Assembly (NCBI RefSeq): GCF_901538265.1
Contig: NZ_LR593886.1
Span: 5,601,738-5,665,737, forward strand
Direction of reading: 5' to 3'
From: Gemmata massiliana
Lineage (GTDB): Bacteria > Planctomycetota > Planctomycetia > Gemmatales > Gemmataceae
DNA length: 64,000 bases
Below, piece after piece: positions 1 through 64,000 of this stretch (its first letter is position 1; every line of letters starts with the position of its first letter). The position numbers were made by a program, and so were the translations under genes. The notes beneath the pieces were generated by a model. The model saw only the letters and a program-made list of their open reading frames with translations, searched no databases and was not told the DNA's origin.

Positions 1-2
1 TC

Positions 3-3000
3 CCCAGCGAGCGCGTGCTCAAAGAGGGTGGGTACGAGGGTGGCGGGGCGATGATCTACTACGACCTGCCGGCCGCATTCGCGCCAGGGTTGGAGGACAA
101 GATCGTCGGCGCGGTAAAGGAGCAAATCGGAAAAACGTTCGTGGCGAAATTCGATCCGAAGAAGACCGGCGACACGAAGCCGCTCTCACCCCAGCAGTCG
201 CGCTCACTCATCAAAACGAAGCCCGGGCTGAAGGTCGAACTCGTGGCCGCGGAACCGCTCGTTGCGGACCCGGTGGCGATCGCGTTCGGGCCGGACGGCA
301 AACTGTGGGCGGCAGAGATGGCCGACTACCCGAGCGGTAAGGGGCCGCTCGAACCGGGCGGGCGCATCGTGTTCCTCGAAGACACGAACGGCGACGGGAT
401 CTTCGACAAGAGCACGGTTTTCCTCGACAACCTCCCGCTCCCCACGGGCGTGCTCCCCTGGCGCAAGGGCGTGCTCGTCTGCGCCGCGCCCGACATCCTG
501 TTCGCGGAAGACACAGACGGCGATGGCAAGGCCGACAAGGTGACGAAGCTCTACAGCGGGTTCGGCACCGAGAACCAACAGGGGCGCGTGAACAGTCTCC
601 AGTACGGACTCGACGGCTGGGTATACGGTTCGTGTGGTCTTTTCGGCGGCAACATTACCTGCGGGCTGACGAAAAAGGTGGTCGCGCTCGGCGACCGCGA
701 TTTCCGCATCCGCCCGGACACGGGGGAACTCGAACCCGCGACCGGGCGCACGCAGCAGGGGCGCGTCCGGGACGACCGCGGGAACTGGTTCGGCTGCGAC
801 AACAGCACACTGATCCGGCACTACGTTCTCGACGACCACTACCTGCGCCGGAACCCGTTCGTCAGTTACCCGAACGCGATGGTGAACGTCGCCCCCACGA
901 ACAAACTGTTCTCGCTGAACTCGAACGCCCAGCGGTTCGCACTGTCCGGCCCACCGAACACGATCACCGCGGCGTGCGGCCTCGGCATTTACCGCGACAC
1001 CCTCTTGGGCCTGGAGTATTACGGCAACTCCTTCACGTGCGAACCGGTCAACCTCCTCGTCACGCGCCGCGTCCTCAAGCCGAACGGTTCCACGTTCGTC
1101 GGCGAACGCGCCAAAGACGAAACCGATAGCGAGTTCCTCGCCTCAACGGACGGCTGGTTCCGACCGGTTCACATCACGACCGGGCCGAACGGCTGCTTGT
1201 ATGTCGCAGACATGTACCGCTACCTGATCGAGCACCCGCGCTGGATTCCGCCCGCGGACCTCGCCCAGATCGACACCCGCGCCGGTGCAGGTTTGGGACG
1301 CATTTATCGCATCGCACCAGAAAAGGGTTCCCCGCGCCCCTGGGTTCGGCTCGACAAGCTCGACACCGCGGGGCTGGTCGCCGCCCTCGACGGCCCGAAC
1401 GGGTGGCAGCGCGACATGGCAATGATGATGCTCATTTGGAAGGACGATGCGAAGGCGAAAGAACCACTGGAGAAGACGGTTCGCGAATCGAAAAACGGTC
1501 TCGCTCGAATGCAGGCGCTCTGCACGCTCGACACGTTGGGAGGTCTGAAACAGGAATTACTGGTAACCGCACTCGGAGATTCAGACCCAGTCGTTCAGCA
1601 GCACAGCATACGCCTCGGGAAGAACCTCTATGCGAACAAAGACCGCCTCCGAACGCGGCTCGCGGAAGTAATCCTCACCGCGGACGCGAGCACGCAACTT
1701 CAAGTCGCGCTCTCCGTGGACGACCCGCACATTCTCGAACTCCTTCTACAACGTGCGTCCTCTGATCCGTTCTTGCGCGCGGCCGTGGTGAGCAACCTGA
1801 ATAAAGACAATCTCACTGCCTTCGCGCGAATGAAAGTGCTCTCGTCCCCCCAACTCGTGCGCGACCTCTTTGCCACGGCTGCGGGCCTCGACAACGGATC
1901 AGTGCTCCCGCAACTGCTCGAAACCGCTGCGAAGCCCAAGGGGGGCATGTTTGAATCGTGGCAGTTGGCAGCCACCGTTGGCGCGCTCGAGTCCCTGGAG
2001 CGACAGGGGAAGACCTGGGGCAAACTCGATCCGGAACTTCGGAAATTCATAGACCCGGTGATCGTTTTCGCGCGAAAGGTCATTGAGAAAGACGACGCGA
2101 GCGAAGCCGACTTGCTCGCCGCGCTGCCGCTCCTCGGCCACGACCCGGCCACACGTGTAGACGATCTGAAGCGCCTCGCCGAGTTGCTCGCTGCGACACG
2201 CCCCGCCGCGGTGCAGTCGGCGACCGTTACTGCGCTCACGCGCAAGTCGGACGCCTCCACGCCCGCCACACTCATAGGGGCGTGGAAGAGCGCGACACCC
2301 ACCTTGCGCACCCGCATACTCGATGCGCTCCTCAGCCGCCCCGCATGGCACCCGGAACTGCTCAGTGCCATCGAGAAGGGCACGGTGCTCGCCGGGCAGA
2401 TCGATGCGAGCCGCCGGCAGCAACTCGCCGATTCGCCGAACGCCGCGGTCCGCTCGCGTGCGGAGAAACTGTTCGCGGGTAGCACCAACGCCGATCGGCA
2501 GAAGATCATCGACGATTACAAATCGACGCTCGCGCTGAAGGGCGACAAGACTCGCGGAAAGGCCGTGTTCGCGAAATCGTGTTCCGCGTGCCACGTGCTC
2601 GAAGGCGTCGGGAGCGCGGTCGGCCCGGACCTCGCCGCGCTCGCGAACAAGTCGCCGCTGTACCTGCTTTCCGAGATCCTCGACCCCAACCGCAACCTCG
2701 ATTCGCGCTACTCCGAATACAAGGCGGTGACGAAGGATGATCGCACGGTGAGCGGCATTCTCGCGGTCGAAACGGCCACGAGTGTGACGCTCCGCGGCCA
2801 GCAAGCCAAAGAAGAAGTGATCCTCCGGTCCGAAATTCAGGAGCTGCGCGGCACCTCGAAATCGCTCATGCCCGAGGGGTTGGAAAAGGACGTCGCGAAA
2901 CAAGACATGGCGGACCTGATCGCGTACCTGACCGCGAACGAGCCACCGCACAAGGCATTCGCGGGCAACGCCCCGGCCGAAATTACCGTCGCCGACAACG

Positions 3001-4235
3001 CCCTGACACTTCCGGCGACAAAGTGTTTCGTGTATGGCGACGCGATCGTCTTCGAGCCGGATTTCCAGAACATCGGGTACTGGAACCGCGACGCCGACTT
3101 CGTCGCATGGAAGGTGAAAGTCGACAAGGCGCGCGAGTTCGACGTGTACCTCGATTACGCCTGCGCGAACGACGCCGCCGGCAACCTCTTCGCGGTTGAT
3201 GGCACGGAACCAGCCCTGCGCGGGAAGATCGCGGCCACAGGCGGCTGGGACCAGTATGCCCTTGTGAAACTCGGCACGATCAAACTCCCCGCCGGCGCCG
3301 GGCGCATCACCTTCCGCGCCGACGCGACCGTAAAGAACGCGCTGCTCGACCTGCGCACACTGTATCTCGTTCCCCCCGGAGCAAAGCCGAAGGTCGCCGA
3401 TGCAAGTGACAAACCACTGTCACCGACAGAACTCGCGGCACTCATCCTCGACGACGCGACACCACGCGACCGGCGAGAAACGCTAGTGAAACAAGCAATT
3501 CCGCTCGCACCGGATGTAGTTCGGGCAATGGTCGCAAACCTTCCTGCGAACGACGCGAAGGAGGAGTACCGCCGAATCCCGTGGGTGTGGCGCGTGGCCA
3601 TCGGTGCGGGCCGCGCCAACGACGCCAAGGTGCTCACGGGCCTACTCGATGTCTCCTTTCCCAAGAAGGGCGAGGCTCTGCGCGACTGGCAAGCCGTCGT
3701 TCTCGGCGGCGGGGTAATTAACGGGCTGAGCCTCGAAGAAAAATGGCCCGCCGCACGGCTCGCGGAGCTAATCCGCTCCGATACGGAACTGGCAACCCGC
3801 TGGGCCGAGTGTCTGGAACTGTCGCACGCGATGGCCGACGACGAAAAAGTCCCCACCGGTTCGCGGTACGATGCGCTCCGCGTCGTCGCCCTCGACGAGT
3901 GGAAGGCGGCCGAACCGCGGCTAAGCAAATACCTCGCGAAATCAGCTCACGCAGAGCTTCAGCAAGGTGCGGTGAGCGGACTGGTGGACGTTGACCGCGC
4001 TGAGGCCACCGCCCTTCTGGTCCGCGCGTTACCCAATCTGACGGCCGGGAACCGCAAACTGGCGATCGCCGGCTTGCTCCGCACGCCCGCTCGCGCAACG
4101 GCCCTTCTCGACGCGATCGAAAAGGGAACCGCGAAGCCAGAGTGGGTCGAGAAGGAGCACCGCGCGGTGCTTCTTGAACACCCGGACCAGGCTATTCGCA
4201 CCCGCGCCGCAAAGCTCGTCAGCGACGGACGTTAA
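3..4235 (+). CDS. Ceramidase-tail / PVC-type haem-binding CxxCH fusion protein (5' truncated by window)
   Basis: The reading frame is open to the window edge, so the N-terminus is missing; 1410 residues are visible. The first ~40 residues look like the end of a neutral/alkaline ceramidase-like domain. They are followed by a PVC-type membrane-bound dehydrogenase (beta-propeller) domain, with the typical GLKVELVAAEPL opening and repeated DTNGDG/DTDGDG calcium-type loops. A helical HEAT-like stretch lies in the middle. A cytochrome c-type CSACH motif begins near visible residue 860, and a further all-helical tail of about 400 residues follows. The family is secreted and abundant in planctomycetes; its substrate is unknown. 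It converges on the glycosyltransferase gene with only 2 bases between stops. The domain assignment is by family resemblance and the ceramidase link is inferred from the short visible piece. Confidence 0.85.
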   Translation, partial: PSERVLKEGGYEGGGAMIYYDLPAAFAPGLEDKIVGAVKEQIGKTFVAKFDPKKTGDTKPLSPQQSRSLIKTKPGLKVELVAAEPLVADPVAIAFGPDGKLWAAEMADYPSGKGPLEPGGRIVFLEDTNGDGIFDKSTVFLDNLPLPTGVLPWRKGVLVCAAPDILFAEDTDGDGKADKVTKLYSGFGTENQQGRVNSLQYGLDGWVYGSCGLFGGNITCGLTKKVVALGDRDFRIRPDTGELEPATGRTQQGRVRDDRGNWFGCDNSTLIRHYVLDDHYLRRNPFVSYPNAMVNVAPTNKLFSLNSNAQRFALSGPPNTITAACGLGIYRDTLLGLEYYGNSFTCEPVNLLVTRRVLKPNGSTFVGERAKDETDSEFLASTDGWFRPVHITTGPNGCLYVADMYRYLIEHPRWIPPADLAQIDTRAGAGLGRIYRIAPEKGSPRPWVRLDKLDTAGLVAALDGPNGWQRDMAMMMLIWKDDAKAKEPLEKTVRESKNGLARMQALCTLDTLGGLKQELLVTALGDSDPVVQQHSIRLGKNLYANKDRLRTRLAEVILTADASTQLQVALSVDDPHILELLLQRASSDPFLRAAVVSNLNKDNLTAFARMKVLSSPQLVRDLFATAAGLDNGSVLPQLLETAAKPKGGMFESWQLAATVGALESLERQGKTWGKLDPELRKFIDPVIVFARKVIEKDDASEADLLAALPLLGHDPATRVDDLKRLAELLAATRPAAVQSATVTALTRKSDASTPATLIGAWKSATPTLRTRILDALLSRPAWHPELLSAIEKGTVLAGQIDASRRQQLADSPNAAVRSRAEKLFAGSTNADRQKIIDDYKSTLALKGDKTRGKAVFAKSCSACHVLEGVGSAVGPDLAALANKSPLYLLSEILDPNRNLDSRYSEYKAVTKDDRTVSGILAVETATSVTLRGQQAKEEVILRSEIQELRGTSKSLMPEGLEKDVAKQDMADLIAYLTANEPPHKAFAGNAPAEITVADNALTLPATKCFVYGDAIVFEPDFQNIGYWNRDADFVAWKVKVDKAREFDVYLDYACANDAAGNLFAVDGTEPALRGKIAATGGWDQYALVKLGTIKLPAGAGRITFRADATVKNALLDLRTLYLVPPGAKPKVADASDKPLSPTELAALILDDATPRDRRETLVKQAIPLAPDVVRAMVANLPANDAKEEYRRIPWVWRVAIGAGRANDAKVLTGLLDVSFPKKGEALRDWQAVVLGGGVINGLSLEEKWPAARLAELIRSDTELATRWAECLELSHAMADDEKVPTGSRYDALRVVALDEWKAAEPRLSKYLAKSAHAELQQGAVSGLVDVDRAEATALLVRALPNLTAGNRKLAIAGLLRTPARATALLDAIEKGTAKPEWVEKEHRAVLLEHPDQAIRTRAAKLVSDGR

Positions 4236-4237
4236 CG

Positions 4238-5464
4238 TTACTGTTTGTATTCAGCCCCGACCCCGCGGAGCACTTCGTAAATCTGCGCCGCATAGCCTTC
4301 CGTCGAATGGCGCTGGCGCGCGGTGTGCCAGCCCGCATCGCCGTGTTCTCGGGCCAGTTCCGGCGCTTCGACGTAGCGGGCCATGCACTCGGCCAGCGCG
4401 TCCGCATCGCCGCGGTACAAGAGACCGGTACGGTTCGGATCGATGAGTTCGCTGGTGCCCCCACTGTCGTAGCCGATCACCGGGCGGCACGCGGACATCG
4501 CCTCCGCGGTCACTCGGCCCATCGCTTCGTTCCGCGAGCACATCAGCGCACAATCGGCGGCCAGGAACGCCCGTTCCGGATCGGGCACGAACCCCCAGAA
4601 CTCGATCCGGCTCGCAGCGACCAGATCGCTCGCGAGCGCGCGGCAGTGATCGAAGTAGCTCTGGTCACCAGTCCCGCCCGCACCGCCCACGAGGAGCAAT
4701 CGCGTATCGGGGAAATGACTCGCAATCTGGCTGAAGGCCCGGATCGCGATCGCTTGTCCCTTACTCTCGCGGAACCGGCCCACGAGCACGAACGTAAATA
4801 GCTGACTCCGGGTTCGTGCGGCCTCTGCCACTCGTCGGCGCGCGTCGAAGACCGCTTCTTCGGCCACGCCGTTGTAGATCACGTGTGAGTTCTTCAGGCG
4901 CGTCTTGCGCAGTGTGGCCCGTTGTAGCGCCTTGGACACAAAGATCGTGGCGTCCGCGGTCCGCAGTCCGAGCCGGAACATGCGCGACCCGAAGTCGGGC
5001 CACAGGTCGTAATCCCGGTTGCCGAACTCGCGGATGTGCCAAACGTGCGGCAGCCCGAGTTCCGTTGCGACCATCGCCCCGATCGCGAACACGGACGAGT
5101 TGGAGTAGATCAGGTCCGTGTTCCAGCGGCTCATCTGAGCGGCAATCGGGCGCAGGTTCTTCGCGTTTCGGTAGATCCGAGTCGCGGCGTCCTGCGGCGT
5201 GCGGTTGGTGGAGACCCACCACTCGAACGGGAGCACTGCGGTCGGCACGCCGAGCCGGGACAGCGCGTCCAGCAGGTCGCCCCGATCGGGGCAGATCACG
5301 TGCGCCCGAACCCCGTACTTACTGAGTCCTTCAATGAGGTTCACCAGCGACCAGTTGGCGCCGTACAGCTCCGTGTAGTGCGTGATGAATGTGATGCGCG
5401 GCCCGTGAGCGGGTGCGAAGCCCGCGCCGCCCAGGTCCGGGGTCGATGGCACGTTGATCATCAT
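4238..5464 (-). CDS. GT4-family glycosyltransferase
   Basis: The 408-residue protein has two Rossmann halves in the GT-B style. The N-terminal acceptor half opens with ITFITHYTELYGANWS. The C-terminal donor half holds FVLVGRFRESKGQ (near 225-237), the usual nucleotide-sugar domain start, and an E-x7-E pair at E313/E321 in NEAMGRVTAEAM, typical of retaining GT4 enzymes. It should transfer a sugar from a nucleotide-sugar donor to a glycan or lipid at the cytoplasmic membrane; the acceptor cannot be told. It stands alone on the minus strand, convergent with the cytochrome fusion gene. The region 250-350 bases upstream carries GCTAACATT repeats also seen upstream of the gene at 49256-50455. Confidence 0.88.
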   Translation of the reverse strand: MMINVPSTPDLGGAGFAPAHGPRITFITHYTELYGANWSLVNLIEGLSKYGVRAHVICPDRGDLLDALSRLGVPTAVLPFEWWVSTNRTPQDAATRIYRNAKNLRPIAAQMSRWNTDLIYSNSSVFAIGAMVATELGLPHVWHIREFGNRDYDLWPDFGSRMFRLGLRTADATIFVSKALQRATLRKTRLKNSHVIYNGVAEEAVFDARRRVAEAARTRSQLFTFVLVGRFRESKGQAIAIRAFSQIASHFPDTRLLLVGGAGGTGDQSYFDHCRALASDLVAASRIEFWGFVPDPERAFLAADCALMCSRNEAMGRVTAEAMSACRPVIGYDSGGTSELIDPNRTGLLYRGDADALAECMARYVEAPELAREHGDAGWHTARQRHSTEGYAAQIYEVLRGVGAEYKQ

Positions 5465-5969
5465 ATCGGTCGTCCGGATTGTAACGCTTCGAGGCGGTCC
5501 GCGCGAGTCACTACGACAACGCAGCTATGTCCCGCACGGTTCGACCGTTGCGGTGCAACCCGATCGCGAACGAAACGCCCCTCTCATCAACAATACGAAC
5601 ACGGGTTTGATGGGATACCTACGGTTCCGCGATCAGAGTTGAGGTACTTCGTGTTCCAGCCTGATCCGTCCACACGAGATCGTCGCCCCGGTACAACCTA
5701 CGCTCCACCTCGCAAGCTAACATTTGCTAACACTTTGGCCTCGCCTGCCGGAAAAGTGCGAAAATCACCGACAAAAATGCAATTCATCGCGGAAGACGGC
5801 TAACATTCACGCCCCCCGGATGGCTTTTCTGTTACACGAATCGAACTACCATCAGCACACTACGCCCGATCCAGGCATTCTACACCCATCAAGCCAGGTC
5901 AATCAACACCACTAGTGAAAATATTACCACATATATTTCGACTGTGCGTCTGCCCTCCTCTTCCGCCGC
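5465..5969. other. Gene-free stretch with lower GC
   Basis: No convincing coding frame is seen on either strand. The stretch is richer in A/T than its surroundings, especially after position 5700, and contains the GCTAACATT repeats listed separately. It probably holds the promoter of the glycosyltransferase gene (minus strand) and the downstream region of the minus-strand gene whose stop is at 5970. No rho-independent terminator was recognised. Confidence 0.5.
5716..5807. repeat. GCTAACATT direct repeats
   Basis: The sequence GCTAACATTTGCTAACA occupies 5716-5732, and a third GCTAACATT copy lies at 799-807 of the same kilobase (5799-5807). The first two copies repeat with a 10-base period, about one helical turn. 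The same 17-base string occurs at 50556-50572. Copies sit upstream of minus-strand genes in both places, so a regulatory site is possible; the function is inferred. Confidence 0.5.
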
Positions 5970-6659
5970 CTATTCCTTCCCCAACACCACATCCACGACC
6001 CAGCACCCGCGCACGTGCGGCGTGTTGGCATCGCGGCAGTGGTCCAACATATCGGCATTGTCACAGCCCGCGTCCTGGAGCGCGTCGGCCAAGATCGGCA
6101 TCGCGCTGAACTCGCGCGACTCGTACATCTGCGCCGCCAGCGCGACGGTAGTGGCGGTGCGCCAATCGGGGGAGAATGACATGGTGCGGAAGGGCTTCCC
6201 GAAGATGTCGCGTAAGAGTGGCGCTTGGAACCTCGATTCCGGTGAGCCAGCTAGTTCGTCCACCTCGGGTCGGCGCGAAAAATTGGATAGGGCAATGTTC
6301 GCGTTCACGGAGGACCAGAATGCGGCTTCGGGTGCGTCGTCGTGAATTGCACAAAAGAATGCGAGACAATCAGCCGTGGGTGCTTCGAGCGTTTGGTCAA
6401 TAATGTCGTTCTGACTACTCGACACCCACAGAAGTGCGTCAGACCATTCTGCTGCGTTGCTGACCTCATCTGCTCTTCGTTCGAGCACTGCTACGTAAGA
6501 AACTGCATTCTCTAACTCCAGAGACTCACCACATTTTTGCTGCACCCAGCGGCAACAAATCGTGGTGAACAGCCTCAACTTGCGATCGCTTGCCCGATCA
6601 GACAATGCCCGCAACATTGCTGGAGGGTTTTCGCATACCAGCCACTCCGCTTCGGTCAT
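5970..6659 (-). CDS. Gemmataceae-type hypothetical protein (MTEAEW / LPILADAL family)
   Basis: This is a 229-residue soluble protein beginning MTEAEWL. A purine-rich GGAGGGG ribosome site precedes the ATG. It has the layout of a family repeated many times in Gemmata-like genomes: an N-terminal helical block with paired cysteines and tryptophan (TTICCRWVQQK), then LLRDIFGKPFR with a tryptophan-rich segment, and a C-terminal MPILADALQDAGCDNADMLDH motif followed by VRGCWVVDVVLGKE. No enzyme motif, signal peptide or membrane segment is visible. The function is unknown. A partial relative with the same C-terminal motif lies at 13240-13761. The gene is followed by a low-GC gap and preceded by a palindromic repeat region. 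Confidence 0.75.
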   Translation of the reverse strand: MTEAEWLVCENPPAMLRALSDRASDRKLRLFTTICCRWVQQKCGESLELENAVSYVAVLERRADEVSNAAEWSDALLWVSSSQNDIIDQTLEAPTADCLAFFCAIHDDAPEAAFWSSVNANIALSNFSRRPEVDELAGSPESRFQAPLLRDIFGKPFRTMSFSPDWRTATTVALAAQMYESREFSAMPILADALQDAGCDNADMLDHCRDANTPHVRGCWVVDVVLGKE

Positions 6660-7212
6660 CTCGTTCCCCTCCCGATCTCAGCATGACCGATTCCGTGCGG
6701 GTCGCAAGCACAGAGCGCACAGGGCTTCCGCCCTGTGCTACGCCAGACGGCCCCTACCGGGGCGAAGGCAACTGCCCCAATGCCTTTCACGCCGCGGAGC
6801 GGCTGGCGTTCGTAGCACAGGGCGGAAGCCCTGTGCGTCTTTTCCTCTGCACGCACGATCTCAATCCACCCCAGCAAAAAAATATTTCGCACACCGGATT
6901 AGTGATAATTACTCAAGAATGCTGGAAAACGAGCCGAAAATAAACTTGACAATAGCGATGGATATTGAAATATTAAGTCCTCACAGGGGCATCGATCTCC
7001 TCAATCGAGCCCCCTGGCAGGAAACGCGGTTCGGAATCAGGGAGTAGTTTCCCGACCCGGAATGTGGCTCCTGGGACTGTCGATCACGTCTCTCTCCGTT
7101 CGTTATTTCGTTCCTTCTGGCCGAAGCGTGGCGCTTCGTTCGGGAGTACCAAACAACCGTGCGTGCGAATTCAATTCGCAGACGACGAGTTGTCGCGAAA
7201 CGGAGTCCGTCA
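6660..7212. other. Gene-free stretch with palindromic repeat
   Basis: This gap separates a minus-strand hypothetical gene from the forward DUF1559 cluster. It contains the paired palindrome listed separately (6716-6837) and a low-GC block at about 6880-6990. No gene is supported. The segment 7159-7212 can be read as an N-terminal extension of the DUF1559 protein, but it lacks a ribosome site. Confidence 0.5.
6716..6837. repeat. Paired REP/MITE-like palindrome
   Basis: Two 27-base arms at 6716-6742 and 6811-6837 are exact reverse complements. Each arm is itself a hairpin, with CACAGGGC and GCCCTGTG around a four-base TTCC loop. The interior also has smaller complementary pieces (CCCCTACCGGGG). 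The whole unit of about 122 bases has no coding capacity and looks like a non-autonomous repetitive palindrome. A second, differently sequenced palindrome with a related AGCCCC/GGGGCG edge is at 41933-41988. Confidence 0.75.
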
Positions 7213-8130
7213 GTGAAACGTAATGCTCTTCCGCGTGGGTTCACGCTGATCGAATTGTTGGTCGTAATTGCCATCATCGCGATCCTTATCGGATTGCTCC
7301 TCCCGGCCGTGCAGAAGGTGCGCGAGGCCGCGGCGCGGCTCCAGTGCCAGAACAATTTGAAGCAGATCGGGCTGGCCGCGCACAACTTCCACGACTCGTA
7401 CCAGTTCCTTCCTCCGGCGTTCATCGGGGACAACTCCGAGAAGCTGGACGGGTGGGCGACGTGGGGCGCGCTCCTGCTGCCGTACATCGAACAAACCGCC
7501 CAGTACAACCTGTGGGACATCCGCTACGTCGCGTCCGAGCAACCGCTCGCGGCCGTTCAAACCCAGGTCAAGATCTACCTGTGCCCGTCGCGCCCGACGG
7601 CGGTTCCCAGCGTGAGCGACTTCCGCCCCGAAGGGGCCGCACTGACGGACTACGCCGCGAGCTTCGGCACGCACGCCGCGTACACCTCGTCCACCGGGGC
7701 CATCATCCCGAACGTGCCCTACGTCGCGACCGATTCGGCCGGTCGCGTGTACGTCACCAAATGGTCGAGCCAGACCAACTTCGGCAGCGTCACCGACGGC
7801 ACGAGCAACACCACGATGTTCGGGGAGAAGTCGATCCGCCCGAACTCACTGCGCGGGAAGAACGAGGACCGGAGCGTGTTCGGCGGGAACCGCAACAACA
7901 CGCGCCGGATGATGGGTGTCAGCAGCGTGAACGGCGACGTCCGCCCGCTCCTGCCGCCCGATAACCAGAACCTGCCCTTCGCCAACAGCAGCTTTGGTGG
8001 ACCGCACCCGGGCGTTGCCAACTTCGTGTTCGTGGACGGGAGCGTCCGGTCGCTGCGGACCAGCACCCCCGTGGACGTGCTCACCGCACTCGTGACGCGA
8101 GCGAGCGGCGAAGTGGTCCCGAACTACTAA
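7213..8130 (+). CDS. DUF1559 prepilin-like (type II pseudopilin) protein
   Basis: The 305-residue protein starts with a short basic leader, then [20 protein letters not shown], the type IV prepilin/pseudopilin cleavage and membrane helix with the +5 glutamate. [28 protein letters not shown] and the C-terminal [18 protein letters not shown] signature then mark DUF1559. A GTG at 7213 is chosen over the earlier GTG at 7159 because GGAG lies 7 bases upstream and the leader then has normal length. The family is hugely expanded in planctomycetes and thought to be exported through a type II/IV-pilus-like system. A small lipoprotein gene follows 23 bases later, the standard partner. Confidence 0.93.
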
Positions 8131-8153
8131 CCGCGGCCGCGCAGGAGATTCCC

Positions 8154-8573
8154 ATGAAGACGCACCGGATCATAGCCGCGGCGCTCGGACTATTCGTGCT
8201 CGCCGGGTGCAGCGGCAACTCGCCGAAGACGTACTCGGTGAGTGGGAAAGTGGCTCTTGTCGGCGGGGACACCCAGAAACTGGCCGGGCACCACATCGAG
8301 GTCGCCCTCGCCACCGACCCGACCGTGCGGGCCGCGGGTGTCATCGGACCGGACGGCACGTTTTCGCTGGAAACGCTGCACGCCGGGGCGGTCCTCAAGG
8401 GTGTGAAAGAGGGCCAGTACCAAGTGCGCATCCTCCCAGCGGATGAGGACGACAACGGCACGAAGCTGAAGAAGCCGCCGATCGCGGCCAAGCACTTCAA
8501 GTTCGAGTCGTCCGGCCTGTCGCTACAAGTGCCGACGACCGGCGACGTGAACCTGGAACTGTCCCCGCGCTAA
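8154..8573 (+). CDS. Small lipoprotein, carboxypeptidase-regulatory-like fold
   Basis: This is a 139-residue precursor with a lipoprotein signal: a basic start, a hydrophobic core and the lipobox LAGC with Cys19. The mature part opens with YSVSGKVALVGG and contains VIGPDGTFSLETL and GQYQVRILPADE, the pattern of the beta-sandwich domain that accompanies DUF1559 genes in Gemmata. It should be anchored to a membrane facing the periplasm. It lies directly downstream of the DUF1559 gene in the same orientation and probably shares its transcript. Its biochemical role is not known. Confidence 0.85.
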   Translation: MKTHRIIAAALGLFVLAGCSGNSPKTYSVSGKVALVGGDTQKLAGHHIEVALATDPTVRAAGVIGPDGTFSLETLHAGAVLKGVKEGQYQVRILPADEDDNGTKLKKPPIAAKHFKFESSGLSLQVPTTGDVNLELSPR

Positions 8574-8621
8574 CGCACCAACGATCCACCAACGAACACG
8601 CACGTAATTCGGGAGCGACCC

Positions 8622-8957
8622 GTGATTCAGGTGACCTGGCAGGACGAAGTGCTGGACGTGACCCGCCTCGTTTTCGGGGACGATTGCCCGTTCCGCGCGA
8701 CCCTCGATCGCATCGCGGCCCGGTTCGCCCTGAACGTGGCCGACGACCGCACGAACCCCTGCCCGGGCGACTTCTGGATCGGGTGTCACCCGCGTGCTGG
8801 TTGGGGGACGGCCGACGCGAACCTCATCGGGTGGGCAGGACTCGTCGACGTACCGCAAGCCGTCAGCGCCCTGCGCCGGGCGACAGCAGAACTCACCCCG
8901 GCCGGTTCGAGCGTGCTCGCGGCCCCCAGATTCGGGTTTGCTGTGGCCTTCGGATGA
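8622..8957 (+). CDS. Small hypothetical protein
   Basis: This 111-residue protein starts at a GTG with GGGAG 7 bases before it. It opens MIQVTWQDEVLDVTRLVFGDDCPF and has no signal peptide, membrane segment or recognised motif. Codon use matches the neighbours. It is 48 bases after the lipoprotein gene and 50 before the cytochrome-domain gene, all in one direction, so it may be part of one transcript. No function can be assigned. Confidence 0.6.
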   Translation: MIQVTWQDEVLDVTRLVFGDDCPFRATLDRIAARFALNVADDRTNPCPGDFWIGCHPRAGWGTADANLIGWAGLVDVPQAVSALRRATAELTPAGSSVLAAPRFGFAVAFG

Positions 8958-9007
8958 TGCCAACGAAACAAGCCGACTATCAACAATAACCGCCATCGGA
9001 TTCGCAC

Positions 9008-11617
9008 ATGAGATTCGGTCCCAAACATCTGGCCCCGCTCGTCATCCTGACGTTCGCGAGCTTCGCGACGAGCCAGGAGCCAGCGCCCCCCGCGGCCCCG
9101 GACCCGGCCAAGGTCGAGTTCTTCGAGAAGAAGGTCCGGCCGATCCTCACGGACCACTGTTACCAGTGCCACTCGGCCGACACGAAGCCGGCCGGTGGGC
9201 TGCGTGTGGACGACCGGAACGGCCTTCTTTCTGGTGGAAACACCGGCGCGGCCGTCGTGCCCGGTGATCCCGGTAAGAGCTTGCTCATCACGCGCGTCAC
9301 GCAGAAGAACGAGAAGCGCCGGATGCCGATCGAGGGGAAACACCTCACGGAGGAGCAGGTCTCGACGCTGACGAAGTGGATCAAGGACGGCGCCGCGTGG
9401 CCCGCGCTCCGCGTCCCCACGTCACTCGGCAAGGCCAAGCCCGAATACGAGAAGCTCAAAAAGGAGCACTGGGCCTGGCAGCCGCTGACGAAGCCCACAA
9501 CACCCGCAGTCAACGACGCGGCGTGGGCGCGGGACGACGTGGACCGGTTCCTCCTCGCGAAGCTCGAAGCGAAGGGGCTGAAGCCGGTCGGCGACGCGGA
9601 CAAACTCACGCTCTTGCGCCGCGTCACGTTCGATCTCACGGGCCTCCCGCCGACGCAGGCTGAAATCGAAGCGTTCCTGAAGGACAATAGCCCGAAGGCG
9701 TTCGAGAAGGTCGTGGACCGGCTGCTCGCGTCGAGCGCGTTCGGTGAGCGCTGGGGCCGGCACTGGCTCGACGTGGCCCGCTACGGCGAGAGCACCGGGC
9801 CGAGCCGCAACATCCCCTACCCGCACGCCTGGAAGTACCGCGACTACGTCATTGATGCCGTGAATGCAGACGTGCCATTCGATCGCTTCATCAAGGAGCA
9901 AATCGCCGGGGATCTACTGCCGGCAGCGAACAATGACGAGCGCGACCGCCAACTCACCGCGACCGGGCTTCTCGCGCTCGGCGTAAAGGACGTGAACCAG
10001 CGGTTCAAGGTCCGGTTCGTCATGGACAACGTGGACGAGCAGATCGACGCCGTGACGCGGTCGGTGATCGGGCTGACAGTCTCGTGCGCCCGGTGCCACG
10101 ACCACAAGTTCGACCCGATCTCGCAGGTCGATTACTACGCCCTCGCGGGGATCTTCACCAGCACCGACAACGCGGCCGGGGTGCGGAACCAGATGGGCGG
10201 CGCGGGGCTGGCGTACTACGTCCCTGCAAACCTCGTGAAGTTGAGCGGCGAACTCCCGCCGGCCGATCCGGAGAAGGTCAAGAAGCTCACGGCTCAGGTC
10301 GCCGAAGCGAAGAAAGCTTGGGACGGAATCCGCGGAACGCCCGAGGGCCTGAAGATCGCGGCCAACGGCCAGCCGACCCAGCGCCCGTTCCGGCTCAAGT
10401 ACGAAGGGCTTCAGGCGGAACTGAATTCCCTCACGGACCCGGCCGCACGCGGGCACGCGGTCCACGGCGCACGCGACGCCCAGGTGATCGCGGATACGGA
10501 AGTGCGTCTGCGTGGAGAAGCCGAGAAACTTGGCCCGACCGTACCGCGCGGGTTCCTCAGCACGTTCGACGTGCCCGGCGCCCCGAAGGTGAACCCGAAG
10601 CAGAGCGGCCGGCTCGAACTGGCGCAGTGGTTCACCAGCCCGAAGAACCCGCTCACCCCGCGCGTCGCGGTGAACCGCGTGTGGCAGCACCTGTTCGGCA
10701 GCGGGATCGTGAACACGGTCGACAACTTCGGCGTGACCGGCGACACGCCCACGCACCCGGAACTGCTCGACCACCTGGCGAACCGCTTCATCGCCGACGA
10801 CTGGAGCGTGAAGAAACTGGTGCGCCAACTCGTGCTCACCCGGGCATATCAGTTGGGTTCGGAAGCGACCGAAGCACACCGCACCACTGACCCCGCAAAC
10901 CGCCTCGTGTGGCGCCACGCCCCGCGCCGACTCAGCGCCGAGGAGGTCCGTGACGCGACGCTCGCCGCGGCCGGCACACTCGACGCCAAGCGGCCCGAAG
11001 GCTCGTCGGCCAAGGCGCTCCGCATGGTGGAGATGCGCGACAACGGCCCGGAAGCGAAGACGATCAACGACCAGGCCGACGCCGCACGGTACCGCAGCGT
11101 GTACCTGCCGCTGCTGCGTGGGGTCACGCCGCACGCACTCGAAGCCTTCGACCCGGTGGACCAGACGCTCGTGAGCGGCACACGCGACACGACCACGGTT
11201 CCGGGGCAGTCGCTGTTCCTGCTGAACTCGACGTTCGTGCGCAAGCAGGCGATCAGCTTCGCCGAGCGCGTGCTGAAGCCCAAGGACGCGACCGACGACG
11301 ACCGCGTGAAGGCCGCCTACCAGCTCGCGTTGGGCCGCAACCCGACCGACAAGGAAATCGACCGGGCGAAGGCGTTCGTGAGCGAATACGAGTCGGTATA
11401 CCGGGCGAACCCGCCGAAGGTCGTCGCGCCGCCGAAGAAGCCCAAGCCCGCGGAGGGCTCCAAGCAGGAAGAACCGCCGCTCGACCCGGACCAGATCGAC
11501 CAGACCGGTGAAGTGGTCACCGAGGAATCGGTCCAACCGAAGGACGCCAAGACCGCCGCGTGGATGGCTCTCACACAAGCCCTCTTCGCCAGTGCCGAGT
11601 TCCGGTACGTGCGCTAA
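9008..11617 (+). CDS. PSCyt1 / DUF1549 / DUF1553 secreted protein
   Basis: This 869-residue exported protein has a signal peptide in residues 1-22. A planctomycete cytochrome C domain follows, with haem motif CYQCH at 51-55 and the GGLRVDDRNGLLSGGNTG and MP(I)EGKHLT signatures. DUF1549 covers about 155-360 and includes RWGRHWLDVARYGES and a second CxxCH at CARCHDHKFDP. DUF1553 covers about 560-820, with NPLTPRVAVNRVWQHLFG and an RRLSAEEVRD segment. A lysine/proline-rich linker near 800-840 precedes the C-terminal helix. These proteins pair with a DUF1501 protein, here 90 bases downstream. A role in breakdown of sulfated or complex polysaccharide is often proposed from genomic context; the reaction is unproven. 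Confidence 0.92.
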   Translation: MRFGPKHLAPLVILTFASFATSQEPAPPAAPDPAKVEFFEKKVRPILTDHCYQCHSADTKPAGGLRVDDRNGLLSGGNTGAAVVPGDPGKSLLITRVTQKNEKRRMPIEGKHLTEEQVSTLTKWIKDGAAWPALRVPTSLGKAKPEYEKLKKEHWAWQPLTKPTTPAVNDAAWARDDVDRFLLAKLEAKGLKPVGDADKLTLLRRVTFDLTGLPPTQAEIEAFLKDNSPKAFEKVVDRLLASSAFGERWGRHWLDVARYGESTGPSRNIPYPHAWKYRDYVIDAVNADVPFDRFIKEQIAGDLLPAANNDERDRQLTATGLLALGVKDVNQRFKVRFVMDNVDEQIDAVTRSVIGLTVSCARCHDHKFDPISQVDYYALAGIFTSTDNAAGVRNQMGGAGLAYYVPANLVKLSGELPPADPEKVKKLTAQVAEAKKAWDGIRGTPEGLKIAANGQPTQRPFRLKYEGLQAELNSLTDPAARGHAVHGARDAQVIADTEVRLRGEAEKLGPTVPRGFLSTFDVPGAPKVNPKQSGRLELAQWFTSPKNPLTPRVAVNRVWQHLFGSGIVNTVDNFGVTGDTPTHPELLDHLANRFIADDWSVKKLVRQLVLTRAYQLGSEATEAHRTTDPANRLVWRHAPRRLSAEEVRDATLAAAGTLDAKRPEGSSAKALRMVEMRDNGPEAKTINDQADAARYRSVYLPLLRGVTPHALEAFDPVDQTLVSGTRDTTTVPGQSLFLLNSTFVRKQAISFAERVLKPKDATDDDRVKAAYQLALGRNPTDKEIDRAKAFVSEYESVYRANPPKVVAPPKKPKPAEGSKQEEPPLDPDQIDQTGEVVTEESVQPKDAKTAAWMALTQALFASAEFRYVR

Positions 11618-11626
11618 CGACTGTGT

Positions 11627-11652
11627 GGCCCGCTCGCTCTTGGGAGCGGGCC
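11627..11652 (+). terminator. Hairpin between paired genes
   Basis: GGCCCGCTC at 11627-11635 pairs with GAGCGGGCC at 11644-11652 around an 8-base loop. No T-run follows. It lies just after the PSCyt1 gene stop and before the DUF1501 gene, so it may lower readthrough or protect the upstream message rather than fully terminate. Confidence 0.55.
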
Positions 11653-11707
11653 GCACTCGAACCAAACTACCGAATCCGAAACAGAACATTCAGCAAGGAA
11701 CCTACTC

Positions 11708-13078
11708 GTGACTCACGCACCATACGCTCCCTTTTCGCGCCGACAGGCTCTGAAGTCTGCCGGTGCGGGGTTCGGCTACCTCGCTCTCGCGGGCTTGCTC
11801 GGTGAATCGGCCCGCGCTACGGACAAGGCCGCCCCGAAGCCGCTCGCGCCGAAGGAGCCGCACTTCAAGGCCAAAGCCAAGCGCCTGATCTTCGTTCACA
11901 TGAACGGCGCGATGTCGCACCACGACACGTTCGACTACAAGCCCCAACTCGTGAAGGACAACGGCAAGCCCGGTCCCGGGGGCGGCACACTTACGGCATC
12001 GAAGTTCAAGTTCTCGCAACACGGCCAAACGGGGTCGTGGTTCTCGGAACTGCTCCCGAACCTCGCCAAGCACGCGGACAAGCTGACGTGGCTCCGCGGG
12101 CTGCACACCGACACCCCGGCCCACCCGCAAGCCGTGGTGCAACTGCACACCGGCAGCGCGAACGCGGCCCTCACGCGGCCGAGCATGGGCGCGTGGCTCC
12201 TGTACGGCCTCGGCAGCGAGAACGCGGACCTGCCCGGGTACGTCACGATCAACCCGCCGCCGAACTTCGGCGGGGCCGTGAACTACGGCAGCGCGTTCCT
12301 CCCGGCGCACTTCCAGGGCACGCGCATCAACGACGTGGGTTACCTCCCGAACCTGAAGGCGACCGCCGCGAACGACCTCCAGCGCAAGCAGATCGACCTG
12401 ATCCAGAACATGAACCGCGAGCTCGCGGCCACGTCCGGCGCCCCCGACGCGGTGGACGGCGTGATCGAGTCGTTCGAGCTGGCGTTCAAGATGCAGGGCA
12501 AGGTACCGGAGCTGCTCGACATCTCCAAAGAGCCGAAAAAAGTGCTCGAAGCCTACGGCGTGAAGGACGGCCCCGGGGGCGCGTTCGCGCGACAGTGCGT
12601 GATGGCCCGGCGCTTGAGCGAGGCCGGCGTGCGGTTCGTGGAGATCTGCCAGCCGGGGTGGGACCACCACAACAACCTGCACAAGGGCATGATCGACCGG
12701 TGCGGGTCCGTGGACCAGCCGACCGCGGCACTGCTTTCGGACCTCGAAGCGCGCGGGCTACTGGAAGACACGCTCGTGCTGTTCGGCAGCGAGTTCGGGC
12801 GCCTGCCGACGTCACAGGGCGCGGACGGGCGCGACCACAACATCACCGGCTACCCGATGTTCCTGACCGGCGCGGGCGTGAAGAAGGGCGTCACCTACGG
12901 TGCGACCGACGAGTACGGCATCAAGGCCGTTGAGGGGCGCATGCACACGAACGACTTCCACGCAACGCTCCTGGCGCTCATGGGCCTGGACCACGAGAAG
13001 TTGACCTACAAGTACGCCGGGCGCGACTTCCGGCTGACCGACGTGAAGGGGACCGTGGCGAAGGAAATCTTCGCCTGA
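11708..13078 (+). CDS. DUF1501 (sulfatase-like) exported protein
   Basis: The 456-residue protein starts at a GTG and carries a twin-arginine style leader (FSRRQALKSAGAG) followed by a hydrophobic stretch. The body shows the DUF1501 signature: RLIFVHMNGAMSHHDTFDYKP near 60, GWDHHNN, DTLVLFGSEFGR and GRDHN near the C-terminus. Those histidine and aspartate residues resemble metal ligands of the alkaline phosphatase/sulfatase superfamily. It is probably secreted through Tat. It pairs with the preceding DUF1549/DUF1553 gene, the usual planctomycete two-gene unit. The substrate is unknown. A second family member lies at 26566-27912. Confidence 0.92.
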   Translation: MTHAPYAPFSRRQALKSAGAGFGYLALAGLLGESARATDKAAPKPLAPKEPHFKAKAKRLIFVHMNGAMSHHDTFDYKPQLVKDNGKPGPGGGTLTASKFKFSQHGQTGSWFSELLPNLAKHADKLTWLRGLHTDTPAHPQAVVQLHTGSANAALTRPSMGAWLLYGLGSENADLPGYVTINPPPNFGGAVNYGSAFLPAHFQGTRINDVGYLPNLKATAANDLQRKQIDLIQNMNRELAATSGAPDAVDGVIESFELAFKMQGKVPELLDISKEPKKVLEAYGVKDGPGGAFARQCVMARRLSEAGVRFVEICQPGWDHHNNLHKGMIDRCGSVDQPTAALLSDLEARGLLEDTLVLFGSEFGRLPTSQGADGRDHNITGYPMFLTGAGVKKGVTYGATDEYGIKAVEGRMHTNDFHATLLALMGLDHEKLTYKYAGRDFRLTDVKGTVAKEIFA

Positions 13079-13086
13079 CCGCGAAG

Positions 13087-13197
13087 CGCCCCCGCCGCCG
13101 GTGACCCGGGTGATCGGAGAGAGCACCCGGGGATCAGCGGTGGCGATCGACACGGCTCGGGTCGGCGTTGAGGAGCGACGGCCGGGCGGCGGGGGCG
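13087..13197 (+). terminator. GC-rich long-stem structure after DUF1501 gene
   Basis: CGCCCCCGCCGCC at 13087-13099 is the exact reverse complement of 13185-13197. About 85 bases lie between, with further self-complementary pieces (GACCCGGGTGATC). It follows the DUF1501 stop by 8 bases. A structured 3' end or terminator is the simplest reading; no T-run was seen. Confidence 0.4.
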
Positions 13198-13239
13198 TTG
13201 TTCTACTTTGTTACGTTTGACTCGCGTGGCAGACAATTG

Positions 13240-13761
13240 TTAATGATCGATGAGCATATCCACTAACAGATCCCACACCCAGCAGTCACCCGCGTGAGGG
13301 CCTGGGCCGCGAAGGTGATTCAGAATGTCATCGCTGTCGCAGCCCGCATCTTGAAAGGCATCAGCGAGAATCGGCAGTTGGCTGAAGGTGGCGTAAGCTC
13401 CTTTAACAAGAGTACGAACCGTGGTCGTGAGCCAGGACGGTTGCACGATAACGGGACGAAGCGGGTCGAACAGGGCCGATCGCAGTTTGGGGCGTGCGCC
13501 GAGCCACCCGGACGCGGTAGCCGACTCGATGCAAACGCGAGCGATATTTGGGGTCACGCGCCAGTTAAACCCCAGCGTTTGATTGTTACACACCCCGCAC
13601 GTAACGGTGAGCAAGCGGTGGGGTTCGAGTTCGGGGCGTGCCCAGAGAATGCAGTGTGAATCAAACGACCTGGCGCTCCAATAACGGCCCTCGTCCGATT
13701 GCCAGTAGTAGACCTGATTCCCAACGACGATTCGCCTCCAACCTTTTTTACCGAAGGCCAT
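13240..13761 (-). CDS. Hypothetical protein with LPILADAFQDAGC motif
   Basis: This is a 173-residue protein. The N-terminal ~70 residues include VGNQVYYWQSDEGRYW and a CGVCNN pair, and look different from the C-terminal half. The C-terminal half carries LPILADAFQDAGCDSDDILNHLRGPGPH and CWVWDLL, closely matching the end of the protein at 5970-6659. It therefore looks like a chimera or a shortened member of that Gemmata family. No catalytic motif is visible. It sits at the edge of the mobile-element graveyard, 130 bases before a fossil transcription terminator. It may be functional or decaying. Confidence 0.6.
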   Translation of the reverse strand: MAFGKKGWRRIVVGNQVYYWQSDEGRYWSARSFDSHCILWARPELEPHRLLTVTCGVCNNQTLGFNWRVTPNIARVCIESATASGWLGARPKLRSALFDPLRPVIVQPSWLTTTVRTLVKGAYATFSQLPILADAFQDAGCDSDDILNHLRGPGPHAGDCWVWDLLVDMLIDH

Positions 13762-13898
13762 CGGTCCCCTCCCCCCAACTCATCAAATCCCAGACCGGCC
13801 GCAATCTACTGGAGACGTTTCGAGTGGGTGCGGTTCGCTTTACCCTCTTCTCGTTAAAAACAATCGAGTCTTCTCGCCGTGTGTTGCACGAAAGCGAC

Positions 13899-13945
13899 GG
13901 GACGGTTCCGCCGACCGAGCCTAACTCGATCAACGGAACCGTCCC
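13899..13945 (-). terminator. Fossil terminator hairpin
   Basis: The arms GGGACGGTTCCG (13899-13910) and CGGAACCGTCCC (13934-13945) are exact complements. On the minus strand this lies 26 bases past the stop codon of the truncated DUF1549-type gene, where its terminator would be expected. Confidence 0.5.
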
Positions 13946-13970
13946 TGTGAGGAAATCAAACGCGATCCGA

Positions 13971-14050
13971 TTAGTGGTTGAACAGGAACGCCGGGTTGTT
14001 GATGAGTGCCCAAACCAGGTCTTGAGCGCCCAGTACGCGGACATCGGCGG
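13971..14050 (-). pseudogene. C-terminal stub of a DUF1549/DUF1553-type protein
   Basis: The last ~26 codons read VLGAQDLVWALINNPAFLFNH and stop at 13971. The QDLVWALINxPxFLFNH ending is the standard C-terminus of planctomycete DUF1549/DUF1553 proteins. Upstream on the minus strand the similarity ends abruptly at the IS630 remnant. The rest of the gene is absent, consistent with loss on insertion or deletion. The identification rests on this short but distinctive ending. Confidence 0.6.
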
Positions 14051-14079
14051 GCGCACCGCGCCCAAGTCCCCGCGAAACA

Positions 14080-14654
14080 ACCGGGGCCCAGTTCGACGCC
14101 CACGCCCAACGCATCCGTGACGCGCGCCGGTTGTTGTTCGTCGATGAGACCTGGGCCAGCACGAACGTGGCCCGACTCTACGGGCGCAGCCCCAGGGGTC
14201 AGCGCCTAATGTGCTCGGTTCCGCACGGGCACTGGAAGACAACGACGTTCGTGGCGGCGCTACGGGCCGACAGGTTGACGGCCCCGATGATGGGCGATGA
14301 CCGGTGACGTGTTCGTGACCTACGTCCAACAAGTACGGGTTCCGACGCTCCGGAGACGTGGTGGTGATGGACAACCTGGTCTGTCACAAGCCCGTCGCGG
14401 TGACTCAAGCGCTGGAGGCGGTAGGCGGTACCGTATTGTACCTCCCGCCGTACAACCCGGATCTCAACCCCATCGAGTTGGCATTTTCCACGCTCAAAGA
14501 GCTGCTCCGGTCCGCTGGGGCGCGCCCCCTCGATAGGTTGTGGGGCTTCTTGGGTCGAGTGTTGGATGCGTTCGCGCCGGACGAATGCCGTCGCTACATC
14601 CAACACTGCGGGTACGAGATTCACGCCGCTACAATGACACCGAACAGAGACTAA
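14080..14654 (+). pseudogene. Decayed IS630-family transposase
   Basis: Three reading frames must be joined. Frame one (about 14087-14300) encodes RDARRLLFVDETWASTNVARLYG, holding the first catalytic Asp context. Frame two (about 14297-14350) encodes TGDVFVTYVQQV. Frame three (14358-14654) encodes VVMDNLVCHKP, then LPPYNPDLNPIELAFSTLK, the IS630 DDE second Asp and final Glu motifs. The N-terminal DNA-binding part is missing. The element is inactive. An IS5 element begins immediately after its stop codon, and the stub of a DUF1549-type gene precedes it. Confidence 0.8.
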
Positions 14655-14687
14655 ATGGCCGTTTGGAGCGGCCGTTACCATACGGTG

Positions 14688-15138
14688 ATGAACGCTCGCG
14701 AGCGTCGCCCGAGCGACCTGACGAACCTCCAATGGGACAATATCGGGCACCTGTTTCCGCAGGGTGATGGGACGACCGGGCGGCCGCGCACGTATCCGGT
14801 GCGGGAGGTGGTGAACGCGGCCCTGTACCTGGCCCGGGGTGGATGCACGTGGCGCATGCTGCCGCACGACTTCCCACCGCGGAAGACGGTGAGCTACGAC
14901 TTCTACACGTGGCGCGACGCCGGGGTGGGAGCTGGTGCACAGTGCCCTCCGGTCCGAGATCCGAACATGCGACGGAAGGGAACCGGCCCCGAGCGCCGGG
15001 ATCATCGATTCCCAATCGGTGAAGACCACCGAGGCGGGCGGCCCCAAGGGGTACGACCCGGGCAAGAAGGTGTCGGGGCGCAAGCGGCACGTACCGGTGG
15101 ACACGCTCGGGCTGATCTGGGGGCTGGGGGTACTCCCC
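14688..15138 (+). pseudogene. IS5-family transposase, 5' part
   Basis: The ATG at 14688 opens MNARERRPSDLTNLQW, with GGRPRTYPVREVVNAALYL and GCTWRMLPHDFPP next, the IS5 N-terminal helix-turn-helix region. Near 14926 a single missing base moves the frame. The protein continues in the next frame as ELVHSALRSEIRT and GIIDSQSVKTTEAGGPKGYD, which contains the first catalytic Asp, and then GRKRHVPVDTLGLIWGLGVLP. It ends at the IS4 junction. Confidence 0.85.
15127..15138. repeat. Target-site duplication of nested IS4, left copy
   Basis: GGGGTACTCCCC at 15127-15138 recurs at 16552-16563, flanking the IS4 element. A length of 10-12 bases fits IS4-family duplications. Because the string borders the inverted repeats, its exact length could be shorter by a few bases. 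Confidence 0.7.
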
Positions 15139-16551
15139 ATACGTCCCAACTTTAGCTGGGTGTCTGGGGCTCGAAGAGTAGTTCGAGGGCCGAGGGCCGT
15201 TTCCTCCGTCGATGCCGAGGGCGGAGGAGCGCCAACGTGTCGCGAAGTGATCGGAGCACCCGGCGGAGGCGCCGGGCGCACGGTAGCGCATCGGCAACGG
15301 CGAGCGCGAACCGGCGTGCCTCGCGGGCCGCGCGCACCGGATTCATCCGAGCCAATGGGCCACCGCCCGTCAGCAGCAACCAGTGCCGAACCACCATCGC
15401 CAGCAGCTTGGCGTACACTTCGCACAGTACCCGGTGCCCGAGCCGCCCGTGGGACTGGCCGAACCCGCCGTGGGATCGCCACAGCTTCAACAGCAACTCC
15501 ACCTGCCACCGCAGGCGGTACAGCACCCACACCTGTTCCGGCGTGAACCGGTCGGCCGGCAGGTTGGTGGCGAATACGGTCCACTCGCACAGCACCCGCA
15601 ACCGCTCGCTCACCACCCGCCCCTTCTTCCTCTGCCTTTCGGCCGACTGCTCCCGGCGCCGGGCCGCGACCCCGGGCGGGCACCGGAAGGCCAGCAACCG
15701 GCACCCGATCCGGGTCTCGTTCCCGGCCGTGACACGCAGGTCGAGCAGATCCCCCGACCATTGCCGGAGCAGGCGCCACACCTCGGACGGGCGCTCGTCG
15801 CCCACGGCCGCCACGGCATTGGGCGGGAGGCGGCTGATCCAGAACACCCCGGCCGCGCTCAGGCGCGTCAGTACACCGAAGTCGAAGTACCCGAGGTCGG
15901 CCAACCGCAGCGCGCCGGCGGGCAACGGGTCGTCGGTGGCATTGAACCGGCCGTCGGGTTGCCGGCCCGGTTGGAACGCCATTCCGGTGATCCGTCCGGT
16001 CGTCAACTCCCAGCGGACGTGGGCCTTGATCGCAGCCAACCCGGCGCTCGGGGTATTTCCGCCGCACCCGGGGAATGTGTCCCGAAGGGTGTCCGGGAGT
16101 GCGACGACGGTGCTGTCCTCGACGTACACCCCCGCAAACCGTTGCAGGAGCGGGACGGCGATAGGCTGAGCCGCCACCAGTTGGCCAACGGCGCGGAGGA
16201 GCACCTCCCGGACGAACTCGGTTGCGGCCGGCGTGAACCGCTTGTGGAAGGCCTGCGGGGTCACGCCCGGCACCGGGCATCGAGCGGCAAGGGCATCAAC
16301 GGGGGCGCGTGGGTCCTCGATCCAACCGAACACGAGGGTCTGAATGAACGCCGCGCCCGAGATCTTGCGGCGCCGGCGAACGAACCCGACGCGCGCGGCC
16401 GCGCGATCGGCGTCCGCGGTCAGGACGGTTCGGATGGCGCGGGCGAGGTTGGGAATCGGGGCCGACATCGGAATCCTTCCGAACCAGAGGTTGACGCAAC
16501 CTCATGGTACGGCTTCGTATTCCGACGTGGACCCGCTAAGTTGGGACGTAT
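15139..16551 (-). mobile_element. IS4-family insertion sequence, apparently intact
   Basis: This is a 1413-bp element. Its terminal repeats begin ATACGTCCCAACTTTAGC on the left and ATACGTCCCAACTTAGC (reverse complement) on the right, differing by one base. Matching GGGGTACTCCCC copies flank it. It holds a single full-length transposase gene whose stop codon overlaps the left terminal repeat. It is the only mobile element in the region without visible decay and so is the youngest arrival. Confidence 0.85.
15152..16468 (-). CDS. IS4-family DDE transposase
   Basis: This is an intact 438-residue protein. Candidate catalytic residues are D118 (YVEDSTVVALP), D191 (LADLGYFDFGVL) and E324 in YRLRWQVELLLKLWRS, the Y-x2-R-x3-E motif typical of IS4. 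An arginine-rich N-terminus (GFVRRRRKISG) probably binds DNA. Length and motif order match the family. It catalyses cut-and-paste transposition of its own element. Codon use is as GC-rich as the host, so it gives no sign of recent transfer from a distant genome. Confidence 0.92.
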   Translation of the reverse strand: MSAPIPNLARAIRTVLTADADRAAARVGFVRRRRKISGAAFIQTLVFGWIEDPRAPVDALAARCPVPGVTPQAFHKRFTPAATEFVREVLLRAVGQLVAAQPIAVPLLQRFAGVYVEDSTVVALPDTLRDTFPGCGGNTPSAGLAAIKAHVRWELTTGRITGMAFQPGRQPDGRFNATDDPLPAGALRLADLGYFDFGVLTRLSAAGVFWISRLPPNAVAAVGDERPSEVWRLLRQWSGDLLDLRVTAGNETRIGCRLLAFRCPPGVAARRREQSAERQRKKGRVVSERLRVLCEWTVFATNLPADRFTPEQVWVLYRLRWQVELLLKLWRSHGGFGQSHGRLGHRVLCEVYAKLLAMVVRHWLLLTGGGPLARMNPVRAAREARRFALAVADALPCARRLRRVLRSLRDTLALLRPRHRRRKRPSALELLFEPQTPS

Positions 16552-16563
16552 GGGGTACTCCCC
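16552..16563. repeat. Target-site duplication of nested IS4, right copy
   Basis: This is the second copy of GGGGTACTCCCC, directly after the right terminal repeat of the IS4 element and continuous with the 3' half of the interrupted IS5 transposase. Confidence 0.7.
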
Positions 16564-16915
16564 GCGACCCCGATCGATTGGGACGGGGCGGTCCAGGTGT
16601 TCGAGCGGGTTGGGAGGACGATGCCCCGGCTGGCCAAGGTGTGCGGGTGCGAACTGCCGAGCGCAGGCTCTGGCCGAGTGGATCAAGGGGCATGCCCGGT
16701 GGATGCCGGAAGTCGTCACCAGACATCCCGGGCAGACCACGTTCGACGTGAAACCGTGGCGGTGAGTGGTGGAGCGCACGTTCGGCCGGTACCGGCCCCT
16801 GTCCAAGGATTATGAACACACCACCAAGAACAGTGAGGCGTGGATCTACATCGCATGTCGCGGTTCGGCTTGCCCGACAAGAACGAGAGAGGATGATGAC
16901 CTACTCAAACGGCCG
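16564..16915 (+). pseudogene. IS5-family transposase, 3' part
   Basis: This continues the split transposase: PIDWDGAVQVFERVGRTMPRLAKV in phase with the 5' part. A frame loss follows, then LAEWIKGHARWMPEVVTRHPG, a stop codon at the end of KPWR, and VVERTFGRYRPLSKDYEHTT, which holds the catalytic Glu context of IS5 enzymes. The last codons are scrambled before the right terminal repeat. The gene is non-functional. Confidence 0.8.
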
Positions 16916-16989
16916 CCCAAGGCAGTAAAACCCTAGCTTTTTAAGTCCTCCAGCCGCAGTTACTACAACAGCCCTCGCCTAATTTTCAG

Positions 16990-17850
16990 CGAGGGCGTGC
17001 GACGTCCGGACGGTCGACACGAGAACAGGTGGGTGCTTGGGCGGACGAGGCGGGTGTGATGGGCGAGCGGATCGGTCGCGACTTCGCCCGGAGCGAGCCG
17101 CCGGCGTGCGCTCGGATACGTGCGGGATGCTGCACCTGCTGGCCCGGGCCGATTGGGATGCGGACGCCGTTCGGGACGGCCGGCTCGGGCATGTGGCACG
17201 GGCCCTGGGACGCACCGGCGGGTGCGGATCGTGGACGAGACCGGGTTCCGGAAGAAGGGCACCACGTCGTGCGCCGTGGCGCGCCGGTACTCGGGCACCG
17301 CGGGGCGCATCGAGGGCGCCCAACTCGAGGTGCTCCTGGGTACGCAACAACGAAGGGGCGCTCGTCGGCCGCGCCCTGTATTGGCCCAAGGAGTGGGCCC
17401 GCGCCGCTCGGCGCCGCGGAGGCGCCGGCATTCCGGAGCCGGTCGCGTTGGCCACCACAATCGTGCTGGCCCGGCGCGTGATCGACCGGGCGCTGGGGAT
17501 CGGGTTGCGCGCTGGGTGACGGCCGACGCTGTGCACTAGCGTATACTACCAGTTCCGCACAGCCGTCGAGGGGCACGGGTTGGGTTACGTGGTCGGTGTG
17601 CGGTCCGATTTCGCGGCGTGGGCCGGGTTCCGGCAGGCGCGGGTCCCCAAGGGCGCGCGACAAGGGTGGCCGGAGTTGATTCCGCTGACCGTGCCCGAGG
17701 TGCAGAAGCTGTTGCTCCGGCTGGTCTGGGCCTGCGTGCCGGAACCCGAGCCGGTGCTGGCGTGGTCCGAATGGCGGCAGTGGCACCAGCACCGCGCACG
17801 ACGCTCCCATTACCGACGACGAGGCGCCAGGCCAATGCCCGTGCCCTAGC
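16990..17850 (+). pseudogene. Decayed IS701-family transposase
   Basis: Pieces in several frames give the IS701 order. [21 protein letters not shown] lies near 17040-17105, [19 protein letters not shown] near 17150-17200, [14 protein letters not shown] with [12 protein letters not shown] near 17225-17320 (the first Asp motif), and GLGYVVGVRSDFAAWAGF near 17578-17630. The tail ends ...LAWSEWRQWHQHRARRSHYRRR near 17820. At least four frame breaks and internal losses make it inactive. No terminal repeats could be placed. Confidence 0.75.
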
Positions 17851-17911
17851 GATGTTTTGCAATGGCTGTGGGATGTTGGTAGTAAAGGGGTTATGGCGCT
17901 CCGTTACCCCA

Positions 17912-18379
17912 ACACCCCGATGAGCGTGAACGGGGCCACCAGCTGGTCCACGTGCGCGTCCTCCTTGCGGCTGAGTACGTACAGGGCGAGCGATCCGACG
18001 ATCGGCGCTCCAGCAGCCCGGAGGAACCAATCGGACGGCTCTTGCGCGGTGTAGTTCTCGGTCCCGCGGGTCACGTGCGCTCTCGGAGCGCTTCTCGGTC
18101 TCATCGTTTCGGGCATACCCGGCGGGGCGTGGTGTGTGGCCGTTGCCCAGGTGGGTGCTCCCAGTTGTGTTAGAAGGGCGACGCACGTGAAGGTGTGAGT
18201 GCCCCCGTTGCAACCCGGTGCCGGTAAAATTGGCGCACCAGCCCCACATTCCGCCGTGGCACTGTGATTGCTGCTCGGTATTCGCCCACTCTCCCGTCTC
18301 CGACGGGAACATACCGTGGAGGGAGGGGTACCGCACTTCGGGAGCCTGAATTGTTTGAAGAACCTGAAGCATGTAGTCG
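17912..18379 (-). repeat. 468-bp inverted repeat, left arm
   Basis: Positions 17912-18379 match the reverse complement of 19344-19811 wherever compared; pair coordinates sum to 37723, and the deduced peptides agree over about 150 codons. The left arm breaks off inside a small membrane-protein reading frame that is complete in the right arm, so it is the secondary copy. The two arms enclose a decayed IS256 element. Confidence 0.85.
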
Positions 18380-18394
18380 GGGCTTGTGCTGAAT

Positions 18395-19320
18395 CTTGTG
18401 TCAGGGAGGCGGGATGGTTATTCCCCATCCTTCTTCCCTTACGGAGATTGTGGCAATGGATGTAATTCTCAAGGGCCAAGCCGAGAAGTTCGCCAACGAA
18501 CGGGCCGCGCGGTGACCACACTCGACGACCTCAACGGGCTGATGCGGGCCATGATGAAGACCGCGCGGGAGCGCATGCTCAACACCGAGATGGACGTCCA
18601 CCTCCACGGGCGCGGGGCTACGGAACCAAGTCACGCGCCCGCACCGAGCGGCCCGTCGACCGGCGCGCCCTCGACCGCGCCCAAGAACCGTCACAACGGA
18701 CATTCCAAGAAGACCGTGGGCCGCGATATGGGCGCGTTCACCCTCAAGACCCCGCGCGACCGCAACGGCACGTTCGAGCCCCCGTCGATCGCCCAGGGAG
18801 CTTGTGGCGGAGCGAGACCGAGGGTGCAACGGTGCAACGGTGCATCGTGCATCTGGTGCGCGCGGCGCGGAAGTACACGACCGAGACCGACGGCCGTGAC
18901 GTTGCGGCGGACCTGAAGACGATCGCCCCGTCGGCGGTGCTGGAGGCCGAAGAGGCGCTCAAGGCGTTCGGTGCGAAGTGGGACGGGAAGTACCCAACGC
19001 TCGGGCGCCAGTGGCGCGAAGTGGAGCGACATCGTCACGCGGTTCGAGTTCCCGCAGGCGATCCGCAGAGCGATCTACACGACCAACGCGCGCGCCAACG
19101 GCGTGATTCGGACGTTCACGCGCAACCGGAAGCCGTACCCGAGCGGCGCGCGTTGGAGCGGGTGTACCTGGCGATCCACGAGGCGTCGAAGAAGTGGACT
19201 GTGCCCACCGTGGGGCGGAAGGCGGCGCTCAACCACTTCGCCATCGTGTTCGAGGGACGCCTTCCGCCGCCGCACGCAACCTGACCCGCAAACGACGGAC
19301 CTGCCGACCTGACACAAAAG
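18395..19320 (+). mobile_element. Decayed IS256-family element
   Basis: Matching ends CTTGTGTCAGG (18395-18405) and CCTGACACAAA (19308-19318, inverted) bound a 0.9-kb element, shorter than the usual 1.3-1.5 kb. Its transposase has frameshifts and a large internal deletion. It lies at the centre of the 468-bp inverted repeat, with only 15 and 23 bases separating it from the arms. Confidence 0.75.
18455..19284 (+). pseudogene. Internally deleted IS256-family transposase
   Basis: The 5' part encodes the sequence around TLDDLNGLMRAMMKTARERMLN, then HNGHSKKTVGRDMGAFTLKTPRDRNGTFEPPSIA, the IS256 N-terminal block. It then jumps directly to EGATVQRCIVHLVRAARKY near 18830, deleting the central catalytic part. 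The last part encodes IRRAIYTTNARANGVIRTFTRNRK and IHEASKKWTVPTVGRKAALNHFAI near 19060-19250. At least two frame changes occur. It cannot make active enzyme. Confidence 0.8.
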
Positions 19321-19343
19321 AAATTACAGGCCCTGTTCAACGA

Positions 19344-19811
19344 CGACTACATGCTTCAGGTTCTTCAAACAATTCAGGCTCCCGAAGTGCGGTACCCCTC
19401 CCTCCACGGTATGTTCCCGTCGGAGACGGGAGAGTGGGCGAATACCGAGCAGCAATCACAGTGCCACGGCGGAATGTGGGGCTGGTGCGCCAATTTTACC
19501 GGCACCGGGTTGCAACGGGGGCACTCACACCTTCACGTGCGTCGCCCTTCTAACACAACTGGGAGCACCCACCTGGGCAACGGCCACACACCACGCCCCG
19601 CCGGGTATGCCCGAAACGATGAGACCGAGAAGCGCTCCGAGAGCGCACGTGACCCGCGGGACCGAGAACTACACCGCGCAAGAGCCGTCCGATTGGTTCC
19701 TCCGGGCTGCTGGAGCGCCGATCGTCGGATCGCTCGCCCTGTACGTACTCAGCCGCAAGGAGGACGCGCACGTGGACCAGCTGGTGGCCCCGTTCACGCT
19801 CATCGGGGTGT
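19344..19811 (+). repeat. 468-bp inverted repeat, right arm
   Basis: This is the reverse complement of 17912-18379. It contains the start and most of the small membrane-protein frame at 19607-19861, which continues past the repeat boundary, so this arm is likely the original locus. Confidence 0.85.
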
Positions 19812-19861
19812 ACAACAAGCTCGTCAAGGTCGCTGGCTCCGACCACATCCACGCCTCTTGA
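19607..19861 (+). CDS. Small putative membrane protein
   Basis: An 84-residue frame has an arginine-rich start, then DWFLRAAGAPIVGSLALYVLS, a plausible membrane helix, a charged loop (RKEDAHVDQ) and a second hydrophobic stretch LVAPFTLIGVYNKLVKVAG. It ends GSDHIHAS. A copy truncated after TLIGV lies in inverted orientation at 17912-18115. No ribosome site is strong and no family was recognised, so it may be a gene remnant. Its duplication is the main reason to list it. Confidence 0.4.
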   Translation: MPETMRPRSAPRAHVTRGTENYTAQEPSDWFLRAAGAPIVGSLALYVLSRKEDAHVDQLVAPFTLIGVYNKLVKVAGSDHIHAS

Positions 19862-19964
19862 GTATTTCCCGGTTCGGTGCAGACGCGCCGAATCGGTTCA
19901 TTAGATTCGTTGCGCAATAAGCGTCGGTTTGGGCGCACCTCGGCCACACGGGATCGTGTGGCCA

Positions 19965-20300
19965 TTAGGCGCACATGTAGTTGTGGAGTCCGCCAACGTT
20001 CTTCGTCATAACCGTGTGGCGGCGCGGCGGATTGCGATACCGATCCGCCGCGATGCGCCAGATCTCCCCGATCCCGTGCTCGGCCACAATCCGGTCCTTC
20101 GCCAATCGCCGGTTCGCGCGCCGGTCCTCGTCGCTCAGTCGGCCCTTCGGGGCCTCTTGGGCACCCACAGGTCACTCCCCTGATACCCGCTGTCGCCCGA
20201 CTTCGGCCCCCCGACCGGGAGCTGCATTCGCGCGACGGTCGTACACCTTCTTATCGTGGATGCGCCCTTCGCGGCCTTCGACACGGCGCGCAAGTCCGCG
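19965..20300 (-). pseudogene. IS5-type transposase remnant, C-terminal
   Basis: The minus strand encodes [15 protein letters not shown], then after a frame change [21 protein letters not shown], then after another change [29 protein letters not shown] and RRHTVMTKNVGGLHNYMCA. This is the IS5-type DDE C-terminus, with VEH/AEHGIG Glu context. The N-terminal two-thirds are absent. It abuts the catalase remnant, whose own 5' third is missing at this point, so the element or its deletion removed it. Confidence 0.7.
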
Positions 20301-21440
20301 TTCGTGAAGTTCCACTGGGAGCCCAAGTTCGGGCTCCAGTCGGTGGTCTGAAACGAGGCGGTGAAGATCAACGGAGCCGATCCCGACTCCCACCGGCGCG
20401 ACCGGTGGGAGTCGGGATCGGCGCGGGCACGTTTCCGGAATCGGAACTCGGGGTCCAACTGTTCCACGACGAGTTCGCCAAGGCGTTCGAGTTCGACGTA
20501 CTCGATCCGACCAAAATCATCCCGAAGAGCAGGTTCCGGTGAAGGTCGTGGACCGGATGGTGCTCGACCGCCGGGTGGACAACTTCTTCGCGGAGACCGA
20601 ACTGGTCGCGCTCTGCACACAGAATGTGGTGCCCGGGATCGATTTCACTGACGCCCCGCTCCCCCTGGGCCGGAACTTCTCTTACCTCGGCACGCAGCTC
20701 AAGCGATTGGGTGGCCCGGACTTCAAGCACATCCCGATCAACGCCCCGAAGTGCCCGATGATGAACTTCCAGCGGGACGGGCACATGGCGATGCGCAACC
20801 CCAAGGGCGCGCCAACTACGAGCCCAACTCGTGGGGCGATGCCGGCGGCCCGCGCGAGGCCCCGGACCGGGGGTACAGGAGCTACCCCGAGCCGGTCGAG
20901 GGCACCAAGGCGCGCGGGCGGAGACGTTCGCGGACCACTACAGTCAGGTCCGGCAGTTCTACGTCAGCCAGACCCCGATCGAGCAGCCCCACATCGCCAA
21001 TGCGCTCGTATTCGAGTTGAGCAAGGGGCAAACGCCGGCGATCCGCGCGCGGATGGTCCCGCACCTGCTGAACATCGACACCGGGCTCGCCGATGCGGTG
21101 GCCAAGGGGCTGCGGTTGAAGGAAATGCCGAAACCGACGCACCGGGATCTGAAGCCGTCTGATAAGCTGGGCATCCCCAAGAACGGCCCCAAGAGCTTCG
21201 CCGGACGCAAGGTCGGCGCACTGGTCACCGACGGGTCGACGCCGACGTGCTCTCGGCCCTCGGGAAGGCGCTGAAGTCCGAGGGCGCGATCCTGGCGCTC
21301 GTCGCCCCGGAGGTGGGCGGGTGAAGGACTCGGCCGGCACCTGGCACGACGCGAACGAGAAGCTCGAGGGCGGGCCGTCGGTCCTGTTCGATGTCGTCGC
21401 GGTCCTACCGCCCAAGACCGGGGCGACGGCACTAGCCCAG
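20276..21440 (+). pseudogene. katE: Decayed large-subunit (HPII-type) catalase
   Basis: In successive frames the DNA encodes [75 protein letters not shown]-like [32 protein letters not shown] and [18 protein letters not shown], then [20 protein letters not shown]. The C-terminal flavodoxin-like domain follows ([46 protein letters not shown]). These are hallmarks of clade-2 catalases. The N-terminal third with the catalytic His is lost. An in-frame stop and several frameshifts break the rest. The gene would have degraded hydrogen peroxide. Confidence 0.88.
20376..20422. repeat. Perfect 21-bp-arm palindrome inside catalase remnant
   Basis: Arms 20376-20396 and 20402-20422 are exact complements around a five-base CGCGA loop. 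In intact catalases this spot encodes [20 protein letters not shown]. The right arm here has replaced the expected codons with a copy of the left arm, as expected for a template-switch (quasi-palindrome) mutation. Confidence 0.8.
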
Positions 21441-21633
21441 TTTCCGCCGTTAGCGTGAATGCAGTCTATTGGTCCACACGATTCGGTATCAGAGCCGCCA
21501 GTCCTCAGCTACACTGGAAGGCACGCCGAACGTCCCCACACCAAGTGCCCGGAGCGATTCCGGCGGATCAGTTCGGGCGGCCCGCGGTCCCGTCGCGGAT
21601 CGACCGGCACCTGCCCTTCAAGGGGGACCGCAG

Positions 21634-22464
21634 ATGCGCCGAACGGCCTTTACCCTCATCGAACTGCTCGTTGTCATCGCTATCGTTGCGGTCCTGATCG
21701 GGCTCTTGCTCCCCGCGGTGCAGAAGGTCCGGGAGGCCGCGGCCCGGATTAAGTGCGCCAACAACCTCAAGCAGATCGGGTTGGCGCTGCACGGCCACCA
21801 CGACGCGGCGGGCTACTTCCCGACCGGCGGGACGTCATTCGCCCCGCCCCCGACCTACGTCAACGGGGTTCCCGCGGCCCCGCCCGCACAGAACGCGGGG
21901 TGGGCGTTCCAGCTCCTGCCGTTCATCGAACAGGATGCGCTGTACCGGAGCCCGGCCGCCGTGCTGACTACCCCGGTCCCACTTTACTTCTGCCCGGCCC
22001 GCCGCGGGCCGACGGTCGTAGCCCAGTCGTTCGGGCCGCGCGCGGGGGACGACTATGCCGCCGCAACGGGCACCGGGGGCACGGCCGGAGAAACCGGCCC
22101 GTACTTCGGGGTGATCGTGCGGAACCCGTTGCGCACCACGACCGCGAGCGTCACGGACGGGTTGAGCACCACGCTGGTCATCAGCGAGAAGCGTCTCCAC
22201 CCGGACCGGTACGCCACTGGCGACTGGTGCGACGACCAGGGGTTCACGGACGGCTGGGATAATGACATCATCGCCATCACCTCCCGCCCGTTCGGGCGCG
22301 ACGAGCGCAAGGAAATGGACTACGAGTTCGGTTCCGCGCACCCGTCCGGCGCGAACGCGGTGTTCGGTGACGGGAGCGTCCGGCACCTGCGGTACGGGCT
22401 GGCCCCGGGCACGTTCGACGCACTGGGCGACCGGCGCGACGGGCAGGTCGTTCCCCCGGAATGA
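21634..22464 (+). CDS. DUF1559 prepilin-like protein
   Basis: The 276-residue protein starts [20 protein letters not shown], a very short prepilin leader with the cleavage/helix motif. [28 protein letters not shown] and the C-terminal [19 protein letters not shown] segment mark DUF1559. The ATG at 21634 is preceded by AAGGGGGA at 6-7 bases, which decides the start over the longer upstream frame. It lies just right of the catalase remnant. Unlike the other two members in this window it has no lipoprotein partner. It is likely exported as a pseudopilin-like surface protein. Confidence 0.92.
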
Positions 22465-22682
22465 TGCCACCCACCCCCGGCGCCGCACCTGAACCCGGGC
22501 CCGGCGCACACGTTCACGTTTGAGGCACGCGGACCCGCGTGCTTCACTTCGACACGCTCTGCCCCGAACACCACACCGAAGTTCGTCGCGTGTTCGGTAT
22601 GTGGCCATCGGGCTCGGTCGTTCCAATATCATGAACTACCCCCGGTACCGTCTGTCCTCCCCGACCCATTCCCAAGGTCGCA

Positions 22683-25600
22683 ATGCACCCCTCCCGCATC
22701 GCCGCGCTGTTCGCGTTATTCGCGCTCGTTTCTGTGGGCTCTGCCATCGATCCCGCCACGGGTTCAAAAGCGGTCACGGAACCGGCCCTACCCGACGGCA
22801 CCGATACCGCCCGCAAGCAGATCGCGACGTTCAAAGTCCCGGCCGGGTTGAAAGTCGAGTTGTTCGCCGCGGAACCGATGCTCGCGAGCCCGGTCGCTAT
22901 CGGCCTCGACGAGAAGAACCGCGTGTTCGTTGCCGAGGAGTACCGTTTCAACCGGGGCACCGAAGAGAACCGCACCCGCAGCTTCCTCCTCGACGACGAT
23001 TTGCAGATCCGCACCCCCGAAGACCGCCTCGCGATGTACCGCAAGCACGCCAACAAGTTCGACGGCGGCATGGACTGGTTCACCAAGCACAGCGACCAGA
23101 TCCGGCTCCTCGAAGACACCAAGGGCACGGGAAAAGCCGACAAGAGCACGGTCTTCGCGGGCGGCTTCAACGCCCCCCTCGACGGCCTCGCGGCCGGGGT
23201 CATGGCCACCAACGGCGACGTCTACTTCACCTGCATTCCGAACCTGTGGAAGCTCAAGGACACTAAGGGCGCGGGCAGGGCCGACGTGCGCGAGGCGCTG
23301 CTCACCGGGTTCGGTGTGAACTGCGCGTTCCTCGGTCACGACCTGCACGGCCTCGCCTGGGGGCCGGACGGGAAGCTCTATTTCAGCGTCGGCGACCGCG
23401 GTTTCCACGTCACCAGTAAGGAGGGTGCCACGCACAGCGGGCCGCGCACGGGCGCGGTGTTCCGCTGTAACCCGGACGGCACCGAGTTCGAAGTCGTTCA
23501 CCGCGGCTTGCGGAACCCGCAGGAGCTCGCGTTCGACCAGTACGGTAACCTCTTTGCGGACGACAACAACTGCGACAAGGGCGACCACGCCCGCCTCGTG
23601 TACGTGGTCGAGGACGGCAACAGCGGGTGGAACATGCCGTACCAAACGATCCCGGGGCCGTACACCGGCGGGCCGTGGTTCGCGGAACGGCTCTGGCACC
23701 TGCCGCACGCCGGGCAGCCCGCGTACATCGTGCCCCCGGTCGGCAAGATCGGCACCGGGCCGAGCGGGTTCCTGTTCACGAGCGGAACGAGTTTACCGGA
23801 GCGCTACAAGAACAGCTTCGTGATGTGCAACTACACCGGCGGCCCCGAGGCCGGGTTGGAGGCGTTCCGCGTGAAGGCGAAGGGGGCCGGCTTCGAGATC
23901 GAGGATTACCACGACTTCTTCAAACCGATCAAGGCGACCGACGCCGAGTTCAGCTACGACGGCAAGCTGTACGTCGCGGACTTCGTGAACCTCGATTGGG
24001 GCGGCAAGAGCCTCGGCGGTCGCATCTACACGGTGTTCGACCCCGCGAAGATCGACGCGCCCGTCGTGAAGGACACGAAGAAGTTGTTTGCCGAGGGCTT
24101 CGACAAGCGGAGCGCCGACGAACTCACGAAGTTGCTGGGGCACGCCGACCAGCGCGTGCGCCAGCGGGCACAGTTCGCGCTCGTGGAACGAGCCGGGCGC
24201 GCGCCCGCAATCTATACGGTGCTGGCAAACGTCGCCGCGAAGAACGAGAGCCAGTTCGCGCGGATTCACGCGCTGTGGGCACTCGGGCAGCTCGCGCGCA
24301 AGAATCCGGCTACTGTCGGTTCGATCTCGGCCCGGCTCACTGACGCCGACGACGAGGTTCGCGCTCAGGCCGCGAAGTTGGTCGGTGACGTCGGAAGCGT
24401 CTCGGCCGCGGCCACACTCGTCGAGCGCCTCACCGATGCGAACCCGCGGGTGCGGTTCTTCGCGGCACAGTCGCTCGGCAAGTTGAAACACAAGCCGGCC
24501 GTCGGCCCCCTGTTCGATGTGCTGAAAGCAAACAAGGACGAAGACGCCTTCATCCGCCACGCCTGTGTCGCGGCCCTGACCCGCATCGCGGACGCCGATT
24601 CCGTTGTGGCCCGGTCCGGCGATCCGAGTGCGGCCGTGCGAATGGCCGTCGTGCTGGTTCAGCGCAAGCTCGCCGACCAGCGGGTCGCGAAGCTCCTGGC
24701 CGACGCGGACCCGCTGGTGCGCACCGAAGCCGCGCGCGCGATTCACGACCTCCCGATGGACGACCTGCTGCCCCCGCTGGCGGCCCAGCTCGCGAAACTG
24801 GTGGCTTCGCCGATCGCGGACAGCGACGCGCTCGCTCGTCGCGCGATCAACGCGAACTATCGCCTCGGTGGAACCGAACACGCGCGGGCCGTTCTCGCGG
24901 CCGTGACCTGCCCGACGCTCTCGACCGCGGTTCGGGCCGAAGCTCTCGCGGCCCTGAAAGACTGGTCGAACCCGCCCCCGCGCGACCGCGTCACCGGCTT
25001 CTGGCGGACCGAGAAGGCGCGCGACGCGGCGATCGTTCGCGGCGTGGTCGAGAACGGACTCGAAGCGCTACTCGCCGGCACGACCGGTCGGCTCCAAACG
25101 GACGCGGTCGGGTTGATCGTTGCGGTCGGGGCGCGGGCCGATGAAGCCCGGTTCGCTTCACTCGCGGGCGACCCCAAGGCCGACCCGAATTTGCGCGTCG
25201 CGGCGGTGCGATTCTTCGCCGGGCACAAGTCGAAGCAGGCGGACGCGGTACTCACGGCCGCGCTGAAAAGCAACGCGCCGCTGGTGCGGGCAGAGGCGCG
25301 CGAACTCGTCGCGAAATCCGATCCGACCCGCGGGGTGCCGCTGCTCGACGAAGTGCTCGCCGATGAAGGCGCCTCAACGCGCGAACGGCAACAGGCGCTC
25401 GTCGCGATCGCCGCACTGAAGACCCCGGCCGCGGAACGAGTCCTCGATGCCTGGACGTATCGTCTTGCGGCCGGCGAGGTGCCGGCCGATCTGCAAGTCG
25501 ACGTACTTGACGCGCTGAAGTCGGCCCCCTCGCCGCTACGGGACCGGTTGCGGTTGAAGTTCGAGTCCGCGTTGCCACAAGATCCCGTTGGCAAGTTCAA

Positions 25601-26039
25601 GGTGAGCCTGACGGGGGGCGACGCCGACGCGGGGCGCGACGTGTTCTTCAACCATACAGCGGCCCAGTGCGTGCGGTGCCACACGATCAACGGGTCCGGT
25701 GGCACGGCCGGTCCGGACCTGACGAAAGTGGTGGCACGCAACCCGGTCAAGACGCGCGAGCACTTGCTGGAGTCGCTGGTGCTCCCGAGCGCGAAAATCG
25801 CACCCGGGTTCGGCACGGTCACGCTCGCGCTGGCGGACGGGCGCACGGTCGGTGGTACGCTGTTGTCGGAAGAGAAGGGCACGCTCGTCGTGCAGAGGCC
25901 GGACGGCAAGAAAGTGACCGTGCAAGCCGACGAGATCGAGCGGCGTTCTACGGCACTCTCACCAATGCCAGCGGTCGATCGCACGCTGACGACCCGCGAG
26001 ATGCGTGACCTGATCGAGTTCCTGATGACGCTGAAGTAG
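22683..26039 (+). CDS. PVC-type haem-binding CxxCH protein
   Basis: The 1118-residue protein has an N-terminal signal peptide (about 1-21). A PVC dehydrogenase beta-propeller follows at about 50-460, with LKVELFAAEPMLASPVAIGLDEKNRVFVAEEY, GLAWGPDGKLYFSVGDRG and HRGLRNPQELAFDQYGNLF. HEAT repeats fill about 480-960. A cytochrome c domain near 975-1080 has CVRCH with haem cysteines C996/C999 and H1000, and GTAGPDLTKV. It is predicted to be periplasmic or surface exposed and to oxidise an unknown sugar or alcohol, passing electrons to haem. It is related to the protein at 3-4235 but lacks the ceramidase part. A DUF1501 gene follows after a hairpin-rich gap. Confidence 0.92.
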   Translation: MHPSRIAALFALFALVSVGSAIDPATGSKAVTEPALPDGTDTARKQIATFKVPAGLKVELFAAEPMLASPVAIGLDEKNRVFVAEEYRFNRGTEENRTRSFLLDDDLQIRTPEDRLAMYRKHANKFDGGMDWFTKHSDQIRLLEDTKGTGKADKSTVFAGGFNAPLDGLAAGVMATNGDVYFTCIPNLWKLKDTKGAGRADVREALLTGFGVNCAFLGHDLHGLAWGPDGKLYFSVGDRGFHVTSKEGATHSGPRTGAVFRCNPDGTEFEVVHRGLRNPQELAFDQYGNLFADDNNCDKGDHARLVYVVEDGNSGWNMPYQTIPGPYTGGPWFAERLWHLPHAGQPAYIVPPVGKIGTGPSGFLFTSGTSLPERYKNSFVMCNYTGGPEAGLEAFRVKAKGAGFEIEDYHDFFKPIKATDAEFSYDGKLYVADFVNLDWGGKSLGGRIYTVFDPAKIDAPVVKDTKKLFAEGFDKRSADELTKLLGHADQRVRQRAQFALVERAGRAPAIYTVLANVAAKNESQFARIHALWALGQLARKNPATVGSISARLTDADDEVRAQAAKLVGDVGSVSAAATLVERLTDANPRVRFFAAQSLGKLKHKPAVGPLFDVLKANKDEDAFIRHACVAALTRIADADSVVARSGDPSAAVRMAVVLVQRKLADQRVAKLLADADPLVRTEAARAIHDLPMDDLLPPLAAQLAKLVASPIADSDALARRAINANYRLGGTEHARAVLAAVTCPTLSTAVRAEALAALKDWSNPPPRDRVTGFWRTEKARDAAIVRGVVENGLEALLAGTTGRLQTDAVGLIVAVGARADEARFASLAGDPKADPNLRVAAVRFFAGHKSKQADAVLTAALKSNAPLVRAEARELVAKSDPTRGVPLLDEVLADEGASTRERQQALVAIAALKTPAAERVLDAWTYRLAAGEVPADLQVDVLDALKSAPSPLRDRLRLKFESALPQDPVGKFKVSLTGGDADAGRDVFFNHTAAQCVRCHTINGSGGTAGPDLTKVVARNPVKTREHLLESLVLPSAKIAPGFGTVTLALADGRTVGGTLLSEEKGTLVVQRPDGKKVTVQADEIERRSTALSPMPAVDRTLTTREMRDLIEFLMTLK

Positions 26040-26062
26040 TCGGCAGGAACGACTACTTCAGC
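26030..26062 (+). terminator. Terminator hairpin overlapping the CDS end
   Basis: GCTGAAGTAGTC (26030-26041) and GACTACTTCAGC (26051-26062) are exact complements with a 9-base loop. The left arm includes the stop codon of the CxxCH gene. It is the first of two consecutive hairpins. Confidence 0.65.
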
Positions 26063-26067
26063 TCAGC

Positions 26068-26115
26068 GGTCCCGAGCGTGACGAGAAGGAAGGCCATCTC
26101 GTCACGCTCGGGACC
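26068..26115 (+). terminator. Second tandem terminator hairpin
   Basis: A 19-base arm at 26068-26086 is the exact complement of 26097-26115, with a 10-base loop. It starts 5 bases after the first hairpin. No T-run follows, so rho-independence is uncertain, but the pair would strongly separate the CxxCH gene from downstream transcription. Confidence 0.65.
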
Positions 26116-26297
26116 GTTGGGCCGGAACCTGGCCGCGGCTGCCAGTTGCGAATCGTCGGCCGAGGTCGCAGCAGTCACAACAGTTGGGAGTAATCGCGCT
26201 GTCGTGGGACGGACCACCGTGCGAGTTTCGACCGTCACGCAGAATTTGCGTAGCGGAACAGAGTTCCTGCGCACCGTCAGTAGCCGCTCTTCGGACA

Positions 26298-26325
26298 CCG
26301 CTCAACCGCATATTCGGTTGAGCGG
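26298..26325. repeat. Isolated hairpin
   Basis: CCGCTCAACCG (26298-26308) pairs exactly with CGGTTGAGCGG (26315-26325) around a 6-base loop, CATATT. It is about 240 bases before the DUF1501 start; the role is unknown. Confidence 0.5.
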
Positions 26326-26565
26326 CACAAAACGAGCGCTACCGCTGCTCAAAAACAACGGGCGCCCGAAAGTTACTTGACCGCGGGGTAATTGTTTGCG
26401 AAGGTCTTAATAGCTCACGAATAGACGCACCGCGCACGAATCCTGCCCCACCGCCCCAACCGTCGGATTTTTAGCCTTCCCTCCCCGACCGCCCGGCTGC
26501 TTCGCTAAAGCACTCACCGCGTTCGACCCACCGCCCCGCCTCTCACTGGCGACTGAGGAACGTTC

Positions 26566-27912
26566 ATGGTCACACCAAAACCCCAATCCTGTGGCGGGTT
26601 GTCGCGCCGCGAAATGCTCCGGGTCGGCGCCCTCGCGCCGCTCGGATTCGGGCTGACCGACGTGCTCCGGGCACGCGCCGACGCGGGCGCGAAGAAACGA
26701 GCCCGGTCCGTCATCCTGTTGTTCATGTGGGGCGGGCCGAGCCACCTTGACACGTGGGATCCCAAGCCCGCCGCGCCACTTGAAGTACGCGGGGCGTTCG
26801 ACTCGATCGCGACCACCGTGCCGGGGCTCCGGATCGGGGAGCACTTCCCCCGATTGGCAGCTCGCGCGCACCAGTACGCGGTGGTCCGGTCGATGACGCA
26901 CACGGACCCCGCGCACCTGTCACCCGTTCACCACCTGATGACCGGCCGGATCGCGCCCAAGCCCAACTCCGACGCCGACGGCGCGAGCCGGGGCGATGCT
27001 CCGTGCCTCGGGGCCGTCGTGCAGAAACTGGCACCCGCGACCGGGGCGATGCCTTCGGCCGTTACGCTCCCCTGGGCGGTGTCCCATCCGTCCGCACCCG
27101 GGGGCACCGCGCCGGGCCAAAACGGGGGGTGGCTGGGCGCCGGGACGGACCCGTTCCTCGTCACCGGGAACCCGAACCAGGAGTCGTTCACCGTAGGCGG
27201 ATTGTCGGCGCCCGGCGATGTCCCCGCCCCCCGCCTTCGGAGCCGGGCCGAACTGTCCCGGCTCCTGGACCGGACCGGCGAACCGGGAGCGGGCTTCACG
27301 GGGTTGCAGGGCAAGGCCCTCGACTTGCTCCTCGCGCCGGCCGTCTCGACGGCATTCGATCTGTCGCGCGAACCCGCGCGGGTCCGGGACAAGTACGGGC
27401 GGCACCCCCACGGGCAGAGTTGCCTGCTCGCCCGCCGGCTGGTCGAGGCCGGTACCCGATTGGTCACGGTCAACTGGCCCGACGACGGGCACGCGTTCTG
27501 GGACACCCACGGGGACAACTTCCCGTCACTCAAGACCCGCCTCATGCCGCCGGCCGACGCCGCTTTCGCCGCCCTGCTGGACGATCTGACCGCGCGGGGG
27601 CTCCTGGACGAAACACTCGTGGTTTGGGTGGGGGAGTTCGGACGTACCCCGCGGGTGGAGAACGGGGGCAGACAACACTGGCCCCAGTGCTACTCGGCGG
27701 TGCTCGCGGGCGGCGGCGTTCGGGGCGGCGCGGTCTACGGATCGAGCGATCGGATCGGGGCTCAGCCTGCGTCCAATCCGGTGTCGCCCGCCGACCTCAC
27801 CGCAACCGTCTACCACGCAATGGGGATCGACCCAGCGACCGAGATCCCGGACCCCGCGGGCCGCCCCTGGAAGGTCGCCGATGGAACCCCCGTCCAACAA
27901 CTGTTCGGTTAA
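26566..27912 (+). CDS. DUF1501 (sulfatase-like) exported protein
   Basis: This is a 448-residue protein with a twin-arginine style leader, LSRREMLRVGALAPLGFG. DUF1501 signatures are VILLFMWGGPSHLDTWDPKP near 48-67, HTDPAHLSPVHHLMTG, NWPDDGHAFWDTHGDN, LVVWVGEFGRTPRV and QHWPQCYSAVLAGGGV. The histidines and aspartates are candidate metal ligands of the alkaline phosphatase-like fold. It is probably exported by Tat. It follows a PVC-type CxxCH gene but is separated from it by terminators, so it is likely its own unit. The substrate is unknown. Confidence 0.92.
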   Translation: MVTPKPQSCGGLSRREMLRVGALAPLGFGLTDVLRARADAGAKKRARSVILLFMWGGPSHLDTWDPKPAAPLEVRGAFDSIATTVPGLRIGEHFPRLAARAHQYAVVRSMTHTDPAHLSPVHHLMTGRIAPKPNSDADGASRGDAPCLGAVVQKLAPATGAMPSAVTLPWAVSHPSAPGGTAPGQNGGWLGAGTDPFLVTGNPNQESFTVGGLSAPGDVPAPRLRSRAELSRLLDRTGEPGAGFTGLQGKALDLLLAPAVSTAFDLSREPARVRDKYGRHPHGQSCLLARRLVEAGTRLVTVNWPDDGHAFWDTHGDNFPSLKTRLMPPADAAFAALLDDLTARGLLDETLVVWVGEFGRTPRVENGGRQHWPQCYSAVLAGGGVRGGAVYGSSDRIGAQPASNPVSPADLTATVYHAMGIDPATEIPDPAGRPWKVADGTPVQQLFG

Positions 27913-28113
27913 CCGACGACGAGAGCGAAGGGCGCCAGCGCACTTCGAGTGTGAGACCGAAAACTCGCGCCCCAAGTGACTCAGGTGGCGCTCATTCAGA
28001 ATCAGGAAATGGTCCACATGCTCCTACCGCATGTTTTGGACCCAGAGTTTGGCAAAGCGCGCTCACGTTTGGGACACGCGACTCCACACTCTCAACGCGG
28101 AACCCGGAAGTGG

Positions 28114-29481
28114 TCAGTGGGCGCACGAGGCCGTCTGGGGGCGGCGCGACCGAGCCAAGCGCGGGAGCGTCCGCACCAACACTTCGTTGACGACCCACCG
28201 GCGCCAGAACGCCCGCGCTTGATCGGCCGGAGCGGACCGGGTTGGGCGCGGGCGCGGGTTCTCTCGGGAGAGGCGCTCGGCTTCTGTGTAGGCAGCCAGA
28301 GTTAGTCGCGCCGTGTGCTCCCAGGTGAACTGTCGCACCCGATCGCGCCCACGGGCGCGGAGCGATTCCGCAAGCGCCCGGTCGGTCAGCACGCATCGCA
28401 TTGCGACCGCAAACGCCCCGGCACTGTGCGGATCGGCTAGTAGCCCCGCGTCGCCAATCACCTCGGGCAGGGAGGTCGTCTGCGCGGCCACGACCGGGGT
28501 GTTGCACGCCATCGCCTCCAGTGGCGGCAGCCCGAATCCCTCGTAAAGCGACGGGTGCGCCAACAGGTCGGCCCCGCCGATCAGCGCCGGCAGGTCCGCG
28601 AACGGTACGAAATCGATCCACCGGACCAGTTCGTCCAACCCCAGTCGTCGCACTGTCGCGAAGATCGCGTCGCCCTCCCAACCTTTCTCCCCGGCCAACA
28701 CGAGCCGGTGCGATAGCTCCGGGGCGGACCGCCGAAGCATGCCGAACGCCTCCACGAGTCGCACCAGGTTCTTTCGGGCCTCTAACCGACCCAGAGCGAG
28801 AATGTACGGTCGATCGGCCAGCTCGTAGCGCGCCGCCACCGCACGGCGCTCGGCATCGGGCACCCGGCGGAACTGCTCGTGGGCGGCTAGCGGAACGGCG
28901 CGGATGCGTTCCAGAGGGAGACCGAGTCGGGCTGCCACATCGCGACGGGTGTGCTCGGAGAACGTCAATACGAGGTCCGACACGTGCGCCAGCGGGAGCC
29001 CCTCGTTGATTAATTCGATCAGCTCGGCGGAGTGCGCCCCCGGCTCGCCCAACGTGCCCAGGTCCGGTAGCGTGACCACGTTGACGCGAGAGAGCGGGTA
29101 CACGTTGACAGCGACGTGGTGGAACAAATCCGGTGCGTCGGGCAGCGCCGGGTACGAGCGGGTCGTCGGCCGGCACGCCCACCGCCGCCAGAGCTTGATC
29201 GCAACCCGGTCGATGTTGCGCGTCAGCCGCGGGCAGCCGACGACCGTATCGGACAGAAGCCGCAGGCGCGGTCGGTCCCAGACGTAGCGGATCGCGTCGA
29301 CCGTTTCTGGCCCGAGGCTCTGAACGTGATCCGGCTCCGGCGCATCGGGGTGGCCGAACAGGTACGGTGTCAGCCGGTGCGGGGCCCCCAGTTTCCGGAA
29401 CTCGCGGACCAAGTTGCGGAGGTACGCGTGCATGCCCGTTCGCGTCCACCGCAGCGTCAGCAGATCCAGCCCGATGTGCAT
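28114..29481 (-). CDS. GT4-family glycosyltransferase
   Basis: The protein begins MHIGLDLLTLRWTRTGMHAY; the ATG at 29481 has GGGGGCGGCG just upstream and is preferred to a weaker frame start 21 bases earlier. The donor half holds YILALGRLEARKNLVRLVEAF and the E-x7-E pair in SLYEGFGLPPLEAM, followed by NTPVVAAQTTSLPEVIGDAG. These define a retaining GT-B enzyme of the mannosyl/rhamnosyl-like GT4 group. An arginine-rich C-terminal tail (about 60 residues) could bind the membrane surface. It is 13 bases downstream of a GT2 gene in the same direction, so both probably act on the same glycan. The product is unknown. Confidence 0.9.
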   Translation of the reverse strand: MHIGLDLLTLRWTRTGMHAYLRNLVREFRKLGAPHRLTPYLFGHPDAPEPDHVQSLGPETVDAIRYVWDRPRLRLLSDTVVGCPRLTRNIDRVAIKLWRRWACRPTTRSYPALPDAPDLFHHVAVNVYPLSRVNVVTLPDLGTLGEPGAHSAELIELINEGLPLAHVSDLVLTFSEHTRRDVAARLGLPLERIRAVPLAAHEQFRRVPDAERRAVAARYELADRPYILALGRLEARKNLVRLVEAFGMLRRSAPELSHRLVLAGEKGWEGDAIFATVRRLGLDELVRWIDFVPFADLPALIGGADLLAHPSLYEGFGLPPLEAMACNTPVVAAQTTSLPEVIGDAGLLADPHSAGAFAVAMRCVLTDRALAESLRARGRDRVRQFTWEHTARLTLAAYTEAERLSRENPRPRPTRSAPADQARAFWRRWVVNEVLVRTLPRLARSRRPQTASCAH

Positions 29482-29494
29482 CGCCGCCCCCGGA

Positions 29495-30649
29495 TCAGGC
29501 ACTCTTCCGTGTTACGAGCCGCCCCAGCGCCCGCACGGCGCGGCCGGGCAGACTGTGTTTGAGCCACCGGAGTCGGCGCACCAGGGCGTCGCGTTCCGCG
29601 TCGTGCTCCAGTACGCGCTCGGCCAAGTCGGTCAACTCCGTGACGGCCTCCCGAAGATCGGTACCGGCGCCCAGGGGCAGTGGGGCGAGGGCTCCGGGCT
29701 CCTCAACCCCGCGGCGCGCGGGGATATCGGTGTTCAGCCGGAGCCGGATGTACTCCCGCAGCAGGGTACCGATCTGTTTCGATTGCTTCAGCAGCAGCCC
29801 CTCGGTCGCGGCTCCCTCGTCGCACCGTCTGACGCGCCCCAGGAGGGGCGAGACGACGAACTCGAGCAGGTCGTTGTGGCGGACGACGCTGACCAAGCCG
29901 TCCCTGAGGTAGTAGTCCCACTCGTCCTCGTGCACCCGCCCGCGCCAGCGCGCGGCGCAGCGCTGGTAGTTTTCTTCATCGCGATTCGTGCGCGTCTTCG
30001 ACGCACCTTCGAGGTGGTACACGACGCTCTCGTGGCAGAGGTGGCTCTCGTAGCCGAGTTCACTCAACCGCACACAAAAGTCCACGTCGTTGTAACTGTT
30101 GCCGAGCGCGGCATCGAACCCACCGGCCCGGGCGAACGCCTCGCGCCGCACCAATAGCGATGTGCCCGTGACCGCCTGGAACCGGCGCGACGTGTTGACC
30201 GCGGGGTGGTCCGCGGGGAACCACCGGTACAGGTGCCACGGGCGCAGTTGCGCGCAGAACACGATCCCAGCGTGCTGAACGCTCCCGTCGACGTTGAGTA
30301 ACTTGCTGCTGACGGCCCCGGCTCGGGGGTGGGCGTCGGCGTAGCGGACCAGCGCGTCGAGCCACCCCGCGACCGGAATCGTATCGTTGTTCAGGTGAAC
30401 GATGTACTCGCGCGAGGCCAGCGCCGTGCCGTCGTTGATGCCTTGGCCGTAGCCCATGTTGACCGCGTGGCGGACGACGCGGATCTTGCTCCCGTAGTTG
30501 GCAAGTAGAGCCGGCGTTTCGTCCCGGGAACAATCATCGACGACGATCAGCTCCTGGCCCCGCGTCTCCGGGGACGCGAGTAAACGGTCGAGGCACTCTC
30601 GGGTGAGGCTCGCGCGGTTGTAGACGGGGATGACCAGGGAACAGCGCAT
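29495..30649 (-). CDS. GT2-family glycosyltransferase
   Basis: The ATG at 30649 opens MRCSLVIPVYNRASLTRECL, with GGAG 9-12 bases upstream. The GT-A fold is shown by LIVVDDCSRDET, the NNDTIPVAGWLDALV region with the DxD-like NND, and TGTSLLVRREAFARAGGFD. NSYNDVDFCVRLSELGY follows, matching the rhamnosyl-transferase/WbbL-like branch of GT2. The C-terminal third is a charged helical region without clear motifs. It should be cytoplasmic and act on a lipid-linked or surface glycan together with the GT4 enzyme encoded just downstream. Confidence 0.9.
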   Translation of the reverse strand: MRCSLVIPVYNRASLTRECLDRLLASPETRGQELIVVDDCSRDETPALLANYGSKIRVVRHAVNMGYGQGINDGTALASREYIVHLNNDTIPVAGWLDALVRYADAHPRAGAVSSKLLNVDGSVQHAGIVFCAQLRPWHLYRWFPADHPAVNTSRRFQAVTGTSLLVRREAFARAGGFDAALGNSYNDVDFCVRLSELGYESHLCHESVVYHLEGASKTRTNRDEENYQRCAARWRGRVHEDEWDYYLRDGLVSVVRHNDLLEFVVSPLLGRVRRCDEGAATEGLLLKQSKQIGTLLREYIRLRLNTDIPARRGVEEPGALAPLPLGAGTDLREAVTELTDLAERVLEHDAERDALVRRLRWLKHSLPGRAVRALGRLVTRKSA

Positions 30650-31063
30650 GTCCCATCCGCTCCTCGGCACCTGACGCGAACGTCGTGGTCATCCGGAAAC
30701 ATACGATCTGGGAAAGCGCGATTTATAATGGACCCGGGCTGCAGCAATCAAGATCGTTTCAAAACCCTGCAGCGCCGTCCGATGGATGTACAGAGCATTG
30801 CCGATGAAGCATGCCAACGGTCCGCAGTTGGCATGCTTCATCGGCCGCTTCGATATTCCCCGCTTTGAAGAGAGTTCGTCGACCTCGCGGGCGACACGGG
30901 TATAGGCGCCGAAGAGCGCTCGGACGTCTCGCTGACGCGTACCGGTTAACTCAGAGATTCGCGGCCAGTGTCGGGATCGCGATAGTGCGAGAAACACCAA
31001 AGCCTTCGCGCTTGCGCCGAGCAAGTTGGTCCTAACACAGTTACGTCCTTCACAAACTTGAGA
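30650..31063. other. Gene-free gap with strong hairpin
   Basis: No gene is accepted here. A 111-codon minus-strand frame (30689-31024) encodes an N-terminal part resembling a helical DNA-binding segment (SRHWPRISELTGTRQRDVRALFGAY). Its middle is only the translation of the palindrome at 30800-30845, so it may be a gene remnant. The gap should contain the promoter of the two glycosyltransferase genes. Confidence 0.4.
30800..30845. terminator. 19-bp-arm hairpin
   Basis: Arms at 30800-30818 and 30827-30845 are exact complements around 8 bases. It lies on the minus strand between the lipoprotein gene (ends 31064) and the glycosyltransferase pair (starts 30649). That position fits a terminator for the former, although no T-run is visible on either side. 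Confidence 0.5.
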
Positions 31064-31570
31064 TCAGTGAATCTGCAACTCGATCGCTTGGGCGCCGGCG
31101 CGGACGTCGACCCGGAGCGGCGTGTCGGTCGGCCGGCCGTACTGCGCCGGAATCGACGAGCCTTTATTGACGGACTTCGTTGTCGCGTGTTTCGCGATGT
31201 TCTCGGGCACGGACTGTTTCGACAGTAACCCCATCTTGTCGGTAATAGCGGAGGTGTCGATCACGCAGACGCGGTGGCGACCGATCGGTGCCCCGTCCTT
31301 GCCGTCGTCGGTCGTGAGTCGAAACTTCCCGGACCCGTCGGTCACCCCGGTCGCGCGTGGCCCCCCGGCGTCCCCTTCGGCCACGAAAATGACCTGGGCG
31401 TGGGGAATCGGTCGACCGTGGCGCGTGACGGTTCCTTCGACCGGAGCGAGTTTGGTGTCCGAACCGGAACACCCGACCGCGATCGCGCTCAAGAGAACAC
31501 CGAGCAGGGCCGTCCGGAGGGCAGACGAGGGCCGCGATCCAGACGCCTCCAAGCGATCAGAAGTCGCCAC
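31064..31570 (-). CDS. Small lipoprotein, partner of DUF1559 gene
   Basis: The GTG at 31570 is chosen because GGGGAGG lies 6 bases before it. It overlaps the end of the preceding DUF1559 gene by 14 bases, the usual translational coupling. The 168-residue precursor has a hydrophobic core ALLGVLLSAIAVGC with the lipobox Cys at 34. The mature part starts APVEGTVTRHGRPIPHAQVIFVAEG and contains GVTDGSGKFRLTT and GRHRVCVID, a carboxypeptidase-regulatory-like beta-sandwich. It is membrane-anchored facing the periplasm. The role is probably tied to its DUF1559 partner but is unproven. Confidence 0.85.
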   Translation of the reverse strand: MATSDRLEASGSRPSSALRTALLGVLLSAIAVGCSGSDTKLAPVEGTVTRHGRPIPHAQVIFVAEGDAGGPRATGVTDGSGKFRLTTDDGKDGAPIGRHRVCVIDTSAITDKMGLLSKQSVPENIAKHATTKSVNKGSSIPAQYGRPTDTPLRVDVRAGAQAIELQIH

Positions 31571-32510
31571 TGATGACCTCCCCGCGTGCGCGCGTGCCAA
31601 GGCCGGAGAAGAGCGCCGGGTTACCGTTCACCCCGTTGGAAATGAACCGAACCGAACCGTCGGCCAACGTGAAGTTCGCGCCCCCCGAGTGCTGGCTACC
31701 GTAACCCGTGAACCGCATCGAGATCTGGAGGCTCGCGGTAACGGGATCCGAGGGGAGCGTGCCCGGCAGAGTAAAGTTCAACGGGTTGAACGACGTACCG
31801 GCGGGCAGGAGGAGACCCAAACTGACCCATCCCGAAGAGAGGATTGGCATCGGAAAATCGACGTCTCCGAGGACGGGCCGGAACGTCGCCCAGTTTGGGT
31901 CGGAGTTGGAGAACTCGCCAAACAGGATGGTACTGGACGTGCCGTCCGTGATATCGGTGACCCGAACGGGGCGCTCGCAAATTACCCCGTCCTGGCCGTA
32001 TTCGAGATCGCCCCAAGCCGTCCCACTGTACCCGTGACGATAGCTCGTTACCCCCATGTACAAGTTGAACTCCGGCATCTGAGCGATGGCCGGGCTGGGG
32101 AGACTATCCGCTGGACAAGCGTAGGACGCGACCACGCTCGCATTGAGCGAGGACGGGCTGTTGTCGAGGTAATTCCCCATCCAGGGGCTGCCGGACGCGA
32201 TCGCCTTGGTGTACATCTGCTGGTAAAGCGATTGCTGCTCCATGTAGGGGAGCAGGCCAATGAACGCGGACAGGTAGCCCGGGGAATCAAAAGTTCCGTT
32301 CTTTTGCGCGCTCGGGAACATCAGTTCGGCATCGTGATAGTTATGAGCGGCCAACCCGAGTTGCTTCAGGTTGTTGGCGCACTTGGCTCGCGCGGCCGCG
32401 GCCCGGACCTTTTGGACCGCGGGCAGAAGCAATCCAATGAGGATCGCAATAATCGCAATTACCACTAGCAATTCGATCAGCGTGAACCCCAATCGCCTGA
32501 ATATGAACAT
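31557..32510 (-). CDS. DUF1559 prepilin-like protein
   Basis: The 317-residue protein begins [23 protein letters not shown], then [28 protein letters not shown], and ends with GSQHSGGANFTLADGSVRFIS. The ATG at 32510 is preceded by GAGGACAGGT and gives the normal short leader; a 17-codon extension upstream is not supported. It is encoded just downstream of the sigma-WD40 gene (stop 32636) in the same direction, with about 125 bases between, and overlaps a lipoprotein gene. Confidence 0.92.
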   Translation of the reverse strand: MFIFRRLGFTLIELLVVIAIIAILIGLLLPAVQKVRAAAARAKCANNLKQLGLAAHNYHDAELMFPSAQKNGTFDSPGYLSAFIGLLPYMEQQSLYQQMYTKAIASGSPWMGNYLDNSPSSLNASVVASYACPADSLPSPAIAQMPEFNLYMGVTSYRHGYSGTAWGDLEYGQDGVICERPVRVTDITDGTSSTILFGEFSNSDPNWATFRPVLGDVDFPMPILSSGWVSLGLLLPAGTSFNPLNFTLPGTLPSDPVTASLQISMRFTGYGSQHSGGANFTLADGSVRFISNGVNGNPALFSGLGTRARGEVISGDF

Positions 32511-32635
32511 TGGACCTGTCCTCAATGAAAAAAGACGCCCCGTGCATCGGAAATGCCACACGGGAAACGAATCCGTTCGGTCGGGAGAGGGACCAGCAAA
32601 CCTGGGCTTTCACAATATCCCGGAGCACCACTGAA

Positions 32636-35600
32636 TTAGTCACGCTTCAACGAACCCGCGAGCCGATCGAGAGCCCGGCGCGCCTCGCGTCCCGAAACGC
32701 TCTCGATCGGGTGCTTCGCAAGATCCTCAAGGAGCTGTTTGGCGGCCGGATCGTAGCCCATTCGTTCAAGCGCTTCGATACCCCGCGCGGTTGCGCGGTG
32801 CGCCGGTGATTTCGGGTCGCGTTCGTCTCCCAAATCCGTCGATCGCGTGTCCGAGCCTGGGCACAGCCGATCTCTCAAGAGGGGTACCGATGTCTCGGGG
32901 GTCGCCGCAAAGGAAACGAGCGCCCGGTGCCCCGCTGCGGCGTCCGGGGCGATCAGTGCGTCCCAAAGCTGTGCCACGGTCGGCCGGTCGGTCGGTACCG
33001 GTTGCTGCGGGGTGGACACGTCCCAGATCAGGACGGTGCAGTCGAAGCTGGCCGAAGCGAGCCGGCGCCCGTCGGGGCTGAACGTCACCGCTCCGACCCC
33101 GCTGCGGTGCCCGGCGAGCCGGTACCGCTCGCGCCCGCTCGCCAACTCCCACACCCGCACGGCCCCATCGAACCCGCACGCCGCGATGGTTCTCCCGTCG
33201 GGCGCGAAGGCGAATTCCTGCCTCCATCCGTGGAGCTGACCGGCGAGCTCCCATACCTCAGTTCCGGTCGCGACATTCATGACGCGGATACCGATCTTGA
33301 AATCCTCGGTTCCGATCGCGAGCAGGCGCCCGTCGGGGGAGAGTGCGAGCGACCGGCGAAGCGAAGCCCGCACCTTCGGGTCCGCAGACACGGGCCATTT
33401 CCGCTCCCGCCCCCCAGCGAGTGACCAAATCGTAATTTCTCCAGTGGCTGCGTCCAACGCGGCGAGCGTACTCTCGTCGGCCGAAAACGTCAGAGCGTCC
33501 GCGGTACACGCTCCGGGTAGCTTCCTCACCACGCGGCCGGTCGCGCGGTTACACAGCGAGACACCCTCCGCTAACGCGACGGCCATGTGGTGCCCGTCCG
33601 GTGCGAACGCAACACTACGCACCCCAGCGGGCAAGCGCGATTCCGCGAACCTCGCACCCGTTCTGGCGTCCCACCGTGAAATGCGATCCGGTGGATCGAG
33701 TGGAAGCTGAGTCGCGGTTCCGATCAGAGCCGACAGCGACCCGTCGGCGGCGAAGTCGCAACCCCATACGAGTTGACCGGGAGGGATCGCGAACCGCTGG
33801 CGCGGGCGCCCGTCGGAGTCCCACAACTGCACCGCGGCGCCGTTGACGTCGAGTGTTGACGTGGCCAGTGTCGCCCCGTCGCGTGAGAAAACGACCGGGT
33901 GAACGGACTCGTGCGGCATCTCGACAGCGGAGCCCAACTCGCGCCCGGTCGCCACGTCCCAGGCACCAACGCCCGAGTGCCAAGCTACAGCCGATTGAGA
34001 ACCGTCGGCCGACAATCTATGCACATTAGCCCATCGGTTGTCGATGGAACACGCGATCGCTCGGGTCATTCTCCCCGTGACGGCGTCCCAACTGCGAACC
34101 CGTCCCCCTCCGATTTCGAGCAGCGTAGACCCGTGCGGCCCGAAACCAACGAACGCATTCGGATCGGCGTCGCTCGCGAGGTGGTATTGCTCGATCCCCC
34201 GGTCTAGATCCCAAACGCGCAACTCCCCGTCCTGGCCGGCGGTGGCGAGCCATTTTCCGCTCGGCGCAAAGGCCGCCGAACTGACTCCCTTCTTACCGCT
34301 GCTAGCGACGAACGTGTGCCGTTTGGCACCGGTCGCTACGTCCCAGACGCCGACCTCGGTGAACTCCCACCACTTCCAAGACGCGAGCAACTTGGAATCC
34401 GCCGAGAACGCGAACCGCTCCCCGTGCCCGGCCAACGTGCGAACGACGGCGCCAGTGGCCGCGTCGAGTAAATTGATTTGCTCTGCCGCGTCCCCACCGT
34501 GAGCAATTAACGTCCCGTCGGGTGAAAACTCGACGTTGGCGAATCCGACGGACTTGGACCGCGCACTCCACAAAAATCGGGGCGCGCCGTCCGCCAAATC
34601 CCACGCCCAGATCTCATCGATCCCCGCGGCCACCAAGCGGTTGCCGTTCAGCGCTGTGGTTACGGCCCAACACGCTCGCGGCGCGTGGAGCTTGCGGACC
34701 TCGCGCCCCGTTTCCAGATCCCAGAAATGAACCGCGTCTTCCCCGTGGGACGAAATCAACATTTTCCCCGCTGGCCCGAACGCGACGCTCGATAATCCGG
34801 TACCCCCGCCCGTGCGAAATCGCACGGTACCGAGTCGGGCGATCGCCCCCGCAGGCAACTGGTCACCGAACCAGTCGGTGCGATTCATGACTCCAGAAAG
34901 CGGTGCATTTGGAGCACCGTGCGGCCCCGACTCTGCGTATGGCTCCGCCCGCTGAGCAAGGAGCGCGCCTCCAATCAACGCGCACGCGACCGAAACGAGC
35001 ACCAGGGAATACAACTTCAACCGTGCCCACCCGTGTGTGCGGGTTGCCCCTAATGCCAGTTGCGTCGCGGCCGTGTCGATCGGACTGCCGGCCGCAACAG
35101 CCAGGGCGATCTCGGTGGCTTGCGTGACGAGTGCGATCGGAACCGCGGTCACGATCGGAACCTGACCGAGAATCGCGACCAAGGCGGTCGTGGCGACCGC
35201 CACTCCTCGGCGCCCGAGCCGTTCGCGGAGCAACTTCAGTGATTGTTTGAGGCGGTGCGCCGCGGCGCGATCGGTGACACCGAGGATGCGGCCGATCTCA
35301 GCCTGTGTCTTACCTTCCAGGTAATAAAGGATGAGCGGCACCCGGAGCCGTTCCGGGAGGCGGGCGACTTCGTCGTCGACAACGGCCCGCAGCTCCTCAT
35401 CGGGGAGTTGCTCGTCCGAACGGTTGGCCCGGTCGAGTAACTGGCGCTCGACCGTGTTACGTCTGTGCGCGGCCTTGCGCGCGTTCACGGCCACGGTGTG
35501 GGACACCTTCTGGAGCCACCCCGATATGGAATCCGAGCGCACGTGGGCGGCGTTCCGCGCCAGCGCGATGAACGTCGCTTGAAATGCGTCCTCCGCGTCC

Positions 35601-35794
35601 GCGTCGTTACCCAGTACGCGCCGGCACGCGGACCACACGGTCTGACCGTGCCGGACCACGAGGGCCGCGAACGCCGAGCCGTCCCCGCTCACGAACGCGG
35701 AGAGCAGTTCGCGGTCGGTCCGCGCATCAGTGCGCCACAACCCGGCCATGTCCCGGATGTAGTGAGCGAGCCCGCGCGGCACATCGCGCCCCAT
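32636..35794 (-). CDS. ECF sigma factor fused to membrane segment and WD40 beta-propeller
   Basis: This is a 1052-residue protein. Residues 1-190 form an ECF sigma factor: region 2 with DGSAFAALVVRHGQTVWSACRRVLGNDADAEDAFQATFI, and region 4 with LPERLRVPLILYYLEGKTQAEIGRILGVTDRAAAHRLKQSL. Hydrophobic segments follow near 200-230 and 265-285, giving a membrane anchor. Residues ~310-980 hold WD40 repeats (e.g. VTFSPDGRRLASASFDCTVLIWDV), probably two propellers outside the cytoplasm. A helical C-terminal domain (LWDALIAPDAAAGHRALVSF to RRALDRLAG) is common after such propellers in Gemmata. The fusion suggests a signal sensed by the propeller controls the sigma domain, with no separate anti-sigma gene nearby. 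Confidence 0.92.
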   Translation of the reverse strand: MGRDVPRGLAHYIRDMAGLWRTDARTDRELLSAFVSGDGSAFAALVVRHGQTVWSACRRVLGNDADAEDAFQATFIALARNAAHVRSDSISGWLQKVSHTVAVNARKAAHRRNTVERQLLDRANRSDEQLPDEELRAVVDDEVARLPERLRVPLILYYLEGKTQAEIGRILGVTDRAAAHRLKQSLKLLRERLGRRGVAVATTALVAILGQVPIVTAVPIALVTQATEIALAVAAGSPIDTAATQLALGATRTHGWARLKLYSLVLVSVACALIGGALLAQRAEPYAESGPHGAPNAPLSGVMNRTDWFGDQLPAGAIARLGTVRFRTGGGTGLSSVAFGPAGKMLISSHGEDAVHFWDLETGREVRKLHAPRACWAVTTALNGNRLVAAGIDEIWAWDLADGAPRFLWSARSKSVGFANVEFSPDGTLIAHGGDAAEQINLLDAATGAVVRTLAGHGERFAFSADSKLLASWKWWEFTEVGVWDVATGAKRHTFVASSGKKGVSSAAFAPSGKWLATAGQDGELRVWDLDRGIEQYHLASDADPNAFVGFGPHGSTLLEIGGGRVRSWDAVTGRMTRAIACSIDNRWANVHRLSADGSQSAVAWHSGVGAWDVATGRELGSAVEMPHESVHPVVFSRDGATLATSTLDVNGAAVQLWDSDGRPRQRFAIPPGQLVWGCDFAADGSLSALIGTATQLPLDPPDRISRWDARTGARFAESRLPAGVRSVAFAPDGHHMAVALAEGVSLCNRATGRVVRKLPGACTADALTFSADESTLAALDAATGEITIWSLAGGRERKWPVSADPKVRASLRRSLALSPDGRLLAIGTEDFKIGIRVMNVATGTEVWELAGQLHGWRQEFAFAPDGRTIAACGFDGAVRVWELASGRERYRLAGHRSGVGAVTFSPDGRRLASASFDCTVLIWDVSTPQQPVPTDRPTVAQLWDALIAPDAAAGHRALVSFAATPETSVPLLRDRLCPGSDTRSTDLGDERDPKSPAHRATARGIEALERMGYDPAAKQLLEDLAKHPIESVSGREARRALDRLAGSLKRD

Positions 35795-36169
35795 AACTTC
35801 TCCGTTAGTTCACATTCCACTCTTAAAAGACAACCGGCGCGCCGAAAACCGAAATGAGAAATCCCAAAACATCCCGGTAGGCACCGATTCGCAAGATATT
35901 CAGACAATCGTACACTTCGCGGAAGCGACGCCCCAGGACCGCGCGCCAACCGCGCTTGCGGCCGTCGACCAATACGAGGCGAACGACGGGGCGTGTACCG
36001 TCCTGAAAATGGCGCTCAACCGAGTGTGAGCGGCGCGTTCCGGGCGCACGCGGCAAACGTGGCGTCTCGCGCGACGATAGGTGAGTTGGGGGAGGCTGAC
36101 GCGCCTCGAATTCGTGGAAATGACGGCTCGGCGAGCCCTAACTCGCTGCTGTTTCGGAGAGTGAGTGAA
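35795..36169. other. Gap upstream of sigma-WD40 gene
   Basis: This stretch holds the promoter region of the sigma-WD40 gene on the minus strand. A 77-codon minus-strand frame at 35823-36056 ends 28 bases before the sigma start. It lacks a convincing ribosome site or family resemblance and is not called. No repeats or terminator were recognised. Confidence 0.4.
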
Positions 36170-36355
36170 TCAGTCTTTGGTGGGCTGCGGAACCGAGGGC
36201 GCGATCTTTTGCTGGTCCCGAAGAGCCTCGTCGCGCGCCGCTGGCACGAGGCACCCCTGGAACCACAGGATCGTGCCCCAACCGATCAACCAAATAGCAA
36301 TCAGCCGCAGGAAGACCGATTGCCAGAATTGAGCCGCGGACCGGTCTTCCCGCAT
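36170..36355 (-). CDS. Small single-pass membrane protein
   Basis: This 61-residue protein has one clear hydrophobic helix, VFLRLIAIWLIGWGTILWFQ (about 14-33), between a polar N-terminus and a charged C-terminal tail. The ATG is 4 bases after the stop of the formyltetrahydrofolate cyclo-ligase gene, so the two are probably co-transcribed and coupled. No family was recognised. Its compact position and codon use support a real gene. Confidence 0.6.
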   Translation of the reverse strand: MREDRSAAQFWQSVFLRLIAIWLIGWGTILWFQGCLVPAARDEALRDQQKIAPSVPQPTKD

Positions 36356-36359
36356 TGGT

Positions 36360-36983
36360 TCACTTCCCCGCTCGGCCCTTACCGATGATGGTGCGTGATT
36401 CGGTCAGAACCTGGTCCATGAAGACGTCGTGTGCCGCAACCGGGATCTCTTCAAAGATCTGACAGTCGAAGCTAAGGGCGACGAGCGGCGCATCCGGCCG
36501 AGCGCGAGAGAGCAGGCGGTCGTAGTACCCCTTGCCCTGCCCCATCCGCCCGCCGCGTTGGTCAAAGGCCGTGCCCGGCACCATTACGAGGTCGAGTTCC
36601 TCCGGTTGCACCTTCTTCGCCGAAAGGTCGCGCAGGTCCGCCTTTGGTTCCAAGATCTTGTACGCGCCCTCGACCAGTTCACTCATGTCTTCGAGCCAGA
36701 ACAGTTCGAGTTCGTTGGTCTCGACGATGCACCACGGGACGATCACTCGCTTGCCGTGGGTGAGCGCCTCCGGGAGCGTGTGCCGCGTGCGCACCTCGCT
36801 CCCGGCGTCCACGTACCACATCACCGTTTTCGCGGCGGCATAGGCCGGCAGCGCCGTGAACTTGTGACAAATCTCCAGGCTGATCGCGTCCTTGTTCTTC
36901 TGAGCGACCCGGTTCTTGCGCGCGAGTTCACGGATGAACGATTTCATCGTCTGCGCGTCGGTCGGTTGGGTATCTTCGGTCAT
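36360..36983 (-). CDS. 5-formyltetrahydrofolate cyclo-ligase
   Basis: The 207-residue cytoplasmic enzyme converts 5-formyl-THF to 5,10-methenyl-THF with ATP. It has the family layout. An N-terminal basic helix includes REL(A)RKNRVAQKNKD. KTVMWYVDAGSEVRTRHTLPEAL and GKRVIVPWCIVETNELELF follow, then LDLVMVPGTAFDQRGGRMGQGKGYYDRLLS, which holds the ATP/folate-binding glycine loop and YYDR. It ends LSFDCQIFEEIPVAAHDVFMDQVLTE, also diagnostic. The length is normal. A small membrane protein gene follows directly. Confidence 0.95.
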   Translation of the reverse strand: MTEDTQPTDAQTMKSFIRELARKNRVAQKNKDAISLEICHKFTALPAYAAAKTVMWYVDAGSEVRTRHTLPEALTHGKRVIVPWCIVETNELELFWLEDMSELVEGAYKILEPKADLRDLSAKKVQPEELDLVMVPGTAFDQRGGRMGQGKGYYDRLLSRARPDAPLVALSFDCQIFEEIPVAAHDVFMDQVLTESRTIIGKGRAGK

Positions 36984-37103
36984 GCGCGGCGCTCCGTTCG
37001 GGGTACTTGCAATCTACCACAGTAACGGGCTACCGACATCGGGAGTGGACACTTGTGAGTATATAATTCAATACACCCAAACACCAACAAACGAGGCACT
37101 CTT

Positions 37104-37454
37104 GTGGTCGCTGAAAACAAACCGCGTGCGGCGTTCGCCATAGTTACAGTTGTACTCCCCGGCCCCGACAAGAAGCGCACCCCGGCCCCGTACATGTTCC
37201 GGGTCACGTACCGAAACCCGAACCCGGGTGAACCCGGTTGCGTGATGACGTGGAACGTGACCGGCGGACGCGAGGAATATCAGATCGCGGCCGAGCGCGC
37301 GAATGACGGGCACCTGAACTGGCACTGCACCTGCCCAGACGCGGTGTACAACGGCGAGAACCGCCGCGCGTACTGCTGCAAGCACATTCACGGCTTGCAG
37401 GCACTGATGGAGACGACAGGGAACCCGGTGCGGCGCGAGCGGGCGGCGGCTTGA
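37104..37454 (+). CDS. Small SWIM-type zinc-finger protein
   Basis: This 116-residue protein starts at a GTG. Its second half carries C75-x-C77-x14-C92-x-H94 (WHCTCPDA...YCCKHIHGLQAL), the CxC-xn-CxH pattern of SWIM zinc fingers, which bind DNA or proteins. The first half (APYMFRVTYRNPNPGEPGCVMTWNVTGG) looks like a beta-rich domain. A single-domain SWIM protein this short is unusual; most SWIM fingers sit in helicases or transposases. It lies alone, divergent from the folate gene and convergent with carB. The function is unknown. Confidence 0.65.
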   Translation: MVAENKPRAAFAIVTVVLPGPDKKRTPAPYMFRVTYRNPNPGEPGCVMTWNVTGGREEYQIAAERANDGHLNWHCTCPDAVYNGENRRAYCCKHIHGLQALMETTGNPVRRERAAA

Positions 37455-37476
37455 CACCCCCGCTCGTGTTGCTGGA

Positions 37477-40794
<3,318 letters not shown>

Positions 40795-40984
40795 GGTTCT
40801 CGATCAACAGGTGAGCCGCGGCGCCCAGCGGACCAGGGGGCATGGTGTATTTCCGGCGCAAACTCCGCTTAGCTTATGAACGTGGCGCCCGTGGCCAAGA
40901 GCGCGACGCGCGTTGCGAGCGGGTGCGCGACGCGTAGCATGATCCAATCGCACCACCCGGCCCGGTTCTTACAGGAGCTGACGC

Positions 40985-41848
40985 ATGCTTTGTCGATACA
41001 TTCCGCTGGTAGCCGCAATCGGCATTCTCGTCGGGTGCAAAAAGAACCCCGAAGGCGACTCGAGCACGACTTACACGATCAAAATTCGCTCGGAACAGGC
41101 GGGAGACCGGACCGAGGAAGTTGAATCCGAGAGCGGTACGTCCGACACTGTGGCCAAAGGGAAGAACGAGAAAGAGAAGCGGGACAAAAAAGTGGAGTAC
41201 CACGAGGAAATCATCGAGATGCCGGCCGGGGCCGTGAAACCGACCAAGCTCACTCGCACATACAAAGTAGCCCAACAGTTCGACTCGAAAACGGGCACGA
41301 TGAAACCGCTGCCCTACGAGGGCAAGACGGTTGCGATCGAAAAGAAGGGCGCCAACTATACGTTCACGGTCGACGGCAAGAAGCTGAGCGCCCAAGACGC
41401 GGGCGATCTGACCCGCGAGTTCTCCAAGGCGAACGCCGGCAAGATCGACGATTTCCTGCCGAAATCAGCGGTCAAAGTCGGGGAGTCGTGGACTATCGAT
41501 CCGGCCGGCGTGAAGGCACTCGGAGCGATACCGCTCCCGATCGATCTGGCCCGAAGCAAAATCACCGGCAAACTGGACCGCGTGTACACAAAGGACGGGA
41601 AGCCGTGGGGCGTCGTCTCCCTCGACTGTGACTTGGCCGTGGGTTCGGCCGCTGGGGCACCGGGAATGGGCAGTGCGACTGGAACAATCAAGATGACCGG
41701 CGGGTTCGACACCGTGATCGACGGTTCCTCGCGCGAGGGCACCATGACCCTGAGCACCAAAATGGACGCGGTCATCAAGGACGTGCGCGGGGAGATGAAA
41801 ATCGCTGTTGATATGACGGCGACGAAAACCGTGCAGAACGCGAAATAA
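40985..41848 (+). CDS. Conserved lipoprotein of unknown function
   Basis: The 287-residue precursor has a signal with lipobox ILVGC at Cys18. The mature part is lysine/glutamate-rich at first (about 20-75). It then has a repeated beta-strand pattern with VGESWTIDPAGVKALG near 160-180 and GGFDTVIDGSSREGTMTLSTKM near the end, resembling DUF6263-like or lipocalin-type secreted proteins of planctomycetes. It is probably anchored in a membrane facing the periplasm. It is divergent from carB. No catalytic motif is seen and the family name is uncertain. Confidence 0.75.
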   Translation: MLCRYIPLVAAIGILVGCKKNPEGDSSTTYTIKIRSEQAGDRTEEVESESGTSDTVAKGKNEKEKRDKKVEYHEEIIEMPAGAVKPTKLTRTYKVAQQFDSKTGTMKPLPYEGKTVAIEKKGANYTFTVDGKKLSAQDAGDLTREFSKANAGKIDDFLPKSAVKVGESWTIDPAGVKALGAIPLPIDLARSKITGKLDRVYTKDGKPWGVVSLDCDLAVGSAAGAPGMGSATGTIKMTGGFDTVIDGSSREGTMTLSTKMDAVIKDVRGEMKIAVDMTATKTVQNAK

Positions 41849-41932
41849 AACCTGCGTGTGTGAGAAGCAAGAACCGCGGATAACGCCGATAACGCGGATC
41901 GGACAAAAGATGATTTTGTAGCCCCGACAGGG

Positions 41933-41988
41933 GCGGCAGCGAGTAGCCAGGGTGGAGCGATAGCGCAACCCTGGCTACTCGCTGCCGC
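41933..41988. repeat. REP-like palindrome with 21-bp arms
   Basis: Positions 41933-41953 and 41968-41988 are exact complements around a 14-base loop. The left arm is preceded by GTAGCCCCGACAGGGGC, itself a short hairpin. The unit lies between the convergent lipoprotein and hydrolase genes and could serve as a two-way terminator, but its style matches the repetitive palindrome at 6716-6837. Confidence 0.65.
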
Positions 41989-42030
41989 ACTACCCGGCAG
42001 CTCCTGCACCTCGTCGGCACCGAACCACAG

Positions 42031-44103
42031 TCACTTCGATTTGAGGCGCTCGATCAGGAAGTCGGCGGAGGTCTTGTACTTCGGGTGCGCTTTGCCGGGG
42101 TAGACCAACACGCACTCGATTCCCTCCGCCTTCAGCTTCTCTTCGAGGATCATGCCGAGGAGCGCGGAGTGCGTGGGGTCGTCCTGGTTCTCCCCCTTCA
42201 CCGGCAGTTTCTTTTGGGAGGGGTACTCCATGAAGACCGGCGGGTCGTCCCTTGTGACGTGCGTGATCGGCGAATACTCCTCGATCCACGGTAGCAGCTT
42301 CTCGCGCTGCTCGAAGAACGCCTGAAACGCGCCGTCGCGGTTAGTGGGGGTGCGCACGCCGAATGCGTGACCGCCGTAGCGGGCGTTCGGCATCCACTCG
42401 CGCAGCACCTTCGGATCGAGAGTTGTTTGCGCGCCATTAACAGCGACACAAGACAAGCGCGTCGATTCGCGGCCGACGGGATCGGCGCTCTTGGGATCGG
42501 CGAAGTCATTGTGGAACGCGAGCCACAGCGACGAACACGCGCCGGCCGATCCGCCGGTCGCGCCGATGCGCGTCTTGTCGAGGTTCCACTCGGGCGCCTT
42601 CGCGCGCACGAATTGCAGTGCTCGTGCTGCGTCTTCGAGCGGCCACTTGACCGGCGGCTTGATGCCGGCCGCGTCCGCTTGCGTAACCAGCCGGTAGTTG
42701 ATCGCGACCACCGAAATACCCGCATCGAGGTAGCGTTTTACGCCATTGCGGTAGCCACTCTTGTCACCGTTCACCCACCCGCCGCCGTGAATGAGTAAAA
42801 CGACCGGTGTGGGTGACTTCGACTCGGCTTTCCAGAAGTCGAGCACCTGGCGTTCGTGCGTGCCGTATGCGACGTTAGCCGCCGTGCGTGCGATGGCCGG
42901 AGCGGGCGCCACGGACCGCGGATCGGCGGCAAGTACCGCGTGCGGCGCGGTGACTTCCAGCCCGCGCTCGTCGGTCACCGCGAGTTCGTACACCAGCGGC
43001 CGGTCCGCGGGTAATTTCGCAGTTACCACCCCGTCTTTGATTTCCGCGTCGATCGATTTCCAGTCGCGCTTCTGCCACGGCCCCGCGGCGACCGCGTAGT
43101 GCAGGCGTGCGGACTTCAGCTTCACCTTGCTCGATACCTTCGCGCTCACGGTGTCACCGGCGCGCGTCATGGTGTCGATAGTCGGAAGCGGGTCGCCTTT
43201 CTTCAGGTGCGTGTCGATGAACGCATCCACTTCGCCGAACGTCCAGATGTGACAGTGCGGCAACCGCACGCGGACGGACAACGTTCGCGGCCCTTTGACC
43301 AACTCGTAGCACTTCTGGTAACTGTCCATCGGGTACGCGAAGTCGTTCGTGCCGTTGAGGAACAGGATCGGGCATTTCACGTTCGGCAGGTACTTCGACG
43401 GGTCGAACGTGTCCACCCAGCGCTTGCGGCGGTCGGCGTCCACTTTGTCGAAGCGCGATTCCTTCCACGCGCTGTTCTCGTGCAAGAACCCGCACCCGTA
43501 GACCGGCACGGCGGCCTTGAACCGGTCATCGACTCCCGCGACGATGCACGTGAGGTAGCCGCCCCAACTGATGCCGGTCACCGCTACCCGATCCTTGTCC
43601 ACTTCCGCGAACGAGCGCAACAGATTGTGCCCGCGAACCACCGCTGCAACCGCGTGGTATGTCCACATATCGCCAACGGTTTTGTCATCGAAGGCGCGGA
43701 ACTTCGCGTCGTCGGACTGGTCCGGTCCTCCATCCGCGAGTCGGCCGGTCGGCCCGTTGCCGGCGAGGTCCATCGCGAGCGCGCAATACCCGCGTGCGGC
43801 CCAGTGCTCGGCCCACGCCTGGAACGCCTTCCCACCCCCACCGTGAACGAGTACGACCGCGGGGAACGGCCCGTCGCTCTTCGCGGGGCGAGCATAGTAC
43901 GCGAACACGCGCGTCGGTTTTCCCTGGTACGGTTCGCCGGGGTAGTACACCTCGCGCGCCTTCCCGACTTCCTTGCCCCACTCCGGTTTCACCTCGGCGC
44001 GGCCGAGCGCGGCCACGTCCCACGGTCCCGTCTTCGGGGGATCAGCGGCGAACAGCGTGGAGGGTGCAAATACGAGAAACAGGAGAGCAGCAGCGCGCGT
44101 CAT
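42031..44103 (-). CDS. Double alpha/beta-hydrolase (acyl esterase / acetyl-esterase fusion)
   Basis: A 690-residue exported protein starts at the ATG at 44103 with signal peptide MTRAAALLFLVFAPSTLFA; an upstream 44-codon extension is not supported. The N-terminal half is a dienelactone-hydrolase/acetyl-xylan-esterase-like domain: AVVLVHGGGGKAFQAWAEHWAARGY and nucleophile elbow GISWGG, then WVDTFDPSKYLPNVKCPILFLNGTND and HCHIWTF for Asp and His. The C-terminal half is a second hydrolase with PVVLLIHGGGWVNGDKSG and elbow GGSAGA, like HSL/BD-FAE esterases. Two complete esterase domains in one chain suggest sequential deacylation of a glycan. The substrate is unknown. Confidence 0.85.
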   Translation of the reverse strand: MTRAAALLFLVFAPSTLFAADPPKTGPWDVAALGRAEVKPEWGKEVGKAREVYYPGEPYQGKPTRVFAYYARPAKSDGPFPAVVLVHGGGGKAFQAWAEHWAARGYCALAMDLAGNGPTGRLADGGPDQSDDAKFRAFDDKTVGDMWTYHAVAAVVRGHNLLRSFAEVDKDRVAVTGISWGGYLTCIVAGVDDRFKAAVPVYGCGFLHENSAWKESRFDKVDADRRKRWVDTFDPSKYLPNVKCPILFLNGTNDFAYPMDSYQKCYELVKGPRTLSVRVRLPHCHIWTFGEVDAFIDTHLKKGDPLPTIDTMTRAGDTVSAKVSSKVKLKSARLHYAVAAGPWQKRDWKSIDAEIKDGVVTAKLPADRPLVYELAVTDERGLEVTAPHAVLAADPRSVAPAPAIARTAANVAYGTHERQVLDFWKAESKSPTPVVLLIHGGGWVNGDKSGYRNGVKRYLDAGISVVAINYRLVTQADAAGIKPPVKWPLEDAARALQFVRAKAPEWNLDKTRIGATGGSAGACSSLWLAFHNDFADPKSADPVGRESTRLSCVAVNGAQTTLDPKVLREWMPNARYGGHAFGVRTPTNRDGAFQAFFEQREKLLPWIEEYSPITHVTRDDPPVFMEYPSQKKLPVKGENQDDPTHSALLGMILEEKLKAEGIECVLVYPGKAHPKYKTSADFLIERLKSK

Positions 44104-44351
44104 CTGAGAGACCAGTGGGAGTGCGGGGACAACAAACAGCACGCGGCCGTTTGTCGCACGGGCAGAATGGCAGTTTGACACGCGACGCAGGTGGATGCAA
44201 GATGCGGCCCAAAAGCCCACACAACCGATCCGCACGGCCGGATCGTGCCCACCAAAAACGACCGACGCGCCGAACGCGGGTGCGCTGGCGCGTCGTGCTC
44301 ACTTGTGGTACCGATTGAGGTCGAATCGCGCCGACCCCAGCCACCCCTTCA

Positions 44352-45971
44352 TCACGCCTTCGTGACACCGGCTTTCCCGGCTTCGACGACGAACGACGCG
44401 CGCACGTCCGCGGGGGCGCCGGGCTTCAGTACGTCCTCCACGATGACGTAATCACTGCGCCACTCCTTGGTCGTAATGGCACACCGCACGTACCCGCGCT
44501 GACGGTTGTGGAACTTAATGAACGGGTTCTCGGCCAGGAGCGTGTCGAGGTTCTTCGGCTCCTTCACCCCGTTCCCACCGCTAGTAATCGAGGTGCCGAC
44601 GAACTCGGCCGCGACCACGGGGGTGTCGAGTTTGCGGTCGTCTACACGCAGGTCGTTCACCCAGTTCGAGTGAATGTCCCCGGTCAGCACCACCGGGTTC
44701 GGCACCTTCCGGTCTGCGATCCACTGCATGAGTTTCATGCGCTCGTGGGCGTACCCGGGCCACTGATCCATCGAGTACTTCTTCGATTCCCCGGCCGCGA
44801 GGTCCGCCATGCCCATCATGACTTGCTGCGCGAGCACGTTCCAGGTACTCGTGGACTTCAACAGCGCGGACCGGAGCCACGCGGCCTGCTTCGCCCCGAG
44901 GATCGTGTTCTTCGGGTTGAGCGCGTCCTCGTTGAGTTCTGAAGACCGGTCCCCGTTGGGCTGGTCCGTGCGGTACTGCCGGGTGTCGAGTACCTGGAAC
45001 TCCGCGAGGCGCCCGAACGCGAGCGAGCGGTACAGTTTCAGGTCCGGGCCGTTCGGCACGCACCCCTTGCGCAGCGGCATCATCTCGTAGTACGCCTGAT
45101 ACGCATTCGCCCGCTGTTCGAGGAACGTGGCCGGGTCCGCCTTCACCTTCCCCTTCGGCTGTTCTTCCTGGATGTCGTTGGCGTAGTTGTTGTCGAACTC
45201 GTGGTCGTCCCAGGTCACCACCCACGGGAACCGGTTGTGTGTCTTCTGGAGGTGCGGGTCGGTCCGGTATTGAGCGTGCCGATTGCGGTAGTCCTCGAGT
45301 GTCTTGATCTTGCCGTCCTTCGGCCCGACGTGCTTGCGTACGACCTTCGCGGTTTCACGGTTCGGGTATTCGTAGATGTAGTCGCCCAGGTGGAACACGA
45401 GGTCGAGATCGTCCTTCGCCATGTGCTCGTAGGCCGTAAACAACCCCTGCTCGTAGTGCTGGCACGAGGCGAACGCGAACTTCAGCTTCTCGGGTGTGCT
45501 CGACCGTTCCGGTGTGGTGCGGGTGCGCCCGACGGGGCTGGTCGCCCCGCCGCACTGGAACCGGTAGAAGTACCAGCGGTCCGGCTTCAGCCCCTCGACC
45601 TCGACGTGAACCGAGTGCCCCAGTTGCGGGGTCGCGACCACGGTGCCGGTCTTCAGAACGGTCTTCATCCCCTCATCGTCGGCCAGTTCCCACCGCACCT
45701 CGACGTTTTCGGGCAGCATTCCACCCGCTTCGTCCAGCGGCTTCGGCGCGAGGCGGGTCCACAGGACCACACCCGTATCGGTCGGATCGCCGGATGCGAC
45801 CCCGAGCGTGAACGGGTCCGCGGAGAACTTCGGTTGCCGGGCGACGCGCCCGAACGCGCGCTCGCCGACCGTGGGGAGCGCAGCCAGCGCCGCGCCGTAA
45901 GCGAGGAACAGGCGGCGCGAAACGCCGCCCTCGGAGCGCACCGCGGCGCGCAGGTTCGACAGGTCCAGCAT
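44352..45971 (-). CDS. PhoD-like alkaline phosphatase / phosphodiesterase
   Basis: The protein from the ATG at 45971 has 539 residues and a twin-arginine leader (GGVSRRLFLAYGAALAALP). An N-terminal beta-sandwich typical of PhoD follows (FTLGVASGDPTDTGVVLWTRLAP). The metallophosphatase core shows LKFAFASCQHYEQG, LDLVFHLGDYIYEYP, FPWVVTWDDHEFDNNYAND and LTGDIHSNWVNDL, matching the metal ligands of the PhoD family. It should be exported by Tat and release phosphate from phosphodiesters or monoesters. No Pho box was recognised. It lies between hydrolase and deoxyhypusine-synthase-like genes, all on the minus strand but with gaps of 100-250 bases. Confidence 0.93.
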   Translation of the reverse strand: MLDLSNLRAAVRSEGGVSRRLFLAYGAALAALPTVGERAFGRVARQPKFSADPFTLGVASGDPTDTGVVLWTRLAPKPLDEAGGMLPENVEVRWELADDEGMKTVLKTGTVVATPQLGHSVHVEVEGLKPDRWYFYRFQCGGATSPVGRTRTTPERSSTPEKLKFAFASCQHYEQGLFTAYEHMAKDDLDLVFHLGDYIYEYPNRETAKVVRKHVGPKDGKIKTLEDYRNRHAQYRTDPHLQKTHNRFPWVVTWDDHEFDNNYANDIQEEQPKGKVKADPATFLEQRANAYQAYYEMMPLRKGCVPNGPDLKLYRSLAFGRLAEFQVLDTRQYRTDQPNGDRSSELNEDALNPKNTILGAKQAAWLRSALLKSTSTWNVLAQQVMMGMADLAAGESKKYSMDQWPGYAHERMKLMQWIADRKVPNPVVLTGDIHSNWVNDLRVDDRKLDTPVVAAEFVGTSITSGGNGVKEPKNLDTLLAENPFIKFHNRQRGYVRCAITTKEWRSDYVIVEDVLKPGAPADVRASFVVEAGKAGVTKA

Positions 45972-46070
45972 GGCAGCATCTCGGGCGAATGGGAGCGAAT
46001 ACCGAAAGGCTATAAAGCCACGCTGTGGCAACAGCGAAGTTCGGGTGAAGCTGGTGTGAACACGTGGCGT

Positions 46071-47180
46071 TCAGTCCGCAGAGCACAACGCGCGGTAGAG
46101 GGTGTGAATGAAGCCGGCGTTGTCGTTCTGGAGGTAGTGCATCGCACCGCCCATGCGCGAGTAACTCTTACAGAACCGCAGGTAGTACGCGGGGTTGGTT
46201 TTCGGTGGCTCGCCCTTCGTCCAGTCCCAGTTCCCGCCGTCTTGGAGGTCCACCACAAAGAGCGAGTGGTCCTTCACCACGTCGCGCCCGCTCTGGAGCC
46301 GCAAGTTGTTCACGCAACTGATGCTCTTCTCGAACACCTGCGGCCCCATAATCGCTGAACCCACCGAGAGCACTACGCCCCCATCGAGCCCGTCGACCGA
46401 GCCACCGAACAGCTTGAAGTCCCACTCCGCCGCGCGCCCGATCGCCGAGCCGCTAAACACCGGGTGGTTCGAGATGATGTCGTACCCGATACCGGGGTGG
46501 ACCGTGACCGGGACGCCGTGTCGATACGCTTGAGCCAGAATCGATGCGTGCTTCCACTTGTGATCGATCCGCACGCGCCCGGCGGACCAGTTCTGCTCGC
46601 GCATCGCACGCAGTAAGTCCGCCCGCGCCGCGGTGAGCGGGTGAGCGGGGTCGGCCGCGATGAGTCGCATCAGTTCCTCGATCGTGGGGAGCGTGACGCC
46701 ATCCTCGTGGATCAGCTTGCCAAGCGACACGCCGTAACCGAGGCCGTCCAGCGCGCCGGCCATGAGCGCGAGGTGAATCGTCGAAGCGGTCTCGTGCCAC
46801 GTCCCGAAGTGCCCGCCCGCGACGCCCATTTCGACGCTCTCGGTGCTCGCGCCGAACCAAGCGTACTCCCAATCGTGAATCGTACCCGCGCCGTTCGTCG
46901 CCAGGTGCGTGATCCACCCCGCGGCCATCATTCGTTCGAGAATGCTTGCGGCCCCGTTACGGAGCAGGTGCGCTCCGTAAATGAGCATCACGCTCGCACC
47001 GCGTGCGCGGGCCGCTTTAATTCGTGCCGCGCATTCGCGAATGAGAATCGCATTCTGCTCGGAACACGGCTTCGGCTCCGCGTCCGGGTTGATGAGGATG
47101 TCATCGGCGCGGGTCAGGCTTTCGCGCTGGGCGAGCGGGAACACCTTCAGTTGGCTCAGGTCCAGGGGTCGAACGGGCAC
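46071..47180 (-). CDS. Deoxyhypusine-synthase-like paralogue without the catalytic lysine motif
   Basis: This is a 369-residue protein with a GTG start and AGGAG 5 bases before it. Its order of segments follows the protein at 47196-48269. GASVMLIYGAHLLRNGAAS aligns with CGVILCLAGSLVSAGLKK, THLATNGAGTIHDWEYAWFG (91-110) with AIVSTGANIVDQDFFEALG, and AYRHGVPVTVHPGIGYD with AFKAEVPIFCPAFSD. This suggests the same NAD-binding fold. No SWGK motif is found near its C-terminus. The 15-base gap to the upstream gene implies co-transcription. It may be a partner subunit or a separate enzyme on an NAD-dependent amine substrate; the relation is inferred from visual alignment. Confidence 0.7.
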   Translation of the reverse strand: MPVRPLDLSQLKVFPLAQRESLTRADDILINPDAEPKPCSEQNAILIRECAARIKAARARGASVMLIYGAHLLRNGAASILERMMAAGWITHLATNGAGTIHDWEYAWFGASTESVEMGVAGGHFGTWHETASTIHLALMAGALDGLGYGVSLGKLIHEDGVTLPTIEELMRLIAADPAHPLTAARADLLRAMREQNWSAGRVRIDHKWKHASILAQAYRHGVPVTVHPGIGYDIISNHPVFSGSAIGRAAEWDFKLFGGSVDGLDGGVVLSVGSAIMGPQVFEKSISCVNNLRLQSGRDVVKDHSLFVVDLQDGGNWDWTKGEPPKTNPAYYLRFCKSYSRMGGAMHYLQNDNAGFIHTLYRALCSAD

Positions 47181-47195
47181 GACAACTCCTTCGGG

Positions 47196-48269
47196 TCACG
47201 ACACGGCGACGGGTTCGAGTAACCGGTTCCACTTGCGACCGGTACGGGCCTTCCACGAACCCTTGTGGTACGCATACCCGAAGATCAGCGGAACCGCCAG
47301 CGTTGCTTCGCTGTACACCATCTGCTCGAACGCGAGATCGACCTTGCCCCAACTTGATGCTTCCTTCAGCGTGCTCCCGGAGAGCGCGCCGTCGCGGACG
47401 TCCGCTATCGTCACCTGCACCGCGTACTTGTGCATGGGCACTTCCTGGCCCATCACGTCGGCCGCGACGACGATGTCTTGCGCGAAGTTCTTCGGCACCC
47501 CGCCGCCCACCATGAACAGGCCCGTCGTTGGGTTCGCGATCTTCAACTGCGTCAGTTCGTAGAAGTCCTTCGCGCTGTCCAGCGAGAGTTTCGGGCCGTC
47601 GCCCCGCGCGTGCTGGTGCGCGACCAACCCGAACCCCGCGGAGCAGTCCGAGAACGCCGGGCAGAAAATCGGCACCTCGGCTTTGAACGCCTCGTACACG
47701 ATGCTATCCGGGGTCTTGCACCCGTTCCGCTCCAGGTACGCGCCCATCGCCCGGATGTACTCGCGCGACGAGTGCGGGCGCGGCTCCAGTTCGTCCGCGA
47801 TCACGCGCGTGATATCGTCGCAGATGCGCAGTTCGTCCTCGTCGATGAGAGTGTCGTAGATCCGGTCGATGTGCAGGTCGCGCAACTCCGCGTCGAACAT
47901 CCCCGAGCGCAGTTTTTCCTCACCGACCCAGTGCCGGAACCCGAGCGCCTCGAAGAAGTCCTGGTCCACGATGTTCGCGCCGGTGGAAACGATCGCGTCC
48001 ACCATGTTACACCGGATCGCGTCGGCGAACACCTTCTTCAGCCCGGCACTCACGAGTGACCCGGCCAGGCACAGAATCACGCCGCAATCTTTGTCTCCCA
48101 CCATGCGGTGCGTGATGTCCGCAGCACGAGCCAGATCGCGCGCGGTGAACGCGGTCCGGCCCATCGCCTCGACCAGCGGCACCGGGTTGAATTTCGTGAC
48201 GTCGATGTGTTCGACGGGGGTGTGCAGGTAGTCCGTTTTCGTCGGCACGCGCGGCTCCGGTTCGGGCAT
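47196..48269 (-). CDS. Deoxyhypusine-synthase family protein with catalytic lysine
   Basis: This 357-residue protein is read from the ATG at 48269; six upstream codons fall in a hairpin U-tract and are excluded. It matches the deoxyhypusine synthase fold. Present are DCGVILCLAGSLVSAGLKKVFADAI, DAIVSTGANIVDQDFFEALG (NAD/substrate region), IFCPAFSDCSAGFGLVAH and GGGVPKNFAQDI. Near the end KEASSWGKVDLA corresponds to EAVSWGKI of eukaryotic deoxyhypusine synthase, whose lysine carries the aminobutyl group. Here that lysine is K309. Bacteria lack eIF5A, so the likely product is a polyamine such as homospermidine, or modification of another acceptor; this is inference. A second, lysine-less homologue follows 15 bases later. 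Confidence 0.88.
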   Translation of the reverse strand: MPEPEPRVPTKTDYLHTPVEHIDVTKFNPVPLVEAMGRTAFTARDLARAADITHRMVGDKDCGVILCLAGSLVSAGLKKVFADAIRCNMVDAIVSTGANIVDQDFFEALGFRHWVGEEKLRSGMFDAELRDLHIDRIYDTLIDEDELRICDDITRVIADELEPRPHSSREYIRAMGAYLERNGCKTPDSIVYEAFKAEVPIFCPAFSDCSAGFGLVAHQHARGDGPKLSLDSAKDFYELTQLKIANPTTGLFMVGGGVPKNFAQDIVVAADVMGQEVPMHKYAVQVTIADVRDGALSGSTLKEASSWGKVDLAFEQMVYSEATLAVPLIFGYAYHKGSWKARTGRKWNRLLEPVAVS

Positions 48270-48275
48270 AAAAAC

Positions 48276-48348
48276 GAAAAAAGCCACCCTGTTTGTCCGC
48301 TACGGGGCTGCCTTCCGGCAACAACCCGCCATTGCGAACAAGGGTGGC
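48276..48348 (-). promoter_or_regulatory. Leader hairpin with U-tract directly before start codon (attenuator or terminator)
   Basis: On the minus strand AGGGTGGC/GCCACCCT arms (48341-48348 and 48283-48290) close a ~66-base structure. Further pairing continues inside (AAC/GTT; a GCCGGAAGGC tetraloop stem). The right arm is followed by TTTTTTCGTTTTT, ending one base before the ATG at 48269. This is the form of a rho-independent terminator, yet it lies where the ribosome site should be, and no Shine-Dalgarno sequence is seen. It may end transcription from the DTW gene or act as a conditional leader for the deoxyhypusine-synthase-like pair. Confidence 0.7.
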
Positions 48349-48425
48349 TGAACGAACCGAATCTTACCCCCTACCTCCCAACAGTCAAGGCCGCCATCAC
48401 CCGAGTAACTACGAAGCCACCCGGT

Positions 48426-49103
48426 TCAACACGGGCCGGGGTCGGGCGAGCGGGGCGGAAGAACGCTCCCCGAAAGCGAGTCTTCGACACCGCCGTACAC
48501 GTCGCCAAGTTTGAGCTTGCCGCGAACGAGTAGCATTCGATCGGTGGCTCGCCGATAGAAGTCGAGGAGCGGCCCGCCGACCGCCTCGCCCTCCAGAACC
48601 CCGAGCGCCTGGGCCACGGCCTCGTAGGTCGACATGCGGTGCCCCGGCCGGTTGCGGCGCAAGGCGGAGCCCTCAAAGGCGCGAGTCGGGAGCGCGACCT
48701 TCATGGCGCCGTCGAGGACCGGTATCCGCTTCACCATGCGGCCCGCCTGCTTCCAGTTGCCGTCCGGGACGATGAGTGCCAGCGGCGAGGGAAGTGTGGC
48801 GACGAGTTCCGGCGTCAGCGTCCGCGCCCCGCGGCCGGGGTAGAGCACGACCGGGGTCGCGCCCGCGGGCACGTGGGACAGCAGGTCGGCCGGGGCTTCC
48901 CGCCCCCCGTGACCGACGAGCGCGGCGCCGCGGACCGCCAGCGTGAGGAGGCGGGCCGTGTTGCTCGTCCGGCCCAATTCGTGGACGTGGACGACCAGAA
49001 GGAGCGAGGTGCGGGTCGCGACTCGCGGGGCCTGCGCGCACAGGCACAGCCATTTGTGGAGGCGACAGGTGGGACACGGGGTCGGGTCGCGGTCGGCGGA
49101 CAT
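48426..49103 (-). CDS. DTW-domain protein (tRNA-uridine aminocarboxypropyltransferase-like)
   Basis: This 225-residue protein has the four-cysteine N-terminal cluster C10-x2-C13-x6-C20-x-C22 (CPTCRLHKWLCLC) of DTW proteins. HVHELGRTSNTARLL, VLYPGRGARTL, IVPDGNWKQAGRMVKR and the later STYEAVAQAL motif follow. The family transfers the 3-amino-3-carboxypropyl group from SAM to uridine in tRNA. The name-giving D-x-T-W is D114-G-N116-W here, so Thr is replaced by Asn. It is upstream of the deoxyhypusine-synthase-like pair, separated by a terminator-like leader. Activity on tRNA is inferred from the family. Confidence 0.85.
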   Translation of the reverse strand: MSADRDPTPCPTCRLHKWLCLCAQAPRVATRTSLLLVVHVHELGRTSNTARLLTLAVRGAALVGHGGREAPADLLSHVPAGATPVVLYPGRGARTLTPELVATLPSPLALIVPDGNWKQAGRMVKRIPVLDGAMKVALPTRAFEGSALRRNRPGHRMSTYEAVAQALGVLEGEAVGGPLLDFYRRATDRMLLVRGKLKLGDVYGGVEDSLSGSVLPPRSPDPGPC

Positions 49104-49255
49104 CGAGCTCCTGGTCGCAGTGGGTTAATACTCGCGGTCACCGAGGTCTCTCGGAAGACCCGCGAGTACCAACGAACCGGAAGAGCTATCATCCTAGCGC
49201 GAACCCACGCGGCAAGCCCCTATTACTCGAACGGACGCCGGTCTTCGTGACCCAT

Positions 49256-50455
49256 CTACGCAAAGCGCGGGGCGACCCGGTCTACGATCGTTTCACCGAT
49301 CTGGAGCGACGCCGTGGCCGCGGGCGAGGGCGCGTTACACACATTCACCACGCGCTCGGCTTCTTGAATGAGGAAGTCGTCCACCAGTCCGCCGTCCGGC
49401 GCCACGGCCTGAGCGCGAATCCCAGCCGGCGCCGGTTTCAGATCGTCGGCGGTGATTTCGGGCACCAGCCGCTGAAGCGCGCGAACGAACGCGGCCTTGC
49501 TCAGCGACCGCCACATTTCGCCGAGGCCCATTTTCCAGTGCTTCAGGCCCATCCGGGCGAAACCGCGGTAGGCAAGTGTTTCGAGCAGGTCGCGCGGGTT
49601 CAGCCGGAAGAACGAGTACGCCTCGCGCCCGAACGCGAGCACCGCGTTGGGGCCGCACTCGACGGACCCGTCGATCATCCGCGTGAAGTGGACCCCGAGG
49701 AACGGGAACTGCGGGTCCGGGGTCGGGTAAATCAGGTTCCGACACAACCGGTACGCGGACGGTTTCAGCTCGAAGTATTCCCCGCGGAATGGCACGATCT
49801 GGGCGCCGGGGTTCTGACCCGTGAGCCGCGCAACGCGGTCCGAGTGCAATCCGGCGCAGTTCACCAATTGGGACGCGGTGAACGCTCCCCCACTACTCAC
49901 CACCGTCACGCCGTCCGGCTTGCGGTGAACGGAGGTAACCTTCGCGCCGAACACCACGGCCCCACCCGCGAGGCGCACTTTCTCGGCGAGGCGCTCGCAC
50001 ACCTGGCGGTAGTTCACGATCCCCGCTTCGGGAACGTGGATCGCGGCCACACCGCTCACCTGCGGCTCCAGTTCCGCGAGCCGCGCCTTGTCGATGACGG
50101 TGCAGTTGATGCCGTTCGCCTGTCCGCGCTCGTAGATGCGATTGAGTGCGGGCAAGTCCGCGTCGGACACAGCGACGATCACCTTGCCACAAATCTCGTG
50201 GGCGATGCCCTCCTCCGTACAGAAGGCCTCCATCGCCTTCTTGCCCGCGCGACAGTTGATCGCTTTGAGTGAACCGGGCTTATAGTAAATGCCCGAGTGA
50301 AGGACGCCGGAGTTGTGGCCAGTCTGGTGAACCGCGACCCGATCCTCTTTCTCCAGCACAACGACCCGTTTCCCGGGGCACCGCTTGGTGAATTGGTAGG
50401 CCGTTGCCAGCCCGACGATCCCGCCACCAACAACCACCAAATCGCTCGTCTGCAT
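49256..50455 (-). CDS. lhgO: L-2-hydroxyglutarate oxidase-like FAD enzyme
   Basis: The 399-residue protein from the ATG at 50455 (GGGAG upstream) has the FAD-binding start [53 protein letters not shown] follows, the LhgO/YgaF signature. [13 protein letters not shown], the mid-region [15 protein letters not shown] and the late [17 protein letters not shown] also match the family. It oxidises L-2-hydroxyglutarate to 2-oxoglutarate and passes electrons to the membrane quinone pool. Length is normal once the 36-codon upstream extension is dropped. Tandem GCTAACATTT repeats lie about 100 bases upstream and could be part of its promoter. Confidence 0.93.
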
Positions 50456-51074
50456 GTCCGCTCCCAAAGCCCGGCCTCGACGCTGTGTTGTGGAACGTAC
50501 CGGCTGGCCCGTTCCGTGAACAAGGTCGACTCCGACCGATCTGGCCTCGGGCGCGGCTAACATTTGCTAACATTTCCGGACCGACCAGAACCTACCAATC
50601 GCCACAACTGTATTTATGGTAAAGCGTTACAAAACAACGCAAGTAGCATCCACGTTACTCTTCTTGCGCGCTCGTGAGGTCATGAAACGGCCTCTGCGAT
50701 ACGCGAAGCGATCTTACTACGTGAACGCATTTTAACGGCCACAAGAAATGGACGCAAGTATATTATTCGATTTCTGTTGGTGAAGCACGACCCAATCTCC
50801 CAAATCGCGAGTGCCGCGAGCAGATGACACGCCGACTCACGCTCACACATTCAATGATCGGGGCAAACGGCGGATGCTTTAAGAAGAGTTTTTGACAGGA
50901 TTCACAGGATCAACCGGATCAAGACAAGAAGGTATCTGAAACTCTGTCGATACTGTCAATCCTGTCAGATTGTGTGTTGGGTATTCGCTGGCGGCTCGCC
51001 CGAATGTAGCCGCACTCAAAACAACGAGGCACGGCTTGAGTCCGTGCCTCACGCGATGGGAATCGCTCAGCGGC
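50456..51074. other. Low-GC gap with repeats
   Basis: No gene is supported here. It contains the GCTAACATTT tandem (50556-50575), an A/T-rich block at about 50600-50800 and an interrupted inverted repeat TGACAGGATT / AATCCTGTCA (50893-50902 and 50958-50967), with ACAGGAT-type repeats between. The flanking genes are both on the minus strand. Confidence 0.5.
50556..50575. promoter_or_regulatory. Tandem GCTAACATTT repeat
   Basis: GCTAACATTT occurs twice in direct tandem, with a 10-base period. The first 17 bases are identical to 5716-5732. It is about 100 bases upstream of the lhgO-like start on the minus strand, so it may be a protein-binding site in the promoter region. This is inference from recurrence and position. 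Confidence 0.45.
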
Positions 51075-51836
51075 TCACACGAGCGATTCGAGCAGGTACT
51101 TCAGTTTGCGCACTTCGGGTTCAACGGGGAACGAGTTTTCGGGCATATCCCGGATGTCGACCGTCAGCGCCCGGTCGTAGCGGCACCGGTCGAGCTGCGA
51201 GATCACCTTACCGTATTCGAGTTCGCCCTGGCCGATGCGCACCTGGAACTGGTTGGGCATGCTCCCCGTGTCCCGCACCCGCACGTGACGCACGTACCTG
51301 TAAAGGCTGTCGTAATCAGATTTTGCGTGTGGACCGACGTGATAGTGGCTCGGGTCGAGCGTTAGCGCCAGCCCGGGTACGCGACGGCACAGTTCGGCCG
51401 CGCCGAGCGGGTCCGCGGTGACAGTCGCCGAGTGCGTTTCGACGGCCAGAATCACGCCCTCGGTTTCCGCGACGCGCACCCAGTCCTGCAACCGCGCGAC
51501 TTCGACGTCCAAATCGCTCCCGATCGGTGCGGCGGGAATCGTAATCAGAGGCACGGTCGAAACGCGCGCCAGCCGGCACACGGCGTGGAACTGCACCCGC
51601 GCAACAGCCGGATCGGACGCACCGATCACAAGATGGATCGCCGCGAGCGGCAGGTTCGAGGCCTTCAGGCGCTGAGCCACGCGCCCGACGTCGGCGGCCA
51701 CTTCTGCGGGCGTGAGCTGAGAACTGCCGTCGTGGATCGCGAGGTCGGCCTTCGTGAATCGCATCTCGCGAACAGTGCGAAGGGCGTCCTCCAGCGACAC
51801 CTTGCTAAAGCTAAGCGTCGAGCAGGCAACGTACAC
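51075..51836 (-). CDS. Sugar phosphate isomerase/epimerase-like TIM-barrel protein
   Basis: The 254-residue protein starts at a GTG with GGGGAGG 7 bases upstream, which decides the start over a much longer frame. It opens VYVACSTLSFSKVSLEDALRTVREMRFTKADLAIHDG. The AP-endonuclease-2/xylose-isomerase-like TIM barrel is shown by LAAIHLVIG, VILAVETHSATVT with the metal-ligand Glu, LTLDPSHYHV with Asp and His, and VRHVRVRDTG. The chain is soluble and lacks a signal. Family members isomerise or epimerise sugars with a divalent metal. The substrate is unknown. Confidence 0.82.
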   Translation of the reverse strand: MYVACSTLSFSKVSLEDALRTVREMRFTKADLAIHDGSSQLTPAEVAADVGRVAQRLKASNLPLAAIHLVIGASDPAVARVQFHAVCRLARVSTVPLITIPAAPIGSDLDVEVARLQDWVRVAETEGVILAVETHSATVTADPLGAAELCRRVPGLALTLDPSHYHVGPHAKSDYDSLYRYVRHVRVRDTGSMPNQFQVRIGQGELEYGKVISQLDRCRYDRALTVDIRDMPENSFPVEPEVRKLKYLLESLV

Positions 51837-52083
51837 GGCGAATCCTCCCCGCGACCGTCCGTCCGTCCGCACGGACCCGGGTCGCGTCCCCCAATGTTCT
51901 TCCCGGCGCCCTCCGACCCCCGTCGGAACACGCGCGGTGGAGTTCCCCCCACTCCGAGACGGGTGAATAACGATCGCGAAATCCGCTTGCAAGCAAAAAG
52001 TCCCCAAAACTCGACTTGCGGTCACGCGATCGCGGGGGTACGGACACCCCAGGTTACGCACTCGCACCACAGTTAGGTAACCG

Positions 52084-52395
52084 ATGGGTCCGCTCCCGAT
52101 TGCCCACTGGAACGACGCACTCGACCGGATGGAATCCTCGCTCCTCTCCGCCGCGCGCGCGCTCGACCGCCACGAGGAACGGTGGGAACGCGCGGTCGCG
52201 CCGTCGGCCGGTGAGGGGGAGCCGCCGCTCGCGCTGAACCGCATCGACGGGCGCCTTGAGGATTGGCAATCACGCCTGCGCGCCGCGGACGAGTTGACCA
52301 CATCCGTTGAGCGCGAGCTGGCGGAGCGCACGGTGGCCGTGGAGCGCTGGCGCACGCTGTTCGCGAAATGGGAGGGGCTACTAAAAAGGGAGTAA
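52084..52395 (+). CDS. Small coiled-coil hypothetical protein
   Basis: This 104-residue protein is mostly helical and charged. It has heptad-like stretches LDRMESSLLSAARALDRHEERWERAV and LRAADELTTSVERELAERTVAVERWRTL, separated by a short Pro/Gly loop. There is no signal or membrane segment. It is 42 bases upstream of ispD in the same direction and probably shares its transcript. No family was recognised; a structural or scaffolding role is possible but unsupported. Confidence 0.65.
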   Translation: MGPLPIAHWNDALDRMESSLLSAARALDRHEERWERAVAPSAGEGEPPLALNRIDGRLEDWQSRLRAADELTTSVERELAERTVAVERWRTLFAKWEGLLKRE

Positions 52396-52437
52396 CGGGT
52401 CGCGCCCGGAAGTTTCCTTTAACGCGAAGAGTGTGTC

Positions 52438-53196
52438 ATGTCTCAATGCGCGGTCATTATCCCCGCAGCGGGGCGGTCGTCGCGGTTCGGCGGCGCGGAA
52501 AAGAAGCCGTTCGTGTCGCTCGACGGGCGCCCGGTGTGGCAGCGCACGGCGGAAGTTTTTTGGTCACGCCCCGATGTGAGTAAGGTCTATCTGGTGATCG
52601 CACCCGAGGACCGCGACGATTTCCGCACGCGCTTCCGCCCCCTACTGGTATTCGTCGAGAACGTGGAAGTCGTTGAGGGAGGGGCGGAGCGGTTCGAGTC
52701 GGTCGCGAACGCGCTCGCCCGCGTACCGGAAGACGTACAACTGGTCGCGGTCCACGACGCGGTCCGGCCGCTCGTCACCCCTGCGCTACTCGATTCCGTA
52801 TTTCACGCGGCCAAAGAACACGGGGCCGCTATGCTCGCGGTGCCGGTCGCCGACACACTCAAACAGGTCGATCCCGCCACGAACCGCATTACGGGAACGG
52901 TCCCACGGGCGGGTGTTTGGCAGGCGCAAACGCCGCAAGTGTTCCGACGCGACTGGCTCGTCGAGGCATACGCGCGCCGCACGTCGTTGAACGTCCCCAT
53001 TACCGACGACGCCCAACTAATCGAAGCGATCGGCCACTCGGTCGTGGTCGTTCCCAGCGCGCCGATAAACTTCAAAATCACCACTAAAGATGATTTGGAC
53101 CTCGCGGCCGCGATTCTAAAAGCTCGCTCCGCCGCGAAAGCGAGTGAACCCGAAGGGCCGCGTTGGGGGGCGTTCGACGACGAGGCGAAGTGGTAA
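52438..53196 (+). CDS. ispD: 2-C-methyl-D-erythritol 4-phosphate cytidylyltransferase
   Basis: The 252-residue enzyme transfers CMP from CTP to MEP in the MEP isoprenoid pathway. CAVIIPAAGRSSRFGGAEKKPFVSLDGRPV holds the nucleotide-binding glycine-rich loop with the catalytic Arg and Lys. VHDAVRPLV, AVPVADTLKQ, WQAQTPQVFR and PITDDAQLIEAIGHSVVVV then follow in the family order, with NFKITTKDDLDLA near the end. About 25 extra residues extend the C-terminus. It follows a coiled-coil gene and converges on the desaturase gene across a shared hairpin. Confidence 0.95.
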   Translation: MSQCAVIIPAAGRSSRFGGAEKKPFVSLDGRPVWQRTAEVFWSRPDVSKVYLVIAPEDRDDFRTRFRPLLVFVENVEVVEGGAERFESVANALARVPEDVQLVAVHDAVRPLVTPALLDSVFHAAKEHGAAMLAVPVADTLKQVDPATNRITGTVPRAGVWQAQTPQVFRRDWLVEAYARRTSLNVPITDDAQLIEAIGHSVVVVPSAPINFKITTKDDLDLAAAILKARSAAKASEPEGPRWGAFDDEAKW

Positions 53197-53199
53197 TTC

Positions 53200-53240
53200 G
53201 GCCGTTCCCCTCTCAACCGGTAGCTGGCACGGGAACGGCC
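53200..53240. terminator. Bidirectional terminator between convergent genes
   Basis: GGCCGTTCCC (53200-53209) and GGGAACGGCC (53231-53240) are exact complements with a 21-base loop. It sits exactly between the ispD stop and the end of the convergent desaturase gene. Confidence 0.6.
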
Positions 53241-53247
53241 CGAGGTA

Positions 53248-54039
53248 TCAGGCCGCTCTCAGTCGTTGACGTGCCTCGCGCATCTCTTCGGGTTCGACAC
53301 CCAGTGCTTTAAGAACCGGGCGCACCACGTCGCGGATGTAAATGCGGTCGTCGAAGATACCCAGTTCGTGCAGCAGTTTCCCGTGCGGGCCGAAATCCGG
53401 GATCAGCGTCTGTGCGGGCATCTTGAACGTGTGAATCACCTTGTTGAGCGCTTCGAGCACGCGGTCCCGGTCCTGGTCCATGAACAGCTTGGTCCCGTTC
53501 TTGAAGAACTCGAAGTGCCCGGTCTCGTCGCGTGCGAGTAACGTCAGCGCCTTGTTGAGCGCGCCGTCACCGGACGCCTGTGCGACCCGGCGCAGCCCGC
53601 GGTAGTTCACCGAGGTCGCGAACTCCTGGAGCGTCGTGTAAAGGATCATCTCCAGTGGCGTTTCGTAGGGCAGATCCCACTCGCGACTGAGAACGTCGTC
53701 TTGAAATGCGTGGACCTGCTCCACGGAGCGCGCCCCGGATTTCGTGATCCACATCTCGAGCACGAGCGAGTGCTTCGACTCTTCGTACCCCCAGTTCGCC
53801 TGGAACCACGCGCGCCCGCGGCTGGAGCGAACGAGGTGCATGATCTTGGAGGTGTAGTCCGGCAGGAACATCTCCACGGCCATGAACGTCTGAATGATCG
53901 CCGCGATTTCCGGGTTCGGCGTGGTGGTGATCTGGTCCCAGGGGACGTCGTTCAAGACGTTCCAGCGCCGGTGCGCTTCCGCTTTGTGGAAATACTCCAA
54001 ATACAAATCGTGGAACTTACTTTCCAACTGTGCGAGCAC
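53248..54039 (-). CDS. Acyl-ACP desaturase-like di-iron protein
   Basis: The GTG at 54039 with GGAGAGG 5-11 bases upstream gives a 263-residue protein starting VLAQLESKFHDLYLEYFHKAE. It is an all-helical ferritin-like fold with two ExxH iron motifs, E87-x2-H90 in WGYEESKHSLVLEMW and E172-x2-H175 in LLARDETGHFEFF. The order matches stearoyl-ACP/acyl-ACP desaturases, which put a double bond into ACP-bound acyl chains using oxygen. Electron donors such as ferredoxin are not encoded next to it. A longer upstream frame exists but has no ribosome site. Confidence 0.88.
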   Translation of the reverse strand: MLAQLESKFHDLYLEYFHKAEAHRRWNVLNDVPWDQITTTPNPEIAAIIQTFMAVEMFLPDYTSKIMHLVRSSRGRAWFQANWGYEESKHSLVLEMWITKSGARSVEQVHAFQDDVLSREWDLPYETPLEMILYTTLQEFATSVNYRGLRRVAQASGDGALNKALTLLARDETGHFEFFKNGTKLFMDQDRDRVLEALNKVIHTFKMPAQTLIPDFGPHGKLLHELGIFDDRIYIRDVVRPVLKALGVEPEEMREARQRLRAA

Positions 54040-54378
54040 GAGGCCTCTCCGGTGGCAAGCGTCAGGCGGCGATCGCGCATGAATTAGTAGGAATCGCCCG
54101 ATTTGCCGCGAGTCTTGCGGGTGGGGCGGGTGCGGAACTTCCGCGCGACGGAGCATCGAGTGGAGGGTCTCGGGCACAGCCCGACCGGTCGACAGCGACC
54201 AGACACGATCAACGCTCAAGTTCTTCGATCAGCGAGTTCAACCTCTCAATTCACAGACGGTACAGTTTGAGCGCACTACGATCAACACCAGTCTGAACTG
54301 GTCGGGAAGCTGCCAGGCCCGCAGCCGTTCGTGCGGCTGCGGGGACCACTTTGTTCCCGCGACTTTAGCGCCGGCGAT
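54040..54378. other. Gene-free gap
   Basis: This gap holds the promoter region of the desaturase gene and, at its right side, the terminator hairpin of the epimerase-like gene (54318-54343). No coding frame is supported. Confidence 0.5.
54318..54343 (-). terminator. Terminator hairpin of epimerase-like gene
   Basis: CCCGCAGCCG (54318-54327) pairs with CGGCTGCGGG (54334-54343) around TTCGTG. It is 36 bases past the stop of the minus-strand gene ending at 54379. No T-run is present. Confidence 0.6.
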
Positions 54379-55260
54379 TTACCCCTTCACCAGTTCCTCC
54401 CATAACTTCTTGTACCCCTTCAGGAACGCGGTACCCTTCTCCGCGTCGTAAGCGGTACCGACCTCGCACAGCGTGTAGCGATCGTATCCCGAACCGCGCA
54501 GAAGTTTGAACAACTCGCGGTACGGGTACGCGCCCTTCGCGTCGTTCGTTAAGTCATTGATGTGGCACGACTTGATGTACGGCTTGAGCATCTCGAACCC
54601 GGCCGCGACGGACTTGTTCGTGATGTCGGTCCCGTTCGAGTTCCAGGTCACACCGACTTTCTTGTGGCCGCACGCCTCCATGATGGCCTTCATGTTTTTG
54701 GGGAGCTGCGTGACGGCCCCGTGAACCTCGACCCAAATCTCGACTCCGGCCTCGTCCGCTGCTTTTCCGCACTCTCGAAGGGCCGCGCCAATTTGCTCGA
54801 AGGTCTTTTGCTCATCGCCCCCCTTCGGCACCCCGTTGGGCCGCACCTTCACGCCCGTTCCACCGATGTCGTGAACGAGCTGCACGAACGCCTTGCAATC
54901 TTCGACGTTCTTCTTCACCACTACGGGGTCGGCCGAGTGAAACTCGCACACGCTCCCGCAGCCCCAGAACACGACTCCCGCGTCCGCGAACCGCTTCTTG
55001 ACGTCCTTTCGCTGCTCCGCAGTCAGCGAGCACTCGACGCCGTGTTTGTGCGTCGTGCGGCACTCGACCGCCGCGATCCCGACCTCCTGACACACTTTCA
55101 GGATGGTCGGAAGATCCCAATCCTTCGGCACGTTGTACGTCACGAGTCCGAGTTTGAACTTAGCGGCGTCCTCCGCTCCTTGCGCGAGGCCGGGCCACAA
55201 ACCGCCCGAGGCCGCGACTGCCCCGGTTGCGAGAAACGAACGACGTGAAAGGGTGCTCAT
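54379..55260 (-). CDS. Exported sugar phosphate isomerase/epimerase-like protein (Tat leader)
   Basis: The 293-residue protein from the ATG at 55260 begins MSTLSRRSFLATGAVAASGG, a twin-arginine leader. The mature part is an AP-endonuclease-2/xylose-isomerase-like TIM barrel: KLGLVTYNVPKDWDLPTILKVCQEVGIAAVECRTT, VEIWVEVHGAVTQ with a metal-ligand Glu and His, VGVTWNSNGTD, SCHINDLTND and TLCEVGTAYD. Such Tat-exported epimerase-like proteins are common in planctomycetes and probably work on sugars in the periplasm. It is unlike the cytoplasmic relative at 51075-51836, which has no leader. Confidence 0.87.
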   Translation of the reverse strand: MSTLSRRSFLATGAVAASGGLWPGLAQGAEDAAKFKLGLVTYNVPKDWDLPTILKVCQEVGIAAVECRTTHKHGVECSLTAEQRKDVKKRFADAGVVFWGCGSVCEFHSADPVVVKKNVEDCKAFVQLVHDIGGTGVKVRPNGVPKGGDEQKTFEQIGAALRECGKAADEAGVEIWVEVHGAVTQLPKNMKAIMEACGHKKVGVTWNSNGTDITNKSVAAGFEMLKPYIKSCHINDLTNDAKGAYPYRELFKLLRGSGYDRYTLCEVGTAYDAEKGTAFLKGYKKLWEELVKG

Positions 55261-55431
55261 GTTCCGGTTCCGAAAAGAAAGTGTGGGCCGGAACTGATGA
55301 TCCACGTTGGAGATGCGACCGCAAGCGAAAAAAGTTTGGGGACGTGGCAATAACCGAATTGTGGCGCGCATCGGATATGGTGAGTAGGGAGTTGTTTGGC
55401 AGCGTCTCCTTGCTCATGTGGGAGCGACTGT

Positions 55432-55486
55432 GTCGGGCCGGTGGGTTGAGGGGTTGGCAGCGTCCCCGAAAACTTACCGGCCCGAC
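55432..55486 (-). terminator. Terminator hairpin of sigma-coiled-coil gene
   Basis: GTCGGGCCGGT (55432-55442) and ACCGGCCCGAC (55476-55486) are exact complements with a 33-base interval. It begins 6 bases past the stop codon at 55492 on the minus strand. Confidence 0.55.
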
Positions 55487-55491
55487 CTATT

Positions 55492-57222
55492 TCATTTCTT
55501 GCTCTTCAACTCACGAACTTCCTTACGCAGTTCGGCAATTTCACGGATGAGTAAATCGAGCTTCGCCTCGGTTTCGTCCATACGCGGCGTGACAATTCCT
55601 TCGCGCTTGAGTTGCAGTCGCGTGATTTCAGCCTGAATTTTTGCGAGTGAGTCACGCTTAGCGTCAAAATCCGCGTCGCGCCCTCTTTGTCCGACCGTAC
55701 CAGAGATCGCGTCGCTGAGCATCCTAGCTGAAACATCGCGACGAGACCGTATTACTTCGAGAACCTCCTTCTGGATTTCGACTTCCATCGATTGTTTCAC
55801 AATCCGGTCACGTAGAGTTTGGGAGAGCTCCACCTTGAGTCGTGCAATGATCTCACCCTGAACGGAAGCTCGCAGAGCGTCGCATCGCTTTTCGAGTTCG
55901 GCGACTTTCTCTTTTTGTTTTTGGATCAAGGGCGTCGTTTCACCAATTCCTTGCTCAACGACCGTTCTCAATTGCTTTTGAGCCGACTGAAGTTCGGCCG
56001 ACAAATCTTTGAGACTCGGGTCTCGACTCATTTCCTGCTGAATCGAAGCTGCTTCGGGCTCAGAGACCGGCCTTGCAGCGCGCCTTTTCAAGACAGCAAG
56101 TTCCGCCTCCATTTTGACTATCTCACGACTCAACTTCTGATACTCAGCCTCGACCTCGTCGAACTCCTTTTGCAGCGCTGCACGCCGGACCGCGCGTTTC
56201 TCGGCCTCCTCTGCCAGCCTTTCAAATTCTTTTTCTCGTACTTGTAATTGTTCCTTCAGCTGTAGGGCCTGTAATGCCAGGGTTTTTATCTGATCGCGAA
56301 CCTTCTTGTCTTCATCGAGTGCCCCTGGCTCTGCTGGCTGCGAAGGCGCGTTGCCCGGTTCCGCGTTCACCTTTGCGACAGGTGCGGCCCCATCTCCCAC
56401 GGACTCGGGCCTTGTACCCTGCTGGGCCGCGACCCAACCGACCCCGGAAACGAGCGTCACGGCCAACAGAGTTCCACCGAACGCGGTGAGTAAAGTTCCA
56501 CGGTTCATGGTCTGAATGACTCCTTCAGCGAGGTGAGTTACGGGATCGGCTTCGAGTGAACCGAACCGAAATCGACGCGCGGCAGTAGTAGCCGAGGAAA
56601 CTACGCGACCGGTGAGACTGACGCCCGCAACCGAAATCGTCGCGGGCAGCACTACTCCGCGGCGCGCGAGGCGCTCAGCCAGCCGCGTTCGTGCGGTCGC
56701 GAGGCGCGACAAGATCGTACCGCGCGGGCACCCGAGTTCCCGGGCCGCGTCCTCGGTGGAGTGCTCGCCGAGGTAGCAGAGCACCACCGGCCTGCGGAGG
56801 CGTTCCGGGAGCCGGGCGACTTCCGCGTCGAGTAGGTCTGTGAGTTCCTGGCGCTCGGTGAGATCGGGCTGCAGTTCCGCTGCGGCTTCTGTTACGGGGT
56901 GAACGGGTCGGCGCCGCGACGCGGCTCGCGCCGAAACGCGACGCGCCACTTTGAACAACCACCCGCCGAGGTTCCCGCGAACGCCCCCGGCCTTGCGCGA
57001 CAGCACGAGGAATACGGCCTGGAATGCGTCTTCGGCGAGTTGTTCGTCGCCAATTGCGCGCCGACACATCCCGAGGACCATCGCCCCGTGGCGCCAAACG
57101 AGCAGCTCGAACGCCGATTCGTCGCGGTCGCGTGCGAAGCGCCGGAGTAACTCGGCATCGGTGACGCCCTCATCCGCGGTCCGACGGTGCCGAGCAAGTA
57201 GTCGCTCCAAAAGTCCACGCAT
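55492..57222 (-). CDS. ECF sigma factor fused to membrane anchor and long coiled coil
   Basis: This is a 576-residue protein. Residues 1-185 are an ECF sigma factor: ESAFELLVWRHGAMVLGMCRRAIGDEQLAEDAFQAVFLVL (region 2) and LPERLRRPVVLCYLGEHSTEDAARELGCPRGTILSRLATAR (region 4). A single membrane helix lies at about 242-266 (LLTAFGGTLLAVTLVSGVGWVAA). Beyond it is a Pro-rich linker, then about 270 residues of heptad-rich coiled coil (305-410, 440-480, 520-576), probably outside the cytoplasm. This parallels the sigma-WD40 protein at 32636-35794, with a different sensor part. No anti-sigma gene is adjacent. It is divergent from the CPBP protease gene, 171 bases away. Confidence 0.92.
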   Translation of the reverse strand: MRGLLERLLARHRRTADEGVTDAELLRRFARDRDESAFELLVWRHGAMVLGMCRRAIGDEQLAEDAFQAVFLVLSRKAGGVRGNLGGWLFKVARRVSARAASRRRPVHPVTEAAAELQPDLTERQELTDLLDAEVARLPERLRRPVVLCYLGEHSTEDAARELGCPRGTILSRLATARTRLAERLARRGVVLPATISVAGVSLTGRVVSSATTAARRFRFGSLEADPVTHLAEGVIQTMNRGTLLTAFGGTLLAVTLVSGVGWVAAQQGTRPESVGDGAAPVAKVNAEPGNAPSQPAEPGALDEDKKVRDQIKTLALQALQLKEQLQVREKEFERLAEEAEKRAVRRAALQKEFDEVEAEYQKLSREIVKMEAELAVLKRRAARPVSEPEAASIQQEMSRDPSLKDLSAELQSAQKQLRTVVEQGIGETTPLIQKQKEKVAELEKRCDALRASVQGEIIARLKVELSQTLRDRIVKQSMEVEIQKEVLEVIRSRRDVSARMLSDAISGTVGQRGRDADFDAKRDSLAKIQAEITRLQLKREGIVTPRMDETEAKLDLLIREIAELRKEVRELKSKK

Positions 57223-57393
57223 GTGCCCACTCCGATCACTCGGTTCAGAAGAGAAGTGTCACCGAAGTGCGCAGCGATTCAAAGAATTTTGCACCACACA
57301 GCGAGATTCGAGTTCACTGTGCAATTGATGAGAGCGCGGGTATTTTAAGCCCCACCTGCGGGTACCGAACTCTGTGAGCGAGGCGAGTGAATC

Positions 57394-58443
57394 GTGACCA
57401 TTGATCCAGAAGTCGTGCGCATGGCGACATCGGGCGCATTTGTCGCAGCCGCGGTAGTGCCGGTGGGAGTAATCGCCCTTGCGCTTCGGCCGAAGGGTGA
57501 AGCACTCCTACCACGGTGGAGGGCGTTCCCGGTGCCGTGGAGCGGGTTCGAGGTGACGGCAGCGTTCCTCGTGTTCTGGCTCGTGTTACCCGTCGTGATA
57601 CTGCAGGTGCTCAACGAGAGCGGGTTCTTCCAACTCGTTTACGGCGACGATTTCCCGCACGCGGACGCGAAAGGGCTCGATCCTGAATTTAAGGCAGAAA
57701 CGACCACGCTGCGGATGCTCTGGGTGGGCGTATTGGGGCTGCCGCTCCAGATCGGCATCCTCATACTGACGCGGTATTCCCTATATCCGAAGTGGCACCC
57801 GCGAGCGGGCGGGAGCATCGCGGGACAAATTGCACTCGCGGCCGTCGCGTGGTGCGCGATCACCCCGGTCGTGTTGGTGCTGAATTGGGCCGTCAACACG
57901 ATCGCACAAAGCCTGGGCTTTCCGCCCGAGCAACACTCGCTCGCGAAACTCGGCGGACGCCCGCTGCGCGATCAGGTGCTGTTTGTGCTGGAAGCGTGCC
58001 TCGGCGCGCCGTTTCGCGAAGAGATCGTGATCCGCGGCATCATGCTGTGGTGGTGCATGGGCCGCATGAAACTCCCCAACGGAGGTGTGTCACAGGGAAC
58101 TGCCGTGCGGCCGTGGATCGTGATGTTTGTGGCCACCGCGATCACGGCCCAGAGCGGGAAGTGGCAGCCGGTGGCTTTGGCGTGTGTGCTGACAGCAGGG
58201 TTGGGGGTGCTGTGGCGGTTCACTCGCACCGGCGCGCGACGGGCACGCGCCGTCTACGTGACAGCCGCCTTTTTCGGGCTGATCCACACCGTCTGGCCGA
58301 ACCCGATTCCCCTATTCGCGCTAGGACTCGCGCTCGGCTGGCTCGCGGTGCGCACCAACGGGTTACTCGTTCCCGTACTCGTCCACTCGCTGTTCAACGC
58401 GGTGTCGGTGGTGTTCGTGTTGCGGAGCGCCGCCGCGCAGTGA
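57394..58443 (+). CDS. CPBP-family intramembrane metalloprotease
   Basis: This 349-residue multi-pass membrane protein starts at a GTG. The CPBP (Abi) motifs are present in order: E209-E210-x3-R214 in APFREEIVIRGIMLWW, F-x3-H in AFFGLIHTVWPN, and H-x3-N in LVHSLFNAVSV. About eight hydrophobic segments surround them. It should cleave a substrate inside the membrane, as in CAAX processing or bacteriocin self-immunity relatives. Its position, divergent from a membrane-anchored sigma factor, allows the idea that it processes that protein, but this is only an inference. It converges on purQ with 15 bases between stops. Confidence 0.9.
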   Translation: MTIDPEVVRMATSGAFVAAAVVPVGVIALALRPKGEALLPRWRAFPVPWSGFEVTAAFLVFWLVLPVVILQVLNESGFFQLVYGDDFPHADAKGLDPEFKAETTTLRMLWVGVLGLPLQIGILILTRYSLYPKWHPRAGGSIAGQIALAAVAWCAITPVVLVLNWAVNTIAQSLGFPPEQHSLAKLGGRPLRDQVLFVLEACLGAPFREEIVIRGIMLWWCMGRMKLPNGGVSQGTAVRPWIVMFVATAITAQSGKWQPVALACVLTAGLGVLWRFTRTGARRARAVYVTAAFFGLIHTVWPNPIPLFALGLALGWLAVRTNGLLVPVLVHSLFNAVSVVFVLRSAAAQ

Positions 58444-58458
58444 CCCGAACGCGCAACT

Positions 58459-59232
58459 TCAATCTTTGAAGAACTCCACCGCGTTCCGGAAGAGTTGCAG
58501 CCCGTCGCCCTCGGGTTTCAGCCCGCGCCGCGTCCATTGCGGGTGCTGCGTCGGGAACAAGTGCCGGTCCGGATGCGGCATCAGCCCCAGCGCGCGACCG
58601 GTGGTGTCGCAGATGCCCGCGATGTCGTCCTGGGCGCCGTTCGGGTTGATAGGGTACCCACCGCGCGAGCCGTTCGCGTCCACGTACCGGAGCGCGATCT
58701 GCCCGGACTGCTCCAGCCCCTTGGCGATCCACTCCTTGCGGCACACGAACTTCCCCTCGCCGTGGCCCACCGGCATCGCCACGCGATCAATACCCTTGAG
58801 GAACGGGCACTTTCCCGGCGTGGCCTGCAAGTGAATCCAACGATCCTCGTAGTGCCCGCTGTCGTTGTTCGTGAGCGTGGCGAGCGGGCCGTCCTCGTCC
58901 GGCGGCATGAGTAGCCCGGCCTTCAGCATCACCTGGAAGCCGTTGCAGATACCGAGAATCAGCTTCTCCTGGTCGCGGAATTTCCGCATCGCGTCCGCGA
59001 GGAAATGCTGCATGTACAGGGCTTGTACCTTGCCCGCTCCCACGTCGTCGCCGTAGGAGAAGCCACCCGGGAGCACGAGGATCTGGTAGTCGCGGAGCTG
59101 CTTCGGGTTCTCGCGGAGCGCGTTCAGGTGCAGGCGCGTGCTGTGCCCGCCAACCAGCTCGAACGCGGTCTGCACTTCATGATCGCAATTAGTGCCGGGT
59201 GCCCGAAGAATCAGCGCGTGCGGTGTTGGCAT
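58459..59232 (-). CDS. purQ: Phosphoribosylformylglycinamidine synthase glutaminase subunit
   Basis: The 257-residue protein from the ATG at 59232 begins PHALILRAPGTNCDHEVQTAF. It has the class I glutaminase features ILVLPGGFSYGDDVGAGKVQA, the nucleophile elbow LILGICNGFQVM with Cys96, and VGHGEGKF, then PHPDRHLFPTQHPQWTR near the end, holding the His. It releases ammonia from glutamine for the PurL subunit in purine synthesis. purL and purS are not in this window. Confidence 0.95.
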   Translation of the reverse strand: MPTPHALILRAPGTNCDHEVQTAFELVGGHSTRLHLNALRENPKQLRDYQILVLPGGFSYGDDVGAGKVQALYMQHFLADAMRKFRDQEKLILGICNGFQVMLKAGLLMPPDEDGPLATLTNNDSGHYEDRWIHLQATPGKCPFLKGIDRVAMPVGHGEGKFVCRKEWIAKGLEQSGQIALRYVDANGSRGGYPINPNGAQDDIAGICDTTGRALGLMPHPDRHLFPTQHPQWTRRGLKPEGDGLQLFRNAVEFFKD

Positions 59233-59384
59233 GGTGAATCGTTCGCGAATGAGACGTTGTGCGGTCGAGCGCAACGGCCAGGTGGCAAATTCGTTGTAAC
59301 GCCCACGTGCCCTCCGAGCCAGTACCGCGCGTATTCACGTCTCAACGCGGTAGTTAGCACGGCCCTACATCAGCGTGAACCGCA

Positions 59385-60299
59385 TTATTCCTTCTCGAAC
59401 AGGGCGTTGACGAACGCATCCGGGTCGAACGACTCCATGTCGTCGATCTGCTCGCCGACCCCGATGAACTTGACGGGCAGCCCGAGTTTCTGCTTGATCG
59501 CGAACACTGATCCGCCCTTCGCGGTGCCGTCCAGTTTCGACAGGATGATGCCGGTGCATTTCACCGATTTCGAGAACTGCTCGGCCTGCGTAAGCGCGTT
59601 CTGCCCGGTGGTCGCGTCCAACACGAGCAGCACTTCGTGCGGCGCGCCCGGAATTTGCCGCGTCACGATGCGGTGGATCTTCTCAAGTTCTTTCATCAGG
59701 TGCGTTTGCGTGTGGAGCCGGCCCGCGGTGTCCACGATGAGGACATCGAACCCGCGCGCCTTGGCCTTCTCGCAAGCGTCGTGTGCCACCGCGGACGGGT
59801 CCGCGTTCTGGCCCTGTTTGACGATCTCACAACCGATGCGCCCGGCCCACACGGTCAGTTGCTCGACTGCCGCGGCGCGGAACGTGTCGCACGCCGCGAG
59901 CAGCACCTTCTTGCCGTCCGCGTGGAGCCGGTTCGCGAGTTTCGCGATGGACGTGGTTTTGCCGGCCCCGTTCACCCCCGCGATCATGACCACGGTGGGG
60001 CCGGTCGCCTGGTAGTTGATGCCGGGGGAAGCGTCCGTGAGCAGTTCGCGAAGTTGGCCCTTCACAAACGTTTCGATCTCGCCCGTAATTTCCTTGTCGC
60101 GGAACCCCTGCCGCACGCGGTCGACGATCAGGAGCGTGGCCTGCGTCCCCACGTCCGCGAGGTACAGACGCTTTTCGAGTTCATCGAGGAACGCCTGATC
60201 GACCCGGCCCTTCCCGCGCAGCAGGTCGAACACGCCACCGAAGACGCCCTTCGTTTTCGTCAGCCCCGCCTTGATGCCCTTGAACAGCCGCCCCAACAT
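59385..60299 (-). CDS. ftsY: Signal recognition particle receptor
   Basis: The 304-residue protein from the ATG at 60299 (GAGGGCGG upstream) opens MLGRLFKGIKAGLTKTKGVFGG. It has the SRP GTPase motifs: GVNGAGKTTSIAKLANRL (P-loop), LLAACDTFRAAAVEQL, VLIVDTAGRLHTQTHLM, LVLDATTGQNALTQAEQF, GIILSKLDGTAKGG and GVGEQIDDMESFDPDAFV at the C-terminus. It docks the SRP-ribosome complex at the membrane for co-translational insertion. The acidic N-terminal A domain of E. coli FtsY is missing, as in many bacteria. Confidence 0.96.
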   Translation of the reverse strand: MLGRLFKGIKAGLTKTKGVFGGVFDLLRGKGRVDQAFLDELEKRLYLADVGTQATLLIVDRVRQGFRDKEITGEIETFVKGQLRELLTDASPGINYQATGPTVVMIAGVNGAGKTTSIAKLANRLHADGKKVLLAACDTFRAAAVEQLTVWAGRIGCEIVKQGQNADPSAVAHDACEKAKARGFDVLIVDTAGRLHTQTHLMKELEKIHRIVTRQIPGAPHEVLLVLDATTGQNALTQAEQFSKSVKCTGIILSKLDGTAKGGSVFAIKQKLGLPVKFIGVGEQIDDMESFDPDAFVNALFEKE

Positions 60300-60536
60300 G
60301 CGCCGCCCTCGTGAGTGCGTGAGACCCTCATTGTATCGGACGCGGTTCGCAACACATCCCGCCTCGGCACGAGTTACGCGAGGTTTCAAAGGGCCGAAGC
60401 CCGCCCCGACGAAGCCCGTCACAGGCACTTGGAGCTTCGGTTGACCGCGCATCGCGCGGGCCATATCATCAACTCAATCTGCCGGGCGTGCTATTTATGC
60501 CGGCCGCAACGCCTCATACGGTGTGTCGAGAGCGCT

Positions 60537-61331
60537 ATGAGTACGGAACAACAACCGCCCGCGACCCAGCCCCTCGTTAAAACCGAACCCAAGGCGGAGC
60601 CGAACGCGCTCGCGGAGACCCTCACCGGTGGGTGGGAGAAGTTCAAGCAGGGGCAGCTCGTCAGCTACCGGGTGATGGCGCTGACGCTCGTGATCGTGGC
60701 CGCGATCGGGGTGACGTACTACATCCTGGTCAGCAACAAGAAGGTCGAGTCGTCGAAGTGGGTCGAATGGGACTCTCTCGCATCAACCGCGTCGATGGAA
60801 GAGTACGCCAAGAAGAACCCGAACACGACCCAGGCACGGCTCGCGACCCTCGAAGTGGCCCGCACCCAGCTCGGGGCGGACGGCATCGAACGGTTGTCCG
60901 CGCAGGACAAGGACGTGCGCAAGAAGGCCGTCGAGAGCATCGAGAAGGCCCGCGAAGCGTTCCCCAAACTGGCCGACGAGTTCAAAGATGACCCGCTCCT
61001 CAAGACGCAGTGCCTGCTCGGTGCGGCGAAGGCCGAGGCCGCACTCGTGGGGATGCTGAAGGACGACTCGCTGGACCAGTTCCGCGGCGACCCCAAAAAG
61101 GCCGTCGACTGGCTCGACAAGGTCGCGGAGGCAGCCCCGGACACCGATTGGGGCAAAGACAGCAAGAAGTTCGCCGACGAACTGCGCAACCTGAACACCA
61201 AGGACCAGATCGTCAAACTCCAGACGATCGTGTACAGCATCCAAGCGCCGAGCCTCCCGACACTCGACCCGAAGCTGCCTAGCCTCTCGGGGCTGCCGGG
61301 CAGCGGTGGGCAACCCATTGTCCTCCCGTAG
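60537..61331 (+). CDS. Membrane-anchored helical (TPR-like) protein
   Basis: The 264-residue protein from the ATG at 60537 has a proline-rich cytoplasmic start, then a single membrane helix (VMALTLVIVAAIGVTYYILVS, about 46-66). A mostly helical exported part follows: AKKNPNTTQARLATLEVARTQLG and DDPLLKTQCLLGAAKAEAAL, resembling YfgM-type tetratricopeptide proteins. The C-terminus is Pro/Gly/Leu-rich (PSLPTLDPKLPSLSGLPG). YfgM-like proteins assist envelope protein folding or scaffolding. The assignment is by architecture only. Confidence 0.75.
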   Translation: MSTEQQPPATQPLVKTEPKAEPNALAETLTGGWEKFKQGQLVSYRVMALTLVIVAAIGVTYYILVSNKKVESSKWVEWDSLASTASMEEYAKKNPNTTQARLATLEVARTQLGADGIERLSAQDKDVRKKAVESIEKAREAFPKLADEFKDDPLLKTQCLLGAAKAEAALVGMLKDDSLDQFRGDPKKAVDWLDKVAEAAPDTDWGKDSKKFADELRNLNTKDQIVKLQTIVYSIQAPSLPTLDPKLPSLSGLPGSGGQPIVLP

Positions 61332-61511
61332 TTGACTAGAGCACCAGAGAACAAAGGTCGGGGACAGAACTCAGAAGCCAAAGGTCAGACGACAGAGAAC
61401 GGGGAACAAGGCACTGACTTCTGGGTACGTGCCTCTGTCTTCTCCTGATCTCTGCCCTCTGTTCTCGGGTTTCTGATTTCTGTCCTCTGTTCTTTGACGT
61501 TTGCTACCACC
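61332..61511. other. Gap with degenerate CTCTGTTCT repeats
   Basis: The gap carries several degenerate copies of CTCTG(T/A)TCTC-like words (e.g. CCTCTGTTCTCGGG, CCTCTGTTCTTTGA) on the plus strand, and GACAGAGAACGGGGAAC on the left as a partial inverse. No gene is seen. Confidence 0.45.
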
Positions 61512-62561
61512 ATGTCCGACGAACTCGAAGACGATCTCATCCCCGAACCGGCGCCCGTCACATCCAGCGTGCGGTTCCGCGAACCACTCGACCTGCTCGT
61601 GATGGTCAAGTCCGAGGGGATGCGTCTGGATCAGTACGTTCTCCTCCACTTGGGCGCGGATTTCAGCCGGTCGGTGGTGCAGCGCGCGATCGAGGCCGGG
61701 GGCGTTACGCTCAACGGCAAGCCGATCACGAAGCCCAGCTACAAGGTGCGGAAGCACGACCGGCTCCACGTCGCGATGCCCGAGCCGACGCACGAGATCC
61801 CGGTCCCCGAAGACATCCCGCTCGACATCCTGTACCAGGACGAGTGGCTCGCGATCGTCAACAAGCCGTCCGACATGGTCGTTCACCCCGCGAAGGGGAA
61901 CTGGTCCGGGACGCTCGTCAACGCGCTCCAGTGGCACTTCCGCGAGCACCTGAGTACGGGCGCCGGGCACCTGCGGGCGGGCATCGTTCACCGGCTCGAC
62001 AAGGACACAAGCGGCGTCATCCTCGTCGCGAAGGACGACATGACGCACCGCGACCTCGCAATGCAGTTCGAGTCGCGCAAGGTGTTCAAGGAGTACGTCG
62101 CGATCGCGGCCGGCGAACTCGAGCGCGACTCGGACTACATTGAGGGGGCGCTGAAGATGCACCCCTACGACCGCCTCAAGATGATCGTTTCAACCGACCC
62201 CGACGCGAAACACGCCCTGAGTTACTACGAGGTGCTCGAGCGCTTCCGCGGGTTCACGCTGGTCAAAGTGCAACCGCGCACGGGCCGCACGCACCAGATC
62301 CGCGTTCACTTATTGCACGTGGGGTGCGCGGTGCTCGCCGACAAAATTTACGGTGGGCGCTCACAGGTAAAGCTGTCCGAACTGGCCCCGAACCAGCCAT
62401 CAACCGAAGACGAAGTGCTACTCGCGCGCCAGGCGCTCCACGCGTTCCGGCTCCGGTTCCAACACCCGCGAACGGGCCAGTGGATCGAGGCCGAAGCCCC
62501 ACTACCCCCCGACATGCGTCGCGTGCTGGACGCGCTGCGGGCACACCGCGCGCTGAAATGA
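61512..62561 (+). CDS. RluD-type 23S rRNA pseudouridine synthase
   Basis: The 349-residue protein from the ATG at 61512 has an S4 RNA-binding domain (GMRLDQYVLLHLGADFSRSVVQRAIEAGGVTLNGKPI, about 35-90). The RluA/RluD catalytic domain follows, with ILYQDEWLAIVNKPSDMVVHPAKGN, GIVHRLDKDTSGVILVAK (catalytic Asp), FKEYVAI, and RTGRTHQIRVHLLHVG. It isomerises uridines in 23S rRNA helix 69 in characterised RluD. The N-terminal 25 residues are acidic and poorly conserved. A palindrome overlaps the stop codon. Confidence 0.94.
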   Translation: MSDELEDDLIPEPAPVTSSVRFREPLDLLVMVKSEGMRLDQYVLLHLGADFSRSVVQRAIEAGGVTLNGKPITKPSYKVRKHDRLHVAMPEPTHEIPVPEDIPLDILYQDEWLAIVNKPSDMVVHPAKGNWSGTLVNALQWHFREHLSTGAGHLRAGIVHRLDKDTSGVILVAKDDMTHRDLAMQFESRKVFKEYVAIAAGELERDSDYIEGALKMHPYDRLKMIVSTDPDAKHALSYYEVLERFRGFTLVKVQPRTGRTHQIRVHLLHVGCAVLADKIYGGRSQVKLSELAPNQPSTEDEVLLARQALHAFRLRFQHPRTGQWIEAEAPLPPDMRRVLDALRAHRALK

Positions 62562-62577
62562 GTTCGAGAAACTCATT
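62557..62577 (+). terminator. Short hairpin overlapping pseudouridine synthase stop
   Basis: AATGAGTT (62557-62564) pairs with AACTCATT (62570-62577) around CGAGA. The left arm contains the TGA stop. It is short and lacks a T-run, so it is a weak terminator candidate. Confidence 0.4.
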
Positions 62578-62822
62578 CCCCGTGCCGAGTTAAAGCCGTA
62601 GCCCAAAATGTTCCGCAATCTGCGGGCAAGTTGCGAAACCGATCTGATGGCGAATCACCTGATCCATGTCATGACTTGGATCGGGAACACACCGAAAATT
62701 GCGCTGGGCACCATCTCCAAACCCTCGACGCGGATTTCGCAAGGGCTGTGCAGTAGCGGTGCAAAACACGGCGCAGTCACGAACCGCCGGCAACCGACTG
62801 GAAGCGACAAGTTCGACACAAG

Positions 62823-63094
62823 CCTATGAAAATACAGAACTCCAGGCGATTACTATCACCCGGAGCCCCGGTCTGTCCGTTCATCCAGATGGCCCAGGTG
62901 GGACTCGAATCCAATTTTATAAAGACAAATCCAATAAGTGTTTGCGGCAAATCAACAGTTTGACTGGTGCAGAATCCGGTGCAGTAACCGCGGACCACGA
63001 TCTCCGCTCAATTCTCGAAGCCTGGCCTCAACTGCCGGCTCCAATCCGACGCGTCATCCTCTCGCTGATCCAATCAACGACCAAAAGGGAGTGA
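62823..63094 (+). pseudogene. Possible C-terminal remnant of a tyrosine recombinase-like gene
   Basis: The plus-strand frame ends LRSILEAWPQLPAPIRRVILSLIQSTTKRE. A terminal xWPxLPxxIRxxIL(A/S)L stretch is a recurrent ending of integrase-type and other accessory genes in planctomycetes. Upstream the frame loses similarity, and no catalytic R-H-R-Y residues can be placed. The call rests on this short ending and on the decayed accessory genes that follow. Confidence 0.3.
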
Positions 63095-63144
63095 AACCTT
63101 CAGCGGGGCAGTGGCGCGGAACGTAGTACACACCGGGAGCAAAA

Positions 63145-63518
63145 ATGGGCTGGGAGGTGCGACACGGCAGGCGCCGGTACCTGTACCGGAACCGCCGTGT
63201 GAACGGGAAGCCGGTCAAGGAGTACATCGGTGCCGACGACCGGTCCGGCACGGGCGTGCTCTTGGCGCACTAACTGGAGCAACTTCGGGCACGGGCTGCA
63301 GAACGGCGCCAACGCGCTCGCGAGGCCCACGCCGCGTTCCGGGAGCGAGTCGATGGCCTGCTCCATGCGACCGCTTCCGCCAACGCCGACCTGCGCACGC
63401 TGACCGAGGAGCACTTTACGCACTGGGTACCACAAGCACAACCGGGGAGAATGGCGCATGTCGCGCGAACTAACGCACCTGAAGAACGCGCTCGAAGAAA
63501 TTGAAGCACGACACTGAG
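63145..63518 (+). pseudogene. Decayed Gemmata-type basic hypothetical gene
   Basis: The ATG at 63145 has GGGAGC 5 bases upstream and opens MGWEVRHGRRYLYRNRRVNGKPVKEYIG. An in-frame TAA at 63271 interrupts it. The same frame continues LEQLRARAAERRQRAREAHAAFRERVDGL. A frame change near 63420 restores GYHKHNRGEWRMSRELTHLKN and then a stop near 63516. The intact family (RRVNGxxVxEYVG ... HRGEWR) is common next to mobile elements in Gemmata. The function is unknown. Confidence 0.65.
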
Positions 63519-64000
63519 GGCCGAAACCTCTGATTCGGTTCGAGGCACCCGAGAGCGACGCCGAAGCGCTCGCGGTATTCGCCAAGGCTCGGGCCGGGGA
63601 CGCTGAAGCCAAGAAGCGGGTCGGCGCCCTGCTCCGCGAGCGCCGGTGGGTGGACCCGTTCGGGAACTTGGGGCGCTAGGCCACCCGCCAATTGATCCGT
63701 CGGGCTGCGGGCGGTGACCCGATCTGGGAAGCCGCGATCACCGAGTACGTCGGCACCATGCGCACCGAACTCCTGGGCGCGAACCGACCGCGCTCGAAGA
63801 ATTGTTCGTGCGCCGGGTCATCAATGGGTGGATCGCAACGCACGCACTGGAACTGGAACTCACCATTCGCCCGCCCGCGGGTGAAAAAGTGTTCGAGTAC
63901 CTGGACCGCGCACTGGGTCGGGCGCAGAAGCGGCTAGCCGAAGCCGTACGCGAGTTGGCCCGGGTGCGCCAGCTCCGCCCCGGCGCTCCTCGCCCAACTG
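63519..64000 (+). pseudogene. Decayed second member of the same accessory pair (runs off window)
   Basis: Frames give PLIRFEAPESDAEALAVFAKARAGDAEAKKRVGALL, WVDPFGNLGR, a stop, then ATRQLIRRAAGGDPIWEAAITEYVGTMRTELLG. After a frame change near 63780 the frame gives LEELFVRRVINGWIATHALELELTIRP and YLDRALGRAQKRLAEAVRELARVRQLRPGAP. It continues past the window edge. This gene normally follows the RRVNG-type gene in Gemmata-like genomes. At least one stop and one frameshift make it inactive. Confidence 0.65.

Follow-up and report, generated by a model that had tools for sequence, protein, structure and literature searches.

The window, by which we mean the whole 64,000-nucleotide stretch of Gemmata massiliana DNA analyzed here, contains a structured hairpin on the minus strand between a DTW gene and a gene with a match to the deoxyhypusine synthase family (PF01916). 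The downstream gene also scores 590 bits against NF002699 (1,9-bis(guanidino)-5-aza-nonane synthase; cut-off 500), and by these profile matches it is a caldomycin-synthase-type (agmatine-coupling) relative rather than a true deoxyhypusine synthase; an initial annotation of this DNA had named the family correctly and differed in the exact type. The Thermus enzyme joins two agmatines to give caldomycin, a homospermidine precursor (PMC10981699), and the Thermus relative also lies above the NF002699 cut-off. Directly after the synthase-type gene is a gene for a GSU2086-family protein (46071-47180, minus strand), distantly related to ArgZ/ornithine cyclodeaminase, that adjoins the synthase-type gene in Gemmata-group loci (L086, L072) and is located elsewhere in Limnoglobus (L079). 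On the upstream side, an L-2-hydroxyglutarate oxidase gene (NF008726; 49256-50455, minus strand) is followed by the DTW gene, and neither appears to be linked to polyamines. The features of the leader region are listed in Table 1.

Table 1. Leader RNA, promoter and gene features, in window coordinates.
Feature	Position	Strand	Basis
Sigma-70-type promoter TTGACT-16-TAAGAT; predicted transcription start ~48354	48361..48388	-	sequence; homologues
Whole structured leader RNA (match to models R1/R2)	48278..48350	-	folding; covariation
P1 5' strand AGCCACCC, sequence-conserved	48342..48349	-	sequence; conservation
P2 5' strand UGUUCGC, covarying helix	48334..48340	-	partition function; covariation; alignment-free test
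Invariant core, 5' side AAUGGCGG	48326..48333	-	conservation
P3 apical hairpin GUUGCC-GGAA-GGCAGC; stem covaries, loop unconserved	48307..48322	-	folding; covariation
Invariant core, 3' side CCGUA	48301..48305	-	conservation; covariation analysis
P2 3' strand GCGGACA	48294..48300	-	partition function; covariation; alignment-free test
P1 3' strand GGGUGGCU, base of terminator-like stem	48282..48289	-	sequence; conservation
U-run U6-CG-U5 after P1, intrinsic-terminator tail	48270..48282	-	sequence; homologues
Probable Shine-Dalgarno GGAG	48255..48258	-	sequence; six bases before GTG 48248
Caldomycin / 1,9-bis(guanidino)-5-aza-nonane synthase-type gene (deoxyhypusine synthase family), likely start GTG 48248	47196..48248	-	profile matches; N-terminus comparison

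The hairpin and its inner GGAA stem, enclosed by P1, are present as originally described, as is the U-run (U6 at 48282-48277, CG, and U5 at 48274-48270) leading directly into an ATG (48269-48267). The plus strand from 48260 to 48360 folds at -40 kcal/mol (z -3.55, with none of 200 shuffles as stable), the mRNA (minus) strand with flanks (196 nt) has a z of -2.35 (4 of 200 shuffles), and the 73-nt RNA itself (48278-48350) reaches -43.4 kcal/mol compared to -24+/-6 for random 73-mers of the window, none of 300 of which equal it. Neither the window stretch (E up to 5) nor the RNA in five homologous loci (E up to 1) is overlapped by a match in Rfam 15. Judged from sequence and predicted folding, this hairpin is genuine: a structured RNA not catalogued before, with which the mRNA of a polyamine-making enzyme opens.

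The ATG adjoining the U-run had been given weight as the start codon, with the Shine-Dalgarno sequence reported missing and the ribosome site replaced by the hairpin. This ATG is out of frame in the close relative G026 (L040), and we reject it as the start. An N-terminus of the form M-x-T-K-x-(D/E)-(Y/L)-L is common to the orthologues, and its window equivalent begins at GTG 48248 (GTG CCG ACG AAA ACG GAC, compared with ATG CCG ACC AAA GCC GAC in L048), and this GTG is the likely start of the gene. The mRNA leader is then ~105 nt long; with the likely start at GTG 48248 and the GGAG six bases before it, the ribosome site is not replaced by the hairpin, and the contact of the U-run with the ATG loses its importance.

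Conservation and covariation of the leader RNA

Alignment of orthologous upstream regions, which had been proposed as a check of the hairpin, reveals that it is conserved with covariation. The consensus has a P1 of AGCCACC/GGUGGCU, a covarying P2, an invariant core RAUGGCGG/CCGUA, and a covarying P3; the apical loop is unconserved, leaving no special role for the GGAA tetraloop that had been singled out earlier. The core pairs (G-U, C-G, G-C and G-C) are bordered by an asymmetric internal loop and show no or hardly any variation across 36 distinct sequences. In the same 36 sequences 92% of paired cells can pair, as against 35-51% with slid partners, and P2 and P3 contain 113 double-changed cells versus 36.4+/-4.8 in shuffled controls, in an alignment that was fitted to the structure. 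Because of that fitting, P2 was also subjected to an alignment-free test, in which the true partners score above all 5000 shuffles. Some Phycisphaerae copies (L067, L094, L186) have lost the U-run or P1 and kept the core, the pattern to be expected were the core the part that functions.

Promoter placement and the terminator-like tail are likewise shared. The window promoter ends 11 bases ahead of the stem, between the DTW gene and the hairpin, and the distance from promoter end to P1 is 8-13 bases in most copies. A promoter with at least 9 of 12 matches is found at this place in 27 of the 41 homologous RNAs, compared to 0.3% of control stretches. The predicted start lies at the 5' edge of the hairpin; a start downstream of it would have counted against a leader RNA. 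The eight bases after P1 contain on average 5.6 T in the homologues (1.5 in background), and five or more are present in 33 of the 41 (1.4% of background), giving the G+C-rich stem and U-run of an intrinsic terminator. By a crude ORF call, about half of the loci probably have a divergent upstream gene. Given a promoter just 5' of P1, a U-rich tail and an often divergent upstream gene, the RNA is placed at the opening of the downstream gene's transcript.

It is hardly credible that the hairpin is the ordinary terminator of the DTW gene: in the window that gene is co-directional and a hairpin with a U-run does follow it, but a promoter sits between the two, the core is conserved and covariation is evident in the stems, the upstream gene varies among genomes, its probable divergence in about half of the loci is incompatible with such a role there, and the association tracks the downstream gene, and we reject this as the main function. 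The earlier view that the element is more than a plain DTW terminator therefore holds.

Distribution and associated genes

A total of 41 copies was found in Planctomycetota, Verrucomicrobiota, Gemmatimonadota and Myxococcota. Thirty-three lie upstream of, and in the same direction as, a deoxyhypusine-synthase-family gene belonging to either of two subfamilies: 31 precede a caldomycin-synthase-type gene, and two (Sorangium L064 and verrucomicrobium L131) precede another deoxyhypusine-synthase subfamily. Six copies, all in Verrucomicrobia, are 5' of a TonB-dependent receptor, one is at a contig end in a genome that has the gene on a different contig, and one is an orphan in front of a DUF1559 gene (G017). 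Genomes already known as carriers have one copy each.

The association is closest in the Gemmataceae, where 15 of 95 genomes have the orthologue and the RNA is directly upstream of it in 12; the remaining three loci include one pseudogene and one cut contig. Among the 80 Gemmataceae genomes without the orthologue, only G017 has a clear copy of the RNA. It is also present in the other Gemmatales family, and 5' of orthologues in Phycisphaerae, Gemmatimonadota and Verrucomicrobiota. A search for the pattern AGCCACC-N-GCRATGGCGG-N-CCGTAGC, covering 257 Gb of bacterial and archaeal sequence, yielded 36 places, most with the full structure and 20 of them just 5' of an orthologue; the pattern demanded AGCCACC, and the invariance of P1 outside the protein-anchored loci is thus partly by construction. 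Eight pattern matches (L063, L075, L081-L084, L089 and L091) lack the structure and were dropped. Searches in Verrucomicrobiae and Phycisphaerae yielded further copies, and weak model matches with inverted-repeat- or coding-like character (L098, L050, L051, L055, L057 and L132) were left uncounted. A sample of 392 Planctomycetota genomes, passed through a coarse screening step, added just one weak match, indicating that the RNA is not widespread in this phylum. No such leader is present at the Thermus caldomycin synthase, in G031, at about half of the orthologues examined in Phycisphaerae or at most of the Gemmatimonadota ones, and phage records gave no match to the RNA.

Several individual loci are informative. 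In one relative (L052, G010:C1:6831972-6832036) only a remnant of the gene is left and the RNA core is lost (AATGGCGG has become AAGGCGG, and CCGTAGC has become CCGAGC), a natural knock-out of the unit; such joint decay would follow if that gene were the sole reason for keeping the RNA. The G017 orphan (L035, G017:C14:7949-8024) is perfectly conserved and is followed by a gene for a DUF1559 prepilin-like protein instead of a deoxyhypusine-synthase gene; it is a counter-example to the coupling of RNA and gene, perhaps through recent gene loss. A verrucomicrobial copy (L076:4392-4450, minus strand) similarly stands before a prepilin-like gene, with its core intact and P1 decayed. The Verrucomicrobia copies before TonB-dependent receptors (L073, L085, L092, L096, L097 and L129) precede one family of these receptors, which may reveal the ligand.

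The counts also bear on whether the element could be an independent small RNA, transcribed from a promoter of its own to its own terminator, whose place beside the gene is accidental. The promoter, the terminator-like end and the intact G017 orphan are all compatible with this, but the 33 copies that sit immediately ahead of a deoxyhypusine-synthase-family gene in the same orientation, across four phyla, and the joint decay in G010 make it a very doubtful account.

A regulatory model and its alternatives

What we observe is a conserved, covarying structure that has a promoter placed ahead of it and a terminator-like tail behind it, and that accompanies polyamine-type genes in four phyla. We lean towards the reading that the RNA is a cis-acting 5' leader that would control the downstream deoxyhypusine-synthase-family gene by transcription attenuation, with the core as the sensor, probably of a polyamine or guanidino-polyamine. 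Transcription would begin a few bases ahead of P1, and P2, the invariant core and P3 would be the first to fold; as the P1 3' strand emerges P1 would close to form the intrinsic terminator stem, followed by the U's. The asymmetric core RAUGGCGG/CCGUA would act as the sensor, for whose ligand our best-supported guess is a polyamine or guanidino-polyamine of the pathway (agmatine, caldomycin, homospermidine or spermidine), and the result would be a compact riboswitch with its aptamer embedded in the terminator. Two results count against this model: many orthologues lack the RNA, and a competing GCCA:UGGC pairing, described below, receives almost no weight. The earlier suggestion of a metabolite- or polyamine-responsive attenuator fares well as regards attenuation, which is backed by the conservation and the start position, and as regards the link to polyamine genes; we infer the ligand, and likewise that termination would be regulated, that the binder would be a small molecule and not a protein, and that binding would turn the gene off (feedback) or on.

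A conserved, covarying 5' leader that accompanies the genes of one pathway is characteristic of riboswitches, the TonB receptor group being an exception here; together with the G017 orphan, these receptors may point to a ligand other than a polyamine. Judging from sequence and context, we probably have here a new RNA switch linked to polyamines. With somewhat less assurance, we suggest that it could represent a new riboswitch class present in at least four phyla and sensing one of the four polyamines or guanidino-polyamines named above, with a single-stem aptamer in an intrinsic terminator and unrelated to the only validated polyamine riboswitch that we encountered.

Two alternatives concern the mode of action. 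In the first, which we consider rather unlikely, the leader is a cis-acting attenuator whose core is bound by a protein (for example the enzyme itself or another RNA-binding protein) and not by a small molecule. The evidence of conservation, promoter and terminator fits this equally well, and brief invariant motifs within the internal loop of a hairpin are likewise typical of sites recognized by proteins, for instance in ribosomal-protein leaders; however, autoregulation by one product would not cover all copies, which precede two deoxyhypusine-synthase subfamilies and a TonB receptor. In the second, a 5' terminator-like hairpin would act constitutively, giving fixed read-through or protecting the mRNA 5' end without regulation. 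The stems are strong enough to fold unaided. Although GCCA, invariant in P1, is complementary to the core's UGGC, no GCCA:UGGC antiterminator was found, its pairing probability being near 0 in 39 truncated transcripts without the P1 3' strand (by partition function, for nested pairs in ligand-free RNA). A passive stem has no need for a core and P1 that are invariant across four phyla while P2 and P3 vary freely, nor for retention of the core in the few copies without U-run or P1, and we regard constitutive action as improbable.

The attenuation model finds a parallel in the HMP-PP (thiS motif) riboswitch, in which the aptamer lies inside the terminator and the decision is made in a narrow interval during transcription (PMC6478431). 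Both have a very small conserved element within a classic intrinsic terminator, at genes of one pathway in several phyla (PMC6478431), but they differ in sequence, fold and genes (thiamin there, the deoxyhypusine-synthase family or TonB receptors here), and the leader RNA described here is without an Rfam match and without a competing pairing found. The spermidine riboswitch, a SAM-I variant in which spermidine turns the gene off, was validated in 2023, natural polyamine riboswitches having been doubted before (PMC10853860). It too is a leader RNA with transcription termination before polyamine biosynthesis genes (PMC10853860), but it is a four-way-junction relative of SAM-I, whereas the RNA here is a single unbranched stem of ~73 nt without a SAM-I match in Rfam. 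The odc1 and potE motifs are similarly candidate RNA elements near polyamine genes (PMC8632094), although odc1 is a uORF-type element and potE is weakly supported; the main text mentions neither Planctomycetes, Verrucomicrobia nor deoxyhypusine synthase. Word searches of published surveys and reports likewise gave no occurrence of planctomycetes or hypusine. In the main texts of the open-access literature we found no deoxyhypusine-synthase, homospermidine or 'spermidine-II' riboswitch, and no paper tying a leader RNA to a bacterial deoxyhypusine-synthase-type gene.

Available for this RNA family are a covariance model, 41 copies and a small set of candidate ligands. If the attenuation model is correct, the family would be the second of its kind beside the SAM-I-variant class, unrelated to it, very compact and placed before deoxyhypusine-synthase-type enzymes. 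It would then offer a direct way into the bacterial control of unusual polyamines, homospermidine among them, in Planctomycetota and Verrucomicrobiota, phyla in which little is known of gene control.
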